This document shows, in pieces, positions 1 through 64,000 of a stretch of 64,000 bases of DNA; the first letter of the stretch is position 1; each line of letters starts with the position of its first letter. Both the position numbers and the translations under genes were made by a program. This stretch comes from Salinibacterium sp. NG253 (GTDB lineage: Bacteria; Actinomycetota; Actinomycetes; Actinomycetales; Microbacteriaceae), in contig NZ_JADYWF010000001.1 in the NCBI RefSeq assembly GCF_015864945.1, positions 1,426,378 through 1,490,377 of the forward strand, written 5' to 3'. The notes below the pieces were generated by a model that saw nothing but the letters and a program-made list of their open reading frames with translations, was not told the origin of the DNA and made no database searches.

Positions 1-98
1 TCCGTTTCGCCTTCGGACGTTGAGGCGGCGCAACCGCTCAACGCGATGAGGGCGGCGGTGGCCGCAGCGAAGGCTGCGAGGCGGGAACGGCGTGACAT
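1..98 (-). CDS. Siderophore ABC transporter substrate-binding lipoprotein (5' end only)
   Basis: Only the first 32 codons lie in the window; the gene runs off the left edge. The translation starts MSRRSRLAAF, continues through an alanine-rich hydrophobic stretch and reaches a lipobox (LSGC) with the lipidated Cys near residue 23, so this is an exported lipoprotein. An AGGAG-type ribosome site lies about 8 bases before the ATG at 98. It is the last gene of a same-strand cluster encoding an ATPase, two FecCD permeases and a siderophore-interacting protein, so the binding protein of that importer is the obvious identity. An iron box lies 32 bp upstream, so it may have its own promoter. The function rests on context, since the ligand-binding domain is outside the window. 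Confidence 0.75.
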   Translation of the reverse strand, partial: MSRRSRLAAFAAATAALIALSGCAASTSEGET

Positions 99-129
99 TG
101 ATCTCCTCGATCGAACGATAGGTACAGAG

Positions 130-148
130 TAAGGATAGGCTTACCTAA
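130..148. promoter_or_regulatory. DtxR/IdeR-type iron box
   Basis: TAAGGATAGGCTTACCTAA is a near-palindrome that closely fits the actinobacterial iron-box consensus TTAGGTTAGSCTAACCTAA. It lies between the transporter ATPase gene and the binding lipoprotein gene, 32 bp before the latter's start. An iron-loaded DtxR-family repressor would be expected to block transcription of the lipoprotein gene here. Confidence 0.8.
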
Positions 149-174
149 GCGAGTTGTGCAAGCGATAACGCACG

Positions 175-1050
175 CTAGCGACGTCCCAGCGGGATCACCA
201 TTGGCGAGCCAGAAACCGGATCGGCCATAATCTGAGCCTCGAGCCCGAACGCCTCGCGCATCCGCTCTGCCGTCACAACCTTGGCAGGCGTGCCCTCGGC
301 GATGATCTGCCCCTCGCCCATGAGGATCATGTGATCGGCATAGCGCGCGGCCAAGTTGAGTTCGTGCAACACCATCACGATGGTGGTGCCTCGCTCGCGA
401 TTGAGGGTGGCGAGCACGTCGAGCGCATCGAGCTGGTGGCGCACATCCAAGAAGGTGGTGGGTTCGTCGAGCAGCAGAATGTCGGGATCCTGGCTGAGCG
501 CCATCGCGATCCACACGCGTTGACGTTGCCCACCCGAGAGCTCCTCGAGCCGCCGCGATGCCAACTGAGCGGTGTCGGTCGCTTCAAGCGCGTGCTCGAC
601 AGCCGCCTCATCCGCCGCCGACCACTGCTGAAACCAACCCTGATGCGGGTAGCGCCCACGAGCCACGAGGTCGCGAACCGTGATGCCTTCCGGCGCAATC
701 GGCGACTGCGGCAAAATGCCCACAACTTGCGCAACCTCTTTCGATGCCATCGAGTGGATGTCGCGGCCGTCGAGCATCACGTGACCCGACGCCGGTCGCA
801 GCAACCGCGACAGCCCGCGCAGCAGTGTCGACTTGCCGCAGGCATTGGCTCCCACGATCACGGTCACCGTGCCGTCGGGGATCGTGACGCTCACGTTCGA
901 CACAATGTCGCGCCCACCATAGTTGAGGGTCACGTTGTCGGCGCGCAGATCGTGCGGTGGGCGCTGGGTCGCCACTTGAGCGTTCGCAGCCTGAGCGCTC
1001 GCGGCCTGGACTTTCGCGACGGCAGGCGGCTGATCGGGGCGCTGCTTCAC
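175..1050 (-). CDS. Iron-siderophore ABC transporter ATP-binding protein (FepC/FecE family)
   Basis: A 291-residue cytoplasmic ATPase that energises siderophore import. Visible motifs are Walker A (GANACGKST), the ABC signature (LSGGQRQR), Walker B (ILLLDEPTTFLD) and the H-loop (VLHELN), in the usual order for FepC-like proteins. I chose the GTG at 1050: it overlaps the TGA of the upstream permease as GTGA and has a GAAGGA ribosome site just upstream. A longer reading to 1089 would run 43 bp into the permease gene. It is the fourth gene of the cluster that starts with the siderophore-interacting protein. Confidence 0.93.
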   Translation of the reverse strand: MKQRPDQPPAVAKVQAASAQAANAQVATQRPPHDLRADNVTLNYGGRDIVSNVSVTIPDGTVTVIVGANACGKSTLLRGLSRLLRPASGHVMLDGRDIHSMASKEVAQVVGILPQSPIAPEGITVRDLVARGRYPHQGWFQQWSAADEAAVEHALEATDTAQLASRRLEELSGGQRQRVWIAMALSQDPDILLLDEPTTFLDVRHQLDALDVLATLNRERGTTIVMVLHELNLAARYADHMILMGEGQIIAEGTPAKVVTAERMREAFGLEAQIMADPVSGSPMVIPLGRR

Positions 1051-2039
1051 GATGCACGTCCTTCGCGGTTGGTGGTGGAGATAAGCCACAGCAGGTACGG
1101 GGCGCCCACGATGCCGGTGACGATTCCGGTAGGCACTTGGGTGCCGGTGGTGATGAAATGTTGGGCGACAAAGTCGGCGCCGAGAACGAGCACGATCGCG
1201 ACGAGAGCGCTGGGTACGAGCGCGAGGCCTCCCCCGCGCACCAGGCGTCGCGCGATTGGTGCGGAAACGAACGCGACAAACGCGAGCGGTCCTACTAGGG
1301 CGGTCGCGATCGCGACGAGAGCTACCGCGACGACGATGAGGGCGAGCCGCGAGCGTTGCACGGAGACCCCAAGACCTGCAGCAAGATCATCGCCGAGCTG
1401 GAGCATCCGCAGCTTCGATGCCAGCAGGAAGACCGCGGGCAGCAGGATGACGAGGCTGACAGCCATGATGAGGATGTCGTGCCAGCTGGCTCCGCCGAGC
1501 CCGCCGACCATCCACACGAGAGCTTGTTGCGCGTCGCGCACGTCGCCGCGGGTGATGAGGTAGCCGAGCACAGATTGTGCCATGAAGGCGATGCCGACGC
1601 CAATGAGCACGAAGCGCATGCCGTTCATGCCCGAGCGCCACGAGAGCAGGTAGATCGTGAACGCCACAAGCAGCGCGCCGCCGAGCGCGGAGAGTGACAC
1701 AACGAGTCCGGTGGCTCCGAAGACGAGCAGGCTGAGCACGGCGGCGACACTCGCTCCCCCACTGATGCCGATGATGTCAGGGCTAGCAAGTGGGTTGCGC
1801 AGCAGGCTCTGGAACAGGGCACCAGCGAGGCCGAACCCGACAGCAACCAGCACGGCAAGAAGCACTCGCGGCAGCCGCAACTTGAAGACAATGAACTGGT
1901 CGGATGAGGTGCCGCCGCCAAATAACGTCGCGATCAGGTTGGGCAGAGTGAGGGTATATGCCCCGACCGCAATACTGACAAGAACGAGCGCGAGACCAAG
2001 CGCCGCGAGGACGATCGAGACGCGCCACGTGCGGGTCAT
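1047..2039 (-). CDS. FecCD-family siderophore ABC transporter permease (second subunit)
   Basis: A 330-residue polytopic membrane protein of the FecCD (BtuC-like) family, which forms half of the inner-membrane channel for iron-siderophores. The family stretch LRLPRVLLAVLVAVGFGLAG near residue 53, followed by LRNPLASPDIIGISGGAS, is diagnostic. The protein has about nine to ten hydrophobic segments. The start codon overlaps the stop of the previous permease gene by 4 bp (ATGA), and its own stop overlaps the GTG of the ATPase gene, so the three are translationally coupled. Confidence 0.93.
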   Translation of the reverse strand: MTRTWRVSIVLAALGLALVLVSIAVGAYTLTLPNLIATLFGGGTSSDQFIVFKLRLPRVLLAVLVAVGFGLAGALFQSLLRNPLASPDIIGISGGASVAAVLSLLVFGATGLVVSLSALGGALLVAFTIYLLSWRSGMNGMRFVLIGVGIAFMAQSVLGYLITRGDVRDAQQALVWMVGGLGGASWHDILIMAVSLVILLPAVFLLASKLRMLQLGDDLAAGLGVSVQRSRLALIVVAVALVAIATALVGPLAFVAFVSAPIARRLVRGGGLALVPSALVAIVLVLGADFVAQHFITTGTQVPTGIVTGIVGAPYLLWLISTTNREGRAS

Positions 2040-3073
2040 AGCCCGGCCAGCTTCACTCGGCGCACGAGGGCGATCATGACGGGCGCACCGATAATGGCGA
2101 CGACGAGGCCCGCTTCGAGCTCGGACGGTGCGACCACGAGGCGGCCCACGATGTCGGCGACCAACAGGAGACTCGGGCCGACGACGGCGGAGACAGCAAT
2201 AATCCAGCGGTAGTCAGGGCCCGTGAATGGGCGCACGATGTGGGGCACAACGAGACCGACAAAGACGATGGGGCCGGCAAGCGCGGTGGCGGATCCGCAG
2301 AGCAGAACGACAGCTCCGGCTGCGACCGCACGAGCAACGTAGACCCGCTGGCCGAGGCCGCGAGCGAGGTCGTCTCCGAGGGCAACAAGGTTGAGCATCC
2401 GGCCCGAAATAATCGCGAGGAGCGCACCCGCCACAACGAACCCTATTGTGAGGCGCACGGCCTCAAGCTCGCGGCTAGCGAGCGACCCCACCGACCAGAA
2501 CCGGAAAGTGTTGAGAGTGTCGGTGTCGGAGATGAGCACGAGGGAAATGACGGAGGTGATACCAGCGGTGACCGCTGTTCCGGCAAGCACGAGTTTGACC
2601 GGAGTGGCACCTTCGCGCCCCAGTGAACCGATTGCGTAGACAATGCTTGCCGCTGCAGCTGCCCCCGCGAAGGCGAACCAGATGTAGCCCGTGGGGTTGG
2701 TGATCGACAGCACGCTGATCGCGAAGACAACCGCGAGCGAGGCGCCCGCGTTGACGCCGAGGAGGCCGGGGTCGGCGAGCGGGTTGCGGGTCACCCCCTG
2801 CATGACCGCTCCGGCGACGCCGAGGGAGAGGCCTGCGAGAAGACCAACAATGGTGCGAGGTAACCGCAGTTCACGGATCACCAGTTGGTCGTTGTTGCCC
2901 ACCTCGGGGTCGAAGAGTGCTTGCCAAATTTGCGAAAACTCAACGCCGCGAGCGCCGAGCGCGAGACTCAGCACAAGCACAATCGCGAGCAAACCGAAGG
3001 CCGAGCCGAGAGCGATCCAGCGCTGGGTGCGGAGGCTCAGTCGTGCGCGCGAAGCCGAGGCGGTCTGGGTCAT
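2036..3073 (-). CDS. FecCD-family siderophore ABC transporter permease (first subunit)
   Basis: A 345-residue membrane permease paralogous to the next gene. It carries the same FecCD signatures (IRELRLPRTIVGLLAGLSLG, then TRNPLADPGLLGVNAGAS). With its partner it should form a heterodimeric channel served by the downstream ATPase and binding lipoprotein. A positively charged N-terminus precedes the first membrane segment. The gene starts 21 bp after the siderophore-interacting protein gene and overlaps the second permease by 4 bp. Nothing in the sequence tells which siderophore is used. Confidence 0.93.
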   Translation of the reverse strand: MTQTASASRARLSLRTQRWIALGSAFGLLAIVLVLSLALGARGVEFSQIWQALFDPEVGNNDQLVIRELRLPRTIVGLLAGLSLGVAGAVMQGVTRNPLADPGLLGVNAGASLAVVFAISVLSITNPTGYIWFAFAGAAAAASIVYAIGSLGREGATPVKLVLAGTAVTAGITSVISLVLISDTDTLNTFRFWSVGSLASRELEAVRLTIGFVVAGALLAIISGRMLNLVALGDDLARGLGQRVYVARAVAAGAVVLLCGSATALAGPIVFVGLVVPHIVRPFTGPDYRWIIAVSAVVGPSLLLVADIVGRLVVAPSELEAGLVVAIIGAPVMIALVRRVKLAGL

Positions 3074-3094
3074 AGTCGGGGGTGGTGGTGCGAG

Positions 3095-4048
3095 CTACTG
3101 CGCTTCGGACTTGCCAAGACGCCAGTACCCCATGAACGCAACCTGCTTGCGGTCAACACCGGTCTCGCTCACAAGAAAGCGGCGCAAGAGTTTGATGGTG
3201 CAGGCTTCGGCGGCAAGCCACGCATAGAAATGCTTTCCGGATGCCTCACCCGGCGAATCCCAGAGAAGTTCGGTGTCGACATCGATATCCCCGAGCAGTT
3301 GAGGTGTCGGGGCGAGTGCGGGTAACACGAGTGACGCGTTGGCTTTCGTCCACGCCCGAACGGCGGGGTCGAGCGCGGAGCCTGCGGGCTGCTCGCCGCG
3401 CGGAAGCCACGTGACGTGGCAGTTACTCGTGAGGTTCAGGGGAGGCTGGTCTGCGGCATCCGGGATCTCGATAAAGGCGTGAGCCTGCACGCTGGGGTCG
3501 AGGCGTTCAAGGATGTTGCAGATGGCGGGCGCTGACGTTTCATCGCCGGCCAGAAGCACAGTGCGGGCGGGGCCGGGGTGCCAGTCGATGCCGATACCCG
3601 AATGGATGCTCGCCGCGTCGGGCCCGACGATGATGACCTCGTCACCGGCAACCGCGCTGGCGAGCCACTGCCCAGCGGGGCCGTTGGCGCCGTGGAAGAC
3701 CATGTCGACATCGATCTCGCGGAGCTCGGGACGCACGGCACGGATCGTGTAAGTGCGAAACGGGTTGCGAGCCTCGTCGGGCAGCGCACGCCACCGGGCG
3801 TACCAGGTGCCCTCGGCGATGGTCTGCGGATCGTTCGCGCCGATGTCGCTCAGGCCAACGCCCGGCAGCGGAAAAACGATCTTGATTCGCTGGTCGAAAC
3901 CATCAGTGCCGAAGGTCTCGAACTCGGCACCGGTGAAAGTAACGCGCCTGAAGTGAGGCGACAGTTCGCGGATGCTTTCCACGCGTGCGGCAAATGGTCG
4001 ATAGCCCGGGCGGGCATCCTTTGCAGTCTCGCGCTCCAAGGTAAGCAT
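3095..4048 (-). CDS. Siderophore-interacting protein (FAD-binding ferric-siderophore reductase family)
   Basis: A 317-residue protein of the ViuB/SIP family, flavin proteins that reduce ferric siderophores in the cytoplasm to release iron. The N-terminal FAD-binding barrel shows LSPHFRRVTFTG and later RTYTIRAV, the flavin-contacting RxYT motif. The C-terminal half has the NAD(P)H-binding region (VLLAGDETSAPAICNILE) and ends with the typical YWRLGKSEAQ. It is the first gene of the uptake operon. An iron box lies 4 bp upstream of the ATG, and a -10-like CATACT inside that box is about 6 bases from the start, suggesting a leaderless transcript under direct iron repression. Confidence 0.92.
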   Translation of the reverse strand: MLTLERETAKDARPGYRPFAARVESIRELSPHFRRVTFTGAEFETFGTDGFDQRIKIVFPLPGVGLSDIGANDPQTIAEGTWYARWRALPDEARNPFRTYTIRAVRPELREIDVDMVFHGANGPAGQWLASAVAGDEVIIVGPDAASIHSGIGIDWHPGPARTVLLAGDETSAPAICNILERLDPSVQAHAFIEIPDAADQPPLNLTSNCHVTWLPRGEQPAGSALDPAVRAWTKANASLVLPALAPTPQLLGDIDVDTELLWDSPGEASGKHFYAWLAAEACTIKLLRRFLVSETGVDRKQVAFMGYWRLGKSEAQ

Positions 4049-4051
4049 TGC

Positions 4052-4070
4052 CTAAGTATGGCATACCTAA
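4052..4070. promoter_or_regulatory. DtxR/IdeR-type iron box at the operon start
   Basis: CTAAGTATGGCATACCTAA (minus strand TTAGGTATGCCATACTTAG) is a good half-symmetric match to the actinobacterial iron box. It sits immediately before the start codon of the siderophore-interacting protein gene. On the minus strand it contains CATACT, a plausible -10 element spaced for a leaderless mRNA, so repressor binding would directly occlude RNA polymerase. Confidence 0.78.
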
Positions 4071-4145
4071 CCTGAAGCGAAAAGGGTCGGTTTGCGCGCG
4101 CTCGGTGCCCCGTTACGGGCTTGTGGGCGTTTCTGCCCCTCGCTG

Positions 4146-4652
4146 CTAGCGAGCGTTCGGCTGAGCTTCGCGACGCTTCTGCAGGCGGCGATCGCGCTTG
4201 CTTCGAGAAAGCGGAAACTTCGCGTCGAGGTGCGGATCCAGATAGAGCCGCTGGAGCGCAAAAAGAATGAGCACTCCACCGCCCCAATAGGCCGGAATGA
4301 TCACCGAGCCCAGCTGGCCGTTCGTTGCACCGAGCAGCGTGATCACGACACCAACGCCGATGAAAAGATAGCGCCATCCGCCATGGGTCCTGTCGCGCGC
4401 AGACTGTTGGTCATTCGTCCGCGATTCGAACGAGTCAACGCGGCCATTGAGCTCATCGCTCTCAATCGTCGCGAAGAGATCGCGAACCGGGACCCCGAGT
4501 GCATCCGCAACCAGCGACAGCGTCTCTAAGCTCGCGTCGCTTCCGGCTTCTAGTCGCTGGATGGTTCTGATGCCAACCCTGCAGGCATCAGCCAGTTTCT
4601 CTTGGGTCCATCCCCGCTCTCGGCGGAGTTCCACAATCCGTGTTTCGTTCAT
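4146..4652 (-). CDS. XRE-family HTH regulator with C-terminal two-helix membrane domain
   Basis: 168 residues. Residues 5-60 form a Cro/C1-type helix-turn-helix (ELRRERGWTQEKLADACRVG, then RTIQRLEAG). After a linker there are two hydrophobic helices (residues about 95-135) of the kind seen in 2TM-domain proteins, then a basic tail rich in Lys and Arg. It is probably a membrane-tethered DNA-binding protein. It stands alone on its strand between the iron operon and the DUF2202 gene. No target can be read from the sequence. Confidence 0.85.
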   Translation of the reverse strand: MNETRIVELRRERGWTQEKLADACRVGIRTIQRLEAGSDASLETLSLVADALGVPVRDLFATIESDELNGRVDSFESRTNDQQSARDRTHGGWRYLFIGVGVVITLLGATNGQLGSVIIPAYWGGGVLILFALQRLYLDPHLDAKFPLSRSKRDRRLQKRREAQPNAR

Positions 4653-4869
4653 GTGGCCAATACTCCACGAACTGACGGATGCTCGCTACGTCAGCCACCC
4701 GCCAATGATCCGCCACGGACACGCCAACCAGCCGCCAGCACACCGCCGGCTTGGCGACAGCGGGCTACCACCGCAAAAAATCAGGCTCGAAGACACTGAT
4801 TATGCGCAATCGCACAGTCCAGAGGCACCCATTTGGGCGACCCTGGACTTCAGCTGGAGCGGCAGGTGA

Positions 4870-5556
4870 CTAGCCACCGAACGCAGCCAGGTGCTTTTCG
4901 GATGCCGCGAGCAATCGTTCGTAGACGGCGATAACGGCGGGGGCGGTGGCATCGTCAGCGGCCGCGGCGAGGTCGCGAATGTCCGTCTCCTCTACGGTGC
5001 GAGCCGCTTCGTAGGCGTCATCTCGACTCTGTGAACCTTGGGCGAGCAGCGAGTCGTAGAGATCCTGCATGCTCTCCGAGGCGAATTCGCCGATGGGTTG
5101 TCCGACTGTGGGATCGGCCAGGTCATAGCGTTCAAGGAGGGTCTGTACTGCCGAGAGGTGGTTGCTCTCAGAGTTCGAGATTCGGTCGAAAACGTTGTCC
5201 CCGTACAGGTCGCCGAACGCGATGTAGAGATCGTGGGCTACTTTTTCTTCCTCAGCCATCAGCGAGAGCGTCGCTTCTTGTTCGCTCGTGAGCGTTCCGC
5301 TGTCGAGGGTGCTTTCGCCCATCTCTTCTCCGTCGGCTCCGTGGCCATTCTGGCCGCCACGTTCCGATCGCGACGAGTTCGCGTCTTCACCCATAGTGCG
5401 ATCTGACCGTTCCAGAGAGTGGCTGCTTTGACCAGACCCCGCGGATGTCGCGACACGGCCCATTTTCGTGCCGACAGCAAAACTGGCGCCGGCTACGAGA
5501 GTGACGGCGAGTACGCCGCCGATGATCGAGGTGGTGATGATGGTTGCCTTGCGCAT
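4870..5556 (-). CDS. Exported ferritin-like DUF2202 protein
   Basis: 228 residues. An N-terminal membrane or signal segment (ITTSIIGGVLAVTLVAGASF) is followed by a Ser/Glu/Gly-rich linker to about residue 85. A DUF2202 domain then begins at LSLMAEEEKVAHDLYIAF. The domain has the ferritin-like pattern of Glu and His in helices (EEEKVAHD; SNSESNHLSAVQTLL; ASEKHLAAF), consistent with a di-metal four-helix bundle. The true activity of DUF2202 proteins is unknown to me. The ATG at 5556 has an AGGAGC ribosome site. A divergent two-component system starts 119 bp away and may control it. Confidence 0.85.
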   Translation of the reverse strand: MRKATIITTSIIGGVLAVTLVAGASFAVGTKMGRVATSAGSGQSSHSLERSDRTMGEDANSSRSERGGQNGHGADGEEMGESTLDSGTLTSEQEATLSLMAEEEKVAHDLYIAFGDLYGDNVFDRISNSESNHLSAVQTLLERYDLADPTVGQPIGEFASESMQDLYDSLLAQGSQSRDDAYEAARTVEETDIRDLAAAADDATAPAVIAVYERLLAASEKHLAAFGG

Positions 5557-5573
5557 GTGGTGCTCCTGTTCCT

Positions 5574-5589
5574 TGTGTATAGGTACACA
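5574..5589. promoter_or_regulatory. Inverted repeat in the DUF2202 / response-regulator divergent promoter
   Basis: TGTGTA-TAGG-TACACA has perfect 6-bp arms and lies 18 bp before the DUF2202 start codon. It overlaps where that gene's -10 region and 5' end would fall. It is a candidate operator for the adjacent OmpR-type regulator; this is inference from position and symmetry. Confidence 0.4.
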
Positions 5590-5674
5590 GTGCGCTCACG
5601 ATGTGCAGGTCACGATGCGGTCGTGTGGAGATGGTGTGGAGACTGCATTTTCGCGTCGTGGAATAAGGTGAGGT

Positions 5675-6367
5675 ATGCCAACTGTGCTGGTCGTCGAAGA
5701 TGAGCGGGACATCCGCGAGGTGCTCCGCCGCTATCTTGAACGCGCCGGATTTTCGGTGCTCACGACAGGCTCGGGTGCCGAAGCGCTCAAGTTGTTTGCC
5801 TCAGCAGATCTCGTGCTGCTCGATCTCGGACTGCCCGACATTGAGGGCACCGACCTGCTTCGTGAGATTAAGGCTCTCGGCACTCTGCCCGTGATTGTCT
5901 TGACCGCTCGAAGCAGCACCGAGGAACGCATCCGCGGCTTGGAGCTCGGGGCCGATGACTATGTCACGAAACCTTTCAGCCCCCATGAAGTTGTTTTGCG
6001 CGTTCAGGCGGTGCTGAACCGCCGCGGTGGCTCGAGTGATGACAACGACATTGCTACCTACGGCGGCAACCGACTACGAATTGATGAAGACTCCCACCGA
6101 GTCTGGTTGGATGACGTGGAACTCGATCTGACTCCCACCGAGTGGGGGCTGTTGTCTGCCATCGCCGCAGCCGCTGGCCGAGTCTATTCACGCTACGAGT
6201 TGGTGAATCGGGTGCGTGGCTACGAATACGAAGGCTACGAACGCACCATCGATTCCCACATTAAGAACCTTCGCCGCAAGCTTGGAGCTGACGGGGCACA
6301 GGTCGTCGAAACCGTGCTCGGTGTTGGTTATCGTTTGGGGTTCACTCGGGATGAGGCGCGACGATGA
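5675..6367 (+). CDS. OmpR/PhoB-family response regulator
   Basis: 230 residues. The receiver domain (residues 3-115) shows the acidic pair VVEDE, the phosphoacceptor Asp near residue 49 (LVLLDLGLPD), the conserved Thr (VIVLTAR) and Lys (DYVTKPF). The winged-helix DNA-binding domain runs from about 130 to 222 (DLTPTEWGLL; RTIDSHIKNLRRKLG; VETVLGVGYRL). It is followed with a 4-bp overlap by its sensor kinase. The divergent DUF2202 gene is the most likely local target. Confidence 0.95.
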   Translation: MPTVLVVEDERDIREVLRRYLERAGFSVLTTGSGAEALKLFASADLVLLDLGLPDIEGTDLLREIKALGTLPVIVLTARSSTEERIRGLELGADDYVTKPFSPHEVVLRVQAVLNRRGGSSDDNDIATYGGNRLRIDEDSHRVWLDDVELDLTPTEWGLLSAIAAAAGRVYSRYELVNRVRGYEYEGYERTIDSHIKNLRRKLGADGAQVVETVLGVGYRLGFTRDEARR

Positions 6368-7728
6368 CCCGCGGCTCCGGTCTTAATCTCTTGGGACTCG
6401 GCGCCCTCGGCACTCGCATTCTCCTCGCCTTCGTCGCGGTTGCCATCTCCACCGTGCTGGTACTGGCGGCCGCAGCCCTCATCGGGGTCGACCGCGGAGT
6501 GCAAGCCGGCGAACAGGCCGATCGGCAAGAGGTCGCTGACTCCATCGCCACTACTGCCGCCGAGGCGTACCAGCGTGCGGGAAGCTGGGATGACGCCGAC
6601 CTCGCTCGCGCCGTGCGAATCGGCGAAGCGGCATCCGCTCGCCTCGTGATTCTGGATGCGGCCGGAACGACGGTGATCTCGAGCGGAGTTCCCAATGAGA
6701 ATTCGCTCGGAAGCGGCGGTGTACTTGGCTCTTCTGCCAGCGTCGCCGACATCACCGTTGATGGCGCATCGGTGGGTACTGTGCGCGTGGCGCTCTCCGC
6801 TACGACCTCGTCTAGCGTGCTCGATATAGCGTGGAAATGGATTGTGATTGCCGGACTAGTGGCCCTCGTTATCGCGTTCGCAGCCAGCTGGCTCGTCACG
6901 CGGTTTCTTGTCGGCCCGCTCCACACAGTGACGGATGCCGCACGCGCGTTTACCGCAGGCAACCGCACGTCGCGGGTCGCCGGCAACGCTCCGGGGGAGC
7001 TCGGAGAACTCGGCGCCGCGTTCAACGGGATGGCGGATGAAGTCGCGCGCTCGGAACGGGATCGTCGCAATCTCACCGCCGATGTCGCCCACGAATTGCG
7101 GACTCCCCTTGCTGCGCTCCAAGCGGGCCTCGAAGAACTTCGCGACGGGTTGATTGCCCCCGATGCTGAACGACTTGCTGCGCTGCACGATCAATCGCTC
7201 AGGCTCGGACGCATCGTTGCAGACCTTGCCGAGTTATCTGCCGCCGAAACCGCCGGGGCTCTGCCCCGCGAGAGCCGGGTGGATCTGGCTCAGATTTCCC
7301 AAGAAGAGTTGGCTCTGCATGACGCCCGACTTCGAGCGGCCGGGCTTCACATCATCACCGATCTGTCCGAGCCAGTGTTCGTGCAGGGCGATGCCGACCG
7401 ACTTCATCAGGCGATCGGCAACGTTATTGCCAATGCTGTTCGCTATTGCCGCGACGACGACTCACTGATGGTTGCGCTGGCGGTGCAGGGCGACGAGGCG
7501 GTACTCACGATTTCTGACACCGGCCCCGGCATCCCCGTGGACGATCTGCCCTACGTTTTCGACCGGCTCTGGCGAGGCACCGCAGCCCGGGACATTTCCG
7601 GTTCCGGTATCGGCCTCGCGGTCGTGCGCGAGGTTGTCGCACAGCACGGAGGCAGCGCAGAAGTCGAGTCTGCTGTCGGAGAAGGAACCCGGATCATCAT
7701 CCGGCTCCCCCTCGCACGCTCAATCTGA
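6364..7728 (+). CDS. Membrane sensor histidine kinase (HAMP-HisKA-HATPase)
   Basis: 454 residues. Two membrane helices (about 15-40 and 155-180) bracket an extracytoplasmic sensor region of about 115 residues. A HAMP linker follows, then the HisKA phosphoacceptor motif DVAHELRTPLAAL near residue 240. The HATPase core has the N-box (NVIANAVRYC), G1 (ISDTGPGIP) and G2 (GSGIGLAVVREVV). The ATG overlaps the response regulator stop by 4 bp, so the two proteins form one two-component system. The signal is unknown. Confidence 0.95.
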   Translation: MTRGSGLNLLGLGALGTRILLAFVAVAISTVLVLAAAALIGVDRGVQAGEQADRQEVADSIATTAAEAYQRAGSWDDADLARAVRIGEAASARLVILDAAGTTVISSGVPNENSLGSGGVLGSSASVADITVDGASVGTVRVALSATTSSSVLDIAWKWIVIAGLVALVIAFAASWLVTRFLVGPLHTVTDAARAFTAGNRTSRVAGNAPGELGELGAAFNGMADEVARSERDRRNLTADVAHELRTPLAALQAGLEELRDGLIAPDAERLAALHDQSLRLGRIVADLAELSAAETAGALPRESRVDLAQISQEELALHDARLRAAGLHIITDLSEPVFVQGDADRLHQAIGNVIANAVRYCRDDDSLMVALAVQGDEAVLTISDTGPGIPVDDLPYVFDRLWRGTAARDISGSGIGLAVVREVVAQHGGSAEVESAVGEGTRIIIRLPLARSI

Positions 7729-7745
7729 ACACGCTCAATCTGAAC
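7716..7745 (+). repeat. 15-bp tandem duplication across the kinase stop codon
   Basis: ACGCTCAATCTGAAC occurs twice head to tail. The first copy contains the last codons and the TGA of the sensor kinase; the second lies just beyond. It looks like a recent slippage duplication without effect on the protein. Confidence 0.8.
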
Positions 7746-7772
7746 AAAACCCAGCAGAAGTCAGCCGCCGAA

Positions 7773-8165
7773 TTAGGCCGAAGGTGCTTCGGCCAGTTGC
7801 CGTCGGTAGCGCGGGCGATGGCTCTGCACTCCAGCGGGAATCAACCGCGCAGGAAAGCGAATCAGCCGTGCCAAAAATACAATCGAAGTCAACGGAACAA
7901 GAGACAGCGCGCTCGCCGACGAGCCGTCGCGTCGAATCCGGACATCCTGCACCGACATCTCACTCGACGTGACGACCTCGAGGGAAGGCCGGTCCGCAAA
8001 TAGGGTGTCGAGCAAAACGAGTTCGGAGGCCGTAACCAATCGGGAGCCGCTCTCACTCGCGCTGCGGGCACGGCCGCGTGCACTACCCCGGGCGCTGGCA
8101 CTGGAGCTGGCCCATCGCGGGGCGACGACCGTGTGGGATAGAGCAGTGCGGATTGTGTATGGCAA
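7773..8165 (-). CDS. Possible small hypothetical protein
   Basis: This is the only open frame in the roughly 530-bp stretch between the sensor kinase and recQ that shows some coding character. It gives about 130 residues from a TTG at 8165 that has an AGAGG ribosome-site match 7 bases upstream. The N-terminal third is rich in Ser, Ala and Arg. The middle (LVTASELVLLDTLFADRP) looks protein-like, and a hydrophobic stretch near residue 95 (LVPLTSIVFLARLI) could insert in a membrane. I recognise no family. It may instead be a decayed gene or chance. Confidence 0.3.
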   Translation of the reverse strand: MPYTIRTALSHTVVAPRWASSSASARGSARGRARSASESGSRLVTASELVLLDTLFADRPSLEVVTSSEMSVQDVRIRRDGSSASALSLVPLTSIVFLARLIRFPARLIPAGVQSHRPRYRRQLAEAPSA

Positions 8166-8222
8166 AGCGTTTCCTCTGTACAAGTGTTATTAACGTTCTT
8201 GCCTGTTAACACTGCACTTGAG

Positions 8223-8239
8223 TGCCGTTCATGACGGCA
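8223..8239. terminator. Short hairpin downstream of recQ
   Basis: TGCCGT-TCATG-ACGGCA forms a 6-bp stem with a 5-nt loop, 21 bp past the recQ stop. There is no run of T after it on the minus strand, so its role as a terminator is uncertain. Confidence 0.3.
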
Positions 8240-8259
8240 TTCGCAAAATCAGACCACAA

Positions 8260-10338
8260 TTAAAATTCAGGCGGCCCGTCATAGGGGGCGTCATCATCCG
8301 AGTAGAACGGGATGTCGTTCTCGTCGCCGGGAACGGATACTGCCGGGGTTGGCGCTTGGCGCTGAGCCGCTCGAGAAGCAGTCGGCTTGGATGTGGCAGG
8401 CCGAGATGCCGCTGGGCGAGATTGGCGTGACGGCGCGGAAGTCGACGCGCCAGCAGCGGGCGCAGCAGCAAAGGCTGGCGAAGCGGCAGCCGCCACCGGC
8501 GCGGCAGCAGCGACCTCGGGCGATTCCCCCGCAACGACAGCAAGCACCGCAGCGCCATAGGTCTCGAGTTTCTTCTCGCCAACTCCGCTGATTTCTGACA
8601 ACTCGGCCAGCGACTCTGGTTTGGTGACGGCAATACCGCGCAGCGTGGCATCCGCAAAGACGACGTAGGCGGGCACGCCGTTATCGCGCGCAACTCCCGA
8701 ACGCCAAGTGCGCAGGTTCTCAAACAGATCGGTCGCCGAGGCGGGAAGGTCTGTCATGACCTTGCGCTTCGCCGCACCGCCGCTCGCGCCAGAACCGCGA
8801 CCCTTGCGGGGTGCTTCCTTGCGCAGCTTCACCGTGCGCCCACCGCTCAACACCGACGCACTTTCGGGCGTGATCGCGAGCGTGCCGTACTCCCCCTGCA
8901 CCGTAAGCAATGACTGCGCGAGCAGTTGCCGCACGACCGAGCGCCAGTCTTGCTCCGAGACATCGGAACCGATTCCGAACGTGGCCAGATCGTCGTGACG
9001 TTGCTGCGTTACGCGCGGCGTCACTTTGCCGATGAGGATGTCGACCAGGTGCCCAGCGCCAAACTTTTGGTTGCGCTCGCGCTCCAGTCGCACAATCGTG
9101 GACATCAGCTTTTGGGCCGCGACCGTGCCATCCCATGACTCGGGCGGAGACAAGCAGGTGTCGCAGTTGCCGCAGGCGGTGGACTCCTGGCCGAAGTAGC
9201 CCAGCAACTGCACGCGGCGGCACTCCACGGTTTCACACAGGGCGAGCATCGCATCAAGGTGAGCGCTCAGATTGCGGCGGTGAGCCAGGTCGCCACCCGA
9301 CTGATCGATCATGCGGCGCTGCTGCATGACATCCTGCAAGCCGTAGGCCAACCACGCGGTCGCAGGCAGACCGTCACGACCGGCACGCCCTGTCTCTTGG
9401 TAATAACCCTCAACACTCTTGGGCAGATCGAGGTGGGCGACGAAACGCACGTCGGGCTTGTCGATGCCCATACCGAACGCGATCGTCGCGACCATCACCA
9501 TGCCCTCTTCGCGCAAGAAGCGGCTCTGGTTGCTGGCCCGAATCCTGGAGTCGAGACCCGCGTGATACGGCAGCGCGGGGATGCCGTTCTCCACCAAGAA
9601 CTGCGCGGTCTTCTCAACCGAAGCCCGCGACAGGCAATACACAATGCCGGCGTCGCCCGAGTGCTCGGTGTTCAACAGCGTGAGCAGCTGCTGCAACGGC
9701 TGCGCCTTCGCTTCAATGCGGTACTGGATGTTGGGCCGGTCAAAACTAGAAACATACTGAGTAGCGTCAGTGAGCTTCAGTCGCTGCGCGATCTCTTTGC
9801 GCGTGGCCTCCGTCGCGGTCGCGGTGAGCGCAATGCGCGGGACGCTCGGCCACAGGTCGTGCAACACATCGAGCTGCAAGTAGTCGGGGCGAAAGTCGTG
9901 GCCCCACTGCGACACACAGTGCGCTTCGTCGATGGCGAAGAGCCCGATCTGGCCCTGTTTGAGCAGTGACACGGTGGACGAGACGCGGAGTCGCTCGGGC
10001 GCGAGGTAGAGAAGATCCAGCTCACCAGCCCGGTACGCGTTTTCGACGCGAGTGCGCTCGTCGGCGGACTGGGTGGAGTTGAGAAACTCCGCACGGGCGC
10101 CAACGGCGGCGAGAGCATCTACCTGATCTTGCATCAGGGCGATGAGGGGCGAAATGACAACGCCAGTGCCTTCGCGAACGAGCGCGGGGATTTGGTAACA
10201 CAGCGACTTGCCGCCGCCGGTAGGCATGAGCACGAGGGCGTCGCGGCCCTGCACGATGGTGTCGATGATCTCGCCCTGCTGCCCCCGGAACGAGTCGTAA
10301 CCGAACGTGGACTCAAGAACAGACTGGGCAGACACCAT
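8260..10338 (-). CDS. recQ: ATP-dependent DNA helicase RecQ
   Basis: About 692 residues from the ATG at 10338, where the alignable sequence begins ([20 protein letters not shown]); an upstream in-frame ATG at 10374 would only add 12 residues. RecQ unwinds DNA 3'-5' in recombination and fork repair. Visible are Walker A (PTGGGKS, near residue 40), the DEAH box with the RecQ aromatic-rich loop ([17 protein letters not shown]), motif VI ([10 protein letters not shown]), and the zinc cysteines (CRRVQLL and CGNCDTC). A winged-helix region and an HRDC domain follow at about 530-615. The last 75 residues are a disordered Ala/Pro/Ser tail ending in acidic residues. Confidence 0.95.
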
Positions 10339-10400
10339 GCCGAGAAGTCTAGGCGCAGCCACTACCATTGGCATGATCCGTCCCCACAGCGACAGGCACC

Positions 10401-11279
10401 ATGTTCACCGTATTTCTCGGGCTCTCTAGCGCGCTCACGTTTGGTGCCGCAGACTTTTTCGGGGGCATCGCCGCCAAGCGAATTAGCCCCATTTTGGCCA
10501 CCGCCGTCGGCGCTGTTGCTGGGCTCGCTGTGCTTCTGCTGATCTTCCCGTTCGTCTCGAACGTGTGGTCAATCGAGGCAGTGCTCTATGGCGCGATCGC
10601 TGGCGTCAATAGTGCGGTGGCAATCGGCCTGCTCTACGCCTGCCTCGCGATCGGGCCGATGAGCATCCTCTCGCCCGTGACCGCGGTCATGTCGGCGATC
10701 GTCCCGGTGACGGTTGGCTTGCTGCGCGGAGAGTCTCTCGGGGTGTTTGGGTTCGTCGCGATCCCGATCGCGCTCATTGCCGTGGTGCTCGTCGGGTTCG
10801 TCCCCGAGAAAGGTGCCGTGCGACCGAGCGCCAAGGCACTCATGATGGCGGTCGGGGCGGGCAGCGCGATTGGGCTCTTCTTTGTGATTCTGGATGCCGC
10901 CCCCGACGACTCTGGCATCATCCCGGTCGTGGGAAACCGCGTCGTCAATGCGGCACTCATGTTCACGTTGTTCTTTGTCATGGCGGCGTTAGCTAAGCGC
11001 CGCCGAGCCGGAGCACCAGCCCCCGCCCGCTCGTCCCTGTGGCGCCGCGGACTCTATTTCGCCATGATCGGCGGCACCCTCGACGTAATCGCCAACATGG
11101 CGATCATCACGGGCGTGCGCATCGGAGACCTTTCGGTCATCGCCGTGCTGACCGCGCTCTACCCCGCTGGCACGGTGCTACTGGCGGCCATCGTTCTGCG
11201 CGAGCGCATCGCCCCGGTGCAATACGTGGGCATCGCTCTCGGCATCGCCGCGAGCATCTTGCTCGTAGTGGGCGACTAG
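10401..11279 (+). CDS. DMT-superfamily (EamA-type) transporter
   Basis: 292 residues with about ten hydrophobic helices in two homologous halves, the EamA/DMT layout. The first half starts [19 protein letters not shown]. The second half has [27 protein letters not shown] and ends in the typical [19 protein letters not shown]. These are inner-membrane exporters of metabolites or drugs; the substrate cannot be read. The gene is divergent from recQ, with 62 bp between starts. Confidence 0.88.
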
Positions 11280-11340
11280 CGCTCAACCATCACGGCCAGC
11301 GGCCCCGCCGCACGTCGCCTAGTCGGCAGCGCGCCGCGAG

Positions 11341-12306
11341 CTACCCCTTCGTCGAACCCGCGAGCAGTCCGCGCACGAAGTAACGCTGCAGCGCGAAGAA
11401 CACGATGAGCGGAACAAGGATCGAGATGAAGGCTCCGGCGGTGAGCAGGTTCCAGTCTTGACCACGGCTACCGGTGATTTCTGCGAGCAGTTTCGTCATC
11501 GGCGCCACTCGCCCGTCGGCAAACACCAACGCCACGAGCAGGTCGTTCCAGACCCAGAGGAACTGGAAGATCGCGAACGACGCAATGGCCGGCATCGTGA
11601 GCGGAAGCACGATGCGGAAGAAGACCTGGCCGTGGCCCGCGCCATCCACTCTCGCAGCTTCGATGAGCTCGGAAGGAATCTCGGAGACGAAGTTGTGCAG
11701 CAAGAAAATGGCCAGTGGCAGCGCGAAGATCGTGTGCGCAATCCAGACCTGCGAATACGAGTTGGAGGCATTGAGACTCGAGAAGATTTCGATGTCACCG
11801 ATGGACAGCCCACGAGAGAACAGGCTCAGCAGCGGAACAAGTGCCATCTGCAGGGGAACGATCTGTAGCGCGAAGACGCCGATGAACATCCAGTTGCGAC
11901 CGGGGAACTTGATCCACGCGAAGGCATACGCTGCCAGGCTCGCGATAACGAGCGGGAAGATCGTGGCCGGCAAGGTGATAGCGATCGAGTTGATGAATGC
12001 GCCAGCCAGATTGAGCTGGCTGTTTCCGGCCGCCAGCACCTCGGTGTAGTTGTTGAGAGTGAAGCCGGGGTTCTGGAAGATCGTCCACCAGCCGTTACGC
12101 AGAATCTCCTCGGGCGGACGAAGCGAGGAGACGAACAGCCCGAACGTCGGCGTCGTCCACAGCACCGCAATCACTAGTGCGGCAAGCGTGGCTCCGCGAC
12201 TCGTGAGGCGCTTCTTGGTGCGCTTAGCGGCGCCGTTTTCGCCCCGGGCCAGTTGCTTCTTAGTCTTCTTGTTCAGTGGAAGCTTCGCGGGCACTGTCGC
12301 GGTCAT
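11341..12306 (-). CDS. Sugar ABC transporter permease, MalG/AglG type
   Basis: 321 residues. A basic cytoplasmic N-terminus of about 40 residues is followed by six membrane segments. The EAA loop motif (ELIEAARVDGAGHGQVFFRIVLPLTMP) near residue 210 contacts the ATPase. It ends LQRYFVRGLLAGSTKG, the common MalG-type C-terminus. The start overlaps the MalF-type permease gene by 4 bp. With that protein and the binding lipoprotein it forms a carbohydrate importer. No ATPase gene is present, so a shared MsiK-like ATPase encoded elsewhere is inferred. Confidence 0.92.
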   Translation of the reverse strand: MTATVPAKLPLNKKTKKQLARGENGAAKRTKKRLTSRGATLAALVIAVLWTTPTFGLFVSSLRPPEEILRNGWWTIFQNPGFTLNNYTEVLAAGNSQLNLAGAFINSIAITLPATIFPLVIASLAAYAFAWIKFPGRNWMFIGVFALQIVPLQMALVPLLSLFSRGLSIGDIEIFSSLNASNSYSQVWIAHTIFALPLAIFLLHNFVSEIPSELIEAARVDGAGHGQVFFRIVLPLTMPAIASFAIFQFLWVWNDLLVALVFADGRVAPMTKLLAEITGSRGQDWNLLTAGAFISILVPLIVFFALQRYFVRGLLAGSTKG

Positions 12307-13436
12307 CGGATCTCCCTCTGCTTAGCAATCTGTCTCGCGTTGTACACAACAATCGGCAGCACCATGATGAACAGCACGACCGCGAAGGCGGCAGATCTAC
12401 CCACCTCGAAGCCCTGCCACTGCGAATACATTTCGTTCGCGATCACGCTGGTTTCGTTCGCACCAGCAGTCATCGTGCGAACGATATCGAAGACTTTGAG
12501 CGAGGCGATAGAGATCGTCGTCAACACCACAACGAGCGAGCTGCGGATGCCCGGCACGGTCACGTTGATGAACCGTTGCCACGCGTTCGTTCCGTCGAGC
12601 TCCGCGGCCTCAAGTTGCTCGGCGGGAACACCCTTGATCGCAGCCGACAGGATCACCATCGCGAAACCGGTCTGGATCCAGATCAGCACGACGATGAGAA
12701 AGAAAGTGTTCCACGGAGAGTTCGAGATCCAGTCGACCGGTTGCCCGCCCATCCAGACCACAATTTGGTTGAGCAAACCAATCTGCTCTTGGCCAGCGGG
12801 GCGCACGGCATAGACGAAACGCCAGATGATGCTCGCGCCCACAAACGAGATAGCCATCGGCATGAAGACGAGCACTTTGAAAATTTTCTCGCCGCGCGAC
12901 TTGTCGATAAAGACTGCGTAGGCGAGTCCAAAGATGGTGGAGACCGTGGGAACAATCAGCACCCACACGACCGTGTTAAGAACGGTGCGGATGCCGGTGT
13001 CTTGAGTGAAGATCCAGATGAAGTTATCGAGGCCGACGAAGCGGGTTCCGCGGCTGTTCATGAAGGCTTGGATGGTGGTCTGAATCGTCGGGTAGATGAG
13101 ACCAATCGCGAGCAAGAAGATCGCCGGGCTCATGAAGCCGACGAGCTGGAAGAGGTAGCCAGCACCCTGCTTAGAGCGGTAGTCGAGGATGAAGAAGAGC
13201 CCACCGAAAACAGCTGCTGCGCCCGCTGCCCAATACACCGAGCCCAGTGTCAAGAAGATGAAGGTGGGGATGAGCACGCAGGCCGCGGCACGGATGATCG
13301 TGTACTTGCGGCCACTGCGCGGAGCGATCTCGATGAAGAAGATCAGCAGTGCGATGACCACGAAAAATGCCAGAAGCACGAGGGGAATCTGAGCGAGCGC
13401 GGGGAGCGTGGCTATCCACGCGAGAAAAGCTGACAT
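12303..13436 (-). CDS. Sugar ABC transporter permease, MalF/AglF type
   Basis: 377 residues with an N-terminal extension of two to three additional hydrophobic segments before the standard six-helix permease core, an arrangement found in AglF-like alpha-glucoside permeases. The EAA motif is near residue 285 (EQLEAAELDGTNAWQRFINV). The gene follows the binding-protein gene after a hairpin-containing gap of about 150 bp and overlaps the MalG-type gene by 4 bp. The alpha-glucoside assignment rests on overall resemblance and is provisional. Confidence 0.9.
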   Translation of the reverse strand: MSAFLAWIATLPALAQIPLVLLAFFVVIALLIFFIEIAPRSGRKYTIIRAAACVLIPTFIFLTLGSVYWAAGAAAVFGGLFFILDYRSKQGAGYLFQLVGFMSPAIFLLAIGLIYPTIQTTIQAFMNSRGTRFVGLDNFIWIFTQDTGIRTVLNTVVWVLIVPTVSTIFGLAYAVFIDKSRGEKIFKVLVFMPMAISFVGASIIWRFVYAVRPAGQEQIGLLNQIVVWMGGQPVDWISNSPWNTFFLIVVLIWIQTGFAMVILSAAIKGVPAEQLEAAELDGTNAWQRFINVTVPGIRSSLVVVLTTISIASLKVFDIVRTMTAGANETSVIANEMYSQWQGFEVGRSAAFAVVLFIMVLPIVVYNARQIAKQREIR

Positions 13437-13532
13437 TAGCGACCTTTCGAGTGCATCACTGGACTCTTCACTTCACTGGCATTTCTGCTGTTTCGACTCT
13501 ACCGAGGAGTCGGCACGAGTGGGAGAAAAGTA

Positions 13533-13568
13533 AGCGTGGGCTGGAAGCACAATCGTCCAACCCACGCT
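13533..13568. terminator. Intergenic hairpin between binding-protein and permease genes
   Basis: A 12-bp stem (AGCGTGGGCTGG paired with CCAACCCACGCT, one G-U-type mismatch) encloses a 12-nt loop. It starts 15 bp past the stop of the sugar-binding protein gene. Such hairpins commonly stabilise the binding-protein mRNA or partly attenuate read-through into the permease genes, giving an excess of binding protein. Confidence 0.6.
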
Positions 13569-13583
13569 CACCGTTGAAGGGTG

Positions 13584-14915
13584 TTACTCAGACGGCCATG
13601 ACGCATCGATGGTCGAGAGCACTTCTTCGGTTGACTTGCCGTTGACCCAGTCGACCATTCCGGTCCAGAACGATCCAGCACCGACAACACCCGGCATGAG
13701 GTCGGAAGCATCGAAGCGGAACGTGGTGTCGGGGTCCTGCAAAATCGTGATGGCCTCCTGCAGGATGGGGCTGCTCGCGCTTGCAGGGTCAAGGCCATTG
13801 TTAGCGCTAATGACGCCGCCCAAAGCTACGCGAGAGTTTGCCCACTCGGGGCTCGACAGGTATTCCTGCACTGCGATGGTGTCTTCGTCGTTGGAGAAGG
13901 CGCCGACGATTTCGCCACCACCGGTGACTGCGTTGCCACCCGCTTCAGCAGAGGGAGTGACGAAGGCCCAGATGTCAGCATCCGGTCCAACCGTGGCGTT
14001 ACCGTTCTTGGGGTCCTGAATGAACCCGTCGAAGAAGGATGCCTGGTGGTGGAGGGCACAGGTGCCGTCGCCGAGGGCGCGAGCCGGGTCACCAAACGGG
14101 GTCGAGTTGATCGACTTCACGTCGCCGAATCCAGCATTCACGTAATCCGGGTTCAGGAGGATGTCGCCCACCGAATCGAACGCCGAGACGATCGCAGGAT
14201 CACTGAACGGGATCTCATGCGAAACCCACTGGTCGTAGACGTCTGGTCCCGCTTCGCGCAGCACGAGGTCTTCTACCCAGTCCGTTCCTGGCCAACCGGT
14301 TGCGGCATCCGAACCGAAGCCAGCACACCAGGGTGCGGTTCCGGTTTCGTCGGCGATCGTCTGAGTGAGCGTGAGCAGTTCGTCCCAGGTCTCGGGAACT
14401 TCGACGCCCCATTCCTCGAATTGCGATGGCGAATACCAGACGAAGCCCTTGACGCTGGCCATGAGCGGCGCACCGTAGAGAGTGTCGCCCGTGGTGGCGT
14501 ACGCAGCCCAGTCCTCTGACCAATATTCTGCGACGTTGGAGGCGACGCTGTCGGGCGCCGGCTGAATGTAATCGCGCGAAGCGAGGTCAGCGAGAAGACC
14601 TGGCTGCGGGAAGATCGCGATGTCAGGGGCGTTGCCACCCTGAGCACGGATGCTGATCTGCGCTTCGAACTCTTTGCTCGATTCGTACTGAATGTCGATG
14701 TCATTCGCTTCTTCCCAGTCAGCCCAGGATTCTTCGAGAAGTTCAGCCTCAGTGTCGGCGATGGTGCCATAGATGGTGACTACGCCATCCGCTTCACCCG
14801 CATCGCCGGGGCCGCCTGTGCCACCAGAACCGGAGGCGCAGCCCGTAAGAACCATGCTTGCGACGCCAAGAGTGGCGATGGGCAGCAAGGCCCGTCGAAA
14901 GTTGTGAGAAATCAT
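13584..14915 (-). CDS. Sugar-binding lipoprotein of an alpha-glucoside-type ABC importer
   Basis: 443 residues from the ATG at 14915, which has a strong GAGGAGG ribosome site; upstream in-frame codons to 14996 do not look coding. A signal peptide with lipobox (LTGC) is followed by a Gly/Glu linker and a type-I solute-binding fold (VVTIYGTIADTEAE; GNAPDIAIFPQPGLL; PETWDELLTLTQTI). Overall it resembles AglE-like alpha-glucoside binding proteins. It is the first gene of the operon. A LacI-type operator 136 bp upstream suggests repression until the sugar appears. Confidence 0.9.
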   Translation of the reverse strand: MISHNFRRALLPIATLGVASMVLTGCASGSGGTGGPGDAGEADGVVTIYGTIADTEAELLEESWADWEEANDIDIQYESSKEFEAQISIRAQGGNAPDIAIFPQPGLLADLASRDYIQPAPDSVASNVAEYWSEDWAAYATTGDTLYGAPLMASVKGFVWYSPSQFEEWGVEVPETWDELLTLTQTIADETGTAPWCAGFGSDAATGWPGTDWVEDLVLREAGPDVYDQWVSHEIPFSDPAIVSAFDSVGDILLNPDYVNAGFGDVKSINSTPFGDPARALGDGTCALHHQASFFDGFIQDPKNGNATVGPDADIWAFVTPSAEAGGNAVTGGGEIVGAFSNDEDTIAVQEYLSSPEWANSRVALGGVISANNGLDPASASSPILQEAITILQDPDTTFRFDASDLMPGVVGAGSFWTGMVDWVNGKSTEEVLSTIDASWPSE

Positions 14916-15046
14916 ACAAATCCTCCTCGTCGAGGTTTGCCCGCAAGCCGAGCAGCGTGCGGGGGAACAACTGCAGCTCTGAACTCGCTCACTCATTGCA
15001 GCTCAAGAGAGCGTGTTCATGACTCACGCTAGGCGACGATCAAGGA

Positions 15047-15064
15047 ATTATGCAAGCGCTTGCG
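15047..15064. promoter_or_regulatory. LacI-family operator overlapping a -10 element
   Basis: TGCAAGCGCTTGCG (15051-15064) is a near-perfect palindrome of the LacI/GalR operator type with the central CG. On the minus strand it directly abuts a CATAAT that could be the -10 box of the sugar importer operon. Binding there would block the promoter. No LacI-family gene lies in the window. Confidence 0.72.
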
Positions 15065-15115
15065 CTACAGAGTTGTCTACCGCAACGCGAATGAGACATT
15101 TCTGCCTCGACGGGG

Positions 15116-15685
15116 CTAAATGTAAATCGCGGGATCGATGTAGTTGAAGCCGTCTTTAGGCGCTTTCGTGCCACCCTTGGGGCGCGCGACGGCGGGAGCG
15201 CCAACGAGAAGAGAGTCGGCGGGAGCATCCGCCACCACTACGGCTCCGGCACCGACGACCGAGCCAGAGCCGATCGTGATGTTGCCGAGGATCGCAGCGC
15301 CGGCGCCCACGACAATGTCGTTGCCGAGCGTCGGGTGGCGCTTGCCACCCTGGGAGCTCGTGCCGCCCAGCGTGACGCCGTGATAGATCAAGACGTCATC
15401 GCCGATAATGGCGGTCTCGCCAATGACGACTCCGGAGCCGTGATCGATGATGACGCGGCGGCCGATCTGCGCGCCGGGATGAATCTCGACGCCGGTCAAG
15501 AAACGAACGAACTGGGAGACTACGCGGGCAAGAAAGAATGCCCGCGCAGTCCACAGCCAGTGACTCAAGCGGTAACCCCACACGGCGTGCATCCCCGAAT
15601 AGGTCAGCCAAATCTCGAAGGCACCACGAGCTGCGGGGTCGCGTTCGCGCACGGCAGCGATGTCTTCACGAGTTCGAGCAAACAA
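15116..15685 (-). CDS. cysE: Serine O-acetyltransferase
   Basis: 189 residues. It transfers acetyl from acetyl-CoA to L-serine, giving O-acetylserine for cysteine synthesis. The N-terminal helical part is short ([20 protein letters not shown]). The left-handed beta-helix has hexapeptide repeats with the catalytic motif [13 protein letters not shown] and the CoA-site stretch [19 protein letters not shown]. This is the short actinobacterial/Bacillus form. The likely start is a TTG at 15685; no strong ribosome site is visible. It lies 70 bp downstream of cysK. Confidence 0.94.
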
Positions 15686-15755
15686 TAGAGGGATCCGTCG
15701 TTAGTGGTGGTCAGCGGCGTTGAGTTGAGGTGACTCGGTCTTAGTCGACAAGCCC

Positions 15756-16694
15756 CTAGTCGACGAGGTCTTCGTAGAGAAGCGTCGACAGGTAACGCTC
15801 TCCGAAGCTCGCGATGATGACGACGATGGTCTTGCCCGCGTTTTCGGGGCGCTTGGCCAACTCGATGGCGGCGTAGACAGTTGCTCCCGAGGAGATACCC
15901 GCGAGGATGCCTTCTTCGGCTGCAAGGCGACGAGCCATCGTGACGGACTGGGTGATGTTGACGTCGAGTACCTCGTCGTAGACATCGCGGTCGAGAATTT
16001 CGGGCACGAAGTTGGCGCCGATTCCCTGAATCTTGTGGGGGCCAGGAGCTCCGCCATTGAGGATGGCCGACTCTTCGGGCTCAACCGCAACAACCTTGAT
16101 CTCGGGGTTTTGCTCCTTGAGGTAGCTACCAGCACCGGTAATCGTTCCACCGGTTCCGATTCCGGCTACGAAGATGTCAACGGCACCGTCGGTGTCGTTC
16201 CAGATTTCGGGGCCAGTGGTTGCACGGTGAATAGCGGGGTTTGCAGCGTTAGCGAACTGCTGAGCGGCGACAGCGCCCTCAGTGTTGGCTACGATCTCAG
16301 CGGCCTTCTCAACGGCGCCACGCATACCCTCGCCGGCGGGAGTCAATACGAGTTCTGCACCGAACGCGCGCAGCAGCATGCGGCGCTCCTTGCTCATGCT
16401 CTCGGGCATCGTGAGCACTACGCGGTAACCGCGGGCGGCACCAACCATGGCGAGCGCGATACCGGTGTTGCCACTGGTGCCCTCAACGATGGTTCCGCCG
16501 GGCTTCAACGCGCCAGCTTTCTCGGCCGCATCAATAATTGCGACACCGATACGGTCCTTCACACTGGCCGAAGGGTTTTGGAATTCGAGCTTTGCCAGCA
16601 CCGTAGCGCCAGCGCCGTCTGTGACGGAGTTGAGCTGAACCAACGGGGTGTTACCGACGAGTTCGGTGATGTTCTTATAGATACGACTAGCCAT
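15756..16694 (-). CDS. cysK: Cysteine synthase A (O-acetylserine sulfhydrylase)
   Basis: 312 residues. It is a PLP enzyme that makes L-cysteine from O-acetylserine and sulfide. The PLP lysine is in [11 protein letters not shown] near residue 44, the substrate loop is [12 protein letters not shown], and the phosphate-binding loop is [12 protein letters not shown]. It ends in the family-typical [12 protein letters not shown]. It is transcribed ahead of cysE, giving a two-gene cysteine operon. No riboswitch is visible in the 230 bp upstream. Confidence 0.96.
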
Positions 16695-16912
16695 GATTCA
16701 GGGGTTCCTTTGCAGGTTGGAGATCGATGGGAGCTTGCTCACCATAGTTAGTAGCAATCAGCGGGCCAAATTTATTTCATCAATCGGGAAAATTCTGTAA
16801 CAGGCATGAGATGAAAGTACTCGCAGAGCACCCCGGCAGAGCTGCCGATCAGGCTCCCGCCAACGACATTTTTCTGCCCGCCATGACGCACCTCTAAGTG
16901 AATGAATCTCGC

Positions 16913-16918
16913 TATAAT
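16913..16918 (+). promoter_or_regulatory. -10 element of a leaderless promoter
   Basis: TATAAT lies seven bases before the ATG at 16925, the distance expected between a -10 box and the first transcribed base. No ribosome site fits between them, so the lipoprotein mRNA is probably leaderless. I see no convincing -35. Confidence 0.55.
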
Positions 16919-16924
16919 CATGGA

Positions 16925-17449
16925 ATGCGCCCCACCGTCTCCATCGCCATGATCGCTCTCCTCTTTACTGTTGGCGGATGCGCGACTGACTCCCCATCTT
17001 CAACCGCGCAATCGACCTCTGCCGCCACCGCGGAAGCATCACCGTCGAGTAGCGCCACTCCGCGCCCTACCGACGCGGCGGACGAGGAAGTTAGCTTCAG
17101 CTACCGCTGCTCTGTAGAGGATGAATCATCCGGGATTCGCACAGAAGTTCCCATGGAGTTCGAGAGCTTCGAAGAAGTGTGGGAATACCGCCCCGCCGTC
17201 GTCTCGTGTCTGGAGATCAAACACGGCACCGTGTATACCCAAGCGCAACTCGACGCTGTGGAGATCGCCGGACCAGTGCTGTCGGGTGGCATCGAACAGG
17301 TTGGCGCCCTCTATGCCCAGTGCGCAATCACCGACAATGGCTACCTCCATCTCACCGATCTCACCTCGAGCCAGAAAACGGACGTACGCGCTTTTCTCTC
17401 GCTTTGCCCGGATCGCCCCGGCGCCGACTACCTCACGTCGCTGCTCTAG
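16925..17449 (+). CDS. Small secreted lipoprotein of unknown function
   Basis: 174 residues from the ATG at 16925. The signal peptide (TVSIAMIALLFTVGGC) ends at a lipobox Cys near residue 19, followed by a Ser/Thr/Ala-rich spacer to about residue 50. The mature domain contains three further cysteines (YRCSVE; VVSCLEI; YAQCAI) plus FLSLCPD near the end, which could form disulfides outside the cell. I do not recognise a family. It is monocistronic and ends before a strong bidirectional terminator. Confidence 0.8.
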   Translation: MRPTVSIAMIALLFTVGGCATDSPSSTAQSTSAATAEASPSSSATPRPTDAADEEVSFSYRCSVEDESSGIRTEVPMEFESFEEVWEYRPAVVSCLEIKHGTVYTQAQLDAVEIAGPVLSGGIEQVGALYAQCAITDNGYLHLTDLTSSQKTDVRAFLSLCPDRPGADYLTSLL

Positions 17450-17525
17450 CCAACGCTCAGAGCGTGCGGCCCCACAGCATCGCGCGGGTTTACTCCGTGA
17501 TGGTGTAGTCGCAGGACGCAAACGA

Positions 17526-17556
17526 AAGAGGGCCCCGCGCTGTGCGGGGCCCTCTT
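17526..17556. terminator. Strong bidirectional terminator
   Basis: A perfect 13-bp stem (AAGAGGGCCCCGC with GCGGGGCCCTCTT) encloses a 5-nt loop. It sits between two convergent genes, the lipoprotein gene and the secreted nuclease gene, and can serve both. Confidence 0.9.
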
Positions 17557-17586
17557 CGCGTTCTTCGGTTAGCTACCGATATTCGC

Positions 17587-20500
17587 CTAGAAGACGAACA
17601 CCAGTCGCGGCCAACTTGTGCTGGACTCCACGAGGTCATTACCGGAGTACTCGGCCGAGATCCAGTGGATGCCACGGCTCAGCTTCGGCAGCGTCAGCGA
17701 GGCATTTCCGCGCTTGTCCACCGTGCTCGTGCCGACAGCGGTGCGACCGTCATAGAAGGTCACCTCGCCCGCGGTCGTGCCATCCTTACCGACCGAGACG
17801 CTGGCATCCGCCGTGACGGAGCGGTTGCCCCAGACGAACCAGGAGGAGAGGCTCGAGCGAACACTCGACGAGATCTTCTCCACCGATTGAGCGTCAGATT
17901 CAGCAACACCATCCGAGTAACCGTCCTTGCTGGCCGTGACTTGCACGCTCAGCTCGGTTCCGATGTCTTCGGTCGTGATGCGGTAACGGCTATCGGTTGC
18001 ATCAGCGATCGGTGCACCATCCCGCAGCCACTGGTAGCTGTAGTCAGGCGACTTCACGCTCCAGTTGCCGTTGGTGGCCTTGACTGTCTTGCCCACCTGC
18101 ACGTTGCCGCGGATGCCCGGGGCCTTCGTGTTCTCGATGGCCTCAACAGTCGTCGCAACCTCGATGGGCACGACAACCGCCGTGTCCGTTCCCGGAACCA
18201 TGACGGTCAGCGCGAGCGTGCCCGAAGGCGTGCCGGCTGGAATCGTGACGGTCACTGTTGCGCGACCCTGCTCATCCGTGGTGTCGACGATGGTGCGGTC
18301 GATCGTCGCCGAACCGAGCACGTTGCCATCAACCGAAACCTCGACCGTGGTGGCGTCAGAGCCGCCGCGGCTGAAGGTGAGCGACGAGAGGTCGAGCGTG
18401 ACATCGTCTCCGGGGTTGTAGCCGTCTGCATCCGGAGCCGAAACAACAGCACCAATGGCGCGCTGCTCAAGCGGCGGGTCAGCAATCGTGTTCTCTTCGA
18501 ACCACTCGACCATGGACTGCAGGTCAACGCGGCCGCTGTCGGCGCGATCCGTGCCCTCGGCGAGAGTAGCGAAGTTGTCGCCACCGGCCGCGAGGAAGGA
18601 GTTAGCGACCACCGTGTAGCTGGCTGCGACATCCACCGGAACACCGTTGAGGTACATCGCGGTCACTCGTTCACCCTGCGCAGCGGCGGGGTTGTACGAA
18701 TACGTGAGCCCCTCCGAAACACCGAGCTTGAGGAACGGACGCTGCGCGCCTTCCGGCTGCCACTGCTCTTCGAGCACCGACTTGATCTGAGCACCGGTCA
18801 GCGACATCGTCGTGAGCGTGTTGCCGAAGGGCTGCACGTTCGCAGCCTCGCGGTACGTGACTTCGCCGTCGGCGTCGCCCGCTCCCGATGCCTCATAGAG
18901 GAGGTCTGTGCGCAAACCACCGGGGTTCATAAAGGCGATCTCTGCACCCGAGTTGGATGCCGCCCACAGTTGAACGTCAGCAACAAAGTTGCCGATGGTC
19001 GACTCTCCACCGCGGTTCTCGGGGAACTCGGTTCCCTCTACTGGAGTCTGCACCGCACGATACATGCTGTCGGAAATTTCTCCGACCTTGGCGTTGCCGA
19101 GCTCTGCCGCAGCCGCAGTGGCTTCGTCAACGATGGCCTGCACAGCGGCGTCCGGCTCGAAGCCCTCGATCGGCAGCACCTCAGCGCTGAACTCGAGAAC
19201 CTCCATGGTTGCCGGGTCGACGTTGAGGTCGAAGTGACCGTAGAACGAACCGTACTGTCCGGCAGAGATCACCAGACGCGGGCTGTCCATGCCGTCGATC
19301 TCAATCTCGTGGTCGTACGCCAAGTGGGTGTGACCAGACACGATTGCCTGAACCTTGGGGCTCAGGTCGGTGACGATCTGACCGAAGGCCGAGTCATCCA
19401 TCGAGCTAGCGATATCGGTGGATGCCGCACCCTCGTGAACGAGCAGAACGAGAACGTCTGCTTCACCATTCGAGTCGTCACCGTCGGTGAGGTAATCCGC
19501 AACGCGGTCGACCTCTTCGACCACACCGCGAACTTCGAGGGAGGCGATGCCAGCAGGGCTGACGAGCTCTTCGAGGTCTTCGGTGATAGCACCGATGAAT
19601 CCGACGGTTACGCCCTCAAATTCTTGCAGGAAGTACTCGTCGTAGGCCGGCGCATTCGTGTCGCGGTCGTACAGGTTGGCGGCGAGGTAAGGCCAGTCGG
19701 CGGCATCCAAGATGCGGTCGTCGACATCGGCACGACCCTGATCGAATTCGTGATTACCGAAGGAGCTCGTGTCGAGCCCGATTTCGTTCAGCACGTCGAT
19801 CGTGGGCTGGTCATTCTGGATGAATGACGTGAACGTCGTTGCACCGACGAAGTCACCCGCACCCACAAATGTGGTGTTGGGGTTCTGCGACTCCCAGGAG
19901 CGAACCATACCGGCGAGCATTGCTGCCCCCGGGATGCCGCGGTCAACTTCGATACGACCGTGGAAGTCGTTCGTGGTGAGAATCTCGATCTCGACCGGCG
20001 CAGCCTCAGTGCTGAGGCCAATGCTGATCGGGTCGTGGTCGCTGGAGCGGAACACCGTGCCGGCCTCGGCTGCCGCGTAAGCGTAACCACGGTCAGACCA
20101 CTCAGGCGAGTTGATGTTCCAGACGGCAGCCTCGGTCACGTGATCGGCGAGCGACGGCGAGACGATGATGTGGTCGAGCGAACCCAGTTCACCATCGAAG
20201 GTGTAGGTGTACTCGTTGTCACCTTCGGCGGCGAGAGTGTCGACGTAGCCAGCCTCGGTGAAGACCTGAATGGGGTCTTCTTCGGAGTAGGCGTTGAAGT
20301 CACCGACGAGCACTACCTGGTCGCTCTTGGCTTCGTCAACCGAGATCGAGTCAACAAGGTCCTTGACGGCATTGGCCTGCTCAACACGCTCAGTGTTGAA
20401 GAAGCCTTGGCCGTCGGTCGGCTCGGTTCCCGAACCGCCCTTTGACTTGAAGTGGTTAGCGACAACAGTGATCAGCTCACCGTTGGACTCGAAAGTTTGA

Positions 20501-21846
20501 GCGATCGGCTCGCGCGCGATATCCCAGACGGTCTCGTCAACCTGCGTGAAGCTGTCGCCCACTGGCGTAACAGCGGCCGGCTTGAAGATGATCGCATTCG
20601 TGATGAAGTCAGTGATGGCTGCATCGTTCAGGGCTGCTGGCGTCGAAACGTAATCCCACGTTCCGGCTCCGGCTGCCGCGTTGAGTGCACCCACGAGGTC
20701 CATGAGCGCTTCGTCGAGGTTGCCACCCAACTTGATGGAGTTTTCGATCTCCATAAGGCCAACAACATCCGCATCGAGCGAGTTGATAGCGGCAACGATC
20801 TTCGACTGCTGGATTGCGAACTCTTCAGCAGTGTCTGCACCACGGGCATCCGAGTCTTCACTCGTCAGGGTCGTGAAGTAGTTGTAGACGTTGAACGCCG
20901 AAACCTTGAAGTCTCCGCCAACTTCAGGCGCAGTCTCTTCACGCGGGTTCGTCGACTCGAACGTGGGCAGGTACTCCGCCGGGCTCGCATCGTTGATCGC
21001 GATGGTCGGCTGCAAACGCCAGTCGTCGAAGCCGTAGCTCAGAACGAAAGGGTTCGCGGGGAACTCAACGGTGTCACCGTTGCGTACAACAGTGTCTGCC
21101 GAGAAGTAGGGCTGCTCACCGGGGTGAGAGCTGCTCGAAACCTGGATGTTATAGCCATCATCGAGAAGGATGCGGCTGGCACGGTTAGCGGCGGCGATCG
21201 CGTCGGCGTCGGCTCCGGCATCCGTCGTCTCGGTGCTCTTGACGGCGAGCTCTTCTGGACTGAGCCAGAGGGTGCCGTAGTTGTAGAGCTGGTGGCTCGA
21301 GCTGACAAGGTAGTCACCGGTGGGGGCAACGAGCATCGACTCGAGGGATTCACGGTCGTCACCGACGACGCTGGCGTCGAGAGCAGATGCCTCGACCAGA
21401 TCTTCGGGAGCCAAGTCGGCGGCCGCAGTCACTAGCTCAACTGTGGTGCCGGAACCGAGCTGCGTCAGACCAAAGTACTCACCGACGGGGCCGGTCGCGG
21501 TGACCTTGTCTCCGATGGAGACGGCAGGATCTGCACTGCCGAGATAGACGAAGATTCCGTCGGAGGCGCCGGGGGTCGCGTCGCTCGCCCCACCAGATCC
21601 GGGAGTCTGAATGACGATGCCGCGGTAGCCAGAGGCCCCACGGTAGTCAGCGGTGACAACACCCTCAACGGTGACGGTGGTGCCGACAATGGTGCTGGAG
21701 GCTGACGTGCCTTGCACCTCGGCAATCGTGTATGTAGCTTCGGCGGCTAGGGCGGCCGGAGCGGTGATCGCGGTCAACGCGATGGCGCACGACGTGGCAA
21801 GAGCCCCGATCGTGAGCCGCGTTGGCCTGCTGCTTCGTGGATACAT
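17587..21846 (-). CDS. Secreted ExeM/NucH-type endonuclease fused to a 5'-nucleotidase, with C-terminal Ig-like domains
   Basis: 1419 residues. A signal peptide (to about residue 35, ending ALAA) is followed by an OB-fold-like region (about 40-150). The endonuclease/exonuclease/phosphatase domain spans about 305-615 (FKVSAFNVYNYF; GLMEIENS; VLVGDFNAYSEEDPI; SLDHIIVS; SSDHDPI). A metallophosphatase domain starts near 618 (LTTNDFHG; GAGDFVG; GNHEFDQGR; SGHTH), then a 5'-nucleotidase C-terminal domain to about 1110 (GGESTIGNFVADVQ; NPGGLRTD). Two Ig-like modules occupy 1235-1419. Together these could cut extracellular DNA and dephosphorylate the nucleotides for phosphate or nucleoside uptake. 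There is no LPXTG anchor. Confidence 0.92.
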   Translation of the reverse strand: MYPRSSRPTRLTIGALATSCAIALTAITAPAALAAEATYTIAEVQGTSASSTIVGTTVTVEGVVTADYRGASGYRGIVIQTPGSGGASDATPGASDGIFVYLGSADPAVSIGDKVTATGPVGEYFGLTQLGSGTTVELVTAAADLAPEDLVEASALDASVVGDDRESLESMLVAPTGDYLVSSSHQLYNYGTLWLSPEELAVKSTETTDAGADADAIAAANRASRILLDDGYNIQVSSSSHPGEQPYFSADTVVRNGDTVEFPANPFVLSYGFDDWRLQPTIAINDASPAEYLPTFESTNPREETAPEVGGDFKVSAFNVYNYFTTLTSEDSDARGADTAEEFAIQQSKIVAAINSLDADVVGLMEIENSIKLGGNLDEALMDLVGALNAAAGAGTWDYVSTPAALNDAAITDFITNAIIFKPAAVTPVGDSFTQVDETVWDIAREPIAQTFESNGELITVVANHFKSKGGSGTEPTDGQGFFNTERVEQANAVKDLVDSISVDEAKSDQVVLVGDFNAYSEEDPIQVFTEAGYVDTLAAEGDNEYTYTFDGELGSLDHIIVSPSLADHVTEAAVWNINSPEWSDRGYAYAAAEAGTVFRSSDHDPISIGLSTEAAPVEIEILTTNDFHGRIEVDRGIPGAAMLAGMVRSWESQNPNTTFVGAGDFVGATTFTSFIQNDQPTIDVLNEIGLDTSSFGNHEFDQGRADVDDRILDAADWPYLAANLYDRDTNAPAYDEYFLQEFEGVTVGFIGAITEDLEELVSPAGIASLEVRGVVEEVDRVADYLTDGDDSNGEADVLVLLVHEGAASTDIASSMDDSAFGQIVTDLSPKVQAIVSGHTHLAYDHEIEIDGMDSPRLVISAGQYGSFYGHFDLNVDPATMEVLEFSAEVLPIEGFEPDAAVQAIVDEATAAAAELGNAKVGEISDSMYRAVQTPVEGTEFPENRGGESTIGNFVADVQLWAASNSGAEIAFMNPGGLRTDLLYEASGAGDADGEVTYREAANVQPFGNTLTTMSLTGAQIKSVLEEQWQPEGAQRPFLKLGVSEGLTYSYNPAAAQGERVTAMYLNGVPVDVAASYTVVANSFLAAGGDNFATLAEGTDRADSGRVDLQSMVEWFEENTIADPPLEQRAIGAVVSAPDADGYNPGDDVTLDLSSLTFSRGGSDATTVEVSVDGNVLGSATIDRTIVDTTDEQGRATVTVTIPAGTPSGTLALTVMVPGTDTAVVVPIEVATTVEAIENTKAPGIRGNVQVGKTVKATNGNWSVKSPDYSYQWLRDGAPIADATDSRYRITTEDIGTELSVQVTASKDGYSDGVAESDAQSVEKISSSVRSSLSSWFVWGNRSVTADASVSVGKDGTTAGEVTFYDGRTAVGTSTVDKRGNASLTLPKLSRGIHWISAEYSGNDLVESSTSWPRLVFVF

Positions 21847-22044
21847 AGCGGGCAGTCCCCTTATGAATTGTGAAATCGGCGGTCTACCCCATAACAGGGG
21901 TATCTGAGACGATAGCCCCGCCCACAGCTCATTCCAAGGTTTTAAACGAAATGCTCATGTGCGCGTAACCCGTTGTTCTTGTGCGAAATGCGCGCACCAA
22001 TACTTCGGGGGTTTGCTCGCACGGAGCACACGTCGACGCCGTCG

Positions 22045-22863
22045 TCAGTGAGCGCTATTGCGCGCAAAAGCGTGCGCCCGCGCCGCCAAGGTGCGCGAAA
22101 GGCGACCGAAAAGATCGATGCTTGCTCGCCCCGGCCATTCCTCCGGTAACGCCGAATCCGGCAACCCCGGATCGACATACGGGATCACACGCCACTGATC
22201 GAGAGCATGGATGTAGCACGCGAACGCCTCAGCATCGGTCGACGCCGGACCCACCAGAGCGGAGTGCTGGGCGAGAAAACTGTTGTGCAATTCACGCAAC
22301 CGATCAAGGTCCCACCACTGGGCTACGGCATCCGCAAACGACTGAGTCGTCTCGGGCCGGCCCGCAATAAATAGCGTCGCGCACTCGCTCAATTCGAGGT
22401 TTTCTAGAATGCGCAACACTTCTGGCTTAAGGTGGGCGGGGCAAATCCAGAGACCGGTAGCGACGGTGCCGCACCCGATCCAACCGAGTCTGCGACGAAG
22501 CTGGTGGCGTTCGTCGCGGCGTGACTCCGGAATCGAAAACGAGATCAGGCACCACGGGTCATCTTCGCGCTGCTGGCGGAAGCTAAAGACGCGGCGATCG
22601 CCGCTCTCAAGCATCGGCACGGCATCCTCGTTCACGCGGTAGCCCTGCTGGCCGTCGACCATTTCAGGCACAAGAAGGCCCTTTGATTTCACTCGTGCGA
22701 TGGCGCTGCGGGCGCCATTGGCAGAGACTCCCAGCGCCTCCATGATGCGCACGAGATGCGCCGACGAGATCCAGCCACCCAGCTGACGCAGCTGCGAGCC
22801 CACAAACGTTCGGAGTAAAGCTGTTGCACTTCCGGGGCGGGAGTCGAAGTCATCCAGAATCAT
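22045..22863 (-). CDS. PaaX-family transcriptional regulator
   Basis: 272 residues. The N-terminal winged helix (ARTFVG-like start LLRTFVGSQLRQLGGWISSA; SANGARSAIARVKSKG) is followed by a central domain with WCLISFSIPESRRDERHQLRRRLGWIGCG and a C-terminal PaaX domain. PaaX proteins repress aromatic catabolism genes and respond to CoA thioesters of aromatic acids. This gene lies 6 bp after kynU as the last gene of the kynurenine operon, so it probably controls that operon. Confidence 0.88.
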   Translation of the reverse strand: MILDDFDSRPGSATALLRTFVGSQLRQLGGWISSAHLVRIMEALGVSANGARSAIARVKSKGLLVPEMVDGQQGYRVNEDAVPMLESGDRRVFSFRQQREDDPWCLISFSIPESRRDERHQLRRRLGWIGCGTVATGLWICPAHLKPEVLRILENLELSECATLFIAGRPETTQSFADAVAQWWDLDRLRELHNSFLAQHSALVGPASTDAEAFACYIHALDQWRVIPYVDPGLPDSALPEEWPGRASIDLFGRLSRTLAARAHAFARNSAH

Positions 22864-22869
22864 GCGCGG

Positions 22870-24135
22870 CTACTTGGTGAGCTGCGCGTGAACGGCGTCG
22901 ATGCCGAGCTGCACTTCGGCGAAGGTTGTGCTGAGCGGCGATAGTCCGAGTCGGATGCCGTGGGGCCGCCTAAAGTCAGGGATGATCCCCTGCTTCCAGA
23001 GTTCGGCATTCACGGCGGCGAAGCTCTCGTGGTCGATCGTGACGTGGCTGCCGCGTTCGGCGGCATCCCGCGGCGAGCTGACGGTGACGCCGAGCGGCAC
23101 GAGCAGTTCGTCAACGAGCGCGAGCGCGTACTCGGTGAGAGCGACCGACTTGGCGCGGATCGCGGGGATGCCCGCCTCTTCGATGAGCCCGAGCATGTCT
23201 TGCATGGCGAGCGAACCAACGACCGAGGGCGTGCCACTGATGAAGCGACGGATGCCCTGGTGCGGTGCATAACCTGGACCCATTTCGAAAGGGTTGTTGC
23301 TGCCCATCCAGCCCTGGATCGGTTGCGTCATGGCCTCGATGTGCTCGGCGCGCACGTAGCCGAAGGCGGGGGAACCCGGGCCTCCGTTGAGGTATTTATA
23401 CGTGCAGCCGGCTGCAAGGTCGACGCCCCACGCGTCGAGTTCGGTTTCGACGACGCCGGCGGAGTGACAGAGATCCCAGAGCACGAGCGCACCTGCGTCG
23501 TGCGCGAGGGCGGTGATGCCGGGCATATCGGCGAGGTGACCGGAGCGGTAGGCGACGTGGCTGATCACGACCAGGGCCGTGTTCTCGTTGAGCGCGTCCT
23601 TTACTTCGGCGGCGGTGACTCCCCCATCGCGGGCGGGGTCAATCCAGCGCAGCGTCTTGCCGAGCTCGGCGGCGATGCCCTCAACTAGGTAGCGGTCGGT
23701 CGGAAAGTTGCCGGTGTCGATCACGATCTCGCTGCGCTCGGGGCGGGCGCTGAGACCAGCGCGAATCAGCTTATAGAGCACGACAGTGGTCGAGTCGCCG
23801 ATGAAGGTCTGGCCTGGGGCAGCGCCGAGAGTGGCAGCGCCGAGACGGTCTCCGAGCGTGAGAGGCAATTCGTACCACGCTTCATCCCAGCCACGGATGA
23901 GACGGCCGCCCCATTGCTCGTCAACGAACTCGGCGAGGCGGGCCGCACTCGCGATGGTGGGACGTCCGAGCGAGTTGCCGTCGAGGTAGGCACGCACTTC
24001 GGCGGATCGCACGAACTTGGCTGGGTACTGCTTCAGCGGGTCAGCGGCATCGAGCGCTGTGGCAGCCGCGGCGCTCGTGTCGATGGGTGCGCCAGCATCG
24101 GGGTGCGCACTGGTTGATGCGGTGATCTCGGTCAT
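22870..24135 (-). CDS. kynU: Kynureninase
   Basis: 421 residues from the ATG at 24135, which overlaps the stop of the amidohydrolase gene as ATGA. This fold-type I PLP enzyme cleaves L-kynurenine to anthranilate and L-alanine. Visible are YLDGNSLGRP near residue 45, the substrate-site Asp region (LWDLCHSAGVVETEL), and the PLP lysine in AAGCTYKYLNGGPGSP near residue 238. A conserved C-terminal stretch follows (RRPHGIRLGLSPL). It is the third gene of the kynurenine operon. Confidence 0.95.
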   Translation of the reverse strand: MTEITASTSAHPDAGAPIDTSAAAATALDAADPLKQYPAKFVRSAEVRAYLDGNSLGRPTIASAARLAEFVDEQWGGRLIRGWDEAWYELPLTLGDRLGAATLGAAPGQTFIGDSTTVVLYKLIRAGLSARPERSEIVIDTGNFPTDRYLVEGIAAELGKTLRWIDPARDGGVTAAEVKDALNENTALVVISHVAYRSGHLADMPGITALAHDAGALVLWDLCHSAGVVETELDAWGVDLAAGCTYKYLNGGPGSPAFGYVRAEHIEAMTQPIQGWMGSNNPFEMGPGYAPHQGIRRFISGTPSVVGSLAMQDMLGLIEEAGIPAIRAKSVALTEYALALVDELLVPLGVTVSSPRDAAERGSHVTIDHESFAAVNAELWKQGIIPDFRRPHGIRLGLSPLSTTFAEVQLGIDAVHAQLTK

Positions 24136-25289
24136 AGGTCGATCCTCCATGTGGTCGGGATGGGGGTTGTTGCGGCAGGGACGACATCGTCGCTGTTCCG
24201 AGCAGAGTGCGCAGCGGCTGCGGCCTCCGCAAAACTGGGGTGAAGCAGCTCGCGGGCGGTCACCACGGTGGCGGTCATGAGCCACGACGCGAGGTCGGCA
24301 TCCGCGCGCGGCACGGTGGGGAGGTAGCTCACGGTGCTGCCGAAACCGGGCAAGCACAGCGCCCGCAGCAGGGCGTCGTAACGCACGCCGGCATCCTGCA
24401 GTGCGGTCAGTTCGCGGTGGTTGAGGCCGGGCGGGAGGTCTCCGTTGCCCAGATCGGTGCCGTAGCGGATGATGCCGCCGGCGGCATGAAAGCGCTGCAG
24501 GTTATCGCTGGCGGTGGCGAAGTCACGGCCGCGCTGACCATAACCGTGGATGTCGAGGGTGCTGATCCACGAGTGACGTCCTGAAAGAAAGCGGGAGTTC
24601 GGCTGCGCCATCTCCTCGATCAGGGAATCGCTGAGTTTCTCGGTCCAGGGCGTGTGTGCCAGGCGGTCGGCCCCGGCAGCGAATGCTCGCCGGGCTTGGC
24701 CAGTTCCCTGCACGTGCACGACCACTTCAGCTCCCCGACTGTGGGCGTACTCGATGAGGGCGCTCAAGGTGTCATCGTCGATCACGGGCCCCTCTTCAGC
24801 ATTGAGCGCGACTTTCACAAAGGTTGCCCCTGCGGCCAGTTGTTGCGCGACGGCCGCCATCGCCTCCTCACCGGTCTGCACTTCGGCGACAGCGAGGGTC
24901 GCCGCCCAGGCCCGGTTCGCCGGGTACGTGTGAGGCGCGGTGATAAAAGCTCCCGCATGGTGCAGCTGCGGAACCGTCTCGTCGGCAGCCCACTCCTGAA
25001 GACGCTCAGGGTGCCCGCCCAAGTCGTCGACGGCGGCAAGGCCGCCAGCGATGAGAGCGCGCGGCTCGATCAATCCGAGGTGAACGTGCGCGTCGCGAAA
25101 GCCCGGAAGAAGCACTCCCGGAAGACGGTGTGCGGTCGGGCTTGCGGTATCCGCAATCACTCGGATGCCGTGGGGGCTCACTCGAACGGTGGCGGGGCCG
25201 TGCCATTCCCGCAGCCAATAGCCGTCAACGGCGTAATCGACGGCGAGCGCCGACTCCGGAGTCTCGTGCGGGGTTGGTTGTTCGCTCAC
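24132..25289 (-). CDS. Metal-dependent amidohydrolase, candidate kynurenine formamidase
   Basis: 385 residues. The GTG at 25289 overlaps the kynA stop as GTGA, and the stop overlaps the kynU ATG, so the gene is locked between the two steps that need N-formylkynurenine hydrolysis. All ligands of a subtype-I binuclear amidohydrolase are present in order: HVH in FRDAHVHLG (near residue 65), a carboxylatable Lys in ATFVKVALN, His in VVVHVQG, His in RLAHTPW, and Asp in YGTDLGNG. Neither the KynB motif nor an alpha/beta-hydrolase nucleophile is present. Formamidase activity is inference from position and chemistry. Confidence 0.85.
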
Positions 25290-26143
25290 GAGCGGCCAAT
25301 CTCGGTGCGCACGGCAAAGAGTTCGGGGAAGAAGGTGAGGTCGAGAGCTTTCTGGAGAAAGCCGACGCCGCTCGAGCCGCCCGTGCCGCGTTTCGTACCG
25401 ATGATGCGCATGACGGTTTTCATGTGGCGGAAGCGCCACAGTTGGAAGTTATCTTCGAGGTCGACGAACTCTTCGCAGGCTTCGTAGGCAAGCCAGTGTT
25501 CGCTTTCGTTGTCGTAGATGTGGCGGAAGGTGTCGATGAGCTCGTCGTTTTGCTCGTAACCGCGCGTGACATCGCGATTGAGTACGGCATCGGGAATCTC
25601 GTAGCCGTGACGGCTGAGGTAGCGCAAGAATTCGTCATAGACGCTGGGCTCGGCGAGCAGCTTGCTGAGCAGGGCGTGGGCTTCAGGCTGCGATTCGAAC
25701 ACCTTGAGCATGCCGGCGTTCTTATTGCCGAGCAAAAACTCGACCGCGCGGTACTGGTAGGACTGGAATCCGGATGAGCTGCCCAAGTAGTCGCGGAACT
25801 GCGAATACTCGCTCGGCGTGAGAGTCGCGAGCACCGACCACTGCTCGGTGAGGGTTCGCTGGATGTGCTTGACGCGAGCAATGCGCTTGAGCGCAATAGA
25901 GAGGTTGTCGCTCGCGATGAGGTCGCGGGCCGAGGTGAGTTCGTGGATCACGAGCTTGAGCCACAGCTCGGTGGTCTGATGCTGGATGATGAACAACATC
26001 TCATCGTGATGCTCAGGAGTGCTTTGCGGAGTCTGCGCGCTCAGCAGCGTGTCGAGTTCCAGATACGAGCCGTACGACATCCGCTTACTAAAGTCGGTGA
26101 CAATCTCGTCTTCCAGGGCACGCTCGCTGTGGTTATCAGACAT
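25286..26143 (-). CDS. kynA: Tryptophan 2,3-dioxygenase
   Basis: 285 residues, the usual bacterial TDO length. This haem enzyme oxidises L-tryptophan to N-formylkynurenine. The N-terminal signature [16 protein letters not shown] and [20 protein letters not shown] are diagnostic. The haem-ligand region is [13 protein letters not shown] near residue 240, and [14 protein letters not shown] follows, as in the family. It is the first gene of the operon; the 5' region before 26143 holds its promoter, but no clear operator symmetry is visible. Confidence 0.96.
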
Positions 26144-26224
26144 GCCGACACCCTATTGCACTTTTACGACGGCCGCCACACTTATGTTCGCGTGTTTCTG
26201 CACAACTGCTCTGCAGGAGTGCAT

Positions 26225-26329
26225 ATGAAGTCTCCCACGGTTGCCGCTCCGACGCCGAGACCGGGACCGGGACCGGGACCGGGACCGGGACCGGGACCGA
26301 GACCTGCGTATCGGATAATGGCCAAGTGA
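26225..26329 (+). CDS. 34-residue Pro-Gly repeat leader ORF coupled to the NUDIX gene
   Basis: An ATG at 26225 is preceded by a good ribosome site (AGGAG, 6-7 bases away). The frame runs 34 codons: MKSPTVAAPTPR, then six to seven Pro-Gly pairs, then RPAYRIMAK. The TGA overlaps the GTG start of the NUDIX gene as GTGA. The hexamer repeat encodes the Pro-Gly run. Consecutive prolines alternating with glycine could slow ribosomes, so this may be a regulatory leader peptide or merely a coupled small ORF. It resembles no known leader I can name. Confidence 0.45.
   Translation: MKSPTVAAPTPRPGPGPGPGPGPGPRPAYRIMAK
26259..26300 (+). repeat. GACCGG hexanucleotide tandem repeat
   Basis: Six perfect head-to-tail copies of GACCGG (26259-26294) are followed by a seventh with one change. 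They encode Pro-Gly dipeptides in the small leader ORF on the plus strand. Hexamer slippage would keep the frame and only change the length of the run. Confidence 0.95.
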
Positions 26330-26868
26330 TAGTCGACGACTTCCTGACCAGCCTTGCAGCACTCCCCGCTTCACCCGCGCGCGAGTCTTACCTCTCCTTC
26401 ATCAGGGCGGGTGGTTCGGATGCGCTCGAGCGCGATGGCGGGCCAGAACATGTGACCGCATCCTGTTTCGTCTTCTCCCCTGACCTCGAGCGCGTGCTGT
26501 TGTGCTTTCACCGCAAAGGACAGTTTTGGGTTCAATTCGGTGGCCACATCGAACCACAGGATTCATCGATCGCGGATGCCGCCCTGCGCGAAGCTCGCGA
26601 GGAGTCCGGCATCGCCGAACTCGCTCTGCGCTCCGACGCGATCCTCGACCTCGACCGTCATGAGCTCCACGGCGGTTTCGCGTGTGCTGCTCACTGGGAT
26701 GTGGGATTCGTCGCGATCGCCGCCGCGGATGTCAACTTCGCGGCTAGCGACGAAAGCGAAGACGTGCGGTGGTTCGCCACGAACGCTCTCCCCAAGAATG
26801 TTCCCAGCAGCTTCCCGGCGAGAATCGCCGCTGTTGTGAACAGCATCGCCGGCAGAGCCTCCAACTAG
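26326..26868 (+). CDS. NUDIX hydrolase
   Basis: 180 residues. NUDIX enzymes hydrolyse nucleoside diphosphate derivatives. The NUDIX helix is seen as GGHIEP followed by LREAREESGI (around residues 72-96), a common variant with one extra residue between the Gly and the REXXEE core. The probable start is a GTG at 26326 overlapping the stop of the leader ORF; there is no independent strong ribosome site. The substrate cannot be read from the sequence. Confidence 0.85.
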   Translation: MIVDDFLTSLAALPASPARESYLSFIRAGGSDALERDGGPEHVTASCFVFSPDLERVLLCFHRKGQFWVQFGGHIEPQDSSIADAALREAREESGIAELALRSDAILDLDRHELHGGFACAAHWDVGFVAIAAADVNFAASDESEDVRWFATNALPKNVPSSFPARIAAVVNSIAGRASN

Positions 26869-26952
26869 CCAAGCGCCGATTAGCGCTGTGGCTTCGGTGC
26901 TGCGGTGCTGCCGTGCTGCGAGCACACCACCACGGTCACTGAACGAGAGCGC

Positions 26953-27363
26953 TCAGTCTCCGGAAGCGTCGTGGTCGCCGACGCCAGCAACTGCAGCATC
27001 GGAATCGGCATCGGCATCGGCGGCAGCCCGCACAGCCGCCCGCCGTTTACGCTTCTCGTTGGCCGCGGCAAGTGCCTTGCGGGCGAGGGCATTCGCTTTG
27101 CCGCTCGCTTTCTTTGCCATCTCAAACTCGGTGCCCAGAAGCGCGAGCCCGCCAATCGCCACCAGAGAACCTGGCCCGGGCAACGGGATCAACACCACAC
27201 CAAGAGCGACCGTCGTGCCGCCGACGACACCGACAGTCGTGCGATAGACACGGTCTGCCTTGGGGTTCTTGCGGATCGCCTCGCGCGTTCCATGAGCAGC
27301 GGAACTTGCCGCGTGCCCTACCGCCACGCCTGCACGCGCGGCGACTGTTTGTTTCTGGCTCAT
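26953..27363 (-). CDS. PGPGW/TIGR02611-type small membrane protein
   Basis: 136 residues. After a basic N-terminal region, a hydrophobic hairpin (residues about 43-80) contains VVLIPLPGPGSLVAIGGLALLGTEF, the hallmark of PGPGW-type putative transmembrane proteins. The C-terminal 45 residues are Lys/Arg-rich and then Ala/Asp-rich, probably disordered and cytoplasmic. The function is unknown. It lies alone between the NUDIX gene and the P-type ATPase. Confidence 0.75.
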   Translation of the reverse strand: MSQKQTVAARAGVAVGHAASSAAHGTREAIRKNPKADRVYRTTVGVVGGTTVALGVVLIPLPGPGSLVAIGGLALLGTEFEMAKKASGKANALARKALAAANEKRKRRAAVRAAADADADSDAAVAGVGDHDASGD

Positions 27364-27399
27364 AGGTTGATTCTACGAGTGGCTGCTGCTGTCATTCGT

Positions 27400-29964
27400 C
27401 TAGCGACGCCAGAAAATCCGCTTCACTAATTCGGTCGTCACGACATACGCGATAGCGACGAGGATCACCAACACCAGCAGTTCAAACGGGATGGGCACCA
27501 GCTGCAGCAGCGTTGCGACTGGTGAGTAAGGAATCGCGATTGCCACGATCACGACAGCGATGCTGGAGAGCACGAGCCAGCGACTTGGCGTGCTGCGATA
27601 GAACCGCCCGCGCGTTCGGAGCACAAATAACACGCCAACCTCGGTGAGGATGGAAGCGAGGAACCAGGCACTGCGAAACTCCGGCGCCTCAGCATCAAAG
27701 CCCCATCGCAGAATCGCAAACGTTGCCAGATCGAACACCGAGCTGAGGGCTCCGAAGACGAACATGTAGTTGCGGATGAGCTTCACGTTCCACCGTTGCG
27801 GTCGACGCAATTGCGCCTTGTCCACAGAGTCTGTAGCAATGAACGTCGCCGGCAAGTCCGTCAGCAAGTTGATGAGCAAGATCTGGCCAGCCAGCAGCGG
27901 CAGGAATGGCAACACGAGAGCCGCGATCGCCATGCTCAGCATGTTGCCAAAATTGGCGCTCGTGGTCATGAAGATGTACTTCATGGTGTTCGCAAACGTG
28001 CGGCGCCCCTGAAGAACGCCATCGAGAATCACGCGCAGGTCTTTGTCGAGCAGCACAATCGCCGCAGACTGTTTTGCAACGGGAACGGCAGTGTTCACCG
28101 AGATGCCGACATCGGCAGCGTGCAGCGGCGGCGAATCATTGATGCCGTCACCGAGATAGCCGACGACCTCTCCCGCGGCCCGGAACGCACGCACGATGCG
28201 CTCTTTCTGCACCGGGTTCAGCTCGCTAAAGACCTTCACCGGAACAACGGCGGTGGCCAACGCAGCATCATCAAGGGCATCGATATCGTCCCCCGCGAAT
28301 ACCGTGGTGACATCGAGCCCGACCTGCTGCGCAACATGGGACGCCACGAGTCGGTTGTCTCCGGTGACCATCCGCACCGACACCCCGCTGGCGCCCAAGT
28401 CCGCCAAGGTGCTTGCGGCATCCGGCTTCACGGGATCCGCAAACGTCAGCAGTCCAACGAGGGTCATCCCCGATTCATCGCCGGGCGTGACTTTTTCGTG
28501 GTCGGAGAATTGGCGAGTCGCGATTCCCAACACCCGGAAGCCTTGGGCGCTTAACTCGGCGAAGCGCTGCTGGATGCCCGCGAGCACTTCTGCGATCGGT
28601 ACGGTGCCCGCCGCCACGGCGGCATGCGTGCAGACCCCGAGGATCGGATCGAGTGCACCCTTGGAAATCAGGATCGATTGCTCAGTTGGCCCGCGACGCA
28701 CCAGCACGCTGAGATGTTTGCGCAGAAAGTCGTAGGGAATCTCATCGAGCGCTATCGCTGTCGCCGGAACCGGATGCGCGGCGACGATCGCGGCATCGAT
28801 CGGGTTCTTCCACCCGAGTTGCAGTCCCGCGTTGAGGCTGGCCAACTCCCCCACGGAGACACTGGGCGTCCCCTCGAGGTCCATCGCGCTAGCAAGCTCA
28901 ATCTCGCCCGCGGTCATCGTTCCGGTTTTGTCTGAACACAACACCGTCATCGAACCGAAATCCTCAATAGCGTCAAGACGACGCACGATCACTCGCGTGC
29001 GCGCCATCATCTTCGCGCCCTGAGCAAGGCTGATGCTTACAATCGCCGGCAACAGTTGTGGCGTCAGCCCGACCGCGAGCGCCAAGGAGAACAGCGCCGA
29101 GTCAATGATCGGGCGCTGCAAGATGAGGTTGATGGCGAAGATCGCGATGACGAGAACGACCATCAGCCTGGTCAGCAGAACGCCGAACGACGTCATCCCT
29201 CGTTCGAACCCATTCTGCGGCGGCCGAGAATTGAGCCGGTCGGAAATCGATGCGATCTCTGTCGCGCCGCCCGTGCGCACCACCAGCAGCGTCCCCATGC
29301 CGCTGGAGACGTGGGTGCCGAGGAACGCCGCATTGCTGCGCCCCGTCAGCGGTGTTCCGCCTGGAACGATACCCGGCACTTTTTCGGATGGAAACGTTTC
29401 TCCCGTCAACGCGGATTCATCCACGGTCAACGAATTCGAACTCAGCACAAGACAATCGCCGGGGATGAGATCGCCAGCCGAGACAATCGCAATGTCTCCC
29501 GGCACGACCTCGCCGACCGGGACATCCGCGTTCGTGCCATCTCGTGTGATCACAGCGGAGACCTCGACGGTGGCCAGCAGCACACTCATTGCTCGACCAG
29601 CGTTGCGCTCCTGAGAGAAACCGAGCAAGCCCGACAGCAACAAAATGACCAAGATGATCGCCGCATCCGTCCAGTCGCCAAGCGCGCCAGAAAGGATGGT
29701 CGCTGCAATCAGGATGAGTTCGATCGGGCTAATGAATTGTCTCCCTAGCAGACGCCACACTGAGTCCTCGGCGCGAGTGTTGAGTCGGTTGGGGCCGACG
29801 CGTTCGAGGATGCTGGCAGCGGCTTCTGAGCTCAAGCCAGCCGGACTGCTGCCGAGACTGGCTTGCAGGCTCTCCGCATCAGAAGCCCAAAACGGGGATG
29901 CCGACTCAGGCTCAGCGGCACTCGCGTTGCCATCGGAAATGCTCTGGTTTGACGCTGCGGTCAT
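27400..29964 (-). CDS. mgtA: Magnesium-translocating P-type ATPase (MgtA-like, type IIIB)
   Basis: 854 residues. The actuator-domain motif TGETFPSEK lies near residue 195. The phosphorylation motif is CSDKTGTMT, with the Asp near residue 342. Hinge motifs TGDN and GDGINDSPPLHAADVGISV are present, with six C-terminal membrane segments. Extra residues in the large cytoplasmic loop and the hinge pattern fit magnesium importers better than calcium pumps. The start overlaps the stop of the upstream flippase-like gene by 4 bp. No M-box riboswitch is recognisable upstream. Confidence 0.88.
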   Translation of the reverse strand: MTAASNQSISDGNASAAEPESASPFWASDAESLQASLGSSPAGLSSEAAASILERVGPNRLNTRAEDSVWRLLGRQFISPIELILIAATILSGALGDWTDAAIILVILLLSGLLGFSQERNAGRAMSVLLATVEVSAVITRDGTNADVPVGEVVPGDIAIVSAGDLIPGDCLVLSSNSLTVDESALTGETFPSEKVPGIVPGGTPLTGRSNAAFLGTHVSSGMGTLLVVRTGGATEIASISDRLNSRPPQNGFERGMTSFGVLLTRLMVVLVIAIFAINLILQRPIIDSALFSLALAVGLTPQLLPAIVSISLAQGAKMMARTRVIVRRLDAIEDFGSMTVLCSDKTGTMTAGEIELASAMDLEGTPSVSVGELASLNAGLQLGWKNPIDAAIVAAHPVPATAIALDEIPYDFLRKHLSVLVRRGPTEQSILISKGALDPILGVCTHAAVAAGTVPIAEVLAGIQQRFAELSAQGFRVLGIATRQFSDHEKVTPGDESGMTLVGLLTFADPVKPDAASTLADLGASGVSVRMVTGDNRLVASHVAQQVGLDVTTVFAGDDIDALDDAALATAVVPVKVFSELNPVQKERIVRAFRAAGEVVGYLGDGINDSPPLHAADVGISVNTAVPVAKQSAAIVLLDKDLRVILDGVLQGRRTFANTMKYIFMTTSANFGNMLSMAIAALVLPFLPLLAGQILLINLLTDLPATFIATDSVDKAQLRRPQRWNVKLIRNYMFVFGALSSVFDLATFAILRWGFDAEAPEFRSAWFLASILTEVGVLFVLRTRGRFYRSTPSRWLVLSSIAVVIVAIAIPYSPVATLLQLVPIPFELLVLVILVAIAYVVTTELVKRIFWRR

Positions 29965-31094
29965 GAAGGGTTCCTGAGGCTACGGTCGTGCTCGGTGTGG
30001 GGTGGCTTGCTCTTGGACGCGTGGCGCTTGAGGGCGGCTCGACGGTGGCGGCTCAACCGCAACGAGAGGTAGGCGCCGGCACCCACCGGGATCGGCAGCC
30101 AGTACTCGAACACGCGCCATCCGATCACTCCAAGCAACGCGGCAGACTGTGGCACCCCAAACCCGACCAACGCGGGCACCGTGATTCCCTCGACCAAACC
30201 AATCCCGCCCGGAGTCAGCGGCAGCAGCGCAATGATGCTTGCCACCCCGTACACGGTCAGGAGTGGACCGAGAGCTAGCTGATGCCCGAACGCAGCAAGC
30301 ATCACCCACAGCGAAGCGGCGTCGAAGAGCCAATTGCCGAGCGCAAAAAGCACCGCCAACACGAGCCTGCGCCGGTCATGGCCGAGGGTGCGAAGATCGC
30401 CAGCGATGGACCTCACGAGCCCCGAAAGGCGATTGCCCACGAAAGGAAAGCGGTGTTCGAGCACTGAGGCAAACCGCGCCACGCCCTCCGTGCGAGCCAT
30501 CAGTAGCCACGCGCCACCCACTAGCGAACCCACGAGCACTACGACGACGACACCGGCGAGCACATAGTTGCTCGTATCGCCCTGAATTTGCGCGAGCGCA
30601 AGAACGATGCCCGCACCGAAAACCATCGTGAGCGCCACATTAGAGATCGCGACCTGCACTGCAGCAACACTGAGCGCGCGTTTGGGTGGGATGCCCTCCG
30701 CCGTCAGAAAACGGAACCTAGCGACGGCCGCTGTAGCTCCTCCCCCGGGCAGAGTGTGATTGAGAGCGAGGTCCGACAGGTCAATGCGCAGGAGGGTGCG
30801 AAACCGAAGCTTTCCCCATCCGAGCACAGTGCCGCTCAACGAGCTATACGACACCAGCGAAAGGACTTGCAGAAGCAGAGCGCCGGCGATCAGCCACGGC
30901 GACACATCCTTCACTGCCTCAAATGATTCTTCGGCATCAGAGAACTGCGGGATCACAAAGAACCAGAGCACCGGAACCAGAACGGCCACCGTCAGAACAA
31001 TTCGCAACCACAGCGGGACCCGATGAGTGGGAAGCCCGCGGCGATGCGAAGAAATCGCCCCCGGAGTGATTTCCCCCTCAGACTGCGGATTCAC
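29961..31094 (-). CDS. Flippase-like membrane protein (lysylphosphatidylglycerol synthase TM/UPF0104 family)
   Basis: 377 residues from the GTG at 31094, chosen because AGAGG precedes it by 7 bases; the frame is open further up to 31235. About eight membrane helices carry the family marks: LNHTLPGGGATAAVARFRFLTAEGI near residue 130, and LPLTPGGIGLVEGITVPALVGFG near 300. Such domains move lipids in MprF and related proteins. No synthase domain is attached. It is the first gene of a two-gene unit with mgtA (ATGA overlap). The substrate is unknown. Confidence 0.82.
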   Translation of the reverse strand: MNPQSEGEITPGAISSHRRGLPTHRVPLWLRIVLTVAVLVPVLWFFVIPQFSDAEESFEAVKDVSPWLIAGALLLQVLSLVSYSSLSGTVLGWGKLRFRTLLRIDLSDLALNHTLPGGGATAAVARFRFLTAEGIPPKRALSVAAVQVAISNVALTMVFGAGIVLALAQIQGDTSNYVLAGVVVVVLVGSLVGGAWLLMARTEGVARFASVLEHRFPFVGNRLSGLVRSIAGDLRTLGHDRRRLVLAVLFALGNWLFDAASLWVMLAAFGHQLALGPLLTVYGVASIIALLPLTPGGIGLVEGITVPALVGFGVPQSAALLGVIGWRVFEYWLPIPVGAGAYLSLRLSRHRRAALKRHASKSKPPHTEHDRSLRNPS

Positions 31095-31210
31095 AGAAGA
31101 CCTCTTCTGGTAGCGAGAAACGGCGTGGCCCGTTTCAGTCGCTACATTACTCCGCAGTGGGAGGGCGATCTCGCGCTCGGAGCTGGTGCCGCGAACGCCA
31201 GCCGCTACGC

Positions 31211-31258
31211 AGAAAGCCCCGGCTGCCGACCACATGAGTGGGGCATCCGGGGCTTTCT
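31211..31258. terminator. Terminator downstream of the DEAD-box helicase
   Basis: A perfect 12-bp stem (AGAAAGCCCCGG with CCGGGGCTTTCT) encloses a 24-nt loop. It starts 26 bp past the helicase stop and also lies ahead of the flippase-mgtA unit, insulating the two transcripts. Confidence 0.85.
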
Positions 31259-31283
31259 TATGCTCGAGTGAGCGGGGTGCTTG

Positions 31284-33611
31284 TTAGAGCGCAGCCAGCT
31301 TGTCGACGAACGAATCGCCAGGCGCTACGTCGACCGACTCTGCATCGATCTCGGCGCGGCCGAGGAGTTCGTCCATCTTGCGACGACGGTTGCGCGGGAT
31401 GAGCGTGACAACGGTTCCGGCCTTGCCTGCGCGACCGGTACGGCCAGCGCGGTGCAGGTACGTCTTGTACTCCTCGGGAGCATCGGCCTGAATAACGAGG
31501 CTGATGTCATCCACGTGGATGCCGCGGGCTGCAACGTCTGTCGCGACAAGCACGTTGACCTTGCCGCTTGTGAGCATCTGCAGGTTGCGGGTACGACGCG
31601 ACTGGTTGAGGTCACCGTGAAGGCTCGTGGCGGGGGTTCCACCCATGCTCAAGAATTCAGCCATCTCTTCAGCAAACGCACGCGTGCGGGTGAAGACAAG
31701 AGTCTTGCCCGTGCCTGCGGAAAGCTGCTTGATGATCGCACGCTTGTCGCGCTGTTCGATGAGCAGAACCTTGTGGTCGATCGTAGAAGAAGCCTGGTCT
31801 TCACCAGCAACCTCGTGCACGGCCGGGTCAACAAGGAATTCCTTGACGAGAGTGGCAACACCCTTGTCGAGGGTTGCCGAGAACAGCAGCTTCTGGCCGC
31901 CCTCGCTGGTCTCCCGCAGAATGCGCTGAACAGGCTCAAGGAACCCGAGGTCGCACATGTGGTCTGCTTCGTCGAGAACAGTAACCTTCACCTGGCTGAG
32001 GTCGAGACGACCCTGCTCGATGAGGTCTTCAACACGGCCGGGGGTCGCGATGATGACATCGACGCCACGGGTGAGGGCTGCAACCTGCTTGTACTGAGGA
32101 ACGCCACCCACGATGGTCGTGGTGAACAGGCCAACGCTGCGAGCGATGGGCTGAATGGTGCGGTCGATCTGCTGAGCAAGCTCACGGGTCGGAGCGAGGA
32201 TGAGGGCGCGCGGCTTGCGGCCCATCTGACGGTCCTTGCCACCATTGTTTTCCATGAGGCGCTCAACGAGAGGCGCACCGAAAGCAATGGTCTTGCCCGA
32301 TCCGGTCTTTCCGCGGCCAAGAACATCCTTGCCGGCGAGAACGTCGGGGATGGTTGCTGCCTGAATGGGGAACGGCGACTCTGCACCCATGGATGCGAGC
32401 TGACGCGAAATGTTCGAGCCGATACCCAGGTCGATGAAGGACTTGCCTTCAACATCACTGGCGGTAACGGTCTTGGCTACGAGGCGCTCAAGTACAACGT
32501 CTTCTTGCTGCGAGTGCGACGACTTGCCATCGCGGGCCGGGTAGTAGGCGCTTTCGCGCGGCTCGGAACGTTGCGGACGGTCGTTGCGGTCATTGCGGTC
32601 GTTGTACGACGGGCGCGAACCACGGTCGGGACGGTCGCCATACGCGGGACGCTCCGAACGCTGCGGGCGCTCGTTGTAGGCGGGGCGCTCTGAACGCTCG
32701 GGGCGTGCACCGCGGTCGGGACGGTCACCGTACGCGGGGCGCTCGGTGCGCTGAGCACGGTCGTTGTACGACGGGCGCTCGGTGCGACCAGCGGATGCGC
32801 CACGGTCACCGTACGAGGGACGCTCAGTGCGGCCAGCGTTGCGATCGTTGTACGACGGACGCTCGTTGCGGTCGTTGTACGAGGGACGGCCACCGCGGTC
32901 GGGGCGGTCACCGTAGGAGGGACGCTCTGAACGGCCTCCAGCATTGCGGTCGTTGTACGAGGGGCGCTCGTTACGGCCGCTCGAGTTGCGGTCGTTGTAC
33001 GACGGACGCTCGCTGCGACCGGCGTTGCCGCCACGGTCGGGGCGGTCACCGTACGAAGGACGGTCGTTGCTGCGCTGCGGACGCTCGTTGCGGTCGTTGC
33101 GGTCGTTGCGGTCGTTGCGGTCGTTGTATGACGGACGGCCACCACGGTCAGGACGGTCGCCGTAAGACGGGCGATCGTTGCTGCGCTGCGGACGCTCGTT
33201 GCGGTCGCCATACGAAGGGCGGCCACCGCGGTCGGGGCGGTCACCATAGGAAGGACGGTCATTGCTGCGCTGGGGACGGTCACCATAGGCGCCACGTTCG
33301 TTGCGCTGCGGGCGGTCACCATACGAGGGGCGATCTCCGCGGCCGCCGGCCTCGGGGCGTCCACCACGGGCAGGCTTTTCGCGAGGAGTCCAGTCGGGGC
33401 GACGCTCGTCGCGTCCGCCACGGGCTCCGCCCGGCTTGCGGTCTCCAGTGCGAGCAGCGCGGTCATCTGCGCTCCAGCGACGCTTGGGGGCATCGCCCTC
33501 ATCGGCACGGAATCCGCGGTGACCTTCGCTGCGTGAACCGCCGCGTTTGGGCGCTCCAGAGTTGAAGTTCTTGTTGCCACGACCAGTGGCAGGCTTATTG
33601 AAATTAGGCAT
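31284..33611 (-). CDS. DEAD-box RNA helicase with long repetitive N-terminal region
   Basis: 775 residues from the ATG at 33611, which has a GGAAAG ribosome site. Residues 1-370 are a disordered Arg/Asp/Gly/Tyr-rich region of degenerate RPSYGDRPDRGG-like repeats. The helicase core (about 375-775) has the Q-motif (FPIQAATIPDVL), Walker A (KTGSGKT), PTRELAQQID, DEAD (VLDEADHMCDLGF), SAT (LLFSATLD) and motif VI (HRAGRTGRAG). It should remodel RNA or ribosome precursors. The N-terminal placement and size of the low-complexity region are unusual, since most relatives carry it at the C-terminus. Confidence 0.92.
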   Translation of the reverse strand: MPNFNKPATGRGNKNFNSGAPKRGGSRSEGHRGFRADEGDAPKRRWSADDRAARTGDRKPGGARGGRDERRPDWTPREKPARGGRPEAGGRGDRPSYGDRPQRNERGAYGDRPQRSNDRPSYGDRPDRGGRPSYGDRNERPQRSNDRPSYGDRPDRGGRPSYNDRNDRNDRNDRNERPQRSNDRPSYGDRPDRGGNAGRSERPSYNDRNSSGRNERPSYNDRNAGGRSERPSYGDRPDRGGRPSYNDRNERPSYNDRNAGRTERPSYGDRGASAGRTERPSYNDRAQRTERPAYGDRPDRGARPERSERPAYNERPQRSERPAYGDRPDRGSRPSYNDRNDRNDRPQRSEPRESAYYPARDGKSSHSQQEDVVLERLVAKTVTASDVEGKSFIDLGIGSNISRQLASMGAESPFPIQAATIPDVLAGKDVLGRGKTGSGKTIAFGAPLVERLMENNGGKDRQMGRKPRALILAPTRELAQQIDRTIQPIARSVGLFTTTIVGGVPQYKQVAALTRGVDVIIATPGRVEDLIEQGRLDLSQVKVTVLDEADHMCDLGFLEPVQRILRETSEGGQKLLFSATLDKGVATLVKEFLVDPAVHEVAGEDQASSTIDHKVLLIEQRDKRAIIKQLSAGTGKTLVFTRTRAFAEEMAEFLSMGGTPATSLHGDLNQSRRTRNLQMLTSGKVNVLVATDVAARGIHVDDISLVIQADAPEEYKTYLHRAGRTGRAGKAGTVVTLIPRNRRRKMDELLGRAEIDAESVDVAPGDSFVDKLAAL
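32560..33330 (-). repeat. Degenerate coding repeats in the helicase N-terminus
   Basis: Roughly twenty to thirty copies of units coding RPSYGDRPDRGG, RPSYNDRN or RNDRNERPQRSND follow one another with variation. The most regular part, around 33090-33125, repeats GGTCGTTGC four times (Arg-Asn-Asp on the coding strand). The plus-strand frames through this region are open only because of the repeat and are not genes. Confidence 0.9.
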
Positions 33612-33967
33612 TGTTCTTTCCGGGTTGTTCTTAGATGGAACACATCTAGTGCGTGGAGCACGCGCGCACGCCAACACTCACCATTTAGTTAGCAAGACAC
33701 CGATTGGTTAGAAACCGATTGGCTGTCTTCTAATTAGCTTGAGTATTCGTACGCTGCACTACTGAACCCGGGCAGTCTTTGACCGAGGCCGTCACATACA
33801 TTCGTGTGATTGTCACCAGTTGGATGGACTGGCAAACCGGCCCGCAAGACTTACAAACCCATACGCGAGATTTCGCGCTGTCTTGAGCCGACTTGACTAC
33901 GTTACTCGATCGAGCCCCCAATAGCGAGGTTCGAGCGGATGCCGCTACTGGCAGCTTCGCCGGCTCA
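33612..33967. other. Intergenic region upstream of the helicase gene, with a direct repeat
   Basis: About 355 bp without a convincing gene. It must hold the helicase promoter and possibly a long 5' leader. ACCGATTGG occurs twice 15 bp apart (33699-33707 and 33714-33722), within the last 115 bp before the start codon. I see no classic riboswitch, tRNA or terminator. Confidence 0.55.
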
Positions 33968-34192
33968 CTAAACGTTGTGGTCGTAGGGGAAGTCCCGGAG
34001 GTCAGTCTGCTGAACAGGCTGCGGTTGCGAATTCACCTTCGACTCGCGACGCTCGAGCCACTTGTGGTGATCGCGCAGTGCTCCGACTACGGCGGCTCGA
34101 ATGATGCCGTACACCAGCAATACACCCACAAGAAGCAGCACAACGGGCAGCAGTATGGCGAGAGTCGTGAACGATGACATGTTGTCGAGCAT
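33968..34192 (-). CDS. Small single-pass membrane protein
   Basis: 74 residues from an ATG at 34192 (GGA about 8 bases upstream); an in-frame start 63 bp further up is less likely. One hydrophobic helix (LAILLPVVLLLVGVLLVYGI) follows a short N-terminus. The remainder is a charged cytoplasmic tail with a DHHKWLERRE stretch. The function is unknown. It lies between the RND exporter and helicase genes on the same strand. Confidence 0.65.
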   Translation of the reverse strand: MLDNMSSFTTLAILLPVVLLLVGVLLVYGIIRAAVVGALRDHHKWLERRESKVNSQPQPVQQTDLRDFPYDHNV

Positions 34193-34295
34193 GAGTGATC
34201 CGTTTCTATCTGCGGCAAGCCAGTTGCAATCGTGACAGAAATTCTGTTTCCCCACGGCAGCTGAACCGGCGTGGGGAAACTAGACCACTCAAGGA

Positions 34296-37200
34296 TTACT
34301 CTGCGGTGGCAACCACCGGAGTCTCGCGACCAGCCTTCTTGGCCGCGCGACGACTCTTGCGATCGGTGCCGGCTGCCTTCTTGTCTTCGCGACGTTCCTT
34401 GGCTCCCTCAACGAGGTAGTACAGAACGGGAAGTACCACGAGGGTGAGAACTGTCGAGGAGACGAGCCCACCGATCACGATGATGGCGAGCGGTTGCGAA
34501 ATGAAGCCGCCCTGGCCTGTGACACCAATGCCCAGCGGAAGGAGCGCGAAGATCGTGGCCGCAGCGGTCATCAGGATGGGACGAAGTCGACGCGATGCAC
34601 CCTCGATGATGGCTTCGCGAGCACGCATGCCCTTCACGCGGTACTGGTTGATGAGGTCGACGAGCACGATGGCATTCGTCACGACGATACCGATGAGCAT
34701 GAGCACACCGATGAGCGAAGCGACACCGAGCGGGATGCCCGAGATCACCTGAAGCGCAATGGCACCGGTTGCCGCGAAGGGCACCGAGACCAGCAGCAGC
34801 AACGGCTGGCGCAGGCTCTTGAAGGTTGCCACCATTACGACGTACACGATGAGAATTGCGACCAGGAGCGCGAGGCCAAGCTGCTGGAACGCATCCGTCT
34901 GCTCGGTCGCGACACCACCCAGTTCAGCCGAAGCGCCCGCGGGCAATTCTGCTTCGTCAACAGCGGCAGCAACCAGAGCGGATGCCGTTCCTACGTCGTC
35001 ACTGCTCGGCGTCACGCTCAGGGTCGCACTGCGTACGCCCTTCACCGAGGTGATGCTCGCGGGGCCGTCGTCAACGGACACTGTGGCGACATCCGTCAGC
35101 GGGATGAGTCCGGTGGCACCCGGGATCTCGAAGTCTTCCAACTCTTCAATCGTGGTGGGCGCAAGGTCATTGAGAATGTAAATCGAGAGCGTTGATTCGT
35201 CAATGACGGCACTACCGACCGCATTCGGGTTCATCGCACCGGTGACAATTCCACCGACTGCAATTTCGCTCAGTCCGACCTTCGCCGCTTTGTCACGGTC
35301 AACAACGATCGAGATGAACGGCTGCTGTTCCGACAGGTTGCTGGTGGCTTCAGCAACGATGTCGAGATCGCGCACCTGCTCGAGCAGGGCATCCGATGCT
35401 TCACGCAGTTCGGAATCGCTGGTAGCGGTGAGGTTGATCTCGATGTCACTCGATGCGAAACCACTGGATGCGGCGGCAAGCGTGATCTCACCGGCATCCT
35501 CGATGTCAGCTACAGCCTCGCGCACGTCTTCTTGCAGCTCGGTCTGATCGAGGTCGGGGTCGGTGGTGAGCGAGAATGCGTTCGCTCCGCTGCCAGTGAA
35601 CGCGGCCCGCAGCGAGCCGCCGCTGGAACCGATGGAGAGCTGCACGGTCTCGATGCCGTCGAGGTCCATGAGAACCGCTTCAACCTTCTTGGCGGCTTCG
35701 TCGCGAGCTTCGAGGCTGGCACCGAGCGGCAGGGTTTGGTTGACCGTCAGAGTGTTTTGTCCGCTGTCGCCAATGAAGTTGGTCTTCATGAACGGCACGA
35801 GTGCCACTGTTCCACCGAGCAGGAGAACAGCCGTCATGAGTGTGGCAACGGGGCGCTTGAGCGTCCACTTGATCACGGGCAGGTAGCCACGCTGCAGGGT
35901 GTTGGTCTTCTCTTCCTGAGGCATACCCGCTGCGTGCGCGTGCTCCACAGCGTCTTCGGTGTGGCGCGGCACAGCCTTGTTGCCGAGGAACCAGTAGGCG
36001 AGCACCGGCACGATCGTGAGCGACACGAAGAGTGATGCGGCGAGCGCGATGGCGGTCGTCAACGCGAACGGGCGGAACAGCTCTCCCGTGATGTCGCCGA
36101 CAAGAGCGAGCGGCAAGAACACCGCGATGGTCGTCACGGTGGATGCCGTGATGGCTCCCGCAACTTCTTTCACCGCGGCCTGAATGGCCTGAAGCTTGGG
36201 CTCCCCCATTGAGACGTGTCTCTTGATGTTCTCGATGACCACAATCGAGTCATCCACCACTCGACCAATCGAGATCGTGAGGGCTCCGAGGGTGATGATG
36301 TTGAGGGTGTAACCCGAGACCTGCATACCGATAAAGGTGATGAGAACGGATGCCGGAATCGAGATCGCGGTCACCAGCGTCGATCGAATCGACAGCAAGA
36401 ACACCAGGATCACGATCACGGCGAAGACAAGACCGAGCAATCCCTCGGTGGTGAGGCTGTCGATCGATTCTTGGATGAAGGGGGCCTGGTCGAAGACGAC
36501 CGTGAACTCGGTGTTGTTGCCGAGGGCACTCTCGAGGTCGGGGATCGCTTCAAGAACGGCTTGCGACACAGCGACGGTGTTGCCCGCGGGGCTCTTCGTG
36601 ATCGCGATCGTGAGCGAAGGCTCACCATCAACGCGCGAGATTCCGGTGGCGGGATCGTCGATGACGTCGACGGTGGCTACGTCTGAGATGGTGACGACGT
36701 CGGTGTTCGAACCGCCGAGCAACGGTAGTTCGGCAATGCCGTCTGCCGTCGTGATGCGCTGACCCGCCTGCACCGTGAGGGTCTGACCGTCTTCGGTGAT
36801 CTCACCGGCCGGCAACAGCACGCCGTTGTCATCGAGCGCAGAAATGATGTCCTGATTGTTCAGTCCGTTGATGAACAGTTCGTCTTGGTCGGGAGTGATA
36901 ACCAGGCGCTGAGTAGACGTGCCCAGCAGGCTTGCGTCACTGACGCCATCCAACTTATTGAGTTCAACCAGAGTGGATGCTTCGAGCTTGCTGGAGAGCT
37001 CGAGAGGGTCGAGGTCGCTCGAGACTGCGATCTGCACGACCGGAAGATCGGTGAAGTTGAAGGTGAAAACTTGAGTGTCGGCGGAGTCGGGAAGCTGGCC
37101 GGAGATGCGGTTGATGGCGAGCTGAATCTTCTGCTCGGCAGTGGCTATATTGGTGCCGTATGCGAAGGATGCCGAAATGTTGGCGAAGTTCGAGTTCGAG

Positions 37201-37451
37201 GTTGCGGTCGTCGACTCAAGCCCCTCAACACCCTGGATGGCGGCCTCGAGCGGGCCTGCCAAGTCCTTATCGACAACCGCCGGAGATGCGCCCGGGTAGG
37301 TCGAGACGATGAAGATCTGCGGCAGAGATAGCGACGGAATGAGCTCTTGCTTGAGCGACGTCAAAGCAACGCCACCGAAGATTCCGATAACGATCGTCAC
37401 GAGCGCGATGAGGGCTCGGTTACGCAGGGAGAAGACAGAAAGCAGATGCAC
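34296..37451 (-). CDS. RND-family efflux permease, SwrC/AcrB-like
   Basis: 1051 residues from a GTG at 37451 with GAAAG upstream. The AcrB layout is complete: twelve membrane helices and two large extracytoplasmic loops (residues about 40-330 and 560-870). The helix-4 acidic pair for proton transfer is present (GRVVDDSIVVIEN, near 397). In helix 10 the AcrB lysine position reads VVTNAIVLVD, with Thr in place of Lys as in Gram-positive SwrC-type pumps. A basic 40-residue tail ends the protein. No membrane-fusion or outer-membrane partner is nearby. Confidence 0.92.
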   Translation of the reverse strand: MHLLSVFSLRNRALIALVTIVIGIFGGVALTSLKQELIPSLSLPQIFIVSTYPGASPAVVDKDLAGPLEAAIQGVEGLESTTATSNSNFANISASFAYGTNIATAEQKIQLAINRISGQLPDSADTQVFTFNFTDLPVVQIAVSSDLDPLELSSKLEASTLVELNKLDGVSDASLLGTSTQRLVITPDQDELFINGLNNQDIISALDDNGVLLPAGEITEDGQTLTVQAGQRITTADGIAELPLLGGSNTDVVTISDVATVDVIDDPATGISRVDGEPSLTIAITKSPAGNTVAVSQAVLEAIPDLESALGNNTEFTVVFDQAPFIQESIDSLTTEGLLGLVFAVIVILVFLLSIRSTLVTAISIPASVLITFIGMQVSGYTLNIITLGALTISIGRVVDDSIVVIENIKRHVSMGEPKLQAIQAAVKEVAGAITASTVTTIAVFLPLALVGDITGELFRPFALTTAIALAASLFVSLTIVPVLAYWFLGNKAVPRHTEDAVEHAHAAGMPQEEKTNTLQRGYLPVIKWTLKRPVATLMTAVLLLGGTVALVPFMKTNFIGDSGQNTLTVNQTLPLGASLEARDEAAKKVEAVLMDLDGIETVQLSIGSSGGSLRAAFTGSGANAFSLTTDPDLDQTELQEDVREAVADIEDAGEITLAAASSGFASSDIEINLTATSDSELREASDALLEQVRDLDIVAEATSNLSEQQPFISIVVDRDKAAKVGLSEIAVGGIVTGAMNPNAVGSAVIDESTLSIYILNDLAPTTIEELEDFEIPGATGLIPLTDVATVSVDDGPASITSVKGVRSATLSVTPSSDDVGTASALVAAAVDEAELPAGASAELGGVATEQTDAFQQLGLALLVAILIVYVVMVATFKSLRQPLLLLVSVPFAATGAIALQVISGIPLGVASLIGVLMLIGIVVTNAIVLVDLINQYRVKGMRAREAIIEGASRRLRPILMTAAATIFALLPLGIGVTGQGGFISQPLAIIVIGGLVSSTVLTLVVLPVLYYLVEGAKERREDKKAAGTDRKSRRAAKKAGRETPVVATAE

Positions 37452-37609
37452 GAGGGAACTTTCGTTGCTGTTAAACGCGGGCGCGGTCGCAAAAACCACT
37501 TCTTGGTTAGGTCAATTCTCTCAGCACGCTCAGTATTCCGCGTACTCTCGCGAGATTACATCTGCGTTAAAGGTGCGAAGCCGAAACGACGCTCTCTCCG
37601 TCGTGAGGT

Positions 37610-39031
37610 TTAGACCACGTTGGCGAATTCACTGCTCGCTGGCGAGAACGGATGCCGCATCACCGTCGACCACGCTGCGGCGAGCGCCGAGACGCCCTGT
37701 TCCAGGTCGGCGGCGCCCCCGCTGAAGGGAATGCGCAGGAAGCGTTCGAAGGCGCCATCCATACCGAACCGCGGACCGGCCGCGATCACGAGCCCTTCGT
37801 TGCGGGCGGCGAGCACGAGCTGCGAGCTGACGGGTTGGCCGAGGCCGATCCACGCGGTCATTCCGCCGGGGGTGTGCGGCACCTGCCAGGACGGCAGTTG
37901 CTCGGCGAGCAGAGCGGAGAGGTGCTCGCGGCCAGCGCGCAGGGAGGTGCGGCGAGCATCCAGAATCGACGGGAAGGTTTCAAGGATGTTCGTGACAACT
38001 AGTTGTTCGAGCAGGGGCGTGCCGAGGTCACCGGCGGAGCGAGCACGAACGAGTTGGCGGATGGTGGCGCGGTCGGCGCGGATCCAGCCCGTGCGCAAAC
38101 CGCCCCACACTGTCTTGCCGACCGAACCCACGGAGATCGCGTTGCCGTGAGCGGCGAAGGGCAAGCGGATGCCGTTGCCATCCAAGTCGAGTTCGGCCAT
38201 TGTCTCGTCGGCGATGACTGCGGTGCCGTGGCGTTCCGCGAGGGTCAGTATTTTTTCGCGAAGCTCTTCGGGCATCGACTGACCGGTCGGGTTGTGGAAG
38301 TCAGGCATGAGGTACGCGAGCGAGGGGCTCGTGCGCTGGATAGCCTGCTCAACAGCGATGGCATCCCAGCCGGTTTCGGTCGAGACTCCCACCGGCACGA
38401 GTCGCGCGCCAGCTGCCCGGAGCGCGTCGAGGGCGTGCGGGTAGCTCGGGTTTTCCATGAGGGCACGGTCACCGCGCGACATAAGGGTGCGCGAGATCAG
38501 GGCGATGGCGTGCTGGGCGCCGAGAGTCACCATGATTTGGTTGGGGCTTGTCGGCAGACCGCGGTCGGCATAGCGCTGAGCGATTGCCTCACGCAGCACC
38601 GGGATCCCTACCGGGTCGAAGCCCGACTCCCCCAGATAGGCCGGCAGTTGTTCGGCGGCATGGCGGGATGCCTCAATCACCTCGGGAGCGGCCGAAATGG
38701 TCGACTTGCTGAAATCGAGCATCTGCGGGGCCGCGGAATCAGGGATCAGGCTTGCGCGATGCGGCAACTGGGCAACACTGCCCGAGCCCCGCGTGCTCTC
38801 GACGTAACCGCCCTCACGCAGCGCCGAATAGGCCGCCGTCACCGTGGTGCGGCTCACGCCGAGAGCGAGCGCCAACTCGCGCTCGGCTGGCAGGCGCGTC
38901 GAGGTCAGAATGCGGCCATCCATGATGAGAAGTCGGATGCGGTCAGAGACGGCCAGATAGGCAGCGTTCGATCCACTCGCACGCCACTCGCCCATCATCA
39001 CGACCAATGCGCGGGCAGAAAGGCTATTCAT
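37610..39031 (-). CDS. yczR: MocR-family regulator (GntR HTH plus aminotransferase fold), YczR-like
   Basis: 473 residues. Residues about 20-90 are a GntR winged helix (LPAERELALALGVSRTTVTA). A linker leads into a class-I aminotransferase fold (about 110-465) with the PLP lysine in VGSVGKTVWGGLRTGW near residue 305. These PLP-sensing proteins regulate transcription, usually of a neighbouring gene. The gene is divergent from a yczE-type membrane gene with a palindrome between them, the arrangement known for YczR/YczE pairs. Confidence 0.9.
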   Translation of the reverse strand: MNSLSARALVVMMGEWRASGSNAAYLAVSDRIRLLIMDGRILTSTRLPAERELALALGVSRTTVTAAYSALREGGYVESTRGSGSVAQLPHRASLIPDSAAPQMLDFSKSTISAAPEVIEASRHAAEQLPAYLGESGFDPVGIPVLREAIAQRYADRGLPTSPNQIMVTLGAQHAIALISRTLMSRGDRALMENPSYPHALDALRAAGARLVPVGVSTETGWDAIAVEQAIQRTSPSLAYLMPDFHNPTGQSMPEELREKILTLAERHGTAVIADETMAELDLDGNGIRLPFAAHGNAISVGSVGKTVWGGLRTGWIRADRATIRQLVRARSAGDLGTPLLEQLVVTNILETFPSILDARRTSLRAGREHLSALLAEQLPSWQVPHTPGGMTAWIGLGQPVSSQLVLAARNEGLVIAAGPRFGMDGAFERFLRIPFSGGAADLEQGVSALAAAWSTVMRHPFSPASSEFANVV

Positions 39032-39068
39032 GAGGCCACAATACCGCGATTGGCCCCTTGTTCCGAGT

Positions 39069-39084
39069 CCAATTCCGTAATTGG
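39069..39084. promoter_or_regulatory. Palindrome in the yczR/yczE divergent promoter
   Basis: CCAATT-CCGT-AATTGG has perfect 6-bp arms and is 9 bp from the yczE ATG and 38 bp from the yczR start. It is a plausible binding site for YczR; binding is inferred from position and symmetry only. Confidence 0.5.
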
Positions 39085-39092
39085 ATACTTAC

Positions 39093-39743
39093 ATGACTCC
39101 CCGCCTCACCATGACACGACGCATCGTTCAGCTCGGCATCGGCCTGTTCCTCTACGGCTTCGCCATTGCTCTGATGATTCGCGCCGAGGTTGGAGTTGGC
39201 CCGTGGGATGTACTCGGTCAAGGCGTCTCGCTCACCACCGGCATCCCCTTTGGGTTTGTTACCAACATCATTGGCCTTGTGGTGTTGCTGCTGTGGATCC
39301 CGATCCGCCAGAAGCCCGGCATCGGAACAGTCTTCAACGTGGCGCTCGTCGGACCGAGTGCCCAACTCGGGCTCTGGATGCTGCCCGAGATTGAGGGACT
39401 CGCCCTGCGCATCCTCGTGTTTGCCGCCGGCCTGCTGCTGCTCGGAATTGCGACCGGCCTCTACCTCGGGGCACGCTTTGGGCCCGGCCCGCGCGATGGC
39501 CTCATGACGGGCATCCACCACCGCTACGGTGGCAAGATTTGGGTCGTGCGCAGCAGCATTGAACTTGTCGTGTTGAGCATCGGGGCGTTCCTCGGTGGCG
39601 ACCTCGGCTGGGGCACCCTCGCGTTCGCACTCCTGATCGGGCCCATCGTGCATGTCACTATTCCGCGACTCATGGTGCCGGCCGCCGTCTCTGGCGAGAG
39701 CGTGGAGACGCCGGAGCCGAGCCCCGACGTCACCGTTCCGTAG
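39093..39743 (+). CDS. yczE: YczE/YyaS/YitT-type membrane protein
   Basis: 216 residues from the ATG at 39093. Four to five membrane helices carry family features: RIVQLGIGLFLYGFAIALMIRAEVGVGPWDVL at the N-terminus and GARFGPGPRDGLMTGIHHRYGG near residue 130. YczE-type proteins are of unknown or pyridoxine-related transport function. The gene is divergent from its likely regulator yczR. There is little room for a ribosome site, so the message may be leaderless. Confidence 0.88.
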   Translation: MTPRLTMTRRIVQLGIGLFLYGFAIALMIRAEVGVGPWDVLGQGVSLTTGIPFGFVTNIIGLVVLLLWIPIRQKPGIGTVFNVALVGPSAQLGLWMLPEIEGLALRILVFAAGLLLLGIATGLYLGARFGPGPRDGLMTGIHHRYGGKIWVVRSSIELVVLSIGAFLGGDLGWGTLAFALLIGPIVHVTIPRLMVPAAVSGESVETPEPSPDVTVP

Positions 39744-39820
39744 CGGCGCCGCACCCGCGCAGCGCGAGCACCCCGCAACCCGCCGCAACCCGCCCACGTG
39801 CGACAGATCAGCGGCGCGGA

Positions 39821-40606
39821 CTAGCTCCAGCGTGTGGCCGCAAATGCAACCATGGCCGCGCGTACGAACTCGGCACCCGCCTGCCCTCCGTAATTACGAG
39901 CGAAGCGGGGATCAGCGACATACATCTCGGCAAGCCCGAGGTAATACTCCCGGGGCGGCCCCGCTTTTCCTTCGCTCGGAGTGCCGGGGATGCCGACAAG
40001 CGCGTCGAACTGACGCTGTGCGAGCACCTGAGCGGAGTCGCTCTCGGGGTCGGTGCCTTGCTCGTCCGCAGCGGCCCAGTCGTCCGCCAGCTGCTTCTGC
40101 GCCGCAACGAACGCAGCTTGGTCGGCCGCGCTCATCGCCTTCCACCAGGTGTTACTCGCCGCATACGAGTCAGCGCCCCAGCGCTGCTCGACTTCGTCCT
40201 TATGGGCGGTGTGGTCGAATCCGTCGAACATTTCTTCAGCCATGAGTGGCTCTCCTTCTGCGAGTTTGTGGATGGTGGTGCTCACCGATGCAATGAGCCG
40301 ATCGATGCGCTGCTTCTCGCTTTCGAGCAGGCGCACATGGTCTCTGAGCGCAGCCGTGTCATCCCGTTGTCCGGCGAGAACCTCGGCAATGGCCGGAAGG
40401 CCGAGCCCGAGTTCGCGCAACAGCAGAATGCGTTGAAGGCGAGCGAGAGCATCCGCGTCGTAATAGCGGTAGCCATTGGTGCCGACCCGGCTTGGTGTGA
40501 GCAGCCCGATGTCGTCGTAGTGCCGCAGCGTGCGCGATGTCGTGCCCGTGATGCGGGCGACGTCGTTGATCGAACGCTCGGCGAGCGGTGGGGTGTCGTG
40601 TGCCAT
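39821..40606 (-). CDS. TipA-like MerR-family regulator
   Basis: 261 residues. The MerR helix-turn-helix occupies residues about 10-80 (INDVARITGTTSRTLRHYDDIGLLTPSR; YRYYDADALARLQRI). A coiled dimerisation helix follows, then a TipAS-like C-terminal domain (from about 125; ARNYGGQAGAEFVRAAM). TipAS domains bind drugs covalently in TipAL; the sequence does not identify a ligand here. A perfect palindrome before the start suggests autoregulation. Confidence 0.9.
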   Translation of the reverse strand: MAHDTPPLAERSINDVARITGTTSRTLRHYDDIGLLTPSRVGTNGYRYYDADALARLQRILLLRELGLGLPAIAEVLAGQRDDTAALRDHVRLLESEKQRIDRLIASVSTTIHKLAEGEPLMAEEMFDGFDHTAHKDEVEQRWGADSYAASNTWWKAMSAADQAAFVAAQKQLADDWAAADEQGTDPESDSAQVLAQRQFDALVGIPGTPSEGKAGPPREYYLGLAEMYVADPRFARNYGGQAGAEFVRAAMVAFAATRWS

Positions 40607-40622
40607 ACCTCGACGGTAGAGG

Positions 40623-40637
40623 TTGACGTTACGTCAA
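40623..40637. promoter_or_regulatory. MerR-type operator before the TipA-like gene
   Basis: TTGACGTTACGTCAA is a perfect palindrome (7-bp arms, 1-nt centre), 17 bp upstream of the TipA-like start. It would lie between or across the -35 and -10 elements, the usual location of MerR-family operators. Confidence 0.65.
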
Positions 40638-40653
40638 TGTCAAGCGCGCGACG

Positions 40654-41295
40654 CTATTCGGTGAATTTCACCGGAACGTAGACATCCTGCACCCGGTCAT
40701 TGAGCGCGGTGTGGTCGTTGCGGGTGAAGATGCCGCACTCGTTCGTGATGCAGTCAGCGTCTTCGCCTTGCGGGTCACCGAGCTCGAGGTAGGCCGTGAA
40801 AGTGCCGGTCGCGGTGTCGTCATAACTGCGAGCACCGAAGAGTCGCCACGCCCAGTCGGCGTTGATCCAGTTGCTGGGGGCCCACTGCACGGTGCCTTCG
40901 GCCACGTTTTCTTGCTGCTGCGACGGCACTCCGCCGATGCAGGGCCCTGGCTTGCCTGCGGGCGTTTCGGGGATGACGCACACGGCAACGTACACACCCT
41001 GCGTGCCGTCGTAGCCGGTTCCCGTCACGACCACCCGTTCGTCACGAACGAGTGCTTCGGTGTCGATGGGTTCGCCGTTTTCACCGGCGACGCTGAGCGT
41101 GCGGGTTCGTCCGTCATCACCCTCGGCGGTGACAGAGAGCGGCCATTCGCCAGCCGTGAGTTCTTGGTTCGATTGACCCGCGCTCTCGTGCGTGAGAATC
41201 GGCACGACGATGATGGCGATGGGAACGAGCAACACCACAACTACGGCGAGCACGATCCACGGCCAACGGCGGCGGCGCGCAGCAGTTCGGGTCAT
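40654..41295 (-). CDS. Membrane-anchored extracytoplasmic protein with possible neocarzinostatin-like Ig fold
   Basis: 213 residues. A basic N-terminus (RRRRWPW) and a membrane helix (IVLAVVVVLLVPIAIIVV) anchor an extracytoplasmic domain. That domain has VVVTGTGYDGTQGVYVAVCV, paired cysteines (PCIGG; DCITNECGIF) and RNDHTALNDRVQDVYVPVKF. This pattern recalls neocarzinostatin-type immunoglobulin-like domains, which bind small hydrophobic ligands; this is inference. It lies 17 bp beyond the MerR operator, which is upstream of the neighbouring TipA-like gene. Confidence 0.7.
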   Translation of the reverse strand: MTRTAARRRRWPWIVLAVVVVLLVPIAIIVVPILTHESAGQSNQELTAGEWPLSVTAEGDDGRTRTLSVAGENGEPIDTEALVRDERVVVTGTGYDGTQGVYVAVCVIPETPAGKPGPCIGGVPSQQQENVAEGTVQWAPSNWINADWAWRLFGARSYDDTATGTFTAYLELGDPQGEDADCITNECGIFTRNDHTALNDRVQDVYVPVKFTE

Positions 41296-41400
41296 GGCTT
41301 CAGTCTAGGACTGCGCGCATGGCGCGGGGCAGCGCCCGCTTGCCATAGGGTGACTGTATAGGCAGTACAGACCCGAGAACTGGCACTTGGAAGGCAGCGC

Positions 41401-41796
41401 ATGATCCGTGAACTCGCTGCCGTTGCCGTTGGCGGTGCTATCGGCACCGGAATGCGGTTCGCCCTCGATCTTGCCTTCACCACCGACGATGGGCTGTTTC
41501 CCCTCTCCACTCTGATCGCCAATATTGTTGGCAGTTTCGTGCTGGCACTCGTCGTCGCCGAGCTGTGGACACCAGCCCCGGTCTGGGCCCGTGCCGGCCT
41601 AGGCGCCGGTCTTCTCGGTTCCTTCACTACCTTCTCCGCACTTGCCGTCGCCGTCGCGCAACTCATTGGTGCCGACCAGCTCATCCCTGCCCTCATCTAC
41701 CTCGCCGCCACCATGGTGCTCGGACTCGCCGCGGCCGCACTGGGCCTGCGCCTCGGTTTCGCTCGCGCACGCCGTCCTGACTTGGTGAACGAATGA
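41401..41796 (+). CDS. crcB: Fluoride efflux channel subunit CrcB (first)
   Basis: 131 residues with four membrane helices. The Fluc signatures are VGGAIGTGMRF at the start, IVGSFVLALVVAEL, and the break-helix motif GSFTTFSALAV near residue 75. Fluc channels are dual-topology dimers; here two adjacent unequal genes suggest an obligate heterodimer. I looked for a fluoride (crcB) riboswitch in the 105 bp upstream and did not find its conserved core. Confidence 0.93.
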   Translation: MIRELAAVAVGGAIGTGMRFALDLAFTTDDGLFPLSTLIANIVGSFVLALVVAELWTPAPVWARAGLGAGLLGSFTTFSALAVAVAQLIGADQLIPALIYLAATMVLGLAAAALGLRLGFARARRPDLVNE

Positions 41797-42170
41797 CCGC
41801 GGGCGTGGTGTTTGCGATCCTGGGCGCCGGAGCCGCCGGGGCCGTCTTGCGCTACCTCACCGCACGCGCGTTTGTTCCGAACAAGCGGTTCCCGTGGGCC
41901 GTGCTCGTCGTCAACGTCATCGGTTCTGCCCTCGGCGGCACCTTGGCTGGCATGGCGCACATTGGCACGATCGACCCCAACCTCGAGCTCGTGCTGCTCA
42001 CCGGACTCTGCGGCGGACTCACCACCTTCAGCACCCTCAGCGTTGAAACAATGCAGATCGCCACCATGAAGCGACTCCAGACCGCCGTCGCTAGCGTTGC
42101 CGCCAACCTCGTGCTCGGCATCGGCGTCGCCGCCGCGACCTACTTCGGCCTCATCGCGCTCGCGACTTAG
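41793..42170 (+). CDS. crcB: Fluoride efflux channel subunit CrcB (second)
   Basis: 125 residues. It overlaps the first crcB by 4 bp (ATGA). It has the same four-helix plan, with GAAGAVLRYLTARAF, NVIGSALGGTLAGM and CGGLTTFSTLSVETMQI, including the phenylalanine-box Phe and the Thr-Phe-Ser motif. Together the two subunits expel cytoplasmic fluoride. Confidence 0.93.
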   Translation: MTAGVVFAILGAGAAGAVLRYLTARAFVPNKRFPWAVLVVNVIGSALGGTLAGMAHIGTIDPNLELVLLTGLCGGLTTFSTLSVETMQIATMKRLQTAVASVAANLVLGIGVAAATYFGLIALAT

Positions 42171-42213
42171 CCTCATCACTCGGCTGCGTCGCCAGTGGGG
42201 TTTAACCCGCCGC

Positions 42214-42831
42214 TCAGGCGTCGCGAACAGCCGCCACGAAAGCACGAATCAGTGCGGGATCCTTCACGCCTCGGCTCACTTCGACGCCGCTCGACACATC
42301 AACGCCTCCCGGCTGCATGATGCCGACAAGCTCGGCCACATTCTGCGGGGTGAGGCCACCGGCCAGAATCCAAAAGCCGTCAGGCGCAGCATCCGACAGC
42401 AGGGTGGGATCAAACGCTGCTCCGCCGCCCGGCGTCACCGCGTCGATCAGCAATCGGTCATCGGCGCGCAGTACTCCGTCACGACTGAGTCGGCGGTAAT
42501 CATCGATAGACAGCGCGCGGATGGTGCCGAAGCCCTCTGCCCGCAGCCGGTCAAACTCTGCCTCAGTCTCGTCACCGTGCAACTGCACTGTCGCTACCCC
42601 TGCAGCGCTCGCGGTGCGGAGCACCGTCTCGATCGGCTGGTTGCGAAAGACGCCAACCGTTTCCAGCGTGGACGGCAAGCCCGCGATGAGGGAACGCGCG
42701 TGCTCGGCACTGACCTCACGGGGGCTGCCGGGAGCGAAAACGAACCCGATCGCGTCGGCGCCGCTGTCGGCGACTGCCGCTGTGGCATCCGCAGTGCTGA
42801 TGCCACAGATCTTCACGAAACGATGAGTCAT
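42214..42831 (-). CDS. trpF: Phosphoribosylanthranilate isomerase
   Basis: 205 residues. It converts N-(5'-phosphoribosyl)anthranilate to the ribulose derivative in tryptophan synthesis. The catalytic Cys is in VKICGIS at residue 9, the catalytic Asp in the VDVSSGVEVSRGVKD region near residue 180, and the phosphate-binding stretch is ILAGGLTPQNVAEL. The gene overlaps the upstream psuK by 4 bp and is the last gene of the psuG operon, away from other trp genes, which is unusual. Confidence 0.93.
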   Translation of the reverse strand: MTHRFVKICGISTADATAAVADSGADAIGFVFAPGSPREVSAEHARSLIAGLPSTLETVGVFRNQPIETVLRTASAAGVATVQLHGDETEAEFDRLRAEGFGTIRALSIDDYRRLSRDGVLRADDRLLIDAVTPGGGAAFDPTLLSDAAPDGFWILAGGLTPQNVAELVGIMQPGGVDVSSGVEVSRGVKDPALIRAFVAAVRDA

Positions 42832-43700
42832 CCGGCAGAGGCTCCTGGCGAGCAGAGAACAAGCGCTGCCGACGAGTGCCCGCCGACGCAGGCTTTCTGC
42901 AAATCGTGCGTCGCGAGGTACGACGTGAGGAAACCAGCAGCGAAGGCGTCACCGGCACCCGTGAGGTCGCGCACGGCGGGCACCGGAGGCACCGCCACGG
43001 TGAGCGGCTCACTGCCGGGCTGGTGCACGATCGTGGGATCGGCACCCGCTTTGGTGACGATGATCGTGTCGGTCAAGCGCGCTGCATTGGTGCCCGGTTT
43101 TCCGTCGACGACCACATCGAGGCACGCCATTTCGCTCTGGTTGCCGATGAGGAAATCGGGAGCCAGATCGACCATCAGGTCAAGGAAGCGGTCGATGCCG
43201 TACTGGGCGAGCATCCCCGTGGAAGAGACATCGATTGACACCAGAATGCCCCTTCTCTTTGCGCGACGGATGACGTCGATCACTGTATCGCCGACAGGGG
43301 CCCCGTTGAAGGAGTAGGCCGACACGTGCAGCAGCTCAAGCCCGTCGAGCCACTCATCAGGCACCTCGTCGAGCATCGTCGCCGCAGCTCGGTTCGGCAG
43401 CATGCTGCGTTCGCCGTCTTGATCGATCAGGATGATGACGGTGCCGGTGACGTGCTTGCGCTGCACGCGCACGTCAACGCCTTCCGCTTCCAAGTCCTGC
43501 ACGAGGGCGGTGCCGAGGTTGTCGTTTCCGACGCAGCCGATGAACCGGGTCGGACCGAGACGGCCAGCAAAGCTCGCTACGTTTGCCCCGCTTCCGCCAC
43601 GAGTGTGGAAGATTTCGGCTTCGGTGTCGGTGCCGTGGCGGAGTGGCTCCGAGAGCCACACCACGACGTCCTCAACGAGATCGCCAATGATGCCGAGCAC
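42828..43700 (-). CDS. psuK: PfkB-family kinase, probable pseudouridine kinase
   Basis: About 290 residues from a GTG at 43700 (VLGIIGDLVED), 14 bp after the psuG stop; the frame stays open further up through psuG, but that part is out-of-frame shadow. PfkB signatures are GGSGANVASFAGRLG near residue 35 and LTGAGDAFAAGFL near 250, with the catalytic Asp. With PsuG it would phosphorylate pseudouridine before cleavage. The substrate is inferred from the partner gene. Confidence 0.85.
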   Translation of the reverse strand: MLGIIGDLVEDVVVWLSEPLRHGTDTEAEIFHTRGGSGANVASFAGRLGPTRFIGCVGNDNLGTALVQDLEAEGVDVRVQRKHVTGTVIILIDQDGERSMLPNRAAATMLDEVPDEWLDGLELLHVSAYSFNGAPVGDTVIDVIRRAKRRGILVSIDVSSTGMLAQYGIDRFLDLMVDLAPDFLIGNQSEMACLDVVVDGKPGTNAARLTDTIIVTKAGADPTIVHQPGSEPLTVAVPPVPAVRDLTGAGDAFAAGFLTSYLATHDLQKACVGGHSSAALVLCSPGASAG

Positions 43701-43714
43701 GTGTTCGCTCGCCG

Positions 43715-44626
43715 CTAGCGCGTGAGCGCCGTGGCGACGAGTCCACCGAGCGAGACGTTGCCGCGGTAAACCTCGACGTTGACATCCAGGCTGACGCCCT
43801 TGGTGTCCTTCTGGATGAAGTCGAGCAAGAACGGGGTTGAGGCGTTGCCGCTGATGCCCTGCTTCTCGGCTTCGGCCCATGCCCGGGCGAGGATGTCGTC
43901 GAGCTGCTCCGGCGGAAGCTGCTTGTCGGCGGCGACGGGGTTGGCCAGCAACACCGACTGCGGCAGGCCGAGTTCATCGCGTGCGGTGACAACGGCGGCG
44001 ACCTCTTCGGGAGTGTCGACCGAGTAGCCGATGCTGAAGCCTGAGTCAGTGACATAGAAGCCCGGGTACTTGGTGGTGCCGTAGCCGATGACCGGGATGT
44101 TGAGGGTCTCGAAGCGTTCGAGGGTTGCGGGGATGTCGAGAATCGACTTCACTCCGGCGCTGATCACGAGGATCGGGATTTGCGCGAGCGTGGTCATGTC
44201 GGCCGACTCGTCGAAAGTTTCGGAGGCACCGTGGTGAACGCCACCGAGGCCGCCGGTGGAGAAGACCTTCACGCCAGCATGGTGGGCGAGGAACGCGGTT
44301 GCTGCGACGGTGGTGCCACCGTGGATGCCGAGCGCGCGAACAACAGGAAGGTCGCGAAGGCTGGCCTTGGCAATCTTGTCGGTGTTGGAAAGTTCAGTGA
44401 TCTGTTCGGTGCTGAGGCCGACAGTCGGCACACCGTTGAAGACACCGATCGTGGCGGGCGTGACGCCCTGCGCGCGAAGACCGGCTTCGGCTTCAAGAGC
44501 AACGTCGAGGTTGCGCGGGCGAGGAAGGCCGTGGGTGAAGATCGTGGATTCGAGAGCGACAACGGGGCGGTTCTCGCGCACCGCATCTTGCACTTCTTGG
44601 GAAACGTGGATGACGGGTTCAGACAT
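43715..44626 (-). CDS. psuG: Pseudouridine-5'-phosphate glycosidase
   Basis: 303 residues from the ATG at 44626 with AAAGAGA upstream. It cleaves pseudouridine 5'-phosphate into uracil and ribose 5-phosphate. Family stretches include VALESTIFTHGLP, the loop GGLGGVHHGASETFDESADM, GYGTTKYPGFYV and VLLANPVAADKQLP. It is the first gene of a psuG-psuK-trpF unit. A LysR-type gene is divergent upstream and probably regulates it. Confidence 0.94.
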   Translation of the reverse strand: MSEPVIHVSQEVQDAVRENRPVVALESTIFTHGLPRPRNLDVALEAEAGLRAQGVTPATIGVFNGVPTVGLSTEQITELSNTDKIAKASLRDLPVVRALGIHGGTTVAATAFLAHHAGVKVFSTGGLGGVHHGASETFDESADMTTLAQIPILVISAGVKSILDIPATLERFETLNIPVIGYGTTKYPGFYVTDSGFSIGYSVDTPEEVAAVVTARDELGLPQSVLLANPVAADKQLPPEQLDDILARAWAEAEKQGISGNASTPFLLDFIQKDTKGVSLDVNVEVYRGNVSLGGLVATALTR

Positions 44627-44739
44627 AGTCAATCTCTTTCTTCGCTGTGCTCTTCACTGATGCTCGGCCGGAGGCGTACCTCTCTCCCCACCGTAACCAG
44701 TCGATTGCCAAGAATCCAGAAAGAGTCACGAGAGTTTCG

Positions 44740-44754
44740 ATAGGTTTAACCTAT
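44740..44754. promoter_or_regulatory. LysR-type operator overlapping the regulator's own start codon
   Basis: ATAGGTTTAACCTAT is a perfect 7-1-7 palindrome that fits the T-N11-A LysR box. It overlaps the ATG of the lysR gene (44753) and lies 113 bp upstream of psuG. This is the classical position for autorepression plus control of the divergent operon. Confidence 0.65.
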
Positions 44755-45646
44755 GCGAATCACACTGCGGCAAGTGGAGATCTTTGTCGCCGTGGCCGAG
44801 TTCGGGCATTTCGGCCGCGCAGCCGAAGCTCTTCACATCTCCCAGCCAACAGTGAGCCAAGAAGTCACTCGGCTGGAGCGCGCGCTGGAGGTCGCACTGC
44901 TCGACCGGTCCGGGCGATCAGCCACACTCACTCTGGCAGGCGAAGCGATGGCCGCCGAGGGCAAGAAGCTGCTCGCTCACGCAACTCAAGTCGTGCTCGA
45001 TGTGAAGCTGCACGAACCGAGCCGCCTGCGCACCGTGCGCGTGGTGGCGTCTCCGAGCATCGTGAATCGGCTGCTCCCCGCCGTGATCAGCAAAGCCGAA
45101 CAGTCACTTGCATCCACTCGCATCGAAGACATCCTCGTCGACACCGGCGGCGTCTCCGCCCACCTCGTCGCCGAACAAGCAGATATCGGACTCGGCCGTT
45201 TTCTCGACACCATGGACGGGTACAGCGTTGAGGTGCTCGCCGAAGAACAAGTCTTCGTCGCGATCAGCCGCAAACACCCCCTGGCGGATGCCGCCCATCT
45301 CGAACTCCCCGAGCTCGGCGACCTTCCCCTGCTGTTGTGGCCGCGCGAACAGAATCCCGCCTACTTCGACTACTTGCTCGAGATCTGCACCTCGCGTGGG
45401 CTGAGCCCGCTGCTTCTGGTGAGCCCGCCCCGAATTGTGGGTTCGCGGCTCTATCTGCTCTCGGAGTCGCGCGCGTTCTCGCTTGTCTCCGCCGCTCTCA
45501 TCGGCCACCTGCCCGAGGATCTCGTTGCCATTCCGCTGGCCCGTCCGGCAACACTGCCCCTCGAAATGCAGTGGCGCACGAGCGACAGCCGGCCTCAGCT
45601 TGCCGCACTTCGCGCACTCATTCGCGACGTGGCATCCGCTGGCTAG
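44753..45646 (+). CDS. LysR-family transcriptional regulator of the psu operon
   Basis: 297 residues. The N-terminal helix-turn-helix is clear (RITLRQVEIFVAVAEFGHFG; AAEALHISQPTVSQEVTRLE). A LysR substrate-binding domain (about 95-290) follows. It is divergent from psuG and has a palindrome at its start codon. An inducer related to pseudouridine is inferred from its neighbours. Confidence 0.9.
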   Translation: MRITLRQVEIFVAVAEFGHFGRAAEALHISQPTVSQEVTRLERALEVALLDRSGRSATLTLAGEAMAAEGKKLLAHATQVVLDVKLHEPSRLRTVRVVASPSIVNRLLPAVISKAEQSLASTRIEDILVDTGGVSAHLVAEQADIGLGRFLDTMDGYSVEVLAEEQVFVAISRKHPLADAAHLELPELGDLPLLLWPREQNPAYFDYLLEICTSRGLSPLLLVSPPRIVGSRLYLLSESRAFSLVSAALIGHLPEDLVAIPLARPATLPLEMQWRTSDSRPQLAALRALIRDVASAG

Positions 45647-45703
45647 CGACGCCCGCGTTTCGCTAGTGCCCGCTGCGGGCATTCCCACCGCGGCCAGTGT
45701 CGC

Positions 45704-46864
45704 TCAACGTTTTGGCCAGCTCCACGGTGGCTCATCGAGCATTCCTTGGCCCTCGATCCCGGTTTCGCCGTCGCTCTTGGTGAGGTGAATCTCGTTCGCT
45801 CCGCCGCGCACTAGGCCGTCGACGAGCGCAGAGGCATGAGACACAACCACGATTTGGGTAGCGCGAGCTGCCGCCTCGATAAGGTCGGCGAGCGGCTCAA
45901 GAAGCCGGGGGTGCAGGCTTGTCTCCGGCTCGTTCAGGACGAGCAATGAGGGTGGGGTCGGTGACAGAAGGGCCGCCACGAGCATAAGAAAACGAAGCGT
46001 ACCGTCGGACAATTCGTGGGTATCAAGCGGCCTTAAGAGACCAGGTTGTTCCATCACAAGCGAGAAGAGCCCGTCGCGCGATTGCACCCGCACCGAGGCG
46101 CCGTCGAAAGCCCGCTCAATCGTGCGGTCGAGCAGCGCCCCATCACCGAATTCACGAATGGTCTGAACCGCAGCGGCAAGATCGACACCGCTGTGGCTCA
46201 ACACCGGAGTGTTTGTGCCGAGCTGCGGCAGGCGAACCGGCGCATCGGGGTCGGTCCGAAAGTGGTCGTAGAACCGCCACGACCCCAAGCTGCTGCGAAC
46301 TGTGAGCATTTCTGGCGCCAGCCCCGGATCGGCGAAGGATGCCACCATGCTCTCAGTGGGGCGCAGTCGGTAGTCGTGCGCGATCCATTCGCCCCCGGCA
46401 TCCCGCACTCGAACAGCACCATTGCGTCGTTCGCTCAGCGCGGTAGCGGGCCGCAACACTGCGCCGCTGAACACTGACTCCGCTTTGATCTCGGGATCGC
46501 GGGAGAACATCGTGCGCTGGTCAGTAGGCAACCCGAAATCGACTGCATACCCAAATTCGGTGCCGGCGTAGCCCAGCTTGAGCGCCACGACATCTTTGCG
46601 CACCGTGCCTTGCACGGGATGCCCCGAGCGCCTCAAAGCTGCGGCACCCGCTTCGGGGCCAGCCCACAGCATCGACTGCACACCGCCCTCGCGCGCCAGC
46701 GCAGCAATCGCACCACTCTGCCCCACTTCGGAGAGCAACCGCAGGCTGCGATACACACTCGACTTACCGACGCCGTTCGCGCCCGAAATGACCGTCAATC
46801 CACCAAGCGGCATAACGAGATGCCGCAGGGAACGAAACCCCTCGATCGCCAGCGTCGTAATCAT
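45704..46864 (-). CDS. Solo AAA/ABC-type ATPase (RecF/OLD-like)
   Basis: 386 residues. It starts ITTLAIEGFRSLRHL, the common N-terminus of SMC/RecF-like AAA proteins. Walker A is SGANGVGKSS near residue 31. The signature-type stretch ELSDGTLRFLMLVAALLS is near 290, Walker B is LLVLNEPETSLHP near 315, and a switch His lies in QIVVVSHASAL. There is no TOPRIM or nuclease domain and no partner gene. Such proteins occur both in housekeeping and in defence contexts; the role here is unknown. Confidence 0.82.
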   Translation of the reverse strand: MITTLAIEGFRSLRHLVMPLGGLTVISGANGVGKSSVYRSLRLLSEVGQSGAIAALAREGGVQSMLWAGPEAGAAALRRSGHPVQGTVRKDVVALKLGYAGTEFGYAVDFGLPTDQRTMFSRDPEIKAESVFSGAVLRPATALSERRNGAVRVRDAGGEWIAHDYRLRPTESMVASFADPGLAPEMLTVRSSLGSWRFYDHFRTDPDAPVRLPQLGTNTPVLSHSGVDLAAAVQTIREFGDGALLDRTIERAFDGASVRVQSRDGLFSLVMEQPGLLRPLDTHELSDGTLRFLMLVAALLSPTPPSLLVLNEPETSLHPRLLEPLADLIEAAARATQIVVVSHASALVDGLVRGGANEIHLTKSDGETGIEGQGMLDEPPWSWPKR

Positions 46865-46916
46865 GCCGCGAGTTTAGCCACGGCGGCTGTCATTGCTGTG
46901 ACGCCTTGGGCTCGCG

Positions 46917-48038
46917 CTAGCGCCCGTTTTTCATGGCTTGAATCTTGCTGAGCGTCGCGATGGCCTGGCGGGCGATCATCCGCCCCGCACGGTTGGCACC
47001 GATAGTGGATGCCTGCGGCCCGTATCCGGCGAAGAAGATGCGAGGGTCTTTCCACGCCACGCCCTGCCCGACGGCCACGCCACCCTCTTTCTCGCGCAGT
47101 TTCAGCGGAGCAAGGTGGCGCAGTTCGGGGCGGAACCCGGTTGACCAAATAATGGCATCCGCCTGCTGGAAGGCGCCGTCTTTCCAGCGCACCCCACCGG
47201 GTTCGATGCTCGAAAACATGGGGCGCGGCGTCAAAACGCCACGCTCAATTCCGGCTTGGATGCGGCGGGTGCGCGGAACGCCCGTGCCACTGACAATGCT
47301 GGGGAGGGCTCGGCCCGCCCTCGCCGCCTCATCCTGCACCAGCACAGCTTCTTTGCGCGCTTCAAGGTTGAGGCCGCCGTCTTCGAGGAAGTCGATGGGG
47401 CGACGGCTCACCCAGGTGAGGTTGCTGGCGATGTTTTCGAGTTCGAGCAGGAACCCGATCGCTGACGTTCCTCCGCCGACCACGACAACACTCTGGTCGG
47501 TGAACTCGCGGGCGCTGCGGTATTCGCTCGTGTGAAGGTGGCGGCCCTCAAACGACTTGAGCCCCGGGTACCACGGAATAAACGGTGCACCCCAGGTGCC
47601 CGTGGCGTTGATGACGAGCATCGTGCTGACAGTTTTTGTTTCTTCGCCATCGAGAGTGAAGGTCACGTTCAGATGTTCGCCGAGGTTATCGACGGCGATG
47701 ACATCCGCATTGCGCACGACCTGCAGTCCGTAGTGCTCTTCATACGCGCGGTAGTAGTCGGCGACAACTTTCTTGGCCGGCATGTGTTTGTCGGCGGTCT
47801 CAAAGCTGAGCCCCAGCTCGTCGAGACCGGGAAGATCATTGATGCGGTGGGCGGAACCAATGCGCAACGCTTCCCAACGGAATTGCCACGCGCCCCCCGT
47901 ATTGGGGCCGCGGTCGAGGAGCACAAAGTCGTTGCCGGGGTCGAGGCCAAGTCGCCGCAAATAGTAGGCAACAGAGAGGCCCGCTTGGCCAGCACCAATA
48001 ACGACAACAGAGGTGTCGGTTTCAGTGGTGGATGTCAC
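46917..48038 (-). CDS. Flavin-containing monooxygenase-like oxidoreductase (CzcO/YpdA type)
   Basis: 373 residues from a GTG at 48038. The FAD-binding GAGQAG motif is near residue 16, the FMO-like core shows NTGGAWQFRWEALRIG, and a second nucleotide motif (VVVVGGGTSAIG) near 175 binds NADPH. The C-terminal ATG-like stretch IIWSTGFRPELRHL is typical. It may oxidise a sulfur or nitrogen compound or act as a putative transport-associated FMO. The gene is alone on its strand, downstream of the AAA gene's shared region. Confidence 0.85.
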   Translation of the reverse strand: MTSTTETDTSVVVIGAGQAGLSVAYYLRRLGLDPGNDFVLLDRGPNTGGAWQFRWEALRIGSAHRINDLPGLDELGLSFETADKHMPAKKVVADYYRAYEEHYGLQVVRNADVIAVDNLGEHLNVTFTLDGEETKTVSTMLVINATGTWGAPFIPWYPGLKSFEGRHLHTSEYRSAREFTDQSVVVVGGGTSAIGFLLELENIASNLTWVSRRPIDFLEDGGLNLEARKEAVLVQDEAARAGRALPSIVSGTGVPRTRRIQAGIERGVLTPRPMFSSIEPGGVRWKDGAFQQADAIIWSTGFRPELRHLAPLKLREKEGGVAVGQGVAWKDPRIFFAGYGPQASTIGANRAGRMIARQAIATLSKIQAMKNGR

Positions 48039-48193
48039 GGGCTAACGTTACCCGTGAACACCCCACCTGTGCACCGCCCACGAAGACCTTTCTGTCCATC
48101 GTGCTAAACTTCAGGTTAGTTTTCATCCATCCCTGTTCGCTCGTTCGCTGGCCACCGTCAGTGCACCGGGACAGAAGCATGAGGGGGTCTCGA

Positions 48194-48427
48194 ATGGGAC
48201 GCGGCCGTCAAAAGGCAAAGCACACCAAGGTTGCTCGGGATTTGAAGTACTTCAGCCCAGACACCAACTATGGTGCACTCGCTCGCGAGTTGAGCGGGTC
48301 AGAAAGCGCTGCTCCGGTGTCGGAAGACAGCGAAAAGTGGCCGGAGTACTCCGCTGGTAGTTCCTACAGCGACGAATACGACGTTGAAGAAGATGACGAG
48401 GACGACGAGGAAACTCGTAGCGCCTAA
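48194..48427 (+). CDS. DUF3073 protein
   Basis: 77 residues from the ATG at 48194, preceded by GAGGGGG. The N-terminus MGRGRQKAKHTKVARDLKYFSP and the stretch NYGALARELSG define the actinobacteria-specific DUF3073. The C-terminal third is very acidic (EEDDEDDEE). It is a small, probably cytoplasmic protein of unknown role, with a basic head and an acidic tail. A strong terminator follows. Confidence 0.92.
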   Translation: MGRGRQKAKHTKVARDLKYFSPDTNYGALARELSGSESAAPVSEDSEKWPEYSAGSSYSDEYDVEEDDEDDEETRSA

Positions 48428-48443
48428 TTACGCACCTTCTGCA

Positions 48444-48489
48444 CACGAGGCGAGCACCAGACCCTCCGGGGTCGGATGCTCGCCTCGTG
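48444..48489. terminator. Terminator after the DUF3073 gene
   Basis: A 13-bp perfect stem (CACGAGGCGAGCA with TGCTCGCCTCGTG) with an additional inner stem GACCC/GGGTC lies 16 bp past the DUF3073 stop and also just beyond the convergent aminotransferase stop, so it serves both genes. Confidence 0.88.
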
Positions 48490-48507
48490 CGTTAACGTGG
48501 TGCCGGG

Positions 48508-49932
48508 CTAGCGCTCGCGCGACCACTCCACGAGAGTCGGCACAGCGTCTTCGGCGAAACGCTCATAGTCATCGGCAGTGTTGTAGGCGTGCGCCGAAAG
48601 CCGCAGATAGCCGGTGTCACGGAAGCTAGTGACTTGGGTTTCGAATCCGAGTTCGTCCGTGATGCGTTGGCGAACAGCTTGCGCATCGTCATGGCTCGTG
48701 CCGAGAGCGCCGGGGAGCCGCAAGAGGCGCATTCCCGGAGCGGGGGCTGCGACATCCACTCGCGACTCTTCACCAGAAGCAGCATCGAGCGCATCGGCGA
48801 CAACGTCGGTCGAGTAGTCGAGCAGTGACTCGATGTAGCCGCGAATGGAATCCCAGCCAATCCGGGCTTCGAGCCCCGTGATGGCGTCGACGCTCGCGAG
48901 ATACGGCGTGTAGTCGAACGTGCCCTGGTGATCGAATCGACCGGGGAAGGGCTCATCCATTCCCCACGAATCGATTACCGGGTACAGGTTTTTAGCGAAT
49001 TTCTTTTCGGCCACGAGCACTGCGCTTCCCCGAAAACCGCAGGCAAACTTGTGCAAATTACCGACCCAGGCGGATGCCGCAACGCCCTCGGCCGGGCGGT
49101 GCTGAATTCCCGGGGCATGGGCTGCATCCACGAGCAGAGGAACCCCGTGCTTCGTGGCCAACTCGGCGAGCGCCGCGACCGGGAACTCGCGCGCGGTGGC
49201 CGAGGTTGAGGCGTCGATGATGAGGCCAGCCGGCTTCTTGGCGAGTGCTTTGCCAAGAACGGTGAGGATGTGCTCGGGCGTGGCGTCGAGAGCGATGGGC
49301 ACGGTGCGCACTTTGGCTCCGCGCTGGCGGGCCTCGCGACGAGCCGAGAACGCGACCGCTCCGTAGGCGTGGTCGGTGATGAGCAGCTCGTCACCGGCAT
49401 TCAGCATGAGGGCGCGGATGGCGGCCGTCATTCCGGCGCTGGCGTTGGGGACGAACCCGAAGCGGTCGGCATCTACGCCAATAAAGTCGGCAAGGTTGGC
49501 GCGGGCCTCGGCGAGACGCTCGGGTGCGGCCATGAACCAACGCTGCGGTGCGCTCTCGGTTTCTTGCAGGTAGGCGAGACGACGCAGTTGGGCAAAGACA
49601 GGGACCGCACCGAAGGAGCCGTGGTTGATGTGGCGCCAGCGGGAGTTCAGGCTCCACAGTGCTGCGGCCGGGGAACCATCGCGGGTCAGCAGCGGTTCGG
49701 GTCGGTGCGTGCCGTCGGCGTCGGCGTCGCCATCTTCGTCGCTCTCGGCATCCTCCGAGTCCGCTTCGTTCACGATCACAACATCGCTGTCGCTCTCGCT
49801 CTCGCTCTCGCTCTCATCAGCGTCGTCGTGCTGCTCATCCACCACGGTGTGCTCGTGTTCGGGTTCTGCGAGTTGCACGTCGTTGTCGACGTCAACCGAG
49901 TTGTCGGGCTGCTTAGTTGCCATAGCGCCCAT
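48508..49932 (-). CDS. Class-V PLP enzyme (isopenicillin-N epimerase/cysteine desulfurase-like) with acidic N-terminal tail
   Basis: 474 residues; an ATG 9 bp further in (49923) is equally possible. Residues about 8-78 are a very acidic, low-complexity tail with Ser-Glu pairs. The catalytic domain begins at WRHINHGSFGAVP (about 93), has VPNASAGMTAAI, the Asp pairing with PLP in LLVDAAHAPGIQH, and the PLP lysine in GNLHKFACGFRGSAVL near 290. The CefD-like family includes epimerases, desulfurases and lyases; the reaction cannot be decided. Confidence 0.85.
   Translation of the reverse strand: MGAMATKQPDNSVDVDNDVQLAEPEHEHTVVDEQHDDADESESESESDSDVVIVNEADSEDAESDEDGDADADGTHRPEPLLTRDGSPAAALWSLNSRWRHINHGSFGAVPVFAQLRRLAYLQETESAPQRWFMAAPERLAEARANLADFIGVDADRFGFVPNASAGMTAAIRALMLNAGDELLITDHAYGAVAFSARREARQRGAKVRTVPIALDATPEHILTVLGKALAKKPAGLIIDASTSATAREFPVAALAELATKHGVPLLVDAAHAPGIQHRPAEGVAASAWVGNLHKFACGFRGSAVLVAEKKFAKNLYPVIDSWGMDEPFPGRFDHQGTFDYTPYLASVDAITGLEARIGWDSIRGYIESLLDYSTDVVADALDAASGEESRVDVAAPAPGMRLLRLPGALGTSHDDAQAVRQRITDELGFETQVTSFRDTGYLRLSAHAYNTADDYERFAEDAVPTLVEWSRER
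49786..49815 (-). repeat. Hexanucleotide repeat coding Ser-Glu pairs
   Basis: GCTGTC followed by four perfect copies of GCTCTC. On the coding (minus) strand this encodes the alternating Ser-Glu run in the tail of the class-V enzyme. Gain or loss of copies would keep the frame. Confidence 0.93.
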
Positions 49933-50007
49933 TCAAGCGCACGGCACCGGATTCGCTTCGGTGGCACCCGGGGCACAGCGAAAACACTGCTGGCGCGAGG
50001 TCATTGC

Positions 50008-50907
50008 CTAGGTCAGAGCGCGCCCGCGGCGACGGCGCAGCAACCCGGTGGTGATGGCGACGCCGAGAAGCAGCATCACTCCACCAATAACTTCGATCAC
50101 CGTCGGCACCTCGCCGAGCGCTAACCACGCGGTGGCCATGCCGATCGGCGGAACGAGCATCGTGAAGGGAACGACGGCGGATGCTGCGTGTCGGGCGAGC
50201 AACGTGTTCCAGATGCCGTACCCGACAAGGCTGGCGAGCCACGCGGTGTAAGCAGTCGAGAGCAGCTGCGGAACGGTGAGATGCGTGAGGGCGAAGCCGA
50301 CAGCATCCGCCCCATTTATTGCGAAGGCGAGCCCGAGCATCGGGATCGGTACGACCAGGGCCGACCAGACCGTGAGCGAGAGTCCGGCCAGTGGCGAGGA
50401 CGTGGTGCCGATGCGCCCGACCCGGCGTGCGATGACATTGCCAATGGCCCACGATGCAGCAGCGGCTAGGGTCACGAAGAAGGCCAGCACGGGAGTTTCT
50501 ACCCCGCGCCCGCTTCCCACCACGACCAGGCCCGCGGCGCCGAGCACGACTCCGACCAGTTGACTGCGCGTGGGGGTTTCACGCAGCGCGAGGGCGGCGA
50601 ACACCACCGTCAGCACCACCTGCGCTTGCAACACGAGTGAGGCGAGGCCGGGCGGCATGCCGATGGCGAGCGCGGTGTAGAGCAGGCCGAACTGCCCGAG
50701 GCTCATGAACGAGCCGATGAGCACTACGTCGCGAAACCTCGACTTCGGCCGCGGCACGAAGAAGATAGCGGGAACAATTACCACCATGAAGCGCAACGCT
50801 AGAAACAGCGTGGGAGGCATCCCTTCGAGGCCAACATCGATAACGACGAAGTTGAGCCCCCAAATGATGGCGACGAGCACTGCGGCGAGAATGGAACGGA
50901 TCGGCAT
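50008..50907 (-). CDS. EamA-family exporter
   Basis: 299 residues with ten hydrophobic helices in two EamA repeats. The first begins ILAAVLVAIIWGLNFVVIDVGLEGMPPTLFLALRF and the second has LLSTAYTAWLASLVGYGIWN. It ends with a basic tail (RRRRGRALT). It resembles the YdcZ/RhaT-like amino acid and metabolite exporters. It is monocistronic, and its substrate is unknown. Confidence 0.9.
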   Translation of the reverse strand: MPIRSILAAVLVAIIWGLNFVVIDVGLEGMPPTLFLALRFMVVIVPAIFFVPRPKSRFRDVVLIGSFMSLGQFGLLYTALAIGMPPGLASLVLQAQVVLTVVFAALALRETPTRSQLVGVVLGAAGLVVVGSGRGVETPVLAFFVTLAAAASWAIGNVIARRVGRIGTTSSPLAGLSLTVWSALVVPIPMLGLAFAINGADAVGFALTHLTVPQLLSTAYTAWLASLVGYGIWNTLLARHAASAVVPFTMLVPPIGMATAWLALGEVPTVIEVIGGVMLLLGVAITTGLLRRRRGRALT

Positions 50908-50980
50908 TGTTCATCGCCTCAGATAGGCATCGGGGTCACGACCGGAAAGAACGCGGCTCGCGCTCAACGGAACGATAAAG

Positions 50981-52087
50981 CTAGTTCGCGTACGAACCGC
51001 TCAGGCGCACAGCGCCACCGTTGACGCCCTTGGCTCCCTGTTCGAAGCCAGAAAGATCATGGGCGGCCATCGAAACACGACCGACTTCCCACGAGGGGAT
51101 GCCGTCGGCAGTGAGGGCGGCGATTGTTGCGTCGGCAGCATCCGCGGCCACAATCGCGATCATGCCGATCCCGAGGTTCCAGGTTCCTTCGGCACTTTCG
51201 AGGCTGGAACCAGCCAGATCAGACAGCACGCGGAATACGGTGGGCGGCGACCAGGTCGAGCGTTCGACCTCGACCCACGAGCCGACAGGCAGCACGCGCG
51301 CGAGGTTGGCGGCGATGCCACCACCGGTGACGTGGCTGAGCGAGTGCACAGCACCGGGCTGAGCGTCGAGCAGGTTGAGCAGCGGCATTGTGTAGAGACG
51401 GGTCGGCTCGAGGAGAACTTCGCCGACGACTCCGCCGAGTTCGTTGAGGTGGTCGCTGTAACCGACCTTGTTGTTGGCCAAAATGTGGCGCACGAGAGAG
51501 AAACCGTTGGAGTGGATGCCCGAGGACTCCATCGCGATAACAACATCGCCATCGGCCACGAGGTGCGGGCCGAGCTGGGATCCGGCTTCAACCACGCCGG
51601 TTGCTGCACCGGCAACGTCATAGTCGTCGGGGCCGAGAAGACCGGGGTGTTCTGCCGTCTCGCCGCCGACGAGCGCAGTACCGGTAGCCGAGCATCCACG
51701 AGCAATGCCGGCAACGATGTCGGCGATGCGCGAGGGAACGACCTTGCCGCACGCAATGTAGTCCGTCATGAAGAGGGGCTTGGCGCCCACGACGACGATG
51801 TCGTCCACAACCATGCCGACGAGGTCTTGACCGATGGTGTCGTGCTTGTCGAGAGCCTGAGCGATCGCGACCTTGGTGCCCACGCCATCCGTCGATGTTG
51901 CCATCAGCGGGTGCTTGTAGTCCTTGAAGAACGAGGCGTCATAGAGGCCAGCGAAGCCGCCGAACCCTCCGACCACGTTGGGCCCATGAGTGGCACTGAC
52001 GGCCGCCTTCATGAGTTCGACGGCGCGGTCACCAGCAGCGGTATCGACACCGGCTGCGGCATAGCTGGAAGAAGAGTTCTCGGTCAC
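50981..52087 (-). CDS. purM: Phosphoribosylformylglycinamidine cyclo-ligase
   Basis: 368 residues. It makes aminoimidazole ribonucleotide from FGAM and ATP, step 5 of purine synthesis. Visible are YAAAGVDTAAGDRAVELM at the N-terminus, the ATP-site STDGVGTKVAIA near 85, the Asp loop VDDIVVVGAKPLF, and GGETAEHPG near 160. The gene is divergent from purF with 140 bp between starts. Confidence 0.95.
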   Translation of the reverse strand: MTENSSSSYAAAGVDTAAGDRAVELMKAAVSATHGPNVVGGFGGFAGLYDASFFKDYKHPLMATSTDGVGTKVAIAQALDKHDTIGQDLVGMVVDDIVVVGAKPLFMTDYIACGKVVPSRIADIVAGIARGCSATGTALVGGETAEHPGLLGPDDYDVAGAATGVVEAGSQLGPHLVADGDVVIAMESSGIHSNGFSLVRHILANNKVGYSDHLNELGGVVGEVLLEPTRLYTMPLLNLLDAQPGAVHSLSHVTGGGIAANLARVLPVGSWVEVERSTWSPPTVFRVLSDLAGSSLESAEGTWNLGIGMIAIVAADAADATIAALTADGIPSWEVGRVSMAAHDLSGFEQGAKGVNGGAVRLSGSYAN

Positions 52088-52227
52088 GGCTCAAGCGTAC
52101 CGGTCTGCGGGTTTTACACGCAGCAGCACCCCCGCTTGGCCGCAGCAACAGCACGGCCGAATGTGAGAAGCTAGACCGTACTCACACCGGGTACGCGCTC
52201 TACGACCTCAGGGAGCCACGCGAAAGC

Positions 52228-53685
52228 ATGTGCGGCATTGTCGGTATCGTCTCTTCTCAGCCCGTCAACCAGCAGGTTTATGACGCCCTGCTGCTCCTGC
52301 AGCACCGCGGTCAAGACTCCACGGGTATCGCCACCGCCGACGGCAGCACACTGCACTTGCAGAAAGCCAACGGTCAAGTGCGTGAGGCATACCGCACTCG
52401 CGACATGCGCAACCTTGTCGGCACCTCCGGCCTCGGCCACGTGCGCTACGCCACCAAGGGCAACGCTTTCAATGAAAATGAAGCCCAGCCGTTCTATGTG
52501 AACGCGCCCTACGGCATCATCCTCGTTCACAACGGCAACTTGACGAACACGCAGCAGCTCACTGACGAACTGTTCCGCATCGACCGTCGCCACCTCAACA
52601 CCACGAGCGACACCGAACTGCTCGTCAACGTGTTGGCCAACGAACTTCAAGAGCAAGTGTCGGGGCTCGACCTCGACCCCGAGCAGGTTTTCACCGCCAT
52701 CGAGCGCGTGCACGACCGCGTTGAGGGCTCCTACGCCGCGATCGCACTGATCGCTGGCCATGGTTTGCTCGCCTTCCGCGACCCCTTCGGCATCCGCCCC
52801 TTAGTTTTGGGTCGCCGCCAAACCGGTCTCGTCGGCTACGAGTGGATCGTGGCATCCGAATCTCTCGTGCTGGAAAGCGCCGGTTACGAACTGGTGCGGG
52901 ATGTTGCCCCCGGCGAAGCGATCTTCATTACGCCCGACGGCGAAATGTTCTCCAAGCAGTGTGCCAAAGCACCGGTGCTGATTCCGTGCTCGTTCGAATA
53001 CGTTTACCTGGCCCGACCCGACTCGATCATGAACGGCATCTCCGTTTATGAAGCTCGCCTGCGCTTGGGCGACAAGCTCGCCGACACCATCTCGAAGTTC
53101 ACCCCCATGGGCGACATCGACGTGGTGATGCCCATCCCCGACTCCTCGCGCCCCGCCGCGATGCAGGTCGCCCAGAAGCTTGGCGTCGAATACCGCGAAG
53201 GTTTCTACAAGAACCGCTACGTGGGCCGCACCTTCATCATGCCCGGCCAAGCCGAACGCAAGAAGAGCGTGAAGCAGAAGCTGAACGCCATGGGCACCGA
53301 GTTCAAGGGCAAGAACATCCTGATCGTGGATGACTCCATCGTGCGAGGCACCACCTCGAAAGAGATCGTGCAGATGGCTCGTGAAGCCGGCGCCAACAAG
53401 GTCACCTTCACCTCCGCTGCACCTCCCGTGCGCTACCCACACGTGTACGGCATCAACATGCCGACGCGCGCTGAACTCGTTGCCCACGGGCGCAAGATTC
53501 CCGAGATTGCTCTGGAGATGGGCGCTGACGCTCTCATCTACCAAGAGGTCGCCGACATGCAGGCTGCGATCACTGAAGGATCCGACGTGTCAGCGCTCGA
53601 AATGAGCTGCTTCACGGGCGAATACGTTTCGGGCAACATCACGCCCGAATACCTCGACTGGCTTGAGCTCACGCAACTGAGCTAG
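52228..53685 (+). CDS. purF: Amidophosphoribosyltransferase
   Basis: 485 residues. It makes phosphoribosylamine from PRPP and glutamine, the first committed purine step. The mature N-terminus MCGIVGIVSSQ puts the nucleophilic Cys at position 2 without a propeptide. The glutaminase domain has HRGQDSTGIATADG and GHVRYATKG. The PRPP-binding loop is ILIVDDSIVRGTTSKEIV near residue 365, followed by SAAPPVRYPHVYGINM. There are four Cys positions in the C-terminal half that might carry an iron-sulfur cluster. Confidence 0.96.
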   Translation: MCGIVGIVSSQPVNQQVYDALLLLQHRGQDSTGIATADGSTLHLQKANGQVREAYRTRDMRNLVGTSGLGHVRYATKGNAFNENEAQPFYVNAPYGIILVHNGNLTNTQQLTDELFRIDRRHLNTTSDTELLVNVLANELQEQVSGLDLDPEQVFTAIERVHDRVEGSYAAIALIAGHGLLAFRDPFGIRPLVLGRRQTGLVGYEWIVASESLVLESAGYELVRDVAPGEAIFITPDGEMFSKQCAKAPVLIPCSFEYVYLARPDSIMNGISVYEARLRLGDKLADTISKFTPMGDIDVVMPIPDSSRPAAMQVAQKLGVEYREGFYKNRYVGRTFIMPGQAERKKSVKQKLNAMGTEFKGKNILIVDDSIVRGTTSKEIVQMAREAGANKVTFTSAAPPVRYPHVYGINMPTRAELVAHGRKIPEIALEMGADALIYQEVADMQAAITEGSDVSALEMSCFTGEYVSGNITPEYLDWLELTQLS

Positions 53686-53746
53686 CGCGGCGCATTTCTC
53701 GGGGTGAACTTCCGCGGGGTGAACTCCCTCGCGGTGCAGCTCGTTG

Positions 53747-54109
53747 TTATTCGAGCGTTCCTTCGTAAGCCTCAGGCTCTACGGTCTCGTGCTCAGCGGT
53801 TGCTGTCTTCGCACGACGGCTCGACACGCGATCAAGAATGAGCGCAAGAACGGCACCGAGGGCGACCCCGGCAGGGATCCCGAACAGGCTGAAGTAACCA
53901 AAGAGGGCGCCAAAGCCAACCGACCCGTCAACAGGGAACGACATCGTGAGAATGAACGTCACGATGGCACCGACGCCTCCACCAACCGTCATGAATGCGC
54001 CGTATTTCGGAACACGGCGAATGCTCACACTGCCAGCCTCGACCGTGGTCTTCATCGCAGGCTGCTGCGGGGCGGATGCCGCGGGCTCGTGTTCTGGCGT
54101 AATACTCAC
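53747..54109 (-). CDS. Small membrane protein of unknown function, coupled to the sterol-carrier-like gene
   Basis: 120 residues. The GTG at 54109 overlaps the stop of the upstream gene as GTGA. About 40 charged residues precede two membrane helices (AFMTVGGGVGAIVTFILTMS and FGIPAGVALGAVLALIL). A charged acidic tail follows. No family is recognised. It shares a transcript with the sterol-carrier-like protein. Confidence 0.75.
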   Translation of the reverse strand: MSITPEHEPAASAPQQPAMKTTVEAGSVSIRRVPKYGAFMTVGGGVGAIVTFILTMSFPVDGSVGFGALFGYFSLFGIPAGVALGAVLALILDRVSSRRAKTATAEHETVEPEAYEGTLE

Positions 54110-54477
54110 GGAGCTATTCTCTCCCACACAACTGGGAGGTATTCGCTGAGGTCGGCACGCGACCCCGAGGCGCTGATGTCGCCGGAGTCGAGGGCTTCGG
54201 CCCACTCTCGTGTTCCCGTGGCCAGGGCAATCCAGGTCGCGGCATCCATCTCAACAACATTGGGCGGGGTACCGCGAGTGTGGTTGGGGCCTTCGATGGC
54301 CTGAACGGCACCGAATGGCGGCACTCGCACTTCGACCGAATTGCCTTCTGCTTCTTTTGCCAAAACCTGCAGGAGGTAGCGCACCGCGGTGGCTGTGGCG
54401 TCGCGGTCTGCTCGACCGTCGCGCACCATCCGGATGCTCGCTTCACCAGCAATGGGGGCTATTTTCAGCTGTGCCAT
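54106..54477 (-). CDS. Sterol-carrier-family protein
   Basis: 123 residues. A sterol-carrier/SCP2-like fold is suggested by VRYLLQVLAKEAEGNSVEVRVPPFGAVQAIEG and DAATWIALATGTREWAEAL, a small cytoplasmic lipid-binding family that in actinobacteria is often beside purF or purD. It is divergent from purD (about 50 bp) and coupled to the small membrane gene. The ligand is unknown. Confidence 0.82.
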   Translation of the reverse strand: MAQLKIAPIAGEASIRMVRDGRADRDATATAVRYLLQVLAKEAEGNSVEVRVPPFGAVQAIEGPNHTRGTPPNVVEMDAATWIALATGTREWAEALDSGDISASGSRADLSEYLPVVWERIAP

Positions 54478-54524
54478 GCCTTAACGCTAACAACTGTGGC
54501 TGTGGGCTTGGTTAGGCTGTGCTT

Positions 54525-55775
54525 GTGCGAATTCTTGTTCTTGGATCCGGTGCCCGCGAGCACGCCATTGTGACGTCACTTCTCAGTGAGGAGGAGACGC
54601 ACGAAATCACGGCTGCGCCCGGCAATGCCGGTATTGCATCGGTCGTGGAGACGGTGGCGCTTGACCCCACTCGGGGAAGCGTTGTTACCGAATACGCCCT
54701 CGACAATGACATCGAACTGGTCATCATCGGGCCCGAGGCTCCCCTGGTTGAGGGCGTCGCTGATGCTCTTCGCCGCCGCGGCATCGCCGTGTTCGGCCCC
54801 GGCAAGGCTGCCGCTGCTCTTGAGGGCAGCAAGACTTTCGCCAAGCGCATCATGGATGCCGCCAACGTGCCCACCGGTCGCGCCCACCGCGCCGGCTCTC
54901 TCGAAGAAGCCACTGCGGCTCTCGACGAGTTCGGCGCCCCCTACGTAGTCAAGGCTGACGGCCTCGCAGCCGGCAAGGGTGTTCTTGTCACGGGCGACCG
55001 CAACGCCGCCGTCGATCACGCCAAGCACTGGCTCACCTACGGCAGCGTGCTCGTCGAGGAATACCTCGCCGGCGAAGAAGTTTCCCTCTTCCTGCTGAGC
55101 GATGGCCACAACGTTGTTCCGCTCTCGCCGGCGCAGGACTACAAACGCGCCTACGACGGCGATGACGGACCCAACACGGGCGGCATGGGTGCGTACTCGC
55201 CGCTCAACTGGCTCCCCGACGGCTTCGTTCAAGAGGTCATCGACACGATCGCGCTCCCCACGATCCGTCAGCTTGCCGACGAGCAAACGCCGTTTATTGG
55301 ACTGCTCTACTGCGGCCTCATTGTGACGAAAGACGGCATCCGAGTCATTGAGTTCAACGCTCGTTTCGGTGACCCCGAGACGCAGGTTGTGCTCCCCCGC
55401 CTCGTTACGCCACTGAGCTCGCTGCTCTACGCGGCGGCGACCGGCGGCCTCCCCGACCATGCCACCCCCGAGTTCTCAGACGACGTTGCCGTCACCGTGG
55501 TGCTCGCGAGCGAGGGCTACCCCGAGAACCCCAAGATCGGTCGCCCGATTACGGGGCTGGATGCGGCCCTCGCCGTTCCCGGAATCACCATCGCCCACGC
55601 GGCCACCGCCAAAAAGGGTGACGAGTTTGTCGCCACCGGCGGACGCGTGCTCAGCGTCGTCGCGACCGGCGCGACGTTTGCGGTAGCCCGCGAACGCGCG
55701 TACGAAGCGCTCGGCCACATTCACCTTGAGGGCTCACACTTCCGCAGCGACATCGCTTTGCGCGTCGCGAAATGA
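54525..55775 (+). CDS. purD: Phosphoribosylamine-glycine ligase
   Basis: 416 residues from a GTG at 54525 (VRILVLGSGAREHAI). It makes glycinamide ribonucleotide, step 2 of purine synthesis. ATP-grasp features are FGPGKAAAALEGSKTFAKRIM, KADGLAAGKGVLV and RFGDPETQVVLPRL near residue 285. The stop overlaps the purC ATG by 4 bp (ATGA). Confidence 0.95.
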   Translation: MRILVLGSGAREHAIVTSLLSEEETHEITAAPGNAGIASVVETVALDPTRGSVVTEYALDNDIELVIIGPEAPLVEGVADALRRRGIAVFGPGKAAAALEGSKTFAKRIMDAANVPTGRAHRAGSLEEATAALDEFGAPYVVKADGLAAGKGVLVTGDRNAAVDHAKHWLTYGSVLVEEYLAGEEVSLFLLSDGHNVVPLSPAQDYKRAYDGDDGPNTGGMGAYSPLNWLPDGFVQEVIDTIALPTIRQLADEQTPFIGLLYCGLIVTKDGIRVIEFNARFGDPETQVVLPRLVTPLSSLLYAAATGGLPDHATPEFSDDVAVTVVLASEGYPENPKIGRPITGLDAALAVPGITIAHAATAKKGDEFVATGGRVLSVVATGATFAVARERAYEALGHIHLEGSHFRSDIALRVAK

Positions 55776-56701
55776 GCGACGTTGTGAACGGCGCTGCTAG
55801 CGCGGATGCTGCTGCCGGTGCGGGCTCTGCTGCTGGCGCTGGCACGTGGACGCTGACGTATTCCGGCAAAGTCCGCGACCTGTATGTGCGGGCCGACGAG
55901 CCACAGCTTGTGCTCATGGTTGCGAGTGATCGGGTGAGTGCGTTTGACCATGTGCTGGAGCCGGGCATCCCGAGCAAGGGCGCGCTGCTGACGCAACTGA
56001 GCAAGTGGTGGTTCGCGCAGCTCGCTGACATGCCGAACCATTTGGCGGATGCCGCTGGCGTCGCGAATCCCAACGTCGAGGCTCCGGCAGAGTTGGCCGA
56101 TCGGTCGATGATCGTGAAGCGCCTGGAAATGTATCCGGTGGAATGCGTCGTTCGCGGCTACCTGTCGGGCAGCGGCTGGTTGGAGTATCAGGAGTCGCAG
56201 AGCGTGTGCGGCATTGCGCTGCCGGCCGGTTTGAGCGATGGCGACCGCCTGCCCGAACCGATTTACACCCCGGCATGGAAAGCGCCAATGGGTGAGCACG
56301 ACGAGAACATCAGTTTTGAGCGCACTGTCGAACTCGTCGGTGCTGAGGTTGCGACTGCGCTTCGGGATGCTTCGCTCGACATCTTCGCCCGTGCCTCCGC
56401 CATCGCGGAAACTCGTGGCGTGATTCTCGCTGACACCAAGTTCGAATTCGGCGCCGACCCGGAGACCGGTGCTCTCGTGCTCGCCGACGAAGTTCTGACG
56501 AGCGACTCCAGCCGCTACTGGGATGCCGAACTTTATGCCGCCGGTGGCCCGGGCCGTCTCGCGAGCTTCGACAAGCAGATCGTGCGCAACTGGCTTTCCG
56601 CCCACTGGGACAAGCAGGGCGTTCCGCCCGAGCTTCCCGCCGACATCGTGGAGCAGACCGCGGCGCGCTATCGCGAGCTGATTGAGCGGCTTACCGCGTA
56701 G
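55772..56701 (+). CDS. purC: Phosphoribosylaminoimidazole-succinocarboxamide synthase
   Basis: 309 residues. It joins CAIR with aspartate, step 7 of purine synthesis. An Ala/Gly-rich start of about 28 residues precedes the core (YSGKVRDLYV; LVMVASDRVSAFDHVLEPGIPSKGALLTQ; VRGYLSGSGWLEYQES). The C-terminal half has DEVLTSDSSRYWDAE and SFDKQIVRNWL. It is coupled to purD. Confidence 0.95.
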   Translation: MSDVVNGAASADAAAGAGSAAGAGTWTLTYSGKVRDLYVRADEPQLVLMVASDRVSAFDHVLEPGIPSKGALLTQLSKWWFAQLADMPNHLADAAGVANPNVEAPAELADRSMIVKRLEMYPVECVVRGYLSGSGWLEYQESQSVCGIALPAGLSDGDRLPEPIYTPAWKAPMGEHDENISFERTVELVGAEVATALRDASLDIFARASAIAETRGVILADTKFEFGADPETGALVLADEVLTSDSSRYWDAELYAAGGPGRLASFDKQIVRNWLSAHWDKQGVPPELPADIVEQTAARYRELIERLTA

Positions 56702-56777
56702 CTTTGGATTGATCAGTTTCCGCGATCCGCTGTGGAAAGCGAACTATCGAGAGCTCTCGGATGAGTACGCTCCAGAG

Positions 56778-57434
56778 ATGAACCCGCGCAAAACTGTCAT
56801 GGTTTACATCGATGGGTTCTCGCTATACAAGGGGATGCTTCAACGCAGCTTTCCCGAATATAAGTGGCTTGACCTCGAAGCGCTGGCCGCACGGCTCTTT
56901 CCCCGTCGCAGCGTCGCGGGCGTCAAGTTTTTCACGGCACCGCTTAAGCCTCTTACGAACGACCCCGGTGTTGGGCAGCGCCAGCAGGTTTACTGGCGTG
57001 CTCTGCAGACGACACGCGTAGAAATTGTCGAGGGTAAGTTCAATTTTTCGAAGCAGTACTTGCCGCTGCATCCTGAAGAGTTAGACGAAGCGGGTCGTGT
57101 CAGGACCGTGCTGATTAAGCGGCCGGAGGAGAAGGGCAGCGATGTGGCGCTTGCATCTCATCTCATCGTGGATGCGCTGGAAAACCGGGCGGACTCATAC
57201 GCACTGATTACCAACGACTCGGACCTCGTTCCGCCACTGCAGCTGCTCAGTGCACGCGGGAAAGACCTCACACTCGTGTCCGTCGCGAACGAGAAATACA
57301 ACAAGGCATTCGACACTGCTGGGCTTCAGACGATCCGCCAAATACGCCGTGGCGCTCTCGCGTCATCACAGTTCCCTGCGGCTTTGCGAGATGCGGAGGG
57401 ACGAACTATTCGAAAGCCGCCGACTTGGCCATGA
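56778..57434 (+). CDS. NYN-domain (PIN-like) nuclease
   Basis: 218 residues from the ATG at 56778, 76 bp past purC. The NYN/LabA-like fold shows VMVYIDGFSLYKGM (Asp near 11), KGSDVALASHLIVDAL, and YALITNDSDLVPPLQL (Asp pair near 145), the acidic residues of a metal-dependent RNase. Base composition and codon use look somewhat lower in GC than the purine genes. The role is unknown; members act in RNA decay or in defence. It stands alone before a terminator. Confidence 0.85.
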   Translation: MNPRKTVMVYIDGFSLYKGMLQRSFPEYKWLDLEALAARLFPRRSVAGVKFFTAPLKPLTNDPGVGQRQQVYWRALQTTRVEIVEGKFNFSKQYLPLHPEELDEAGRVRTVLIKRPEEKGSDVALASHLIVDALENRADSYALITNDSDLVPPLQLLSARGKDLTLVSVANEKYNKAFDTAGLQTIRQIRRGALASSQFPAALRDAEGRTIRKPPTWP

Positions 57435-57443
57435 AATAAAGCA

Positions 57444-57465
57444 GGCCCCCGATCTCTCGAGGGCC
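57444..57465. terminator. Hairpin after the NYN gene
   Basis: GGCCCCCGA pairs with TCGAGGGCC (one mismatch) around a TCTC loop, 10 bp past the stop. There is no clear T run, so its strength is uncertain. Confidence 0.45.
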
Positions 57466-57559
57466 GCGCCCGGTAGCCGAAGCATCCGGGTGGTTATAAG
57501 TAGATGTTAGCGCACTCGGCCAATAGTTGCCTAAGATTTCTCACCGCCGCTTCGTGGGT

Positions 57560-58042
57560 TCAACTAGTCGCGAGCCGCAACAGCATGGTGTCAGAGTCGC
57601 CAGAACGGCCGACGACCTGAAACCCCGAGCGTGAGTACAGCGAGCGGGCGCGGTTTCCGTCCTCGACGCTCAGGCTGATGCCGGGCATCCCGCGCTCGGC
57701 GGCTGCAGCGATTATTCCCCGCAGCAAGCGTTCACCAATCCCTTGAACGCGAAAGCCGTCAAACGTTGTGATGCTCAGTTCAGGGATCGTTTCTTCAACG
57801 AATCCATAGCCGGGGTGCTCTGCGGAAAAGAAAACCAGCCACGCGACTGCGCGAACGTCGCCGGCAGCTTCGTCCAGCATCCCGAAGTCGTCTTCTCGAG
57901 GGAAGTCGGAATAGTAGTGCGCGAGGTCCTCGGACTGATCGAGATCGTCGAAGGTGAAACGAAGCCCGCACCAGTTCATGTTGGCCAACGTTGCTGCCCT
58001 CAGAAGGGGCCGATCAGATGCGGTGAGCCAACGAATCGACAT
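57560..58042 (-). CDS. GNAT-family N-acetyltransferase
   Basis: 160 residues. The acetyl-CoA-binding region is FRVQGIGERLLRGIIAAAAERGM near residues 95-120 (RxxGxG/A type), and EDGNRARSLYSRSGFQVVGRS follows, with the usual conserved Asn and Tyr. The substrate is unknown. It is alone on its strand. Confidence 0.85.
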   Translation of the reverse strand: MSIRWLTASDRPLLRAATLANMNWCGLRFTFDDLDQSEDLAHYYSDFPREDDFGMLDEAAGDVRAVAWLVFFSAEHPGYGFVEETIPELSITTFDGFRVQGIGERLLRGIIAAAAERGMPGISLSVEDGNRARSLYSRSGFQVVGRSGDSDTMLLRLATS

Positions 58043-58149
58043 GCGCCAATTCTAAGACGGATTGAGTTATCAACTCGTGAGCCAACCACCGTTTGTGAAG
58101 TAATCTTCAGCTACGAGTCGGCCGCTTGCCGCTCAAGGATCGGGGGATC

Positions 58150-58515
58150 ATGAAGCGGGCTACCTGGGTCGAAGGCTTTGTGCTCATCGCCCTGGGCATG
58201 ATGGTGTCGGGCGGCGTGCTGCTGAACCTTGGCGCGAACAATTACGAGGGGCAATGGAGGAATTGCACCGACCACACATCTCGACCTGAAGCGCTGAGCG
58301 GAGCCGGCGAATACCGGATCGTTGCATCATTCTCGTTGTTCCCCCTCGGCTTCAACTGCGAGTACTCGTCCTACAGCGCTTCCGAAGAGCCCGTTAACGT
58401 CTTTCTCGACCAAGGGACTGTTCCCGCGATCTTCGGCATCGCGCTCACGTGGATCGGCGGCGGAGTGATTGCGGGCGGTGCGATTCTCAGTCACCGGGCG
58501 CTTAGTGGGCCGTGA
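58150..58515 (+). CDS. Hypothetical membrane protein
   Basis: 121 residues from an ATG at 58150 that has a GGGGGAT ribosome site. It has two membrane helices (VEGFVLIALGMMVSGGVLL near the N-terminus and AIFGIALTWIGGGVIAGGAI near the C-terminus). The loop between them carries two Cys (NCTDH; NCEYSS) and several Ser/Tyr. No family is recognised. Its 3' end overlaps the convergent HAAS gene by 14 bp. Confidence 0.65.
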   Translation: MKRATWVEGFVLIALGMMVSGGVLLNLGANNYEGQWRNCTDHTSRPEALSGAGEYRIVASFSLFPLGFNCEYSSYSASEEPVNVFLDQGTVPAIFGIALTWIGGGVIAGGAILSHRALSGP

Positions 58516-59344
58516 CGTTGCGGATGCCCGCCTGAGCGCACGTCTGCGGAAAGTCTTGCCGCAGACCGGCGGTGTCGCCGAAGCTCAGCGGCTCGAGAAC
58601 ATTCGCAGCCCAACCGCCATCAGGGTCGGAGACGAAGTCGTAGCTAGGCCATTGCGTGAGCATCGCCTCAGCGGCGACTAAGCGTTCGGCATCGTCGTCG
58701 CCAGCTGCGCCCAGATATTCGGCCTCCCAAGCGCACAACCACGTGAAGTGCGCGACGGTAGCGCCGGCACCAGATTGCAGCACTCCGTCATCCGTTGATT
58801 CGAGGTCCAGACCGTCGGGCACGCCGGTGGGGTATGCCGCAGCGCTGGGCAGTGGCTCGGGCATCGTTTCGATTGCGGCGAGATACTCGAAGTAGGCGGT
58901 GCCTTCGGTCACGCGGACGGGTCCCTCTGGGGTTTCGTTCACGACGAACGAAGGATCAACATCGGGTTGCGTGGGGTCAGGCCCGACGCCCGTGTCCGCA
59001 GGGTTGCCCGGCCACAAGAAGAACGCCGCAGAGATAGCTGCGGCCGCAATCACCACTGCGCCGAGGGCCATCCGCACACCCGATCGAGATTTATCGGCGG
59101 GATCGGCAGAAGAAGAGCCGTCATCGGGGATGCCTTCCTGCCCCAGAATTTCAGCCGGCGAACCGAAGGCTGCGATGGCCGCAGTCGCGTCGGCCTGCGA
59201 TGACGAGGGAGGGATGGTCTCGTGCAAGTGGCTAGCGATTTCTTCCCGCAACTCGAGACGACGAGGTGCGGTGAGCGAGGTTGCCGCCGCATCGAACTCG
59301 CGAAGGTAGGCCGTGACGATCGGATGCTCGGCAACGGTAGTCAT
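58502..59344 (-). CDS. Membrane protein with N-terminal HAAS-type domain
   Basis: 280 residues. Residues 1-60 form the helical HAAS (DUF1700-like) signalling domain (YLREFDAAA; RRLELREEIASHLHETI; AIAAFGSPAEIL). A single membrane helix (GVRMALGAVVIAAAAISAAFFLW) follows. The extracytoplasmic remainder of about 165 residues is acidic and ends in a Cys-containing stretch. The start overlaps the PadR gene by 4 bp. HAAS proteins are typically controlled by, and interact with, such PadR partners. Confidence 0.82.
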   Translation of the reverse strand: MTTVAEHPIVTAYLREFDAAATSLTAPRRLELREEIASHLHETIPPSSSQADATAAIAAFGSPAEILGQEGIPDDGSSSADPADKSRSGVRMALGAVVIAAAAISAAFFLWPGNPADTGVGPDPTQPDVDPSFVVNETPEGPVRVTEGTAYFEYLAAIETMPEPLPSAAAYPTGVPDGLDLESTDDGVLQSGAGATVAHFTWLCAWEAEYLGAAGDDDAERLVAAEAMLTQWPSYDFVSDPDGGWAANVLEPLSFGDTAGLRQDFPQTCAQAGIRNVTAH

Positions 59345-59703
59345 GACTGCTCACTCTCACTAGATGCGGAAGGGATGCTCTGCAGAAGTGTTCCGACGGA
59401 GCCGGAGAACTGGCGCCAATCTTCACGGAAGAGTTCGAGGTCGCGACGACCGACATCCGTGAGGCTGTAATAGCGTCGCGGTCGCTCGGTGTCGCTCACT
59501 TCCCAGTGGCTGCTGACTTGACCCGCTTCTTGTAGGCGGCTCAGCAGCGGGTACACGGTGCCCTGGCTCGTGAGCAACTGACCGACGTCGTTCAGTTCGC
59601 GAACGATTTGTAGCCCGAAGCGCGGGCCGGTCGAGAGCAACGCGAGGATGCACGGCCCAACGACCCCTCGCCGGAGTTGGGTGCTTGCTGCGCTTTCGAC
59701 CAT
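59341..59703 (-). CDS. PadR-family transcriptional regulator
   Basis: 120 residues. The PadR winged helix is clear (LRRGVVGPCILALLSTGPRFGLQIVRELND; QGTVYPLLSRLQEAGQVSSHWE; YYSLTDVGRRDLELFREDW). It is coupled to the HAAS gene by ATGA and probably represses its own operon. Confidence 0.92.
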   Translation of the reverse strand: MVESAASTQLRRGVVGPCILALLSTGPRFGLQIVRELNDVGQLLTSQGTVYPLLSRLQEAGQVSSHWEVSDTERPRRYYSLTDVGRRDLELFREDWRQFSGSVGTLLQSIPSASSESEQS

Positions 59704-59791
59704 GCCGTCGACGATACCTTGTGTCGCAAGAGTTAAACAAGAGAAACGGTCACATCTTCCCTTCCACCGAAGCGACTGGCACGATAATCAG

Positions 59792-60286
59792 ATGACCACC
59801 ATTCTTCGCGACCCAGTGCCGGCCGACGCCGACGCTCTCGCTCAATTGCATGTCGCGAGCTGGCGGGAAGCCTATTCGCACCTGCTGCCGGAGGACTTTT
59901 TCACGGCCGAGTATGTGGCCGGACGCCAGAAGATGTGGAATCACATCCTTAACCATCCGCGAGCGGAGCGGTGCATCCAAGTCGCTGACCTCGCCGGCAC
60001 AATCGTTGGATTTGCTTCGGTTGGGCGGGAGGCCTCCGTCAAAGAAACTACCGTGCCTGCGCAAGCCCAACTCGAAGCGATTTATGTTGTGGCGGCGCAC
60101 CATGGCACCGGCATCGGTCAGGCATTGCTCGACGCGACCCTAGGCGACTCGCCTGCTGCGCTATGGGTCGCCAAGGACAATCCCCGGGCTGTGGCCTTCT
60201 ACCGCCGCAATGGCTTCGAGTTCGACGGCACCGAAGACATCGACCCTGCGACTCCCCAACTCGTTGACGCGCGGATGGTGCGCTGA
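59792..60286 (+). CDS. GNAT-family N-acetyltransferase
   Basis: 164 residues from the ATG at 59792. The acetyl-CoA loop is AAHHGTGIGQALLDATLGD near residues 105-120, preceded by LEAIYVV and followed by NPRAVAFYRRNGFEFDG, the standard C-terminal GNAT signature. The target is unknown. There is no ribosome site in the usual place, so a leaderless or weakly translated start is likely. Confidence 0.88.
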   Translation: MTTILRDPVPADADALAQLHVASWREAYSHLLPEDFFTAEYVAGRQKMWNHILNHPRAERCIQVADLAGTIVGFASVGREASVKETTVPAQAQLEAIYVVAAHHGTGIGQALLDATLGDSPAALWVAKDNPRAVAFYRRNGFEFDGTEDIDPATPQLVDARMVR

Positions 60287-60385
60287 CAGTCCGTGCGGCC
60301 AGTGACCTGCCGCCGCTACCGAAGCTGCGTACAGACGTAGTGCGCAGCTCCGGCGGGGAGATGCCCGGCCACCCGGGCATCCGCA

Positions 60386-60859
60386 TCAACGCAGGGCGGT
60401 GGTTCCGAACGTGGCGAGTACACCGAACAGAACACCCCAGATAATGATCGAGATGATCTGCCACACGATCACGGCGTTGCGCGAAGCGCCGAACGACACC
60501 ATCGCGGCCGAAGTGATCTGGCTGGGCAGGAGGGTTTGGCCGAGGAGGCTGACGCCGGCGACTCCGTAGCGATCGAACCGTTCGCGGAGCTTCTGGCGAC
60601 GAGCTGTTTCCGGCTTGGGCTCGCGGCCCGCGGCAACCTTGGCACGAACCCGGTGGGCGACGAACACGAAGATCAGCATCGAGATGACGTTACCCACAAT
60701 CGCAGCAATGATCACGACCACGGGGTTGACGCCGGCGACGATCCCGATCACCGAACCGCCGTACGACTCCACATACGGAATCGCCGCGATCAACATCACA
60801 CCCACCCACTGCAGCAGTTCGGGGAGTCCGGAAGTGAAGGAAGTGAAAGCGTCGTACAT
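60386..60859 (-). CDS. Small multidrug export protein (Sm_multidrug_ex family)
   Basis: 157 residues with about four membrane helices. The family start GVMLIAAIPYVESYGGSVIGIVAGVNP, the cytoplasmic loop ARRQKLRERFDRYGVAGVSLLGQTLLPSQI and the C-terminal helices match PF06695-type proteins, distant DedA relatives. True export activity is unproven for the family. It is divergent from a DesK-like kinase. Confidence 0.85.
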   Translation of the reverse strand: MYDAFTSFTSGLPELLQWVGVMLIAAIPYVESYGGSVIGIVAGVNPVVVIIAAIVGNVISMLIFVFVAHRVRAKVAAGREPKPETARRQKLRERFDRYGVAGVSLLGQTLLPSQITSAAMVSFGASRNAVIVWQIISIIIWGVLFGVLATFGTTALR

Positions 60860-61002
60860 GGTGTGCCTTTCTGATGAGGATGACGAGAATCGTCCGGCAT
60901 GTCACTGGCTGGGGTGCCGGCGACGAATCAATCCTCGCCGCGGATGATCGCGCCGGACAGTGCCGCCGCGTCACGGCATCCAGTGCACTTTCGCACCCGC
61001 GA

Positions 61003-61020
61003 CAGTGACAAATGTCACTG
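61003..61020. promoter_or_regulatory. Palindromic operator before the DesK-like kinase
   Basis: CAGTGACA-AA-TGTCACTG has perfect 8-bp arms and ends 16 bp before the kinase ATG. It is the best candidate for autoregulation by the LuxR-type regulator encoded two genes on, and might also reach the divergent small multidrug gene. Confidence 0.6.
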
Positions 61021-61036
61021 CTCTACGCTGGAGGCC

Positions 61037-62269
61037 ATGCTCGAATCCACTACGCCCGCGACGCCCCGCGACGGCGAACAGGCTCGCGGCGTTCGCGGAG
61101 TGCGCGCCACGTGGAACTACACCCTCGGCTCCATCGTGTTCTTCTACATCGTGTTGAACGCAGTCGTGATCCTAAATATGCTCGCCATCTTCGCGGCATC
61201 AGGCTCGCCTCTCGATGGCCTTCTCATCGCGCTGACGGTGGTTGCGGTGGCAGCCCAAGTGCGCGGATGCTGGTTCCTTCGCACGGAGCGAGGGCAGGGC
61301 ATCCCGAACATTGCGTGGCTCATCGCGCTTCTCGCCCCCGCCCTTGCGGTCTGGGTGATCGGACTTTTCAGGCCCGAGGTGGGATTTCTTTCCGCTGTTC
61401 CGCTGTGGATGGCCGTGTGTGTGGTTGCCCCCCTCTTTCCGCGTCGCCAACTCTGGACACTGCTCGCCGTCGGGCTTGCGGCGTCCATCGCCCACCCTGT
61501 GCTCGCGACCATGATCTTCGGCAACCCCATCAGCCCTGCGGCGATTGCCGACGCCTGGCTGGTGTTTTTTTATGGAATTCTGCTGCCGCTCATGGTGCTT
61601 TCAGCCCTGTGGTGGTGGGACATTGTCGTCACCCTCGACCGTCTGCGTTCGAGCGCGGCCGAGCTCGCTGTCACCGAAGAACGCCTGCGTTTCGCCTCTG
61701 ACCTGCACGATATTCAGGGGCACCACCTGCAAGTGATCGCCCTCAAATCTGAGTTGGCCGAACGGATGCTCGCCATCGACCCTGAGGCCGCACGGGAACA
61801 CATCCACGAAACTCGGATGATCGCCAAGCAAGCCCTCGAAGAGACCCGCTCCCTCGTCGCCGGATATCGCGAAGTTGAGCTGGACAACGAACTCGAGAAC
61901 GCGCGCGAAGTTCTCGCGGCTGCTGGTGCTCAGTGTGATCTGACCATCGGCACGATGCCCGCTGACGCTGAAGTGCGGCGTGCATTGGGGCTCGCCGTGC
62001 GCGAGGCCACGACGAATATCTTGCGACACAGCGAAGCAACCCAAGTGTCGATCCAGCTAGACAGCAACGACACCGAGAGCACGCTGGTGATCAGCAACAA
62101 CGAACTGCGAAGGTCAGCCTCGGCGGGCGAAGTTCCCGGTAGTGGGCTCGTGGGACTCCGAAGCCGCGTCGCCGCCCTCGGCGGAACACTCGATACCGCC
62201 GTCGATGACAGAGGAGACCGCTTCGAGCTGAGCGTGCGAATTCCGTCGCGAGCGAGAGTGACAGCGTGA
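61037..62269 (+). CDS. Sensor histidine kinase, NarL/DesK-like
   Basis: 410 residues from the ATG at 61037 (GGAGG a few bases before). Five to six membrane helices (about 20-195) lack an obvious periplasmic sensor, as in DesK-type kinases sensing membrane state. The HisKA_3 motif is RFASDLHDIQGHHLQV near residue 215, and the ATPase core has REATTNILRHSEA and GSGLVGLRSRVAALGGTL. The stop overlaps the response regulator's GTG. Confidence 0.92.
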   Translation: MLESTTPATPRDGEQARGVRGVRATWNYTLGSIVFFYIVLNAVVILNMLAIFAASGSPLDGLLIALTVVAVAAQVRGCWFLRTERGQGIPNIAWLIALLAPALAVWVIGLFRPEVGFLSAVPLWMAVCVVAPLFPRRQLWTLLAVGLAASIAHPVLATMIFGNPISPAAIADAWLVFFYGILLPLMVLSALWWWDIVVTLDRLRSSAAELAVTEERLRFASDLHDIQGHHLQVIALKSELAERMLAIDPEAAREHIHETRMIAKQALEETRSLVAGYREVELDNELENAREVLAAAGAQCDLTIGTMPADAEVRRALGLAVREATTNILRHSEATQVSIQLDSNDTESTLVISNNELRRSASAGEVPGSGLVGLRSRVAALGGTLDTAVDDRGDRFELSVRIPSRARVTA

Positions 62270-62310
62270 GCGAGGCTGGCGTGAGCGAGGCTGGCGTGAG
62301 TGCAGCCGGC
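62266..62310 (+). repeat. 15-bp tandem repeat over the start of the DesR-like gene
   Basis: GTGAGCGAGGCTGGC occurs twice exactly (62266-62295), followed by a third diverged copy GTGAGTGCAGCCGGC (62296-62310). Each copy begins with a GTG and codes VSEAG or VSAAG, so the gene has three stacked candidate start codons. Confidence 0.92.
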
Positions 62311-62925
62311 GAAGCGCCGCGCGTCATCCGCCTTCTCATCGCTGACGACGAACACCTCATTCGCGGGGCCTTGAGTGCGCTGCTCAACCTGGAAGCCGAT
62401 ATCGAGGTCATCGCGAGCGTCGACAACGGTGTTGCTGCGGCAGAGCAAGCACTCGCGCTTCAGCCGGATGTCTGTCTGCTCGACCTCGAAATGCCGCAGG
62501 CCGATGGAATCGAGGCCGCCACACGCATCCTCGCCACCGTCGCCACGAAGGTCGTCATCGTGACCCGCCACGCGCGGCCAGGCGTGCTGCGCCGGGCACT
62601 CGCCGCCCGCGTCTCTGGATTCGTGCCCAAGTCAACGCCCGCTGAAGACTTGGCTGCTGTGATTCGGGATGTCGTGGCCGGCAAGCGCTACATCGATGCC
62701 GAAATCGCGGCGACGGCTCTCACTGCCGAACGCTGCCCTCTCACCGACCGCGAGCTGGACGCGCTGCGGTTCAGCCGCTCCACGATGAGCGTGCAGGAGA
62801 TCGCTGATGCTCTACACCTCGCGCCCGGAACCGTGCGCAATTATCTGTCCTCCGCGATGACGAAGCTCGACGCTCGCTCGCGGCACGACGCCGCCGATAA
62901 GGCGTGGCAGCAGGGGTGGATCTAG
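62266..62925 (+). CDS. NarL/LuxR-family response regulator, DesR-like
   Basis: 219 residues from the GTG at 62266. Three in-frame GTGs 15 bp apart (62266, 62281, 62296) can all start the protein because of a tandem repeat; the first overlaps the kinase stop. The receiver domain has ADDEHLIRGAL, the phosphoacceptor in DVCLLDLEMPQADGIEA, and Lys in FVPKSTPAEDL. The LuxR helix-turn-helix is CPLTDRELDALRFSRSTMSVQEIADALHLAPGTVRNYLSSAM. The 18-bp palindrome before the kinase is its likely site. Confidence 0.93.
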   Translation: MSEAGVSEAGVSAAGEAPRVIRLLIADDEHLIRGALSALLNLEADIEVIASVDNGVAAAEQALALQPDVCLLDLEMPQADGIEAATRILATVATKVVIVTRHARPGVLRRALAARVSGFVPKSTPAEDLAAVIRDVVAGKRYIDAEIAATALTAERCPLTDRELDALRFSRSTMSVQEIADALHLAPGTVRNYLSSAMTKLDARSRHDAADKAWQQGWI

Positions 62926-63278
62926 CGGGCGGCTTCGCTTGCAGAAGCGCCCGCGGGCCGAGCGAAAGTGAGCGCCCACGACTGGGCTCCCTGTTCGGTC
63001 TCGACCCAGCCATCCGCTTCGATGTCGTGGCGGATCTTCGCAAGGTGCTCGGCCATGCGCGGCGCGTACGCTTCATCAGGATTCATCGGATCGAACATGT
63101 GATTTGACGAGAAGGTTCCGCTTTCGTAGCGAGTGTCGCCATCTACCTTGCCGACAAAGCGCAGCGTTCGGTTGAACACTCCTGTTGTGTACGAGGTAAG
63201 CAATCTCGCCAGTTTTGAGATTTCGACGTCTTCGACTTCGATGCGGAGCAACTCGCGTTGTGCGTTCATGCGTCCCAT
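62922..63278 (-). CDS. Hypothetical protein
   Basis: 118 residues (an inner ATG at 63269 is possible). It is a soluble protein with an alternating hydrophobic pattern (LLRIEVEDVEISKLARLLTSY; NRTLRFVGKVDGDTRYESG; FDPMNPDEAYAPRMAEHLAKIRHDI). No family is recognised. Its 3' end overlaps the convergent response-regulator gene by 4 bp. Confidence 0.65.
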   Translation of the reverse strand: MGRMNAQRELLRIEVEDVEISKLARLLTSYTTGVFNRTLRFVGKVDGDTRYESGTFSSNHMFDPMNPDEAYAPRMAEHLAKIRHDIEADGWVETEQGAQSWALTFARPAGASASEAAR

Positions 63279-63335
63279 AGTGCGCCTGAGATGCGCGTTT
63301 GTAAACGGGCCCGGCGAGCGAACCCTGCGGCAGGG

Positions 63336-63917
63336 CTACTCGTAGCCGTAAGTGAAGTACCCGGCGTAGCGGAACCAGTCGCCGAGCAGCGGAGTGTGGA
63401 GCCGAACGTCCACGTGCTGTCGTCCGTCGGCCCACGACTCGTCGACGGTGACCGTGGCGAGCGCGGGGATGCGGAGGCGCAGACCAGCCAGATGTAGCCA
63501 CTGGCGATCGGAGCGCAACCGCATGCGTCCATCCGTGACCGCGAGTTCCAGGCGCACTTCGAAGCCGCCGCGCCTGCCTAAGAAGTCGTGCAGGCGGCCG
63601 TCGACGACGCGCATCTCATCCTGTAGGACGCGATCTCGACCCGGAAAGTGGAAGGTGCGCACAGCGCCGAGGTCGCCATCCGCGGTGGGGGTGTTGACGA
63701 CATTGAAAGGCACGTTGCGCGCATATTCGGGGAAGAGGATGCGTTGCCACGCCATAAAGGCCAGCACCGGTTTCAGGATGCGCAGCGGCGACCCCGCTAG
63801 GTCGAACACTCCGCTGCCGACGCCAACGCGCTGACCGCCATCGAAGTAGGGGCGGAGCTCAGGCGCTAGCTCGTCGAGTTCGGCACCGAGTACGCGGCGA
63901 TAGACCGACTCGGTCAC
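63336..63917 (-). CDS. DUF4166 protein
   Basis: 193 residues from a GTG at 63917 overlapping the previous gene's stop as GTGA. DUF4166 features are VYRRVLGAELDELAPELRPYF, RILFPEYARNVPFNVVNTP and FHFPGRDRVLQDEMRVVDGRL; it ends DWFRYAGYFTYGYE. The function of DUF4166 is unknown; in related genomes the domain sits beside or is fused to nucleotide-sugar or saccharopine-type dehydrogenase-like proteins. Confidence 0.85.
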   Translation of the reverse strand: MTESVYRRVLGAELDELAPELRPYFDGGQRVGVGSGVFDLAGSPLRILKPVLAFMAWQRILFPEYARNVPFNVVNTPTADGDLGAVRTFHFPGRDRVLQDEMRVVDGRLHDFLGRRGGFEVRLELAVTDGRMRLRSDRQWLHLAGLRLRIPALATVTVDESWADGRQHVDVRLHTPLLGDWFRYAGYFTYGYE

Positions 63918-64000
63918 GATTGCGTCTGCTGACCGGTGGCAGCCGGATGCTCGTCCGACGTCGAGCTCGACTCAGCACCAGCACCTCGCAGTGACGTCAC
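63914..64000 (-). CDS. C-terminal end of a protein upstream of DUF4166 (partial)
   Basis: An open frame continues off the right edge and ends with a TGA that overlaps the DUF4166 GTG, the coupling style used throughout the window. The visible 28 residues (Gly/Ser/Thr/Glu/Gln-rich, e.g. GAGAESSSTSDEHPAA) look like a disordered C-terminus, so the family cannot be named. Confidence 0.4.
   Translation of the reverse strand: MTSLRGAGAESSSTSDEHPAATGQQTQS

Follow-up and report, generated by a model that had tools for sequence, protein, structure and literature searches.

Which enzyme hydrolyses N-formylkynurenine is the question raised by the kynurenine operon of Salinibacterium sp. NG253, a step that is named in PMC4243253 as the exception to the cross-species conservation of tryptophan catabolism. 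In the window, by which we mean the whole 64-kb stretch of DNA that was analysed, four genes follow one another on the minus strand: tryptophan 2,3-dioxygenase (TDO, 285 aa, 25286..26143), an amidohydrolase-superfamily protein (AH, 385 aa, GTG start, 24132..25289), which is the proposed N-formylkynurenine formamidase, kynureninase (KynU, 421 aa, 22870..24135) and a PaaX-type regulator (272 aa, 22045..22863). TDO matched TIGR03036 with 405 bits (cut-off 390.7). KynU fell slightly below the TIGR01814 cut-off (236 bits against 246.4) but carried a KYNU_C domain (2e-25). The regulator matched PF20803, PF08223 and PF07848 above their cut-offs; it lies 6 bp downstream of kynU on the same strand, and such a regulator also adjoins part of the related operons. 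The original prediction had described an operon with TDO and kynureninase, an amidohydrolase between them overlapping both neighbours by 4 bp, HVH, Lys, two His and Asp intact, and no KynB-type or alpha/beta-hydrolase formamidase. The profile matches bore out the gene content, with neither a KynB gene nor an alpha/beta-hydrolase gene in the operon, the coordinates gave 4-bp overlaps at TDO/AH (GTGA) and at AH/KynU (ATGA), and the codons of all the expected metal ligands were present.

Two further features of the window were observed. Six exact tandem copies of a hexamer, GGTCCC as read on the minus strand, occupy 26263-26298, approximately 120 bp ahead of the first codon of TDO. An ORF at 31284-33677 (minus strand), DEAD-box helicase-like by eye, is repetitive over a long N-terminal stretch, with many Arg, Asp, Gly and Tyr residues.

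The formamidase types discussed in PMC4243253 are KynB and a eukaryotic serine hydrolase. KynB (PF04199/TIGR03035) resembles AH in the proposed reaction and in being metal-dependent; it is described there as holding two zinc ions and as matching no known amidase or amidohydrolase, and it differs from AH in fold and motif. The KFA/AFMID type, described in the same text as a serine hydrolase without metal (PMC4243253), has the same proposed reaction as AH but a different fold. Searches of the window's genome returned neither type: there was no TIGR03035 match at E<=0.001, and no match at E<=1e-8 to a KFA profile built from three KFA-like alpha/beta hydrolases (A1). The sole PF04199 match at E<=0.001 was a cyclase of 352 aa (L001), flanked by two ORFs that look SDR-like and ABC-binding-protein-like by eye. 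We rejected this cyclase as a KynB. Where the KynB-family motif is HxGTHxDxPxH (PMC5341072), it reads QYSTQWDSFAH, with the first two KynB-type His replaced by Gln; the first two His are likewise changed to Gln in the esterase MGS0169 (PMC5341072). A cyclase with an arylformamidase annotation also appears in PMC10608976. AH itself matched neither TIGR03035 nor PF04199, which places it outside the KynB family, and with its PF01979 match and TIM-barrel model it is not an alpha/beta hydrolase.

The only Pfam label for AH is the general amidohydrolase family PF01979, matched at 26 bits (cut-off 25), and AH passed no model of NCBIfam release 20.0. The closest named records, at 98, 85 and 80% identity, came from Salinibacterium species, a genus that the NCBI taxonomy assigns to the Microbacteriaceae; the marine actinobacterium PHSC20C1 followed at 68%. 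The residues of a binuclear-type amidohydrolase site (HxH, Lys, His, His, Asp) were all kept in 71 of 71 linked relatives. In the window their codons lie on the minus strand at 25080..25088 (the HVH motif with H68 and H70), 24813..24815 (K159, the expected bridging lysine), 24714..24716 (H192) and 24654..24656 (H212), both expected metal ligands, and 24453..24455 (D279, an expected ligand and general base/acid). K159 is presumably carboxylated, by analogy with the superfamily. D66, Y122, P123, W128, P214, T244, N263, Y276 and E293 were also invariant in the 71 linked sequences, and a GGYPxxxxW stretch was invariant or nearly so in AH and partly common to more distant relatives. As expected for the superfamily, most of 27 more distant rows kept the metal site as well; being common to the superfamily, the site is silent on the substrate.

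The AH model has the fold of a TIM-barrel amidohydrolase. Among Foldseek's 1000 best chains, its best structural relatives included amide-bond hydrolases, its fold was that of arginine carboxypeptidases and ochratoxinases, and the nearest solved enzymes were carboxypeptidases, prolidases and ochratoxinases rather than deformylases. AH shares fold and metal-site positions with this group, at 18-24% identity to its carboxypeptidase, dipeptidase and ochratoxinase members 3be7, 3mtw, 2qs8, 4c60 and 8ihq, and differs from it in the GGYPxxxxW stretch, in some very short relatives (234 aa in G041) and in its gene company. ACMSD is another amidohydrolase of tryptophan breakdown. We dropped this reading of AH, since AH contains the lysine and its matches are to the carboxypeptidase group. 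The same structural neighbourhood speaks for a different role, in which AH would be a carboxypeptidase or dipeptidase releasing tryptophan from peptides for TDO, with N-formylkynurenine hydrolysed spontaneously or by some other enzyme: in fold, AH comes nearest to arginine carboxypeptidases, Xaa-Pro dipeptidases and ochratoxinases. The identity to those enzymes in structural alignments is, however, only 17-24%, and the distribution of AH described below bears on this reading further.

As a formamidase, AH would act between its two neighbours. TDO would open tryptophan to N-formylkynurenine. AH, as a TIM-barrel hydrolase in which the HxH motif, the presumably carboxylated Lys, two His and Asp would hold two metal ions, would activate water for attack on the formyl carbonyl of N-formylkynurenine, giving formate and kynurenine, and KynU would then split kynurenine into anthranilate and alanine.

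We examined the gene neighbourhood of AH in 199 Microbacteriaceae genomes. Matches to AH at E<=1e-10 occurred in 59 of them, and the 57 strong ones (E<=6e-21, window included) were counted; the weak genomes G007 and G176 and a second copy in G025 were dropped. AH lay beside TDO and/or KynU in 54 of the 57. The arrangement was TDO-AH-KynU on one strand in 43, TDO-AH in six and AH-KynU without TDO in five (G004, G035, G110, G150 and G167), and neither gene was adjacent in three (G034, G109 and G166). With starts picked by script, AH began in the interval from 10 bp upstream to 20 bp downstream of the TDO stop at 37 of 48 TDO loci other than the window. At one locus (L101 in G141) the AH frame was open for 144 aa only while the flanking TDO and KynU were full length, so that the gene is either disrupted or misassembled. 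For the AH-KynU pairs without a TDO match (L056, L073, L074, L079 and L085), N-formylkynurenine may have an external source or be made by a different oxygenase.

The linkage extended beyond the family. In an order sample of 297 genomes, 36 matched the AH profile at E<=1e-20, and 24 of these were strong (E<=1e-41). Eight of the strong homologues lay outside Microbacteriaceae (families f9 and f16), all eight beside TDO and/or KynU, and an Embleya plasmid (Streptomycetaceae) also has TDO-AH-KynU. The arrangement is more than chance, since it recurs across the family, in two other families and on the Embleya plasmid. Weak homologues (E between 1e-20 and 1e-33) were inspected at eight loci (one each in G400, G471, G411, G435, G308 and G367, two in G376); the stretches fetched around them contained neither TDO nor KynU, and these homologues were therefore treated as another subfamily.

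The original prediction had also expected that kynB and KFA homologues would be missing from the genome, as the TIGR03035 and KFA-profile searches found, and that the AH family would track with kynA and kynU where kynB is absent. In the comparison AH did track with kynA/kynU, in genomes lacking KFA, with a near-complete mutual exclusion of AH and KFA-like hydrolases. Classical TDO was present in 57 of the 199 family genomes, and 49 genomes had both AH and classical TDO, 8 AH only, 8 TDO only and 134 neither. None of the 49 genomes with both contained a KFA-like hydrolase at E<=1e-25; weaker alpha/beta-hydrolase matches occurred in 13 of them, the best at 4e-13. A KFA-like hydrolase was present in seven of the eight classical-TDO genomes without AH, at E<=1e-25 in six (G026, G093, G155, G116, G066 and G138) and as a match in two pieces (5e-20 and 2e-19) in G009. 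Only G084 (L113, L258 and L259) departed from the replacement pattern: its classical TDO was accompanied by neither AH nor KFA, and there was only a cyclase match, which at 78 bits was below the cut-off. Conversely, G150 had AH and a KFA-like gene at 1e-43 with no TDO. The switch could be seen within one genus (g76, genus read by eye), where G075 and G190 have AH and G138 has KFA at 6e-28.

The same pattern appeared in the order genomes outside the family. We scanned 80 of the 81 with TDO, leaving out G251 (62% complete); nine Microbacteriaceae genomes with AH (G277, G291, G305, G345, G359, G385, G429, G450 and G460) were also left out of the order-sample KFA and KynB scans. Classical TDO was present in 71 of the 80, 65 without AH and six with it. 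A KFA-like gene at E<=1e-28 was found in all 65 genomes without AH and in none of the six with AH, which had weaker matches at 1e-26 (G422 and G463) and 1e-16 (G301 and G328); at a flat cut-off of 1e-25 the counts were 65 of 65 against two of six. Fisher p-values for these comparisons are nominal, because the genomes are related and the cut-offs were set after the scores had been seen.

Genomes with divergent or partial TDO were counted apart (12 in the family, in addition to the 57 with classical TDO, and nine in the order sample), and KFA at E<=1e-25 was found in none of the 12 and in four of the nine. The 12 family genomes, of 0.7-1.7 Mb, have a divergent TDO (~170-260 bits) beside or near kynureninase (L107, L108, L111, L112, L115, L116, L118, L120 and L122-L125), and our searches found neither AH nor a KFA-like gene in them. 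In G013 the divergent TDO and kynureninase are separated by an ORF that looks patatin-like by eye.

This displacement pattern is what carries the argument for AH as the formamidase. The near-exclusion of AH and the KFA-like hydrolase would be left unexplained if AH were a peptidase supplying tryptophan to TDO, as would the five of 57 operons that pair AH with KynU without TDO, and we regard that role as very unlikely.

In sister lineages, the operon neighbourhood that AH has elsewhere is often occupied by the KFA-like gene. The order was TDO-KynU-KFA in G026 and G093, with one ORF between KynU and KFA in G155, TDO-KFA in G116, KFA-TDO in G066 and TDO-KynU-PaaX-KFA in G480 and G362, and in G138 and G009 the gene lay elsewhere. 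KFA-KynU pairs without a TDO match in G045 and G171 mirror the AH-KynU pairs. In at least 29 of the 65 classical-TDO order genomes without AH, no more than 8 kb separated the KFA-like gene from TDO; the pairs were chosen by eye and the distances computed by script. The KFA profile matched the Drosophila kynurenine formamidase 4e11 at 3e-11; the match to a carboxylesterase was far stronger and matches to acylaminoacyl peptidases were similar, so that the identity of KFA, too, is a call by context. Among 16 loci with a KFA-like match, HGGxW was present in nine and GHS[AG]GG in 15.

The nature of the replaced gene bears on the order of the steps. KynU could act first, turning N-formylkynurenine into N-formylanthranilate, from which AH would then release anthranilate. 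The operon and the chemistry would be the same, and co-occurrence cannot tell the order of the steps. The replacement by a KFA-like hydrolase, with its profile match to a kynurenine formamidase from an animal, nevertheless argues against this sequence of events, and the usual gene order TDO, AH, KynU (43 of 57) follows the classical steps, although gene order is weak evidence. We consider it unlikely that AH acts after KynU.

Could the step instead be carried out by another enzyme encoded elsewhere, such as a below-cut-off cyclase, with AH in some other role in the operon? Among the 199 family genomes one, G019, which has neither AH nor TDO, scored above the TIGR03035 cut-off; none of the 80 order genomes scanned did. 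Matches below the cut-off (E<=0.001) occurred in 31 of the 49 family genomes with AH and TDO, and in the window's congeners G145 and G197 they reached 81 and 78 bits; the two top scores of the whole order sample, 141 (G301) and 137 bits (G328) against a cut-off of 223, were also in genomes with AH and TDO. These matches leave candidates for such an enzyme, and G084 and the 12 divergent-TDO genomes would need another solution if they make kynurenine. On the other side, 18 of the 49 genomes with AH and TDO, the window's included, had no TIGR03035 match at E<=0.001, the other family genomes had such matches about as often (76 of 150), and on this reading the displacement would be a coincidence. 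The below-cut-off matches are probably other cyclases, and we think it extremely unlikely that one of them or another enzyme encoded elsewhere is the formamidase of these operons. Taken together, the linkage, the displacement and the intact site, all comparative evidence, support the original reading of AH, and it is very probably a non-orthologous kynurenine formamidase. Points that speak against it are the eight AH genomes without TDO, three of them with AH unlinked, the cases of G084 and G150, the weaker KFA matches, the KynB-like matches below the cut-off and the L192 row of the tree described next.

To place AH among its relatives, we built a tree of 120 sequences by a quick method (SH-aLRT only, midpoint root), leaving out identical sequences and loci whose best aligned AH piece was <200 aa. 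Linkage on one strand to TDO or a true KynU was present in 72 rows; 71 of them, and with them three unlinked g35 rows, were separated from the rest by a branch with an SH-aLRT of 99. The 72nd linked row (L192, G684) fell in the sister group, which comprises 19 rows of lineages f31, f66 and f70 of the same phylum. All 19 kept the metal site, plus most of the other invariant residues. A kynureninase or kynureninase-like gene was present in the fetched stretch at 13 of the 19 loci; 12 of these genes were distant (28-32% identity to the window's KynU) and on the opposite strand, and that of L210 scored above the TIGR01814 cut-off and was on the same strand. No TDO was found in the fetched stretches of the 19 loci, several of which are short, and a divergent TDO was found elsewhere in five of nine sister-group genomes tested, G684 not being among the five. 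AH adjoins a gene that we named uvrB-like in many sister-group loci; at L197, L199, L204, L207, L209 and L210, in distant lineages, the AH relative is adjacent to such a gene or not far from it, frequently together with a nearby kynureninase-like gene.

These observations may be joined in a broader reading: a further formamidase family, evolved independently on a carboxypeptidase/ochratoxinase-like amidohydrolase fold, would have displaced KFA in most Microbacteriaceae with TDO, and the sister clade (f31, f66 and f70) would do the same job, which would make the family old. Its scope would be 49 of the 69 sampled TDO-bearing Microbacteriaceae and a few other actinobacterial lineages, in addition to the sister lineages. 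We give this joint reading about an even chance.

An amidohydrolase at the formamidase step has been suggested before. The amidohydrolase MymD/MyeD, encoded with TDO and kynureninase, was proposed for N-formylkynurenine cleavage in mycemycin biosynthesis, and deletion of myeD is reported in the same source to have abolished mycemycins A and B (PMC5867642). MymD differs from AH in its length (513 aa) and in belonging to an antibiotic cluster; we liken the two by role and by the description in that source. Besides PMC5867642, our search of open-access titles and starts of abstracts found none that assigns such an amidohydrolase to this step.

If AH is indeed the kynurenine formamidase, a further solution to this step would close a gap in the genomes of many actinobacteria, and a branch of the amidohydrolase superfamily that has been without an assigned function would gain one. 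The operon would then also be a natural case in which one enzyme has replaced another within a largely unchanged operon.
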